In this document: positions 1 through 23,015 of the stretch, piece by piece
Layout of the letters: every line of letters begins with the position of its first letter
How positions within the stretch are numbered: position 1 is the first letter of the stretch
IMG/VR virus record: IMGVR_UViG_3300017992_000088
Location: 1 to 23,015 of that record
Reading direction: 5' to 3' (one strand)
DNA from: a virus
Length of the DNA stretch: 23,015 bases
Position numbers and translations under genes: made by a program
The notes under the pieces: generated by a model
Told to the model about the DNA's origin: nothing
Database searches by the model: none
What the model saw: the letters and a program-made list of their open reading frames with translations, nothing else

Positions 1-555
1 GGCGCAGGCCAGCCGCTTGGCATTCTCACCGCCGACTCGACCGTATCCGTCGCAAAGGAAGGATCGCAGGTCGCGGACACCTTCATCGGCATCAACGCGA
101 TCAAGATGCTGTCGAGGCTTTACGCACCGTACCGCTCCACGGCGTACTGGCTGATGAATCAGGACGTTGAGCCGTACCTGTACCGACTCGCCGCGCCCGG
201 CATCGACGCGATCGGATCTGAGACTGCCAACTGGGGCACGGGCATCTTTATGCCCGCCAGCGGCATCAACGGCGGCATCCCGTCGTTGCTCGGTCGCCCG
301 ATCATCTTCACGCAGCACTGTGCCGAGCTCGGCACGGTCGGGGATGTCATCCTCGGCTCGTTCGCGCGCGGCTACGGTGTTGCACTCCGGCAGAGCATGG
401 AAGCGGCGACGTCGATCCACTTCTGGTTTGACCAGACGACGACGGCGTTCCGCTTCGTCATGCGTATGGATGGTCAGCCGTATCTGTCGGCTGCGATTTC
501 CCCGAGGGCGGGGAGCAACACCATGTCCGCGTTCGTCACGTGCGCGTCTCGATAA
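1..555 (+). CDS. Phage major capsid protein, HK97 fold (C-terminal part; 5' end outside window)
   Basis: The frame is open from base 1 to the TAA at 553-555, giving 184 residues with no start in view, so the gene begins upstream. The visible part opens with GQPLGILTADSTV, typical of the middle of HK97-type capsid proteins (phage capsid family), and continues with the usual P-domain and A-domain features: a WLMNQD segment, a GRPIIFTQ segment, then VGDVILGSFARGY and a C-terminal FRFVMRMDGQP strand. Capsid proteins of this family are usually 300-400 residues, so roughly half is present. They assemble into the icosahedral shell. The following gene starts 11 bases later and its ribosome binding site overlaps this stop codon, so the two are probably co-translated. 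I see no truncation other than the window edge. Confidence 0.9.
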   Translation, partial: GAGQPLGILTADSTVSVAKEGSQVADTFIGINAIKMLSRLYAPYRSTAYWLMNQDVEPYLYRLAAPGIDAIGSETANWGTGIFMPASGINGGIPSLLGRPIIFTQHCAELGTVGDVILGSFARGYGVALRQSMEAATSIHFWFDQTTTAFRFVMRMDGQPYLSAAISPRAGSNTMSAFVTCASR

Positions 556-566
556 GGAGATGATCA

Positions 567-1064
567 ATGGGACATCAGGGACACCTCTCTGAGAACGTCA
601 AGCTGATCTGGCAGCACATCGACCCTTCGACGAAGGACACGCGCGTCGCGGATTCCGTGTTGCAGGTCACGCAGTGCATCGACATCAGCGAGTACAACAA
701 TGTCATGTGCGTGCTGTTCCGCCTCGCCGGCACCGGCTCGATCCAGCAGGCCACGCTCTACGCGTGCACTGCGGTCAGCGGCACCGGCGCGACGGCAATC
801 GTCAACAGCGGATCTACCGAAGCGACCGGCCTCATCGGCACGGCCGCCGGGTCCAATGCGACGAACGGGCAGCGCGGCGCAGGCATGATCGTTCTGGAGG
901 CCACGGCCTCGCAGATCGACTCGGTGTTGGCGAATGCTGACTTCGTCACCGTCAAGGCGTCGTTCGCTACGGCGACCGACGAGCTTGGCGTGCTTTGGAT
1001 TCTGTCGAACCCGCGATACGCTCAGTCTGGTCTGACCAGTACGGGTCGCGGTACGACGGCATGA
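567..1064 (+). CDS. Small phage structural protein, possibly a capsid decoration protein
   Basis: 165 residues from an ATG preceded by a very good AAGGAG site (554-559) that overlaps the capsid stop codon. The protein is rich in Ala, Thr, Gly and Ser, has alternating beta-type segments and lacks a signal peptide or membrane helix. I do not recognise the family. The place immediately after the major capsid gene, the strong ribosome binding site and the composition fit a highly expressed virion protein such as a decoration or cement protein, but that is inferred from position. A non-virion role cannot be excluded. The next gene begins 39 bases downstream without a clear Shine-Dalgarno sequence. 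Confidence 0.6.
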   Translation: MGHQGHLSENVKLIWQHIDPSTKDTRVADSVLQVTQCIDISEYNNVMCVLFRLAGTGSIQQATLYACTAVSGTGATAIVNSGSTEATGLIGTAAGSNATNGQRGAGMIVLEATASQIDSVLANADFVTVKASFATATDELGVLWILSNPRYAQSGLTSTGRGTTA

Positions 1065-1103
1065 CCTCCAGGTCGGCCTCGCAGAAACGCGGGGCCGCCC
1101 TTT

Positions 1104-1847
1104 ATGTCGGATAGTGTGCTGATCGTCGGGCGTGGACCTTCGGTGCGTGGCTTCACCGACTGGGATCGGTACGGCGACGTACTCGCCGTGTCATCCGGCG
1201 CGTTCGCCATCCCGCCAGATTCGCGTCCGCCGAAGCACTTCGTGACGATGGATTATCCGAAGTGGTTTTTCGCCGAGCTGCACGACCGCGAGGCGGCCCA
1301 CGCCTGGCAGTGGGATCAACACGCACCGTGGCCGTTTTGGGCTGACGAGCGGATCATCAAGCATGTGCCAGAAGAGCGGGTGAATCGCGGCTACTACCGC
1401 GCGATGCCGCCGGAGATCTGGGATGTGATTCCGACCGAAGCGCAAGACGCTTTCAGGCGCGAGCTGATGGATCACATGCATCAGTTCTCGTTTCAACCGG
1501 GCTGGGGCGACTTCTCCAATGTCCGCGGGTGGCCTATGTTCATGAACCGGGCACCGAGCTACCGCGACGGCCCGCTCGGGATGAAGGGCGAGGGCGAGGA
1601 CGGCGTGATCCGCAACTCGTGGTTCATGGCGGTGCAGATCGCCGCTCGGCTCGGGTATCGGCGCATGTACTTCATCGGCTGCGACTTCCTGGGCGACCAT
1701 TACAAGCATTGCCGCGTACGGCTCGCGGCGTGGTATGATCTGGCGCGTCGATCGGGACTGGAATGGATCAACGTCGGCGCCGGCTCGGCGTTGGCGGAGC
1801 ACGTTCCGACGATCGCTGCGGATCGCATCGAGGCGGAGGTAGCGTGA
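1104..1847 (+). CDS. DUF115/GT42-like Rossmann-fold protein, putative glycosyl- or sialyltransferase-like (copy 1)
   Basis: 247 residues. An N-terminal beta strand leads into GRGPSV (residues 9-14), the glycine-rich loop that opens DUF115 (MptE-like) and GT42 sialyltransferase-like domains. It is followed by AVSSGAF (28-34), HFVTMDYPKWF (45-55), PGWGDF (132-137) and LGYRRMYFIGCD (183-194), the usual late strand ending in an acidic residue. The same blocks in the same order occur in the gene at 3414-4136, so the two are paralogues; a more distant relative is at 2737-3417. Members of these families use nucleotide-activated sugars or act on related substrates; the donor and acceptor here are unknown. 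The start has no clear Shine-Dalgarno site. The stop overlaps the next ATG, so it is coupled to the glycosyltransferase that follows. Role in virion or host-surface glycosylation is inferred. Confidence 0.72.
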   Translation: MSDSVLIVGRGPSVRGFTDWDRYGDVLAVSSGAFAIPPDSRPPKHFVTMDYPKWFFAELHDREAAHAWQWDQHAPWPFWADERIIKHVPEERVNRGYYRAMPPEIWDVIPTEAQDAFRRELMDHMHQFSFQPGWGDFSNVRGWPMFMNRAPSYRDGPLGMKGEGEDGVIRNSWFMAVQIAARLGYRRMYFIGCDFLGDHYKHCRVRLAAWYDLARRSGLEWINVGAGSALAEHVPTIAADRIEAEVA

Positions 1848-2740
1848 TGTTGATGCGGCGGGTGATGGTGACGATGAACAGCGGCGGGAAGTGGATTCCG
1901 CCGAACGTGATGTGGTCGCACATGGCGGCGGCCTCGCGCTGGGGGGCGCAGTACGTGCAACTGACAGGCATGGGAAACGGCGACCCGTTCGTCATCAAGT
2001 CGCGCGCGCTGGCCGAGCTTGCCGATTCGTTCGCTGGCGTAGAGCAGGTCATGTGGATCGACGGCGATGTGCTGATCCGCCACGACTGCGAGAGCATCTT
2101 CGACCTCGTGCCGATCGACCACTTCGGCGGCGTGCCGAACTTCCAGGGCGACACGCACAACGGCATACCGCCGGTGAATCAGACGCGTCTCGCTCCTGGC
2201 ATGATTACGCAGATCGTCGGTGCGATCCGCGGCCTCATCGAGAAGAACGCGGCGCGGTCCGGAGTCGAGGAGACACGGACGGGCGTGGTCGATGCGTACA
2301 TGGACCGCGAGGCCGAACGCGGCTACCTGTCGCTGTCGATCTCTCAGCGTACGCATATCGGCCTGCTGTTTGAGCTGGAGCAGCGGTACGATCCGGAGAC
2401 GTTCATCAACGGTGGGCTGTTCGTGTTCTCGCCTGCGCATCACGGCGGCATCTTCGACATCTTGAAGGGCACGACCGATCACATGGATGCGATCGACCCA
2501 GCCGACGAGCAAGGGCTTTTGAATGCGGCGATTCTGCTGTCGGAGGCTCCGCTGCAATTGCTCGATCGGACGTACAACCGAGTCGGCGAAGCGGCGTGGA
2601 AGTCCGGGCCGATGAGCGAGAAGGTGCAGCACCTGGCGCACTTTCGGTGGAACGGAACCGACACGCGGTTGTATACACCGCAGTTCGACGGCGACAAGAC
2701 CGAGCTTCTACAAGCGATCGACTGGAGGCAGACGGCATGA
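1847..2740 (+). CDS. GT8-like glycosyltransferase
   Basis: 297 residues from an ATG at 1847 that overlaps the preceding TGA; an in-frame GTG at 1844 is an alternative. The fold signature is that of nucleotide-sugar transferases of the GT-A type, closest to GT8: an N-terminal strand and helix, then VMWIDGDVLI with a DGD metal/nucleotide-binding triplet at 72-74, FINGGLFVF at 186-194 (the conserved N-x-G block), DEQGLLNAA at 220-228 and HFRWNG at 265-270. GT8 enzymes are retaining transferases that move a hexose from UDP-sugar, or glycogenin-like, to a protein or glycan. There is no membrane segment, so it is probably cytoplasmic. It sits between two DUF115/GT42-like genes and is overlapped at both ends, indicating a co-expressed sugar cassette inserted in the head operon. 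Confidence 0.8.
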   Translation: MLMRRVMVTMNSGGKWIPPNVMWSHMAAASRWGAQYVQLTGMGNGDPFVIKSRALAELADSFAGVEQVMWIDGDVLIRHDCESIFDLVPIDHFGGVPNFQGDTHNGIPPVNQTRLAPGMITQIVGAIRGLIEKNAARSGVEETRTGVVDAYMDREAERGYLSLSISQRTHIGLLFELEQRYDPETFINGGLFVFSPAHHGGIFDILKGTTDHMDAIDPADEQGLLNAAILLSEAPLQLLDRTYNRVGEAAWKSGPMSEKVQHLAHFRWNGTDTRLYTPQFDGDKTELLQAIDWRQTA

Positions 2741-3417
2741 GTACGTGGGTCGTCGTAGGTTCATCGCTGAGCGTGATCGAGCACGCTGATGCCGTGCTGG
2801 ATGCGTTCATCGATGCGACGACGATCGCGGCCAATGCCGCCATCAAGCTGTTCGAGGGACGCAGCGGGCCGGACTACTTCATCGCAATCGACGAGTGCGC
2901 GGGCATAGAGCTTCAGCAGCACATCGAGGCAAAGGTGGCGCAGGGCACGCGCTTCATGAGCTACAGCAAGTCCAACCTCGTGAACAACATCCGGGGCATC
3001 GGGCGGTTGCCGGGCTTTGAAGTCAATACGCCGATGCCGTCGATCCTTCTGGACATGGGCCCGCTGACGACGACGTACGTTCCGGGCGAGATCGTCTTTG
3101 CGCAGTATTGCGGGCTTGCTGCGATGCAGTACGCGATCCGCGAGGGTGCGACGGAACTCGTCATCGTCGGCTGCGACGGGTATCCAGGCGACCGGCCGAT
3201 GGTCGACTTTCCGGTCGTGACGTTCGACGGGAAGTGCGGCGACTCGATGGGGATGGTGCAGACGCGCACGGTCATCGAGCCGTTTATGCGGTCGATGGTG
3301 GCGCAGTGCCCGGATGTTGAGTTCGTTCAGTTCGGCCGGCCGTTGTATACAGTGGACGCGCCGAACTACACGGTTGCGTTGGAAATCGTCGGCGGGATGC
3401 CGGAGGCTGTCGCATGA
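2737..3417 (+). CDS. Divergent DUF115-like Rossmann-fold protein (copy 2 of three)
   Basis: 226 residues from an ATG overlapping the stop of the glycosyltransferase. It opens with STWVVVGSSLSVIEH, matching the first strand and loop of the neighbouring proteins but with GSSLSV in place of GRGPS. Next come a second strand around TTIAANAAI (28-36), PDYFIAID at 45-52, and AMQYAIREGATELVIVGCDG at 129-148, equivalent to the LGYRRMYFIGCD block of the gene at 1104. A final VEFVQFG strand lies near 194-200. So it shares the fold but is diverged, and loss of the first-loop arginine and proline may mean a different substrate or loss of activity. It overlaps the following gene by four bases. The function is unknown; a role in sugar transfer is inferred from fold and neighbours. 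Confidence 0.65.
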   Translation: MSTWVVVGSSLSVIEHADAVLDAFIDATTIAANAAIKLFEGRSGPDYFIAIDECAGIELQQHIEAKVAQGTRFMSYSKSNLVNNIRGIGRLPGFEVNTPMPSILLDMGPLTTTYVPGEIVFAQYCGLAAMQYAIREGATELVIVGCDGYPGDRPMVDFPVVTFDGKCGDSMGMVQTRTVIEPFMRSMVAQCPDVEFVQFGRPLYTVDAPNYTVALEIVGGMPEAVA

Positions 3418-4136
3418 TCGACACGCCGTCCATCGTGCTGGCTGGCCGCGGGCCGTCGATCCTCACGGCGCAACTGCCCGAGGGCGTGCCGTTCTGTGCG
3501 GTGAGCAGCGGGGTGTTCTGCTGCCATCGCAAGCCTGCCCACTTCGTCACGATGGACCTGCCGAAGTACTTCACCGGCAAGGTGCGACTACCGGAAGATC
3601 ACTACTGGTCGAACGATCCGAAGTGCCATTGGTGGCCCTTCCTCAACGATCCGGCCGTTGCGAAGCACGTGCCGGAAGGCATCTACCGCGCGGGCTGGGA
3701 TAAGAAGGGCGTGCCGCCTGGGAAACATAAGACCGTCGATATCGAGGACATTATGATCCTGCTCGGCGGCGTGAAGAAGCGGCCGGACCTGCTCGGCTGG
3801 CAACCCGGCTGGGCGGACTTCCGCAACGTCGCGGCCCATCCGTGGGATCTGAAGCACCCGCCGAACTTCGGGCCGGACGGCCCGATGGGCACCGGCGGTG
3901 AGGCGGTGGCGAAGTCGGTGACGTTCGCGGTTCAACTGATGGCGCGGCTCGGATATCGCCGGATGTACTTCGCGGGCATCGACATGCACACGCGCAACCT
4001 GAAGCGAGCGTCGGACCTGATGCGGTCGTGGCTCCCGCTGGCGGAGGCGGCCGGCGTGGAGTGGATCAACCTCGCGCCTCAGTCGCGCTTGGCGGACTGG
4101 ATGCCGACGGTCGGCAGAGAGGTACTCGTGGCATGA
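3414..4136 (+). CDS. DUF115/GT42-like Rossmann-fold protein, putative glycosyl- or sialyltransferase-like (copy 3)
   Basis: 240 residues from an ATG that overlaps the previous stop. It is a clear paralogue of the protein at 1104-1847: GRGPSI at 11-16, AVSSGVF at 29-35, HFVTMDLPKYF at 43-53, a WWPF block near 73-76 and KHVPEGIYRAG near 84-94, PGWADF at 131-136, RLGYRRMYFAGID at 178-190 and GVEWINLAPQS at 214-224. The last strand ends in AGID rather than IGCD. The central region differs in length, so this is an old duplication rather than a recent copy. The stop overlaps the ATG of the head-tail adaptor gene, tying the sugar cassette translationally to virion assembly genes. Reaction and acceptor are unknown. 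Confidence 0.72.
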   Translation: MIDTPSIVLAGRGPSILTAQLPEGVPFCAVSSGVFCCHRKPAHFVTMDLPKYFTGKVRLPEDHYWSNDPKCHWWPFLNDPAVAKHVPEGIYRAGWDKKGVPPGKHKTVDIEDIMILLGGVKKRPDLLGWQPGWADFRNVAAHPWDLKHPPNFGPDGPMGTGGEAVAKSVTFAVQLMARLGYRRMYFAGIDMHTRNLKRASDLMRSWLPLAEAAGVEWINLAPQSRLADWMPTVGREVLVA

Positions 4137-5272
4137 GCGATCTATCGGCGGTACAACTCGCTGATCTCGTGGCGAAGGCCAAGCTCACGATGCGGCTCGG
4201 TGATGACGATCAGGATCTTCGCGCTGATGCGTTCGCCATCTACCACGACCAGGGCGACAGCGCGAGCGCTGCGACGGTCCAGATGGAAAGTGGTACGCTT
4301 ACGCTCGTCGTTACTGATGGAACCGACGCCGGCACGTACACCTACGACACGAGCGGCACGGCCTACGACACGCTGAGCGAGCTGGTGGATGCGATCAACA
4401 CGGCCGACAAGGGCTTCGTGGCGACGCTGCTGGGCGACGGCGATGCAGACTCCGCGCTGCTCTACCGGCTCGCATCGACGAGCTGCTACGGCCAGAGCAA
4501 CGAGCAGACCCTGGAGATGGAGAATCAGGAACTGCTGGAGCTCGCCATCGGCCACGTTTGGGCGGCGCTGGAGACGACGATCGGATACGGGCTGCTGAGC
4601 ACGTCGTATACCGAGCTCGCGCCGTTGCCGTCCGGTGCATGCAATCTGATCCTGCGGCATCCGCAGGTCTCGGCGGTGACGATGGTCGCGCTCGAAACGG
4701 AAGCAGGACTCCGGGCCAAGTACACGGGAACGGGTACGCACGCGCGGATCGACGTCACGGCTACGGCCGTGGTCTGTACGTCGAGGGCCGGCGGGACGAC
4801 GACAACCAATACGCTCGCGTTCGCCGACTACGCCACGACGACGCTCATGGCGGAGGCGATCAACGCCTTGTCGGGCTGGACATCAACGGTCGTAAACTCG
4901 CGGCCCTCGGCGTACCTTGTTCGGATCGGATCTCAGAGCGCGAAGGACCGGGAACTGACGCTGGAGGTGTGGAGCGACTACACCGGCGACTATTCGGTGG
5001 ACTACGAGGCCGGCGTGATCGACTTCGATGGTCCGATCATCAGCGATGTGCGGGGCTGGTCGCTGGTGGCCTACACCGCGGGCCTGAGCGCGATCCCGAC
5101 CGACATCGAGTCGATGGTGCTGCGGGTGCTCAAGGCGGCGTGGGACGAGTCGAAGCGCGACGGCGGACTGGCCGAGGAACGGCTGGGCGACTACGCGTAC
5201 AAGATCGGCCAGCGGGCGGACTTCACGCCGCACGAGACGGTCATCGGCCACTACCGGAGGTACCTGGCATGA
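4133..5272 (+). CDS. Phage head-tail connector/adaptor protein (gp6/gp15-like) with two inserted repeat domains
   Basis: 379 residues from an ATG overlapping the previous stop. The parts expected of gp6/gp15-type adaptors are present but spread out: a helix ELAIGHVWAALETTIGYGLL (135-154), a strand ending in LRHPQVSAVTMV (174-185), DYSVDYEAGVIDF (286-298), WSLVAYTAG (309-317) and a C-terminal helix bundle with IPTDIESMVLRVLKAAW and LGDYAYKIG. Family members are typically 100-200 residues. The extra length comes from two related beta-rich segments at about 46-118 and 204-268, each with a Thr-rich strand pair, an L-x(5)-AIN helix and a final A-x-L-x-R-type strand. These proteins form the ring joining the portal to the tail. 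The inserts probably sit on the outside of the neck; that is inference. Confidence 0.75.
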   Translation: MSDLSAVQLADLVAKAKLTMRLGDDDQDLRADAFAIYHDQGDSASAATVQMESGTLTLVVTDGTDAGTYTYDTSGTAYDTLSELVDAINTADKGFVATLLGDGDADSALLYRLASTSCYGQSNEQTLEMENQELLELAIGHVWAALETTIGYGLLSTSYTELAPLPSGACNLILRHPQVSAVTMVALETEAGLRAKYTGTGTHARIDVTATAVVCTSRAGGTTTTNTLAFADYATTTLMAEAINALSGWTSTVVNSRPSAYLVRIGSQSAKDRELTLEVWSDYTGDYSVDYEAGVIDFDGPIISDVRGWSLVAYTAGLSAIPTDIESMVLRVLKAAWDESKRDGGLAEERLGDYAYKIGQRADFTPHETVIGHYRRYLA

Positions 5273-5592
5273 GCGTGGCCAGTCTCGCAAATCGACGGGT
5301 GACGATCCAGCGAGCGACCTCTTCGAAGGACGCTGGCGGCGGCGACGTGAAGACGTGGGCCGACCAGTTCCGCGTCCGGCTCCGAATCCAGCCGCTGAGC
5401 GGTGCCGACAGGATTCGCCACAGCCGCCCAGAAGCCGCTGTGACGCACAAGGCGTACGCGGACGGCTCGCCCGACATCCGGGCCGGGGATTGCTTCACGG
5501 TGGACGGACACACGCTCTACGTGCGGCTGGTGCGGGACGTGGACCGGCTCGGCCGATATACGATCCTTGAGTGTGAGCAAGGGGACGACTGA
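5269..5592 (+). CDS. Phage head closure / head-tail adaptor protein (SPP1 gp16-like)
   Basis: 107 residues from an ATG overlapping the adaptor's stop. The layout is that of the small beta-barrel head-tail joining family: LANRRVTIQRAT at the N-terminus, a GGGDVKTWADQFRVRLRIQPL strand-loop-strand that includes the conserved tryptophan, a HSRPEAAVTHK segment, the DIRAGDCFTVDG turn and a final LYVRLVRDVDRLGRYTILEC hairpin. Length matches the family (about 100-120). The protein closes the neck after DNA packaging and provides the docking surface for the tail. Its position between the connector and the gp10-like protein is the standard order of siphovirus neck genes. Confidence 0.82.
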   Translation: MSVASLANRRVTIQRATSSKDAGGGDVKTWADQFRVRLRIQPLSGADRIRHSRPEAAVTHKAYADGSPDIRAGDCFTVDGHTLYVRLVRDVDRLGRYTILECEQGDD

Positions 5593-5593
5593 C

Positions 5594-6004
5594 GTGGCAA
5601 AGCGGATCAATGGCTCTGGATTCTCGATCACCGACCGGACGGCCGAGTTCATGGCCGTGGCGGAGACTGCGGTCGAGGAGGCCATTACCCGGGGTACGAT
5701 CCGCGTGCAGGCCGAGGCCGTACGCCTTGTCGGCCAGTTCTCAGGTCCGCCGCTCGGGTCGCCGTCGGCGCCGGGCGAGCCGCCCCACGTGCGAACCGGC
5801 ACGCTGCGGCGGAGCATCGGATTCGAGACGTTCCGAATCGGACGCATGTTCGTCGGCAGGGTTGGAACGAATCTGAAGTATGGACGCTGGCTGGAGGAGG
5901 GCACGTCGAGGATGGCGCCGCGGCCATACCTGAGGCCGGCGCTCGATTCGCAGCGGAACCGGATCGTCGAGGAGATCGAGGCGGCTGGGGGTGACATGGA
6001 ATGA
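5594..6004 (+). CDS. HK97 gp10-like head-tail/tail component
   Basis: 136 residues if the GTG at 5594 is used. I prefer this start because AAGGGG at 5579-5584 lies 9 bases upstream; in-frame TTG 5567 and GTG 5573 would add a few residues within the preceding gene. The C-terminal motif VGTNLKYGRWLEEGTSRMAP followed by RPYLRPAL is diagnostic of the HK97 gp10 family, and the N-terminal amphipathic helix is also typical. Family members act at the head-tail interface and are needed for joining or for tail-terminator assembly. The stop overlaps the ATG of the DUF3168 gene, as in many siphoviruses. Confidence 0.82.
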   Translation: MAKRINGSGFSITDRTAEFMAVAETAVEEAITRGTIRVQAEAVRLVGQFSGPPLGSPSAPGEPPHVRTGTLRRSIGFETFRIGRMFVGRVGTNLKYGRWLEEGTSRMAPRPYLRPALDSQRNRIVEEIEAAGGDME

Positions 6005-6438
6005 CCGTTTCCACCGCCGAGATAACGGACGGCATCTACAGCCGCCTCACCGGCGACTCGACGTTCAACACGGCGATCGGCGGCGGCGCGACGACGGCCG
6101 GGCGGCTGCACTACGCGATCGCTCCGCGCGACCCGACGACGCCGTTCGTCACGTACAACGTCATCGGCGGCGCGCCGATTCGGACGATGGCGGATGACGG
6201 ATACGAACTGCGTGTGCAGTTCTCGGTCTACGGCGGTCGCGCCGCAGGCCCTCGCGCCGTGCAGGCGGTAATGGATCTGCTGCGCGCGCGCCTCGATGTC
6301 GTGCGCTTCACGATCGCCAACCACGCGAACCTTCCGGCACTGGAGCAGATGCCCCGCGGGCCGATGCTCGACGGGGATACCGACGACGCACTCTGGGTCA
6401 TGTATACGGACTATCTCATCACCTGCTACGATAGCTGA
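6001..6438 (+). CDS. Tail completion/terminator protein, DUF3168
   Basis: 145 residues from an ATG overlapping the previous stop. It has the DUF3168 arrangement: an N-terminal helix ending in GIYSRLTGDSTFN, a RLHYAIAPRDPTTPFVTYNVI strand-turn-strand, YELRVQFSVYG, a central helix AVQAVMDLLRARLD, and a closing strand region DDALWVMYTDYLI. The family forms the hexameric ring that terminates tail-tube growth and contacts the neck. It is the last gene before a 139-base gap holding an intrinsic terminator, so the head/neck operon appears to end here. Confidence 0.82.
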   Translation: MTVSTAEITDGIYSRLTGDSTFNTAIGGGATTAGRLHYAIAPRDPTTPFVTYNVIGGAPIRTMADDGYELRVQFSVYGGRAAGPRAVQAVMDLLRARLDVVRFTIANHANLPALEQMPRGPMLDGDTDDALWVMYTDYLITCYDS

Positions 6439-6508
6439 TTGAACTCGACAACCTGGGGCACCTCGGCGTCGGCGGCGCAACCGGCATTGAGCGGGCCAGA
6501 CGAATACA

Positions 6509-6549
6509 CGGCAAGGCGGAGCCGCCTCTTCGCTTTGCCGTTTTCGTTT
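6509..6549 (+). terminator. Rho-independent terminator between neck and tail genes
   Basis: A 10-bp stem is formed by 6509-6518 and 6531-6540 (one G-U pair), with a 12-base loop that contains a second, smaller GC complementarity, followed directly by TTTTCGTTT. It lies in the only gap of more than 100 bases in the structural operon and just before the tail tube gene. It is probably a partial terminator that separates the expression level of head/neck genes from that of the tail genes. I see no convincing promoter between it and the next gene. Confidence 0.75.
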
Positions 6550-6577
6550 GGCCCAGCCCCTTTTAGGAGATTCGACA

Positions 6578-6988
6578 ATGGCTGCAACAAAAACTGTCAG
6601 CGGCAAGGACGCGGGGATCACGTTCGCTGGCGGCTACGTCGTAAAGTGTTCGGCGTGGACCGTCTGGTACGAATGCGAGGAAGTGGACAACAGCGGACTC
6701 GGTGACGACTGGGAAGAGGTGCTCGGCGGCATCAAGCGCTGGGGCGGGACGTTCACGTGCAACATGAACAGCGCCAGCCTGTCCACGCTCTCGAACCTCG
6801 CAGTCGGTGCCGCGGTGAGCACGGCCGACTTCATCTTCGACGCCACGGCGACGACCGACGGCAAGCTGAGCGGCACGATTCTCGTGCAGCGGTGCGAGGT
6901 CGCGGCGACGACGAACAGCGGTCGGCCGATCGCACTGACCTTCACCTTCCGCGGCAGCGGCGAGCTGTCGATGACGGCGGCCGCGTGA
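6578..6988 (+). CDS. Major tail (tube) protein
   Basis: 136 residues from an ATG with a good TAGGAG site (6564-6569). The N-terminal AATKTVSGKDAGITFAGG, the CSAWTVWYECEEVDNSGLGDDWEEVLGG hairpin region, a central LSTLSNLAVGAAVS helix-like segment and the long C-terminal strand pair FDATATTDGKLSGTILVQR and IALTFTFRGSGELSMT resemble phage tail tube proteins of the simple beta-sandwich type. Position after the tail-terminator gene and before the chaperone pair and tape measure is the standard place for it. Length is short but within the family range. It would stack in hexameric rings around the tape measure to form the tube. Confidence 0.75.
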   Translation: MAATKTVSGKDAGITFAGGYVVKCSAWTVWYECEEVDNSGLGDDWEEVLGGIKRWGGTFTCNMNSASLSTLSNLAVGAAVSTADFIFDATATTDGKLSGTILVQRCEVAATTNSGRPIALTFTFRGSGELSMTAAA

Positions 6989-7001
6989 TAAGGAGCACGA
7001 C

Positions 7002-7385
7002 ATGGATGGCGGAATCCAGAGCGCACCCCTTGCGCCAATCGAGATTGAGCTGGCCGACGGCAATACGTACCGGCTGACGAAGATCGGCCTCGATGCGTGG
7101 TGCGACTTCTGCACATGGATCAATCGGCAACTCGGCCGCAATCTAGGCGAAGCGGTCGGGCTCGATGAGATGTTGCGACATGCCACGACACTTCAAGGTA
7201 TGCGGTGGATGTTGCATCGATCGCTTATCACGCATCAGCCAGAAGTGGCGCTTGAGACTGTCGGGTTACTGTTCGGCAGCATGGATGCAATGACCGTAGC
7301 ATTCGAGACGGTTGCCGATCTGCCCGAACAGGATCAGGATGCGGACGTAGGCTCGGACCCTCCGAAGCAGCCGAGCCCCGAGTGA
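7002..7385 (+). CDS. Tail assembly chaperone, upstream partner (gpG-like)
   Basis: 127 residues from an ATG with an AAGGAG site (6990-6995) overlapping the tail-tube stop region. The protein has an N-terminal strand region (IEIELADGNTYRLTKIGLD) and a helical middle including an LQGMRWMLHRSLI helix, and an acidic, proline-containing tail. I assign it mainly from its place between the tail tube and tape measure and from the small downstream gene that starts by a GTGA overlap in the -1 frame. Such gene pairs encode the chaperones that hold the tape measure during tube assembly, classically through a programmed frameshift. No canonical slippery heptamer is visible near the end of this gene, so here coupling by stop/start overlap looks more likely. 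Confidence 0.65.
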   Translation: MDGGIQSAPLAPIEIELADGNTYRLTKIGLDAWCDFCTWINRQLGRNLGEAVGLDEMLRHATTLQGMRWMLHRSLITHQPEVALETVGLLFGSMDAMTVAFETVADLPEQDQDADVGSDPPKQPSPE

Positions 7386-7612
7386 ACTGGACGGAACTCT
7401 GCATGATGGTCGCACTCGTTACGCACACCCCGGAGCCGACTGTATGGCGCTACACGATGCGTCAGATCATGGAGCGGGTGAGGGCGCTTCCGGCCCTCAT
7501 GCCGCTCATCAATCCGTTCGCGGCGGGCGACGAATCCGAGAAGCAGAAGCCGCTGACTGATCCGGACGCGATCCGAATGACGATGCGCATGATCGGCGTC
7601 AAATCCCGGTGA
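7382..7612 (+). CDS. Tail assembly chaperone, downstream partner (gpT-like)
   Basis: 76 residues from a GTG at 7382 that overlaps the TGA of the preceding gene. The protein is mostly helical: ELCMMVALVTHTPE, TVWRYTMRQIMERVRALPAL and a C-terminal DAIRMTMRMIGVKSR. It lies immediately before the tape measure gene. Size, overlap, reading frame (-1 with respect to the upstream gene) and position fit the second tail-assembly chaperone. It could be made alone or as a C-terminal extension of the upstream protein by frameshifting; the -1 frame is open for at least 60 bases upstream of the GTG. The assignment is by context. Confidence 0.6.
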   Translation: MNWTELCMMVALVTHTPEPTVWRYTMRQIMERVRALPALMPLINPFAAGDESEKQKPLTDPDAIRMTMRMIGVKSR

Positions 7613-7623
7613 AAGGCTGACTG

Positions 7624-9198
7624 ATGCCGACGATTGCCGAAGCCTATGTCGATATCGGGGCGAAGCTGGACAACCTGCGCAGCGGGCTCGATCGCTCGAT
7701 GTCGATGGTGCGCGGCACGATGTCGAAGATGGGCGGGCTGTTCGTCTCTGGATTCGGCAGCGCCATCACGTCGGCGATGCGCGTCGTTCGCAGCGTCCTG
7801 TCGAACATGCTCAGCTTTGCGATTCGATGGGCCAGGCGCCTGTCGCTCGCGATCGCCGCTGGCCTTGGCATTTCCATCAAGCTCGCGTCAGATGCCGAGC
7901 AGACCTTCAGCAAGTTCAGGCTGGTCATGGGCGACGCGGCCGACGAGGCTGAACGGTTTGCAAAGGCAGTCGGGAGTGAGGTCGGGCGGTCGGTTATCGA
8001 CATCGCGGAAGGGCTGTCCACGTTCCAATCGTTCTTCGTCGGCATGGGTTTCGCATCCGGCGATGCGCTGAAGATGTCGAAGGTGCTCACGCGCCTGTCG
8101 ATCGACTTCGCCAGCTTCAACAACATCTCCGACAGTGAGGCGCTTCAGCGCTTCATCGCAGCGCTATCCGGCTCGGGCGAAGTGCTCGACCGCTTCGGCA
8201 TCAACATCAAGTCGGCGGCGCTCGATCAGGAACTGCTCGCTCGCGGATTCCCGAAGGTGACGCAGGGTGCGACAGAGCAGCAGAAGGCCGTTGCACGGCT
8301 CGGCATCATCTACCGCGCGATGGGCGATCAGGGCGCACTCGGCAACGCCGCTGAGACAGCCGACGAGTTTGCAAACAAGCTCAAGCGGCTTCGGGGCGAG
8401 TTGAAGGATCTCGCGGTCGATATCGGCAAACGCTTCCTCGGCGGTTCCGGCGGCATCATCGATCTGCTTATCCGCGGCATCCAGTACCTGCGCGACCATC
8501 TCGACGCGATCTTTCAGTTTTTCGGTCGCCTGATCGATTGGGTCATCCAGAAGGTGCAGAGCCTGCTCGACTGGCTGCGCAAGCTGTCGATGTTCGACGA
8601 GTACGAAGGCACGTTCTTTCAGAAGTTCGGTGCCGCAGCGGAAACCGCGGCCATCAAGATGAAGTTCGTCATGCTCGGCGCGTGGGATGATGTCATGGCG
8701 GAGATGAACCGCGCCGCGATCGAGCAGATGCCGAACATCATGCAGATGCGGCGCGAGGGTGTCTGGAAATGGGCGACGACCTACGAAGCGACGCCTGAGG
8801 ACTTCATGCGGCGGCAAGTCGATCAACCGCTGGCGGAACTGCGCAAGCTGCGACAGCAACAGCTCGAAGGTGAGCTGATGGGCGTACGGCTGCGGAACCG
8901 GCTGGACATCGCGCGATCCGGCGGAGCGGGTGCTGGACAGCCCGGGGTCATGCCACCAGCGCGACCATCGCTGCCGGCCCTGGAGTTCCCGACGATTTCG
9001 ATGCCGGAGCGTGCAGCCGACATCGGCAAGCAGATCGCCAAAGGCATCATCGACACGATCTCGACGGCGACCGGGGCGTTCAAGTACGGCCAGCAGGACC
9101 GACAGATGCGGCTGCTGGAGACGGTTGCCCGGAAGGCTGACGAACAGGTGGCCGCGACGAATCGCGTACGGCAGGCGGTGGAGGCGCTGAGCACATGA
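7624..9198 (+). CDS. Tail tape measure protein
   Basis: 524 residues from an ATG with an AAAGG site (7612-7616). The N-terminus (AEAYVDIGAKLDNLRSGLDR) is the tape-measure opening helix. A hydrophobic/basic segment follows at roughly residues 50-85, then an ASDAEQTFSKFRLVMGDAADE block typical of phage tape measures with the conserved helical core. DEFANKLKRLRGELKDLAVD is the usual end of that core. A second hydrophobic stretch lies near 275-310, and the C-terminus is a coiled-coil-like helix. The protein sets tail length and is ejected with the DNA. At about 1.5 angstroms per residue it would predict a tail of somewhat under 80 nm, an inference from the family rule. Its stop overlaps the next gene's ATG. 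Confidence 0.9.
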   Translation: MPTIAEAYVDIGAKLDNLRSGLDRSMSMVRGTMSKMGGLFVSGFGSAITSAMRVVRSVLSNMLSFAIRWARRLSLAIAAGLGISIKLASDAEQTFSKFRLVMGDAADEAERFAKAVGSEVGRSVIDIAEGLSTFQSFFVGMGFASGDALKMSKVLTRLSIDFASFNNISDSEALQRFIAALSGSGEVLDRFGINIKSAALDQELLARGFPKVTQGATEQQKAVARLGIIYRAMGDQGALGNAAETADEFANKLKRLRGELKDLAVDIGKRFLGGSGGIIDLLIRGIQYLRDHLDAIFQFFGRLIDWVIQKVQSLLDWLRKLSMFDEYEGTFFQKFGAAAETAAIKMKFVMLGAWDDVMAEMNRAAIEQMPNIMQMRREGVWKWATTYEATPEDFMRRQVDQPLAELRKLRQQQLEGELMGVRLRNRLDIARSGGAGAGQPGVMPPARPSLPALEFPTISMPERAADIGKQIAKGIIDTISTATGAFKYGQQDRQMRLLETVARKADEQVAATNRVRQAVEALST

Positions 9199-10049
9199 CG
9201 CTGATCGCCACAGAACGACCGGCGGAACGACGGATCACCGAATCCGGCGGCAAACGTACCGGGCTCCGCGTGTTCCGGGTGCGCGACGATGCGGGTGCCG
9301 TCGTCACCGAGACCGAGGCCGCTGCCCATCCCGACATCCCGGTACGCGGCACGGTCTACCCTTCGGATAACACGCTTCGCGCCACCGACAAGTCGGTCGA
9401 GCAGGTCAAGGGCGCTGTCTACGTCTTCGATGTTACGATCCTGCACGAGCAGATCCCGCCGCTGCCATCGGCTGAACAGGAGCAGGAGCCCGAGCCGGGC
9501 GAGATTGGCTACACAGAAATCAGCACGTCAGTACGCACCGAGTTCGTCGATGCGTGGCGCCGATTCGCGTCGCCGTCGCTCGGCCTGGTGCCCGACCTTC
9601 ACCCGTACGGGCTCCAGGCGGAGACCGACATCGGGGGCGTGCCGATCGATTCGCGCGGTGAGCCTGTCAGCGTACTGAACATCATCCAGGTGGCGACGAT
9701 CGAAGTAACGGTCGGATTCCCGCCGAACAACGCGCTGATTCGCTCGATCGCAGGTCGCCGCAACTTCAAACCGTACCTCGGGGCGGCGGCTGGCTTCCTG
9801 CTGTACGTCGGTGCCGAATCCACGCGCATCGGTCAGAACCGATGGACCGTTGCGCACGAGTTCTGGTACGACTCGTATGCTCACCTGCGGCAGATCGTCG
9901 CGCGGTGGGAGGACGGCAGCCCGAAGGTCGGCGACGTCACAGATCCGTGGGGGATCAAGACGTACTCGGAAAAGGGCACGCCGGTCTATTGGGTGCAGCC
10001 GTACGTGCAGACGAAAGACTTCAACTTGCTCGGATTGAGGATCACCTGA
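9195..10049 (+). CDS. Phage tail protein of unknown family
   Basis: 284 residues from an ATG overlapping the tape-measure stop. I do not recognise the family. The first 90 residues look like a beta domain (GLRVFRVRDDAGAVVTETEAA, then VKGAVYVFDVTILHE), followed by an acidic E/Q/P linker near residues 92-105, and a larger domain with NIIQVATIEVTVGFPPNNALIRS, YLGAAAGFLLYVGAE and NRWTVAHEFWYDSYAHLRQI. The last part, with a KGTPVYWVQPYV strand, is aromatic-rich. Standard distal-tail (Dit) and Tal motifs are not evident, yet this is the place they should occupy. A distal tail or baseplate role is therefore inferred from position only. Confidence 0.6.
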   Translation: MTLIATERPAERRITESGGKRTGLRVFRVRDDAGAVVTETEAAAHPDIPVRGTVYPSDNTLRATDKSVEQVKGAVYVFDVTILHEQIPPLPSAEQEQEPEPGEIGYTEISTSVRTEFVDAWRRFASPSLGLVPDLHPYGLQAETDIGGVPIDSRGEPVSVLNIIQVATIEVTVGFPPNNALIRSIAGRRNFKPYLGAAAGFLLYVGAESTRIGQNRWTVAHEFWYDSYAHLRQIVARWEDGSPKVGDVTDPWGIKTYSEKGTPVYWVQPYVQTKDFNLLGLRIT

Positions 10050-10897
10050 TGGCAGTCGCAGTCTATCAAAACAACTCCGGTGATTGGGACGATGCCGACA
10101 ACTGGTCCGGCGGCTCCGGCGCTGACGGCAAGCCTGCCAACGATGACGACGTGCTGATCGCATCGGGTACGTACGATTTGGATACGAATGTGACGACCGG
10201 CCTGACCGGCCTGCGCGTGTTCATCGGGCCAGGGTACACCGGCAGCTTCGGCACATCGTCGGCGTACGTCGATCTCGATGGCTCGATCGTGCAGTTCCGC
10301 GGCAGCGGTGATTGCTACCTCACCGGGACGATCACCACGGTCGAGATCTATCAGCTTCTCGCGGGCAAGCAATTCGCGCTCAAGGGCAACGCGAGCACAG
10401 CCGTCGGCGCGCTGTGGATTCTGAACGCTGACGGTGATGTCGATGTCTACGGAAGCGCGGACCTCGACGAACTGTACGTCTACGGCACGAGCACTCCGAC
10501 GGTCACGATCGCGGCATCCGTGACCGGCCTGGACACGATCTACATGGAGACCGGCGACGTCACGACGTCGAGCTCGGTCGCCACGGCCAGCGCCCGCCAA
10601 CTCGTTGTCGTTCGAGGCGGGCTGCTCACGGTGGATGGTGCCGCCGAGCTCGATTACGTCATCGTCGGCGGCGGCGGGGTTGTGGCGTGGAACAGCAGCG
10701 GCAAGATCGACGAACTGCTGCTAATCGAGAAGGACGGGTACTTCGACGGGCGATCGAATCAGAACTCCGGCGTCGTCATTGATGCTGACATTCTCTGCCC
10801 GGGCGGCACGCTGGATCTTCGCAACGGCATCATCGGCTGGACGCTCAGCGACCACACGAACAAGGGCGGCCGGTACTACGAACCTCTCGGCGTGTAG
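10049..10897 (+). CDS. Beta-rich, probably beta-helical tail fibre/adhesin-like protein
   Basis: 282 residues from an ATG overlapping the previous stop. The N-terminus has SGDWDDADNWSGG followed by DDDVLIASG, the G-x-W-x(4)-N-W ... D-x-V-x-I opening found in many secreted beta-helix and autotransporter-like proteins, common in planctomycetes and other marine bacteria. The rest is a run of short strands with Gly, Asp, Thr and Val at regular spacing (for example VEIYQLLAGKQFALKG, ALWILNADGDVDVYGSADL, LDELYVYG), consistent with stacked beta coils. No enzyme motif is seen. Its place between the tail protein and a C1q-tipped fibre suggests a host-binding or fibre component. The family is not identified. 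Confidence 0.6.
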   Translation: MAVAVYQNNSGDWDDADNWSGGSGADGKPANDDDVLIASGTYDLDTNVTTGLTGLRVFIGPGYTGSFGTSSAYVDLDGSIVQFRGSGDCYLTGTITTVEIYQLLAGKQFALKGNASTAVGALWILNADGDVDVYGSADLDELYVYGTSTPTVTIAASVTGLDTIYMETGDVTTSSSVATASARQLVVVRGGLLTVDGAAELDYVIVGGGGVVAWNSSGKIDELLLIEKDGYFDGRSNQNSGVVIDADILCPGGTLDLRNGIIGWTLSDHTNKGGRYYEPLGV

Positions 10898-10900
10898 CGC

Positions 10901-12454
10901 ATGAAGCTCCCTCGCATCAGACACGGCATCGGCATCTTGTCCGCGGCGCTCATCAACGGGATCAGCGCCGCGATCGAGTCGGTGCACGGCCGCGTCGAAG
11001 CGCTGGAGAAGGTAGAGAAGGCGCGTCGCCATCCGGTGACAAAGCGAATCATCGTGAAGATCACCGATGCGCAGCTCAGCGGCAGCATCTACGAGCACTC
11101 ATGGGTCGAACAGATCTGGGATGATTCCGCCGACGAGTTCATTGACAAAACGGGCGGGTTGACATCGACGACCGGAACGGACGACTTCGCCCAGCCGGCA
11201 TACCAGTCTGACGGCGGGCGGTGCGAGGGCCAGCCGGTCATCCTGATGAACTACTCGCAAGGCGACGAAGCCGATCTTGTGCGGTGGTTCGAGCCGGTAT
11301 GCTACGGCCGCGTCGTCGCGGGCAAGATCACGAGCAACAACGGCGGAGGGTCAAACACGACGTACGATGCCGAGGCCGTGAACGACAGCGAGTTGTCAGT
11401 GACTGGCGCGACGCCGGTCAACCGGATCGTTTCCACGGCGGACATCAACTGGGCCGCTGCGGCGGTCGATGATCTCTGTCTGTTTCTGGTGGCAGCCGAC
11501 GGCACGGTGAGCCTGTGGGTCGCGGAGACGGCTTCAGTTGACGAGTGCGACGACGACAATGTGAGCAGCGCGGAGGCGTTCACGACCGACAACTCGATCG
11601 TGCGCGTCAACGGTGCTGGCCGCGTCGTGCAGCAGTCGGGTGTGACGATTGACGATAGCGACAATCTGGCGGGCATCAACGATGCAGACGTGGGGGGCAC
11701 GCTATCGGTAGACACGATGACCGAGTCCACCGCGGACGCGGGCATTACAGCCGAGAGCGTGGGATTGAAGGACGGGAATGCCAGTCTCGGTGACGGCAAA
11801 GGTCTGTTGTTGGGCGATGATGAAGATGGCAGGATATACGAGTCCGGTGGCAACCTCGTTATTGAGCAGGCGACCGACGCGAAAGACATCATTCTCGCCC
11901 TTGGATCAGGGGACCCACAGTGGGAGATCACCTTCGACGAGAGTGCCAAGCAGATCGTCAGTTCATCCGGAGAGTTCGACTTCGACGATGACGATGTACT
12001 GACGAGTGGCATCGTGCAGGGCAAGACGGGCGCGTTCTTCGCGTACCGCAACGCGGCGCTGACGCTGGTGAACGGCGCAAACACCACGCTCGATTGCGAC
12101 ACCGAGGTGTTTGACTCCGAAGGCTGGTTCAATACGACCACGCATCGCTATACGCCGCTGATCGAGGGCTACTACTACATCGTTGCGTGCGTCGGCATCG
12201 TTAGTCTGAATAACGCGAAGCGGCTTGTCGCCGTCATCGAAAAGAACGGCGTGCAATACGCTACGCCGTACGGAATCTCGACCGGCGTGTCCACGTACCA
12301 CTATGCCGCAGCTCCGGCGCTGGTCTACATGAACGGCAGCACCGACTATCTGGAGCCGACCGGGTATCACAACAACGGCTCGGACCGCTCGGCGGTGGTG
12401 GGGACGAGCCCGTACGTGACGTATATGTTTGGATGGCTTGCGAGGGCTGCGTGA
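10901..12454 (+). CDS. Tail fibre / receptor-binding protein with C-terminal C1q-like domain
   Basis: 517 residues. The N-terminus contains a short helical, possibly trimeric coiled-coil region (ALINGISAAIESVHGRVEAL, 17-36). The middle (about 50-370) is Gly/Asp/Thr-rich with fibre-like segments such as VVQQSGVTIDDSDNLAGI and a knot of repeated D/G/S turns. Residues 377-517 form a C1q/TNF-like jelly roll: it begins FFAYRNAA, has EGWFNTTTHRYTPLIEGYYY at its centre, then LVAVIEKNGVQY, an ALVYMNGSTDYL strand pair and a final VTYMFGWLARA strand. C1q-like tips occur on phage fibres and bind receptors as trimers. The ATG lies 4 bases after the previous stop, without a clear ribosome binding site, so translation is probably coupled. 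Host receptor unknown. Confidence 0.75.
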   Translation: MKLPRIRHGIGILSAALINGISAAIESVHGRVEALEKVEKARRHPVTKRIIVKITDAQLSGSIYEHSWVEQIWDDSADEFIDKTGGLTSTTGTDDFAQPAYQSDGGRCEGQPVILMNYSQGDEADLVRWFEPVCYGRVVAGKITSNNGGGSNTTYDAEAVNDSELSVTGATPVNRIVSTADINWAAAAVDDLCLFLVAADGTVSLWVAETASVDECDDDNVSSAEAFTTDNSIVRVNGAGRVVQQSGVTIDDSDNLAGINDADVGGTLSVDTMTESTADAGITAESVGLKDGNASLGDGKGLLLGDDEDGRIYESGGNLVIEQATDAKDIILALGSGDPQWEITFDESAKQIVSSSGEFDFDDDDVLTSGIVQGKTGAFFAYRNAALTLVNGANTTLDCDTEVFDSEGWFNTTTHRYTPLIEGYYYIVACVGIVSLNNAKRLVAVIEKNGVQYATPYGISTGVSTYHYAAAPALVYMNGSTDYLEPTGYHNNGSDRSAVVGTSPYVTYMFGWLARAA

Positions 12455-12969
12455 TGAGCAAGTGCGACGATTGCCTATTCCGACACGAACGAGACGATGG
12501 CGCGTTCATCTGCCTGGATGCGGAGGCGTGTAAAGAAGCGCGGGACGCGGCGACGGCACCGTTGCGCGCGCAGCTTGCCGAGGCGCAGGCCGCCGAGCGA
12601 ACGCGGCGCGAAGCGGCGAAGGCCGAGGAGGAGCGTCGCCATCAGGAAGCGATCACCGCCGAGCGCGCGCGGCAGGCGGAGGCGGCGCAGGCGGAAGCCG
12701 ACGCGATTGCAGCCTACGAGGCGGCGATTGCACCGTTGCAGGATGAGATTGCCGCGCCGTTTCAGTACGAGCCGCCGGATGATCTCGAGGAGTGCGATTT
12801 CTGGCAGGCGTGGCGCGAGCAGCCGGAGGTTCGTGTCGCGCGCCTGGAGGCGGAGCTGGCCGAGTTGCAGGAAAGCGAGGAGCAGCGTATTGCCCGGATG
12901 GTCGATGCGCGTGTCGCGGCGGCGCTCGCGGCTCGCGTGCCCCCGACTTCCGGGGGTGGGGGTGGCTGA
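12454..12969 (+). CDS. Zinc-ribbon-like Cys cluster plus long coiled coil, unknown function
   Basis: 171 residues from an ATG that overlaps the fibre stop; an in-frame ATG at 12433 would add seven residues (MACEGCV) inside the fibre gene. The N-terminus reads CDDCLFRHERDDGAFICLDAEAC, four cysteines that could bind one metal. Residues ~28-95 are an almost uninterrupted Ala/Glu/Arg/Gln helix, a strong coiled-coil, followed by PFQYEPPDD, a short acidic/aromatic linker with FWQAWREQPE, and another coiled-coil (RLEAELAELQESEEQR). It ends in a glycine run. I do not recognise a family. Being in the tail-fibre region it may be a fibre accessory or assembly protein. Confidence 0.6.
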   Translation: MSKCDDCLFRHERDDGAFICLDAEACKEARDAATAPLRAQLAEAQAAERTRREAAKAEEERRHQEAITAERARQAEAAQAEADAIAAYEAAIAPLQDEIAAPFQYEPPDDLEECDFWQAWREQPEVRVARLEAELAELQESEEQRIARMVDARVAAALAARVPPTSGGGGG

Positions 12970-13715
12970 TGCCGGGCAACTTCAAGCGGCTATCGGGACA
13001 AAGCGACTTCCTCGTCACGGGCAGCGGCGCGTTCTGCGATACGTGCTGCGAAACGAACGAGTGGTATCGGTTCGACAAGTGTCCAACTGATCCGGGGTCA
13101 CCGCCGTCGAACACGATCTACATACCGCGCGAGTTGGGCGACTATCCCGACAATTGGGTTATCGTCGTCGATGGCGTGTGCTTCTACGAGATCCACGTCG
13201 TCGATGCGCTGCCAGCGGGCGCGACGGTCGTGTATGGCTATGACGCCGAGTACGATTCATGCCGCGATTGCGTGGAAGAACCAGACCCGATGATCGAGGA
13301 ATGCGATTGCGATGGTTGCCCGACAGCGTATTGGGTTGAGATCAGCGATGCGGAATTCGAGTGCCCCGGGCCGCCCGCCTGCACGTACGGGCCGTTCAGC
13401 GACACAGTGGTCGTCGAACTGATCCAGACCGGACCACCGATATGCACGTACGAGTTCGAGGAAGATGACCCGCCATCTGCGGAGGACTACACGTCGCTCG
13501 TCTGGCTATCGTGCTATCTCAAAGGATCGGCGTTCGTGTGGGATTGCATGTACGAATGGACGCAGTACGATCCGCCGAGTTGTAGCTTCCCGATCGCGCC
13601 GAACTTCGAAGTGTCGCCCGCGATCACACAATGCCCGCCGACACAGCCATACCCATACGTCGCCGGATCGGCTGGCACATGTACGTACGTTAGCGGAACG
13701 CTTCGCGTGTACTGA
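12969..13715 (+). CDS. Cysteine-rich protein downstream of the tail fibre, unknown function
   Basis: 248 residues from an ATG overlapping the previous stop. Eighteen cysteines are spread along the chain, many as short pairs (FCDTCCETN, SCRDC, ECDCDGCP), together with many Pro, Tyr, Asp and Glu and almost no Lys. No signal peptide or membrane helix is present. The cysteine spacing suggests metal binding or a disulfide-stabilised particle protein rather than an enzyme. A small beta-hairpin-like alternation (NWVIVVDGVCFYEIHVVDAL) precedes the cysteine-rich half. It lies in the same operon as the fibre and the following cysteine-rich gene. Structural or fibre-associated roles are inference. Confidence 0.6.
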   Translation: MPGNFKRLSGQSDFLVTGSGAFCDTCCETNEWYRFDKCPTDPGSPPSNTIYIPRELGDYPDNWVIVVDGVCFYEIHVVDALPAGATVVYGYDAEYDSCRDCVEEPDPMIEECDCDGCPTAYWVEISDAEFECPGPPACTYGPFSDTVVVELIQTGPPICTYEFEEDDPPSAEDYTSLVWLSCYLKGSAFVWDCMYEWTQYDPPSCSFPIAPNFEVSPAITQCPPTQPYPYVAGSAGTCTYVSGTLRVY

Positions 13716-14101
13716 TGGTCAAGATTCCGTGCCGACATTGGGTGTATCAGGAAGCGTTGCACGCGTGCGGCGCTGGCGTGTGCGCGCTGAAGCTGTTCGG
13801 CGGTCGCCCATCGTTCGGCGTGTGTCTAAAGGCATGCGATCGGCTGGACATCGACAGCGAAACGCGAGCCGAGTTGATCGAGCAGGTACGCGGGCAAGCG
13901 CTGCCGTTGGATGTCCCGTGGTTGGTTCAGCGGATGAGGACGTGCGGCGCGTGCGACAAGTCTGACTGCCCGGCCAAGCGACTCAGCCGGTGTCACCTTC
14001 AGCGCTGGCTTGCCAAGCCGGACGCGTGCTGTCCCGACGATCCGCCGCGATGGCGGCCGGTCAATCCGGCTTCGGGACCGGATCAATCGGACGCTGCCTG
14101 A
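13715..14101 (+). CDS. Small cysteine-rich, probably metal-binding protein
   Basis: 128 residues from an ATG that overlaps the preceding TGA. Cysteines occur as PCRHWVYQEALHACGAGVC, FGVCLKAC, RTCGACDKSDCP, RC and ACC, giving about a dozen in a short, basic/acidic mixed protein with no membrane segment. The pattern around RTCGACDKSDCP resembles a C-x2-C-x4-C zinc-type site. I do not recognise the family. It is the last gene of the rightward structural operon. Its final 41 bases overlap the 3' end of the leftward pseudopilin gene, with no terminator between them. Confidence 0.6.
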   Translation: MVKIPCRHWVYQEALHACGAGVCALKLFGGRPSFGVCLKACDRLDIDSETRAELIEQVRGQALPLDVPWLVQRMRTCGACDKSDCPAKRLSRCHLQRWLAKPDACCPDDPPRWRPVNPASGPDQSDAA

Positions 14102-15083
14102 CGCTGGCGATGCCCGTGTAGCGGTTGAAGTACACGAGGCGGCCTGTGTCGCGGATGATCCCGCGACGGAAGTAAAGGCTGCCGACATCGGTGGAGCCGA
14201 TAAGTTCCTCATAACCGACATCGGTCGCCCAATCCTCGGTCGCCCGCTCCGCAGCGTCGACGCGGTCGTAGATCGCCAGCGACGACGCGATCGTGACAAG
14301 CACTTCCTCGCCGTCGTAGAGCTGGACGAAGAGATCGGCGGCACTCGCCACCGGCAGATCGCGCGGGATGTATTCGATGCCTCGGAAGCTCTGACGCACG
14401 TCCTGAGGGCCTCGCGGGTTCCAGTCGACCCATGCGCCCATCGTGTCGCTGGCGGAGTTGCGGCTGAGCGTGGCCCCGTCGGGGCCGTACATGATGGCGA
14501 GGACGACGCCCCGACGCTCGCCCTGAATCGGCAGCGTGCCGGCCTCGGCGAGGTTGATCTGCGTCAACCACGTGAAGTCGGCGTCGTAGTTGCCGCCGAT
14601 ATCATGGTAGTTGGGGGTGGCTATCCCGATGCCTGCCGGAAGCTTGATGGCGCGTAATGTCGGGACCGGAACGAAGCGGTCGGCAGTCCGCCAGATCGAA
14701 TCGTAGCGCTCGGTTTCGGCGTGCTGGCAGATGACGGCCTCGATGTACTGCTCATCATCATCCAGGCGGGGCCTGAACGCCACGAGGGCGAGATCGTTGG
14801 ACTTCATCGCGTGTGCCCGGGCGTGGTCAAGCGTGGATGAGATCGTATTCACCGCGAGCGCCATCCGGCTGCTGTCGCTGATCGCGCGTACGCTTGTGAC
14901 AGTCAGCGTTGCGAGCACGGCGATGATCGCCATGACGACGAGCAGCTCAATCAGCGTGAAGCCGCGGCGCCGATTCCAGATCGCCGGGCGGCGTGCGCCG
15001 AACAGATGTACGTCGAACCGTGACCGGCCGAGCCATAGGCCGAACGCCAGCACGGCCAGGAAGAATGCGAGTGCGTAGATCAT
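14061..15083 (-). CDS. Type II secretion-like pseudopilin (GspH/prepilin family) with a long leader
   Basis: 340 residues. The start ATG (15081-15083) has a GAGAGGTGG site just upstream and overlaps the stop of the HTH gene. GFTLIELLVVMAIIAVLATL at 41-60 is a textbook prepilin cleavage site and N-terminal transmembrane helix, with the conserved Glu5 at residue 46; a prepilin peptidase would cut after Gly41. The leader is 41 residues and carries its own hydrophobic helix (about 2-19), whereas prepilin leaders are normally short and polar. The rest is a mixed alpha/beta domain ending in strands (GSLYFRRGIIRD, LVYFNRYTGIASV) like GspH minor pseudopilins. Pseudopilins build periplasmic pilus-like fibres. 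One in a phage accessory operon is unexpected; it could alter a host pilus or secretion machine, or be a captured host gene. Confidence 0.78.
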   Translation of the reverse strand: MIYALAFFLAVLAFGLWLGRSRFDVHLFGARRPAIWNRRRGFTLIELLVVMAIIAVLATLTVTSVRAISDSSRMALAVNTISSTLDHARAHAMKSNDLALVAFRPRLDDDEQYIEAVICQHAETERYDSIWRTADRFVPVPTLRAIKLPAGIGIATPNYHDIGGNYDADFTWLTQINLAEAGTLPIQGERRGVVLAIMYGPDGATLSRNSASDTMGAWVDWNPRGPQDVRQSFRGIEYIPRDLPVASAADLFVQLYDGEEVLVTIASSLAIYDRVDAAERATEDWATDVGYEELIGSTDVGSLYFRRGIIRDTGRLVYFNRYTGIASVRQRPIDPVPKPD

Positions 15084-15286
15084 CGTCCACCTCTCGTCCG
15101 AAGTTCGATGTCGAGGATGTCCAGAATCACGCCGAGCCGCAGCGTCGTCGTGTCCTGCCGGCCGGCGAGGAACTTGAGGATCGTCTGCCGGTTCGCTACG
15201 CCGCTCTGATGTACCTGCTCGGCGAGCCAGTAGTGCGAACGCTGGAGCTTGTCGAGTCGGTCCTGTATCGCTTCGCGGATGTTCAT
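15080..15286 (-). CDS. Small helix-turn-helix protein, Cro/C1-like
   Basis: 68 residues. The ATG (15284-15286) overlaps the stop of the pentapeptide-repeat gene and is preceded by AAAGGAGC. The sequence [20 protein letters not shown], then [20 protein letters not shown] is typical of lambda-repressor-like HTH domains: a first helix, a LAEQV helix, a turn, a recognition helix and a following helix that ends in the LDIEL segment. It is almost all domain, with no extra dimer or protease domain. It is coupled to the pseudopilin by a further ATGA overlap. Likely role: repressing or tuning its own operon or the neighbouring divergent promoters. Whether it is the lysogeny repressor or a Cro-type regulator cannot be told. 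Confidence 0.7.
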
Positions 15287-15912
15287 GTCTGCTGCTCCTT
15301 TGCGTCGCCAAGCACCTCGAACCACTGGCACCGGTACTTGGTTCCGGCCTTGTGGATGCACTCTGGTCTGGTTCGTACTCGGATCATCGGGACTTCCCCA
15401 GAGAAGCCGATCGCATCCTTCAGCGTGGGCCACAGATACAGGCCTGGATGGCATTCGGTATCGGCGATCGAGAACCAATCGGCCGAGTAAAAGCGGCCAT
15501 CGCGGTACTTGTCAATGTGGCCGGCCTGCCGAGTGCGGTAGCCGATAACGCATTCACCATCCCTGGTAAATTCATCGGCCTCGCCGTTTGGCGCTGCGTC
15601 TGGATCAAGGACAGTACCGTACAGGTCCGCGTCGCACAGGTTTGCGCCGTACAGGTCCGCGTCGCACAGGTCCGCGCCGCGCAGGTCCGCGCCGCGCAGG
15701 TCCGCGCCGCCCAGGTTCGCGCCGCCCAGGTTCGCGCCGCGCAGGTTCGCGCCGCGCAGGTTCGCGCCGTACAGGTTCGCGCCGTACAGGTTCGCGCCGT
15801 ACAGGTTCGCGCCGCACAGGTTCGCGCCGCGCAGGTCCGCGCGGCTACCACCAGTGCCCGCGAGCCACACCGCATGTTTGGCTAGAATGTCTGCCAACTC
15901 TGCTGCGTTCAT
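15283..15912 (-). CDS. Pentapeptide-repeat protein with a C-terminal phage domain
   Basis: 209 residues from an ATG with a strong AGAGGAGG site 9 bases upstream. After a short helix ([15 protein letters not shown]) come about 15-16 tandem pentapeptides ([15 protein letters not shown] and similar) spanning roughly residues 22-101; the DNA repeats with a 15-bp period at about 15612-15846. Such repeats form a right-handed quadrilateral beta helix, in other families DNA-mimic or scaffold proteins (for example Qnr/MfpA on gyrase). The C-terminal half ([45 protein letters not shown]) matches a domain of unknown role seen in phage proteins of this type. Its start codon is far from the promoter; translation is probably coupled with the small genes upstream. 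Target unknown. Confidence 0.82.
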
Positions 15913-15977
15913 GTCTGGGCCTCCTCTGGGTGTTTGTGAATCCCGCCCCAGCGCCTGTCGGCGGCGGGGCGAGGGGG

Positions 15978-16211
15978 TTAGTCGGTGGACTCGTGCGGTA
16001 CGGGGTGCGTGGCGGCCCAAAGCGCCCCGCGCCCCTTCTCGGTGATGTCGAGCCAGGTCGTTCGACGGTTTATGCGGATGTAGCCCGCGCCAAGTAATTG
16101 GAGGTATTCTTCCTCAGTGGCGCGTGACGTGCAGGCGTTGTCACGCACGCACCTGAGTTGTTGGGCCAGCCGTTCGGTCGAGCCTGTCCATTTGTCGTAT
16201 CGCTTGCTCAT
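15978..16211 (-). CDS. Small winged-helix-like protein
   Basis: 77 residues from an ATG with an AGGGGGTG-type site and a 4-base overlap with the upstream 21-residue gene. [19 protein letters not shown] followed by [14 protein letters not shown] looks like the helix-wing of a winged-helix domain, in which the second half recognises DNA, and the N-terminal [18 protein letters not shown] could be its first helix. Two cysteines (RCVRDNAC) lie between. No close family is recognised. It lies third in the leftward operon and is separated from the pentapeptide gene by 65 bases. A DNA-binding role is inferred. Confidence 0.6.
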
Positions 16212-16273
16212 CCCTCACCCCCTTCCGTGGCTGCGGCGATGGCGGCGGCTGCTCGTTCTGCTCTGGTAGTCAT
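16208..16273 (-). CDS. 21-residue small ORF between overlapping genes
   Basis: ATG at 16271-16273 with AGAGGAA just upstream, TGA at 16208-16210. It encodes an Ala/Glu-rich helix (MTTRAERAAAAIAAATEGGE and a final G). Its ATG overlaps the stop of the gene before it and its stop overlaps the ATG of the winged-helix-like gene, so it fills a gap between genes with a four-base overlap on each side. That arrangement plus the site ahead of it support translation, perhaps only to couple ribosomes to the next gene. Confidence 0.45.
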   Translation of the reverse strand: MTTRAERAAAAIAAATEGGEG

Positions 16274-16938
16274 GTCGGTTCCTCTCTGATTGCTCGCTCT
16301 GCAATCGCGGCGAGATCTATGCTGTCGTCTGCGTAGGCGGCGTGGATACCGACGTGGGCGGCGAGGCGGGAGGCGGAGGCGCGGGCGGCGGAGTCGGCGA
16401 AGTAGGCGGCGTGGGCGGCGGAGACGTAGGCGTGGGTGGCGGAGCGGGCGGCGTGGGCGGCGGAGCGGGCGGCGTGGGCGGCGGAGACGTAGGCGGCGGA
16501 GACGTAGGCGGCGGAGTCGGCGGCGTGGGCGGCTTCGGCAGACCGATCTTCGCCCGATAGCCACCTGTCGGCCCACTTATTCCACTCCTCTTCGTGGTAT
16601 ATTTGTTTCGCCGTGAGGATGGCGGCCCGCGCCAACTGGTTCGGTGTCATCCGGGGCAGCGGCACACGCTTGATCGTGGTCGCCCTGGTGCAGCCGACTT
16701 TGAGGCTGCGGTCGGTCTTGACGACTTCGCCCTCTCCCTCCCACAAGTGAGCCGTTTCAAGATTGAAACCGGCGTGAATCGGGTTGAGCCATACGGCAAG
16801 CAGCGGGTGTGTGTACCAGTGGGTAAACCCTGGGCCGCACAGGCCGCCTTCTCCGCTGGTCTTGTGGGTGACGTTCTCGCCCCACTGGCAGCCGCCGTAG
16901 GTTCGATCGTGTTCGTCAGTGAGTTTGTAGAGTTTCAT
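16270..16938 (-). CDS. Conserved phage protein (DUF7666-like N-terminus) with Ala-rich repeat tail
   Basis: 222 residues from an ATG with an AAGGAG site 8-10 bases upstream. The first 100 residues match an uncharacterised family common in phages: MKLYKLTDEHDRTYGGCQWG, a GEGGLCGPGFTHWYTHP block, LLAVWLNPIHA, LWEGEGE and KVGCTRATTIKRVPLP. Its usual partner genes are pentapeptide and DUF5758-like proteins. Residues ~133-205 are an Ala-rich helical repeat (AAHAARSA, AAYVSA and variants), encoded by a low-complexity GGCGG-type DNA tract at about 16370-16540. That tail is likely to vary by slippage. Function unknown; the protein is probably cytoplasmic. Confidence 0.75.
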   Translation of the reverse strand: MKLYKLTDEHDRTYGGCQWGENVTHKTSGEGGLCGPGFTHWYTHPLLAVWLNPIHAGFNLETAHLWEGEGEVVKTDRSLKVGCTRATTIKRVPLPRMTPNQLARAAILTAKQIYHEEEWNKWADRWLSGEDRSAEAAHAADSAAYVSAAYVSAAHAARSAAHAARSATHAYVSAAHAAYFADSAARASASRLAAHVGIHAAYADDSIDLAAIAERAIREEPT

Positions 16939-17179
16939 TGCCCTTGCTCCTTGAGTTGAAATCCCCTGTCGGCGTTGACCGGCGGGGAGATGGGGCCACG
17001 TCGCGCGCTGCGGCTGGCAGGTCCAGCTTCAGCCGGCGGAGGCGCGAGGCAAGGTCGGCAAGACGTCGGGTGAGGTCTGAATCGTAATAGCGGTTGTTGC
17101 GGAGAAGCAGACGGCGGTATTCCATTAGCACATCTACTGTGTCGCCCGTCGTTTGCAGAAGGCGCTGTTGAAGTGTCAT
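16916..17179 (-). CDS. Small helical phage protein, unknown function
   Basis: 87 residues from the ATG at 17177-17179, with AAAGGA 7 bases upstream; a TTG one codon earlier is less likely. The middle is a basic amphipathic helix (TTGDTVDVLMEYRRLLLR, RRLADLASRLRRLKLDL) and the C-terminal third is Arg/Ser/Thr-rich and probably disordered. No family is recognised. It is the first gene after the leftward promoter and overlaps the next gene by 23 bases. Confidence 0.55.
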   Translation of the reverse strand: MTLQQRLLQTTGDTVDVLMEYRRLLLRNNRYYDSDLTRRLADLASRLRRLKLDLPAAARDVAPSPRRSTPTGDFNSRSKGNETLQTH

Positions 17180-17201
17180 CAATTATCCTTTCTAGTCTGG
17201 C

Positions 17202-17270
17202 GATGCACTGAGCATCTATCGGGCGGTCGGTCGAAAACCGCCCCGTGCCGCAACCGGCCGACATGGCCGG
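17202..17270 (-). promoter_or_regulatory. Three stacked inverted repeats in the 5' leader of the leftward operon
   Basis: Three perfect inverted repeats lie between the promoter and the first gene: CCGGCC/GGCCGG at 17254-17270 with a 5-base spacer, GGGCGGT/ACCGCCC at 17221-17243 with a 9-base spacer, and GATGC/GCATC at 17202-17216 with a 5-base spacer. The one at the expected transcription start could be an operator for the HTH or winged-helix protein of the same operon; the other two could fold as RNA hairpins just upstream of the ribosome binding site. No T-tract follows them. Confidence 0.4.
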
Positions 17271-17277
17271 TACGATC

Positions 17278-17305
17278 AGTATACTACAGAGCGGCAATGA
17301 GGCAA
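17278..17305 (-). promoter_or_regulatory. Sigma70-type promoter for the leftward accessory operon
   Basis: Read on the minus strand, TTGCCT (plus 17300-17305) lies 16 bases before TATACT (plus 17278-17283). The -10 box matches the consensus in five of six positions and the -35 box in four. Transcription would start near 17270 and give a leader of about 90 bases before the first gene. The -10 box is inside the palindrome AGTATACT, so a weak plus-strand -10 also exists there. Confidence 0.55.
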
Positions 17306-17414
17306 GGCCATCCGCGCGGAATCGCAAAAAGATCGACGTGCGGTAACGCTTTGAGCCGCATACGGTTACAGCACATCGCCCGCCGTGGGCATCGAAAATC
17401 AGCGCAGGCGCCGC

Positions 17415-17442
17415 TTGCACCGCCGCAGTTCCAGGCGATAAT
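17415..17442 (+). promoter_or_regulatory. Possible promoter giving a leaderless or nearly leaderless transcript
   Basis: TTGCAC (17415-17420) and GATAAT (17437-17442) are 16 bases apart; the -10 box matches five of six consensus positions, the -35 box only three. The predicted start at about 17449-17450 is only two or three bases before the ATG at 17452, and no Shine-Dalgarno site precedes that ATG. So the small gene may be translated from a leaderless message. Confidence 0.35.
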
Positions 17443-17451
17443 AGCCGCGTA

Positions 17452-17661
17452 ATGGCATTCCAGATCCGAGATCCGAAGCTCGAACGAGTCCTGGACGAGA
17501 TGGCCGCAGCCCAGCCGGCGCGGACGACGAAGCGCAGCCTCGTGATGGCGATCCTGCGGGTCGCGGCTGACGAGTACAGGCGTACGCGCGATCCGGTGGG
17601 CTGGATGGTCCCTCCGAACCGCAAGGCCGCACGCGGCGTCTCAGGGGCTCAGGAGCGATAG
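17452..17661 (+). CDS. Small basic protein, possible ribbon-helix-helix DNA binder
   Basis: 69 residues. The N-terminus AFQIRDPKLERVLDEM, followed by a KRSLVMAILRVAADEYRR helix, has the strand-helix-helix spacing of ribbon-helix-helix regulators or antitoxins, though the match is not strong. The tail is Arg/Gly/Pro-rich. No toxin-like partner is next to it. It is divergent from the leftward accessory operon across a 272-base control region, a usual place for a regulator. It has no Shine-Dalgarno site and probably uses a leaderless transcript. Confidence 0.5.
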   Translation: MAFQIRDPKLERVLDEMAAAQPARTTKRSLVMAILRVAADEYRRTRDPVGWMVPPNRKAARGVSGAQER

Positions 17662-17902
17662 GCAATCGCAGGGTGGATGCGATGGCGGACGCACAGGCTC
17701 AGAATCGAGGCCCGCGCACGGACGCGCCAGATCCGGCCGACCGCGGAGCCCTTCGGCTGCGGCCCGGACGTTGCGGCGGCTCGGCGCGCGTTGCGTTGAG
17801 TACTGGCTTGTCGGCCGGATCTTCTTTAACTGCTGTTTCGTGCTCGGTCGGGTCGCGTCCGCCCGGCCGGGCCTTTCAGCTCCATGAGATTGTCGGCCCG
17901 AG

Positions 17903-17963
17903 TGCAACGGTGCGCTTCGTGGGAAGTGCGCTCCGTGCATCATCTACGGTGCGCTCTGCGGAG
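17903..17963 (+). repeat. Imperfect hairpin with an alternative pairing partner
   Basis: TGCA, CGG, GCGC and TTC (17903-17918) can pair with GAA, GCGC, CCG and TGCA (17923-17939) around a four-base loop, about 14 bp with small bulges. CTCCG at 17931-17935 can instead pair with CGGAG at 17959-17963. The two folds exclude each other, so a switch is conceivable, but nothing shows it is used. Confidence 0.35.
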
Positions 17964-17990
17964 CCCACGGCCGGGGTCTTTGGGGCTTTT

Positions 17991-18132
17991 GCACCGGCGG
18001 CGTGTGGGAAACGCGGGAACGGAGAGCCCCACCAAAGGCGACCCAATTACCTTAATGCCATCCGGAGGCGTCAGAGAAACTGGAAGGCTATGGACGACAC
18101 TCTGGCAGCCGGTTCGAATCCGGCCCGGTGCA
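17991..18132 (+). tRNA. Oversized tRNA-like element 1 (142 bases; anticodon not identifiable)
   Basis: GCACCGG at 17991-17997 pairs perfectly with CCGGTGC at 18125-18131, followed by a possible discriminator A. Immediately inside is a perfect 5-bp T arm, GCCGG-TTCGAAT-CCGGC (18108-18124), with canonical T-loop bases, and at the 5' side a perfect 4-bp D-like arm GCGT/ACGC (18000-18014) with GG in its loop. But 93 bases (18015-18107) stand where an anticodon arm and variable loop should take about 22-40, position 8 is C rather than U, and no anticodon arm with U33 is evident. An insertion, an intron or a tRNA-mimic RNA are all possible. It shares CGGCGGCGTG at the acceptor/D-arm junction and a 20-base T-arm block (19 of 20 identical) with element 2. 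Confidence 0.4.
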
Positions 18133-18139
18133 TTCATGG

Positions 18140-18244
18140 ACGGCGGCGGCGTGGCGCGGTGAACAGTGGTCATGGCGGTTCGATTCCGCAAGCCGCGAGG
18201 TATCACGCAGAGATCTCACGCCGGTTCGACTCCGGCCCGCCGTC
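18140..18244 (+). tRNA. Oversized tRNA-like element 2 (105 bases; identity uncertain)
   Basis: ACGGCGG at 18140-18146 pairs perfectly with CCGCCGT at 18237-18243, and the T arm GCCGG-TTCGACT-CCGGC (18220-18236) is perfect. Between them is a second hairpin with a T-loop-like seven-base loop, GCGG-TTCGATT-CCGC (18175-18189), and then a GAGGT/ATCTC stem (18197-18217). If the middle hairpin is read as an anticodon arm, its loop gives U33 and anticodon CGA (Ser), and the next stem would be the long variable arm of a class II tRNA; the CGCGGTGAAC segment resembles a serine-tRNA D loop. Against this, the D region is about 27 bases and position 37 is U. Six Ts follow at 18245-18250, so the T arm plus Ts may also terminate transcription. 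Confidence 0.42.
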
Positions 18245-18272
18245 TTTTTTCAGACATCTACTGGAGATCACC

Positions 18273-18494
18273 ATGACACCGGAAACGAACGCCGAACTCG
18301 CTCAGATCCATTTCATCGTCGAGAAGGAACGCGACTGGCAGGCCCCGCTGGCGGAAGCGGAGAAGGCCCTGAAGCGCGGCGCTCTTGACGAAGGCCATGC
18401 GTTGTTGCGTGCACATGCGAAGACGATTGACTCGATGTTGACTCGCCTCGGCGATCTGATCGCGACGGAGCAGACGGCGACAACGGCGGCATGA
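18273..18494 (+). CDS. Small helical phage protein, unknown function
   Basis: 73 residues from an ATG with GGAG (18262-18265) upstream. The chain is nearly all helix, with AQIHFIVEKERDWQAPLAEA, a KALKRGALDEGHALLRAHAK segment and a short Thr/Ala-rich end. No family or catalytic motif is recognised. It lies just after the tRNA-like elements and their T-tract and just before a strong hairpin terminator, so it may be a single-gene transcript. Confidence 0.55.
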   Translation: MTPETNAELAQIHFIVEKERDWQAPLAEAEKALKRGALDEGHALLRAHAKTIDSMLTRLGDLIATEQTATTAA

Positions 18495-18510
18495 CGAATC
18501 TTTCTCCTCC

Positions 18511-18548
18511 GGCGCCTGCCGCGGCTTAACGGCTGCGGCGGCGCTTTC
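18511..18548 (+). terminator. Strong GC hairpin, probable intrinsic terminator
   Basis: Bases 18512-18525 pair with 18532-18544 as a 13-bp stem (one bulged T, one G-U) around a six-base loop, followed by TTT. The stem is among the strongest in the window, but the T-tract is short. It lies 17 bases after the stop of the small helical gene and before the early operon. Confidence 0.6.
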
Positions 18549-18580
18549 GGGTCCGTCTCGCACTCGACAAGTCGACGCAT

Positions 18581-19204
18581 GTGCAAGGAGGTGTGGGTAG
18601 TGGTTCCTTCAGCGCTTCGTGCGGAAGCGATCGTTTGGAAGAGTCCAGGCGCATTCAGGTCTCGCGGTGTGCGAGGCCGGCGCAGATCCAGGCTTGCGAG
18701 GCGGACCCGATTTGGTTCTCGGCAGTCAGGGTTGGGCTCGGCGGGGCACGGCGCGGCAAGGCCCGGGCCATCAAGAAGTTCCGTCAGACGTGCGAGCGCG
18801 AGACAGACGGCTATACCGCCTACCCGTTGGAGAAGTACAAGCGACCAGATGGAGAAGTCGTCGGCCTCAGGGTGGTCGTGTGGCGATGTGCGACCTGTGG
18901 GGCAACTACCACGGACGAAGATGTGCCTGAACGAATCCTCAAAGGAGAAGGCGTTATGCCGAGCCGACCATACTGCTATCGATCAGAGGGTGGAATCAGC
19001 GTCCAGGTCTACTTGCCGGAGTTGGACGAGGACTATGACGGCGACCTGACAGACGAGATGCGCGAGCGAGCCATCGGGGCATTCGTCTCCGCACTCCCGC
19101 AACGTGTCGAGATCTTCCTCGACGGTCCTAAGAAGCTTCCGTGCGAGGTGCTGATCGAGCCGTGGGATGTGGGCAATGAGCTGGAATGGGAGATCAACGG
19201 ATGA
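18581..19204 (+). CDS. Unknown protein; real start uncertain (strong internal start at 18956)
   Basis: The frame stays open from GTG 18581 for 207 residues. The first 65 residues have no recognisable protein features and the GTG starts (18581, 18593) lack a properly spaced Shine-Dalgarno site, although AAGGAGGT occurs at 18585-18592. From about residue 66 it looks protein-like (KFRQTCERETDGYTAYPLEK, then WRCATCGATTTDEDVP with a C-x2-C pair), and high third-position GC supports coding. An ATG at 18956 has a very good AAAGGAGAAGG site and would give an 82-residue protein (MPSRPYCYRSEGG, acidic, with ISVQVYLPELDEDYDGDL). So this may be one 207-residue protein, a short one, or two proteins from one frame. 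Function unknown; the stop overlaps the next ATG. Confidence 0.5.
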   Translation: MQGGVGSGSFSASCGSDRLEESRRIQVSRCARPAQIQACEADPIWFSAVRVGLGGARRGKARAIKKFRQTCERETDGYTAYPLEKYKRPDGEVVGLRVVVWRCATCGATTTDEDVPERILKGEGVMPSRPYCYRSEGGISVQVYLPELDEDYDGDLTDEMRERAIGAFVSALPQRVEIFLDGPKKLPCEVLIEPWDVGNELEWEING

Positions 19205-19488
19205 CACGACCGCCGTGGCATGGCAAGGTACAGATGCGACTTGAACCATACGCCGAATACAAGTACTTCGACGCGATGGATGATACGCCCGCGGGGCGAA
19301 AGACAAGGCGGCTCAATCTCGTCAATCGCAATAGTGGCGACATCATCGGCACCGTGAGCTGGTATGCCTCATGGCGGCAGTACTGCTTTTTCCCAGAACC
19401 GAACACGGTCTGGAGCGACGGGTGCCTTGCTGATGTGCACGATCTGATGGGCAAACTCCGATCAGAACGAGGGCATGGCAATGAATGA
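19201..19488 (+). CDS. Conserved small phage protein of unknown function
   Basis: 95 residues from an ATG overlapping the previous stop, with GGGAGA eight bases upstream; ATG 19186 in frame is an alternative. SGDIIGTVSWYASWRQYCFF, followed by PEPNTVWSDGCLADVHDL, belongs to a small family seen repeatedly in phages: the pattern is a strand with W-Y, WRQY-x-FF, then P-x(3)-W/F and CL at a helix start. Family members are about 70-110 residues and have no known role. It lies in a run of early-type small genes. Confidence 0.65.
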   Translation: MTRPPWHGKVQMRLEPYAEYKYFDAMDDTPAGRKTRRLNLVNRNSGDIIGTVSWYASWRQYCFFPEPNTVWSDGCLADVHDLMGKLRSERGHGNE

Positions 19489-19657
19489 CGAAGACTATGC
19501 CGGGATGCTGGATGAACTTCTGGACATTGACGACGACAGTCTGACCGACTGGGAGGTCGAGTTCATCGAGGACATGGCGCTGGTGAGAGAGCGTGGTGGC
19601 CTCTTTACACAGGGGCAGGCCAACAAGTTGCAGCAGATCTACGACGAAAGGCGATGA
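19481..19657 (+). CDS. Conserved small phage protein (WE-x-FIE-type), unknown function
   Basis: 58 residues from ATG 19481, with GAGGG seven bases upstream; ATG 19475 would add MA. The sequence SLTDWEVEFIEDMALVRER and QGQANKLQQIYDERR matches a frequent short phage/bacterial family with the pattern W-E-x2-FI ... L-x2-QA-x-KL-x2-I. It is acidic in its first half and helical. Function unknown; it overlaps the previous gene by eight bases. Confidence 0.65.
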   Translation: MNDEDYAGMLDELLDIDDDSLTDWEVEFIEDMALVRERGGLFTQGQANKLQQIYDERR

Positions 19658-19660
19658 CTG

Positions 19661-19693
19661 ATGCCTGAGTACGACAACGAGATGCAGATGTAA
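19661..19693 (+). CDS. Possible 10-residue ORF
   Basis: ATG at 19661, three bases after the previous stop, runs to TAA at 19691-19693 and encodes MPEYDNEMQM. It has AAAGGC about nine bases upstream. It may be a leader for the next gene, or a chance frame. Its MPEYD start is vaguely like the MPKSEAKY starts of the next two genes. Confidence 0.25.
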   Translation: MPEYDNEMQM

Positions 19694-19705
19694 ACCGAAA
19701 TGGCA

Positions 19706-20061
19706 GACAGATGCCCAAGAGTGAAGCAAAGTACGTAGCGGTTGAACTCACGATGTGTGATGGGTCCACTGGCAGCAGTTCCCGATGCTTCTACTTGGAT
19801 GAGGGGGAGGATTATGACCGCGACAAAGTGCTGAGGGAGTGGGCCGCTGTTCTCGGCAACGCGCTTGAAGATGCGGGCTGGTTGGAGCGATGGTTCATCG
19901 CCAAGTTGCTCAGATCTGTTGCCGAGAGGACTCCGGTGGACGAGTGGAACGCGTTCGGAGGCCATATGAACGATCTGCTTGCTCTGGCAGATCGGATGGA
20001 TGATTTCTTGGAAGCCAAACAGAAGGAACTGACAGATGCCCAAGAGTGAAGCGAAGTACGT
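19706..20061 (+). repeat. 31-bp direct repeat carrying a start codon
   Basis: Bases 19706-19736 and 20031-20061 are identical except for one A/G difference at a wobble position. Each copy begins five bases before the ATG and encodes MPKSEAKYV. Identity ends abruptly after the ninth codon, so two different genes have the same first 26 coding bases and upstream flank, 325 bases apart. Confidence 0.8.
19711..20049 (+). CDS. Small phage protein sharing its start with the next gene (MPKSEAKY family, member 1)
   Basis: 112 residues. It opens MPKSEAKYVAVELTM, of which the first nine residues are identical to the next gene. The second half is helical and acidic (DKVLREWAAVLGNALEDAGW, then ADRMDDFLEAKQKELTD). 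Its start has no clear Shine-Dalgarno site of its own, but the same bases (GACAG ahead of ATG) precede both copies. It overlaps the next gene by 14 bases. No family is recognised, and I cannot tell whether the shared start is a gene duplication or a reused translation start. Confidence 0.55.
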   Translation: MPKSEAKYVAVELTMCDGSTGSSSRCFYLDEGEDYDRDKVLREWAAVLGNALEDAGWLERWFIAKLLRSVAERTPVDEWNAFGGHMNDLLALADRMDDFLEAKQKELTDAQE

Positions 20062-20278
20062 TGTACTGAAGAAGGCCCCAGTCAAGACGGCTGATGGCGG
20101 TGAGCATGAGATCATGCTGATGACGGGGCCGTTCGACGACAAGAAGGCTGCCGACAAGTGGCGGAAGGATGAAGGCGAGGTCGGCGTCCATCATGCGACG
20201 GCACGGGTTTGGCCGTGGGAGTTCGTTGAGTCTCGTGTAGAGGTCCGGATGGTCAAGCCAGCGGAGCAGGAGGTGTAG
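20036..20278 (+). CDS. Small phage protein sharing its start with the previous gene (MPKSEAKY family, member 2)
   Basis: 80 residues, starting MPKSEAKYVVLKKAPVKTA. The ATG has AAGGAA about nine bases upstream, inside the end of the previous gene. A compact strand-rich protein follows: HEIMLMTGPFDDKKAADKWR, then VHHATARVWPWEF. The region around GPFDDKKAADKWRK with later beta strands is typical of small phage proteins of mixed alpha/beta type, but I do not recognise a family. Function unknown. Confidence 0.6.
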   Translation: MPKSEAKYVVLKKAPVKTADGGEHEIMLMTGPFDDKKAADKWRKDEGEVGVHHATARVWPWEFVESRVEVRMVKPAEQEV

Positions 20279-20279
20279 C

Positions 20280-20504
20280 ATGGATGACGGTGGACCGGCA
20301 TTCCCACTCGTCTTCTTCGATGAGGAGGCGATGGTATCGACCCGCGCAGATGGCATGTCTCTCCGCGACTGGTTCGCGGGGCAGGCGCTGGTCGCCGGCC
20401 AGAGTCGCTGCGAAAACTGGTGGCCTCAACCCGAGCAAACTGCGGCGCACGCATACAGAGTCGCCGACGCCCTGCTCGCAGAACGGGAGATGCACGATGC
20501 CTGA
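20280..20504 (+). CDS. Conserved phage protein (GGPAFP...GMSLRDWFAGQAL), unknown function
   Basis: 74 residues from an ATG with a very good AGGAGG site (20268-20273). It belongs to a family widespread in tailed phages: an N-terminal GGPAFP, a GMSLRDWFAGQALVA block at the middle, and a C-terminal AAHAYRVADALLAEREM helix. Members are 60-100 residues and lack known function, often encoded near recombination or DNA-metabolism genes, as here. The stop overlaps the next gene by eight bases. Confidence 0.8.
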   Translation: MDDGGPAFPLVFFDEEAMVSTRADGMSLRDWFAGQALVAGQSRCENWWPQPEQTAAHAYRVADALLAEREMHDA

Positions 20505-21651
20505 TCGCATTTTCACCGTACGCTGCTCAGCCCTCGATCTGCTCTGGCAATGCGCCGAGTCGATCGACCGGCCCGACGGCGCGCTTGTCGTCAGCCCGGC
20601 CAACGAGATGGCGGACCTCGGGACGGCGCAACACCGCGCGGCCGAATCGCTCGGCGTTGATTCGGAGCCCGACTTGGCAGACATCGCGTCCCGATTCGGC
20701 GTCGATCTCGACGAGCTGTCGATGCTGTGGGCGATGACGCTCCGGCAGTGGAACGGCGGCGAGCAGCATCCAGGCCTGAAGACGTGGTTCGCCGATGGCG
20801 ATACCGAGTGCCAGGGCGAGCACGTCGTCGAGTGGCCGCATCACAGCTACACGCACTTCCGGCTCCGCGGCAAGCGTGACCGGCGCGCCATCCGTGGCAA
20901 TCGCGTGTACGGGCTCGATTGGAAAACCGGATATGTCGAGGCCGACCACGAGCACCAAATGCGCGGCTACGGCTTCCTCGACATGCTGGCGTATCCAGAG
21001 GCCGAGCAGATCTGGAGCGGGATCGCGTACGTCCGGCTCGGCTTCATCGACGCGAAGATCTACACGCGGAGGCAGCTCGAAGACTGGTTCGCCGATCTGC
21101 TCACGCACCTGGCGAACCAGCTCGGCACCTACGCGCCCGGCCCGCACTGCCGGTTCTGCGATCGGCAGCACGATTGCGCCGGCCGCGATCGGTGGATGCA
21201 GTCGGCGATCGTCGCGTTCGGCTCGAATCTGCGTGTACCGATCGAGGGGCCGCCGGAGATGATCGGGCCACAGCTTGCCGAACTGCTGAGGACGGCGAAG
21301 GCGGTCGGCGGCGCCTGCGATCGTGTCCGCGACGTTGCCCGCGAGTACGCCGACGCGCACGACGGCTTTTTCCCGACCGGCGACGGGCGAGCGTTTGAGC
21401 TACGGACGACGAAGCGGCGGTCGATCGATCCCGCCGCGGGCTGGCCGGTGCTCAGTCAGCATCTCACGGATGGCGAGCTGGCCCCGTGCGTCAAGATCAG
21501 CAAGGGGGCCGTCGAGAAAGCGATCGGCGCGAAGACTGAACGCGGCGGCAAGGGCAAGGCGATCGAGGCACTGATGGACGAACTCGACGCGGCGGGTGCG
21601 CTGCGCGAACAACCGATGACACAACTGCGGGAGGTCAAGGCGGATGTCTAG
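20497..21651 (+). CDS. PD-(D/E)XK nuclease with iron-sulfur cysteines (Cas4/RecB/DUF2800-like)
   Basis: 384 residues from ATG 20497, which overlaps the preceding stop. The nuclease core is visible: GTAQH at 42-46 (the conserved His), KRD with Asp128 after a beta strand, DWK at 141-143 (the D-x-K catalytic pair) and HQMRGY at 153-158 (the Q-x3-Y motif). Four cysteines, C19 near the N-terminus and C218-x2-C221-x5-C227, are spaced as in Cas4- and AddB-type 4Fe-4S nucleases. The C-terminal 100 residues, with KRRSIDPAAGW and MDELDAAG, resemble the DUF2800 phage nucleases. It probably resects DNA ends for the annealing protein encoded two genes downstream. Its gene overlaps the next by eight bases. 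Confidence 0.83.
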   Translation: MPDRIFTVRCSALDLLWQCAESIDRPDGALVVSPANEMADLGTAQHRAAESLGVDSEPDLADIASRFGVDLDELSMLWAMTLRQWNGGEQHPGLKTWFADGDTECQGEHVVEWPHHSYTHFRLRGKRDRRAIRGNRVYGLDWKTGYVEADHEHQMRGYGFLDMLAYPEAEQIWSGIAYVRLGFIDAKIYTRRQLEDWFADLLTHLANQLGTYAPGPHCRFCDRQHDCAGRDRWMQSAIVAFGSNLRVPIEGPPEMIGPQLAELLRTAKAVGGACDRVRDVAREYADAHDGFFPTGDGRAFELRTTKRRSIDPAAGWPVLSQHLTDGELAPCVKISKGAVEKAIGAKTERGGKGKAIEALMDELDAAGALREQPMTQLREVKADV

Positions 21652-22003
21652 CCTATGGCGGAAGTTCTGGCGGTGGTTGACCGTATCGGAGATCCGCAGC
21701 GACGATCTGTCGCTCAACCCGTTGAGGCTCCGCGAGTCGGTGCGATGGCTGAAAGCGGAACTCGACGACGTGCGGCGGTATCACGAGCTAGATATGCGGA
21801 AAGCGGCGGACAAGATCGCGCAACGCAATGCCATCATCGCGATGTTTCTCGAAGCGAGACGCGCTACTGAAGCGGACGATGGTGATTCAGTTCGTGATTG
21901 GGATTCGGATGATTTGTTGAAAGCGGAATACGCCGCTATGCGGATGGCGGCACGTGAAGTCACGGAACGATCACCGATACTCGAAAGGTCGGCGCATGAC
22001 TGA
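21644..22003 (+). CDS. Small coiled-coil protein between nuclease and annealing protein
   Basis: 119 residues from an ATG overlapping the nuclease gene by eight bases. It has a Trp-rich N-terminus (SSLWRKFWRWLTVSE), a long helix with heptad spacing (RESVRWLKAELDDVRRY, then MRKAADKIAQRNAIIAMFLE), an acidic DDGDSVRDWDSDDLL turn and a last helix. No family is recognised. The position between the nuclease and the RecT-like gene suggests a link to recombination, such as an adaptor, but only position supports that. Confidence 0.55.
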   Translation: MSSLWRKFWRWLTVSEIRSDDLSLNPLRLRESVRWLKAELDDVRRYHELDMRKAADKIAQRNAIIAMFLEARRATEADDGDSVRDWDSDDLLKAEYAAMRMAAREVTERSPILERSAHD

Positions 22004-23015
22004 AGAACAGAAACCAATTATCGGCGGCGAGATCATGGTCCGCGGAACGGATCGCGGCGGGCTCGTGCCGAAGACGTTTACCGACATGTGGCGTATGGCG
22101 CAGGCGTTCCACGGTAGCGGCCTGCTGCCCGCTGCCTTCAATACGCCAGAGCAGACGTTCGTCGCGCTCGAATACTGCCTGGAGAACGACCTGAAGCCGT
22201 TCACCGCGATGCGGTGGCTGATGGTCGTCAACAACAGGATCGCCGAGTGGGGCGACCTCGTCGTCGGCCGCGTGCTCGGCTCCGGGAAGTGCAGGGACTA
22301 CAAGGTCGCGATCATCGGCGAGGGCGACGATATGGCGGCCGTCGTGCAGTCGCGGCGGAGTGACAGCGACCAGGTCATCGAGACGCGATTCAGCGTTGAC
22401 GACGCAAAGGCCGCGGGGCTGTGGGGCAAGGCTGGGCCGTGGAAGCAGTACCCGCGTCGGATGCTCGAGTGGCGGGCGAAGCACTGGCACTTCCGCGATT
22501 ACTACGCCGACGTGCTCCAGGGCGTGCTGATCGCGGAGGAAGTGATCGACTACGACTCGTTTGACGCTTCGGCTGCGAACGGCGCAGAGCCGCCGACTGG
22601 CCGTATCGAGACGCGGACGATGGGATTCGGAGGCGACGATGGGAACGGCGACGGACCGAAGGTACGCGAGGGAGGCGATGGCGATGAGGCGGACGCTGCT
22701 GGCGAGCCGGCGCCGGCCGTGGCAGAGGTTGACGAACTTCCGCCGTCCATCGCTGAGGGTCCATACCTCGAATCGATCGGCAGCTCGGCCGCTCCTGTTC
22801 CGCCAGCTCCCGCGGCGCCGGAGCGGCAGGGGGGCGGATCGGATGACCCTGTCGTCGTCAAGCGGCTCGGGCTGCTGATGACGTACGCGGCCCATGCGAA
22901 GGTGCCGCACGCGAAGTGCCGCGGCGCCGTGCTCGCGTGGCTCGGGGCGGACGGGATCGAGGCGGATGACATCGCCGATCAAGCGACGTTCGACGCAGCG
23001 ATCGAGCGAGCGAAA
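21996..23015 (+). CDS. RecT-like single-strand annealing protein (3' end outside window)
   Basis: The frame runs from ATG 21996, overlapping the previous stop by eight bases, to the window edge, giving 340 residues with no stop. The RecT-type blocks are LVPKTFTDMWRMAQAFHGSG, ALEYCLENDLKPFTAMRWL, VVNNRIAEWGDLVVGRVLG, ETRFSVDDAKAAGLWGKAGP, then WKQYPRRMLEWRAKHWHFRD and VLQGVLIAEEVID. The KAGPW and MLEWRA motifs are characteristic. From about residue 200 a Pro/Ala/Gly/Glu-rich, probably disordered linker precedes a C-terminal domain (KRLGLLMTYAAHAKVPHA, VLAWLGADG). RecT family proteins anneal complementary single strands in phage recombination, usually with an exonuclease; here the nuclease is two genes upstream. 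The long linker and extra domain are unlike plain RecT. Confidence 0.85.
   Translation, partial: MTEEQKPIIGGEIMVRGTDRGGLVPKTFTDMWRMAQAFHGSGLLPAAFNTPEQTFVALEYCLENDLKPFTAMRWLMVVNNRIAEWGDLVVGRVLGSGKCRDYKVAIIGEGDDMAAVVQSRRSDSDQVIETRFSVDDAKAAGLWGKAGPWKQYPRRMLEWRAKHWHFRDYYADVLQGVLIAEEVIDYDSFDASAANGAEPPTGRIETRTMGFGGDDGNGDGPKVREGGDGDEADAAGEPAPAVAEVDELPPSIAEGPYLESIGSSAAPVPPAPAAPERQGGGSDDPVVVKRLGLLMTYAAHAKVPHAKCRGAVLAWLGADGIEADDIADQATFDAAIERAK

Follow-up and report, generated by a model that had tools for sequence, protein, structure and literature searches.

Background

In tRNA, the tertiary pair G19-C56 is near-universal. tmRNA combines a tRNA-like domain that lacks an anticodon arm with pseudoknots, and theta (HDV-like) ribozymes and GOLLD-type RNAs are structured RNAs located near phage tRNA genes. 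To our knowledge, the known viral tRNA-like structures are found at the 3' ends of RNA-virus genomes. In size, pairing and setting, the elements reported here come closest to two RNAs of phage T4, rnaC (species 1, 139 nt) and rnaD (species 2, 119 nt). These small stable phage RNAs are neighbours within a tRNA cluster and have no annotated function. In T4 rnaC (NC_000866 70908-71046, minus strand, locus L239), a perfect T-arm, CCGGG-TTCGAAT-CCCGG, lies close to the 3' end and the terminal stem is paired in part; in rnaD a T-arm was not seen. Non-decoding RNAs that mimic tRNA have a precedent in Y RNAs and viral tRNA-like structures (PMC5723415), and the tRNA elbow is recognised by RNase P and RNase Z (PMC4810234).

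The two adjacent predicted RNA elements A and B described here recall the T4 pair. No sequence relation of rnaC or rnaD to the family of A and B was found, and neither T4 RNA has its D-arm and acceptor architecture. In rnaC, a D-arm matching that of the family and CG at positions 8-9 are lacking, and acceptor pairing is imperfect; a distant analogy in function is possible. With bacterial tRNA (RF00005), the family shares a 7-bp acceptor, a D-arm, a 5-bp T-arm with a TTCRANT loop and the 19-56 elbow pair. It differs in having no general anticodon arm, C8-G9 instead of U8-A9, a length of 68-326 nt, a near-invariant D-arm sequence, alternative elbow pairs and scores under the Rfam threshold. Like tmRNA, it has a tRNA-like domain lacking an anticodon arm, with additional structured RNA separating its halves, but it is much shorter, has a D-stem and lacks the tmRNA signature: ARAGORN -m and Rfam were negative, and a tag frame, sought only via motif counts, was not found. 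YrlA Y RNAs and viral tRNA-like structures are alike in their tRNA mimicry, but their arrangement is different and no Ro60 gene was found in 47 records examined. No element matched theta (HDV-like) ribozyme or GOLLD-type families in Rfam.

Results

Two oversized tRNA-shaped elements in a virus genome

The window, i.e. the whole 23,015-nt stretch that was analysed, is a 23-kb virus record in which genes for head, tape-measure and exonuclease proteins were recognised. No close relative of it was found in any of the collections searched, either by DNA or by neighbouring proteins. A phage-encoded type IV pilin-like protein with an N_methyl prepilin motif (14061-15311, minus strand) and an adjoining pentapeptide-repeat protein (15283-16020) were also observed. 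A and B are separated by 7 nt and lie between an ORF ending at 17661 and a gene starting at 18273. The features are as follows:

17452..17661, + strand: small ORF upstream of A and B, 69 aa, no family
17991..18132, + strand: element A, tRNA-shaped RNA of 142 nt with a type 2 D-arm (D-arm type shared by 44 relatives)
17991..17997, + strand: acceptor 5' strand of A, GCACCGG, read directly; partner 18125-18131
17998..18014, + strand: CG (positions 8-9) and D-arm of A, GCGT-GTGGGAA-ACGC (18000-18014)
18015..18107, + strand: cargo domain of A, 93 nt, where the anticodon arm would be
18108..18124, + strand: T-arm of A, GCCGG-TTCGAAT-CCGGC
18125..18132, + strand: acceptor 3' strand of A, CCGGTGC (18125-18131), and discriminator A (18132); CCA not encoded
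18140..18244, + strand: element B, tRNA-shaped RNA of 105 nt, diverged type 1
18140..18146, + strand: acceptor 5' strand of B, ACGGCGG; partner 18237-18243
18147..18162, + strand: CG, putative D-stem 5' strand GCGTG (18149-18153) and D-loop GCGCGGTGA of B, assigned by comparison with relatives, which have GACGGTGA
18163..18203, + strand: insert of B, from the D-loop to the displaced D-stem 3' strand
18204..18208, + strand: proposed D-stem 3' strand of B, CACGC, suggested by the sequence
18220..18236, + strand: T-arm of B, GCCGG-TTCGACT-CCGGC
18237..18244, + strand: acceptor 3' strand of B, CCGCCGT, followed by C
18273..18494, + strand: small gene downstream of A and B, 73 aa, no family; its ATG lies 29 nt past B
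20494..21651, + strand: PD-(D/E)XK exonuclease (PHROG 69, PF12705), in a rightward early region

Direct reading bore out the perfect 7-bp acceptors and perfect 5-bp T-arms with canonical loops noticed in a preliminary description, and the lengths of 142 and 105 nt and the string CGGCGGCGTG common to both elements were also correct. The D-arm of A and the GCGTG of B with its displaced CACGC had been overlooked. Perfect acceptors combined with a perfect GGTTC T-arm at a distance of 60-200 nt occur twice in the window and in none of 150 dinucleotide shuffles.

The acceptor of B comprises 8 bp when 18139/18244 are counted in, and TTTTTT follows directly 3' of the element (18245-18250). Its D-arm is broken under a simple reading and is proposed to be closed only via the displaced strand; an insert with a T-arm of its own places CACGC 41 nt 3' of the D-loop. 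This inner T-arm, GCGG-TTCGATT-CCGC (18175-18189), is bracketed by CGCGG (18155-18159) and CCGCG (18193-18197). A search pattern built on the unusual D-loop of B returned chance matches in coding sequence only. Just 5' of A, a compact palindromic region (17918-17970) with CGTGGG..CCCACG around TGCGCTCCGT..ACGGTGCGC was observed, which is possibly a further structured RNA or an operator.

At standard settings, ARAGORN called neither a tRNA nor a tmRNA in A or B, and Rfam gave no match at the gathering threshold. The best sub-threshold match was tRNA-Sec (RF01852), with 23.6 of 47 bits for B and none for A, so that neither element reaches the gathering score of that family. The tRNA search with intron settings that had been proposed as a check did return models, including an Arg model for B, although all were of low quality.

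A family of related elements in phages

When the boundary between T-arm and acceptor was searched as an exact pattern, 10 viral contigs were obtained, several with matching architecture. The two D-arm sequences matched 43 and 70 viral stretches, and the last, looser scan gave 114. The third scan demanded GGTTCRANTCC within 44-74 nt; its frequencies are biased because other T-loops enter only with an inner T-arm. Elements were then defined by a detector based on acceptor pairing, CG plus D-arm, and T-arm. In total, 133 distinct elements at 129 loci were detected, mostly in metagenome fragments, with lengths of 68-326 nt (median 121) and 88 different acceptor sequences. In all members the acceptor is followed by CG at positions 8-9 and by a D-arm whose sequence is conserved; then come the hypervariable middle and the T-arm, and CCA is not encoded. 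Of the 133 elements, 123 have an A directly before the T-arm. This architecture, with a GC[AG]TG or GCGT D-arm, is complete in A and present in B with the D-stem partner displaced. The 7-bp acceptor and the 5-bp T-arm with a TTCRANT loop known from tRNA are present, and the D-arm and elbow are found in A and its relatives but in B only via the displaced strand. Two elements per phage recur (the window, L017, L025/L042, L034, L182, L187 and L231/L232).

Several initial matches were rejected. SilentRX, MT837589 and VCLv21, the first cultured-phage matches to the type 1 and 2 D-arms, failed the detector, and matches of the L246/L250/L292 type from the last scan were ordinary tRNA genes that lay 3' of an unrelated match. 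In a group of loci (L034, L179-L182, L195, L209, L216), long acceptors of up to 10 counted bp and an expanded T-loop, TAGCGGGTAA..GCCAAT, were observed.

No published description of the family was found in the literature searched, which excludes most subscription journals and preprints, and with this caveat the family is considered undescribed.

Covariation of stems and elbow

Since the detector itself relies on pairing, a separate, non-circular test was applied, in which the first downstream T-arm with GG..CC was taken for each D-arm match. All seven acceptor pairs formed in 65 of 76 viral cases, compared with 2.3 (maximum 8) after shuffling of the partners; in bacterial genomes, just 2 of 118 D-arm matches had a T-arm at all. 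Double-change cells numbered 150 in 41 aligned type 2 cores (37 shuffled) and 110 in 33 aligned type 1 cores (26 shuffled). The CG and D-arm columns of A are invariant across 41 relatives, except for loop position 19. The D-stem is nearly invariant throughout and, where altered, is compensated, as in GCATG/CATGC and in GCGCT/AGCGC of Synechococcus phage Ssp-JY40. The loss of paired stems in relatives, which would have spoken against the elements, was thus not observed; the stems are conserved.

Of the 41 type 2 cores, 22 have G-C and 11 have U-A at the tertiary pair 19-56, which played no part in detection. Across all members, the mutual information between D-loop class and T-loop class is 0.92 bits, compared with 0.10 (maximum 0.23) in 2000 shuffles. 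GG D-loops go with TTCRANN T-loops (87 members), GTGYGAA D-loops with TTARANN (11) or a long loop ending in GCCAAT (8), GNNGGA D-loops with NNTCAANC (7) and AAGC-bearing D-loops with NNTAGCGN (5). This co-variation, including the change from G19-C56 to U19-A56, indicates a tRNA-like elbow under selection, and it is the signature of a tRNA elbow that was re-engineered several times. A conserved RNA family is nearly certain, and that its elements adopt a tRNA-like fold can be stated with high confidence. The common origin of A and B and the tRNA-mimic option, both put forward in the preliminary description, gain support from the 133 relatives, the covarying stems and the covarying D-loop/T-loop elbow.

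The middle domain

The middle varies from 20 nt to more than 200 nt across the family. An anticodon arm (5 bp, 7-nt loop, U33) was not found as a general feature: 5/7 hairpins with U33 are rare in the middles and inconsistent in position, which speaks against an arm that removal of an insert would restore. In the shortest members (68-72 nt), 20-24 nt separate the D-arm from the T-arm, which is insufficient for an anticodon arm plus variable loop. Given the lack of a general anticodon arm and of this space, the earlier option of tRNAs with introns is not supported. As the absence of an anticodon arm would exclude decoding, the members are very likely non-decoding.

The cargo folds better than its shuffled versions, with a mean z of -0.61 +/- 0.12 for nested structures and -0.73 +/- 0.14 when pseudoknots (crossing helices) are allowed, the pseudoknot excess being modest. 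A favoured helix ends 0-4 nt ahead of the T-arm (z -0.58 +/- 0.11). In A, a helix is predicted at 18070-18076/18100-18106, one base (A) short of the T-arm, so that its 3' strand would occupy the position enriched family-wide. One two-sided compensatory pair change was found in the homologous cargo of L184, L190 and L198.

A second tRNA T-arm lies inside 7 of 77 non-redundant middles, compared with 0.14 expected from shuffles (maximum 2). Apart from these inner T-arms, no motif was enriched in or common to the cargos. With regard to a phage regulatory RNA, the further option of the preliminary description and a possible role, no excess of complementarity, sense or antisense, to the phage's own surrounding DNA was found. 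Some middles contain a tRNA: an RNA nested between the outer D-arm and T-arm of L217 (G039:14657-14725, minus strand) scores 42.2 bits as an Rfam tRNA, the middle of L305 holds a tRNA-Leu-like gene and that of L277 a weaker tRNA. These three inner tRNAs pass tRNA thresholds, whereas the outer elements score below those of RF00005 and ARAGORN.

Exchange of the cargo

Two loci, L175 and L234, have flanks that are 79-89% identical over 3.6 kb and an identical D-arm and T-loop, while their middles (57 and 39 nt) are unrelated. In cultured P. aeruginosa phages (L357-L362), the locus lies 3' of the csrA-like bci gene and 5' of a conserved terminator, and one long acceptor stem encloses at least four alternative interiors: that of D14H, that shared by D14P, PACL, AUS531phi and phi297, that of YMC_P54 and that of BR153a. 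In YMC_P54, an A-T pair of the acceptor is changed to G-C on both strands (AGTGATC/GATCACT to AGTGGTC/GACCACT), and in BR153a inner acceptor pairs are altered jointly. Alternative interiors under compensated acceptors indicate that the interior is swapped as a unit while the closure is kept. Wholesale domain replacement between near-identical phages is the usual mark of an arms race, and the rapid turnover of the middle suggests an involvement in virus-host conflict.

Occurrence and genomic neighbourhood

The type 1 D-arm was found in 43 viral stretches, which were mostly genuine, compared with 2 genuine cases among at least 119 bacterial-genome stretches; the other 117 of 119 were chance matches. 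The genuine bacterial-genome elements lie in one Armatimonadetes MAG, beside ParB-like and DUF5131 genes, and in one Chthoniobacteraceae MAG. The former neighbourhood (L241) suggests an integrated element; in this MAG (about 9.6-18.6 kb), the member is also beside an ORF that matches just part of PrkA. With the AAGC-class D-arm pattern, no element was found in E. coli genomes or in 398 Pseudomonadaceae genomes. One of 397 genomes from the order of a Bradyrhizobium was positive, and plasmids gave no true match.

Cultured carriers include the Pseudomonas phages Persinger, PotUPM1, Orimi01/Orisa01-03 and D14H, with phages of P. aeruginosa and P. syringae among them, as well as Ochrobactrum phage POI1126, where the element lies beside a tRNA-Gln, and Synechococcus phages. 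Most of their elements are unannotated, and in Orimi01 and its relatives a part is labelled as a hypothetical protein. In Persinger (NC_054149), where the ends of the element map near 23.3 kb, one copy adjoins an integrase. Ordinary tRNAs are present in 17 of 47 records, with several elements inside a tRNA cluster. An RNA ligase scored above the cut-off in only 2 of the 47. A Ro60/TROVE gene was found in none of these records, which are fragments and whose hosts may encode one; a Deinobacterium control was positive. No flanking gene family is conserved beyond 7 loci, and this lack of a widely shared flanking protein family argues for a trans-acting RNA.

Discussion

On balance, A and B are tentatively read as phage non-coding RNAs in which a tRNA scaffold holds an exchangeable cargo, and which act in trans after excision. 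The components of this reading that the sequence comparisons show are the scaffold, its covariation, the co-varying elbows, the missing general anticodon arm and the cargo replacement. Acceptor, C8-G9, D-arm, T-arm and the D-loop/T-loop elbow make up a tRNA-shaped scaffold, and where an anticodon arm would be expected there is a cargo, which consists of hairpins, putative pseudoknots or a tRNA, whole or in part, nested inside the element. RNase P and RNase Z act on the elbow and acceptor of tRNA, so that by analogy with tRNA biology it is economical to assume that these two host enzymes would release the RNA as a stable molecule from the phage transcript. A trans-acting excised RNA is probable. 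The least certain steps are those that follow: its tRNA shape may engage host tRNA-handling factors, and the fast-changing cargo might serve as the specificity or decoy part against host defence or competing phages. Such a decoy or specificity role is a tentative suggestion of rather low probability; the RNA might instead confer immunity or inhibit a translation factor. A bolder version, speculative and unlikely as a whole, sees the family as a chassis whose elbow exists in at least four interchangeable chemistries and whose cargo is swapped as a specificity module. Host tRNA processing would make and protect the RNA, which would serve as an anti-defence decoy or in superinfection immunity.

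The main rival is that the elements act in cis only: the tRNA shape, with an inert middle, would be a processing site at which RNase P/Z cut polycistronic mRNA and trim the 5' end of the next gene. Many members lie in tight operons immediately 5' of a start codon, which would suit a cis processing or leader element too; elements are often found between co-directional genes, with the downstream start codon at a median of less than 100 nt, 29 nt past B in the window and about 25 nt in L175/L234. However, the flanking genes are unconserved, the middle is structured above chance with a compensatory change, and the elements of Persinger and D14H are followed at once by a terminator, leaving no gene to punctuate. 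The cis role is therefore considered fairly improbable. Less probable again is a cassette site at the DNA level, where the scaffold would be a recombination hot spot for the insertion of tRNAs and other fragments and folding of the RNA would be incidental. The tRNAs and tRNA-like pieces nested in some middles, the cargo swapping and the Persinger copy beside an integrase are in line with it, but U19-A56 and the other elbow co-changes make sense only in a folded RNA, and the cargo of one lineage shows a compensatory change.

The remaining explanations assign the tRNA shape to known classes. A miniature tmRNA-like RNA or SmpB/ribosome-binding mimic that disturbs ribosome rescue would account for the tRNA-like domain, the possible pseudoknots and the absent anticodon arm; it is quite improbable given a size far below that of tmRNA, the intact D-stem and the lack of tmRNA calls by ARAGORN and Rfam. 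Functional tRNAs with introns or insertions, decoding once the insert is removed, are very improbable despite the tRNA ends and elbow, the members in tRNA clusters and the ARAGORN Arg model for B, since members of 68-72 nt have no space for an anticodon arm, 5/7 U33 hairpins are scarce and variably placed, Rfam shows neither a splice nor a self-splicing element, and C8/G9 stand where U8/A9 are expected. A marginally lower probability is given to a relative of the bacterial Y RNAs that partner Ro60: Y RNAs of the YrlA kind do carry a tRNA-like module, but TROVE/Ro60 is missing from the 47 records, Rfam gave no match and the family RNA closes its acceptor stem with its own ends. Decayed tRNA pseudogenes or chance tRNA-like palindromes, to which low tRNA scores and odd lengths could point, are refuted by covariation, with perfect covarying stems and a covarying tertiary pair in more than 100 diverse phages and no occurrence in 150 shuffles.

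With the reading as non-coding RNAs on a tRNA scaffold, the tRNA shape is uncoupled from decoding in a family of more than 100 phages that was overlooked by tRNA finders and Rfam. The family displays natural elbows with pairs other than G19-C56, makes the old puzzle of the T4 stable RNAs C and D concrete and supplies a ready test system. In addition, L213 contains, directly before a family member, a second tRNA-like element that is oversized, at about 100 nt (92-191). It has the canonical UA at positions 8-9, a tRNA-like D-arm and an Rfam tRNA score of 33.1 bits, which suggests that oversized tRNA-like elements form a wider class.
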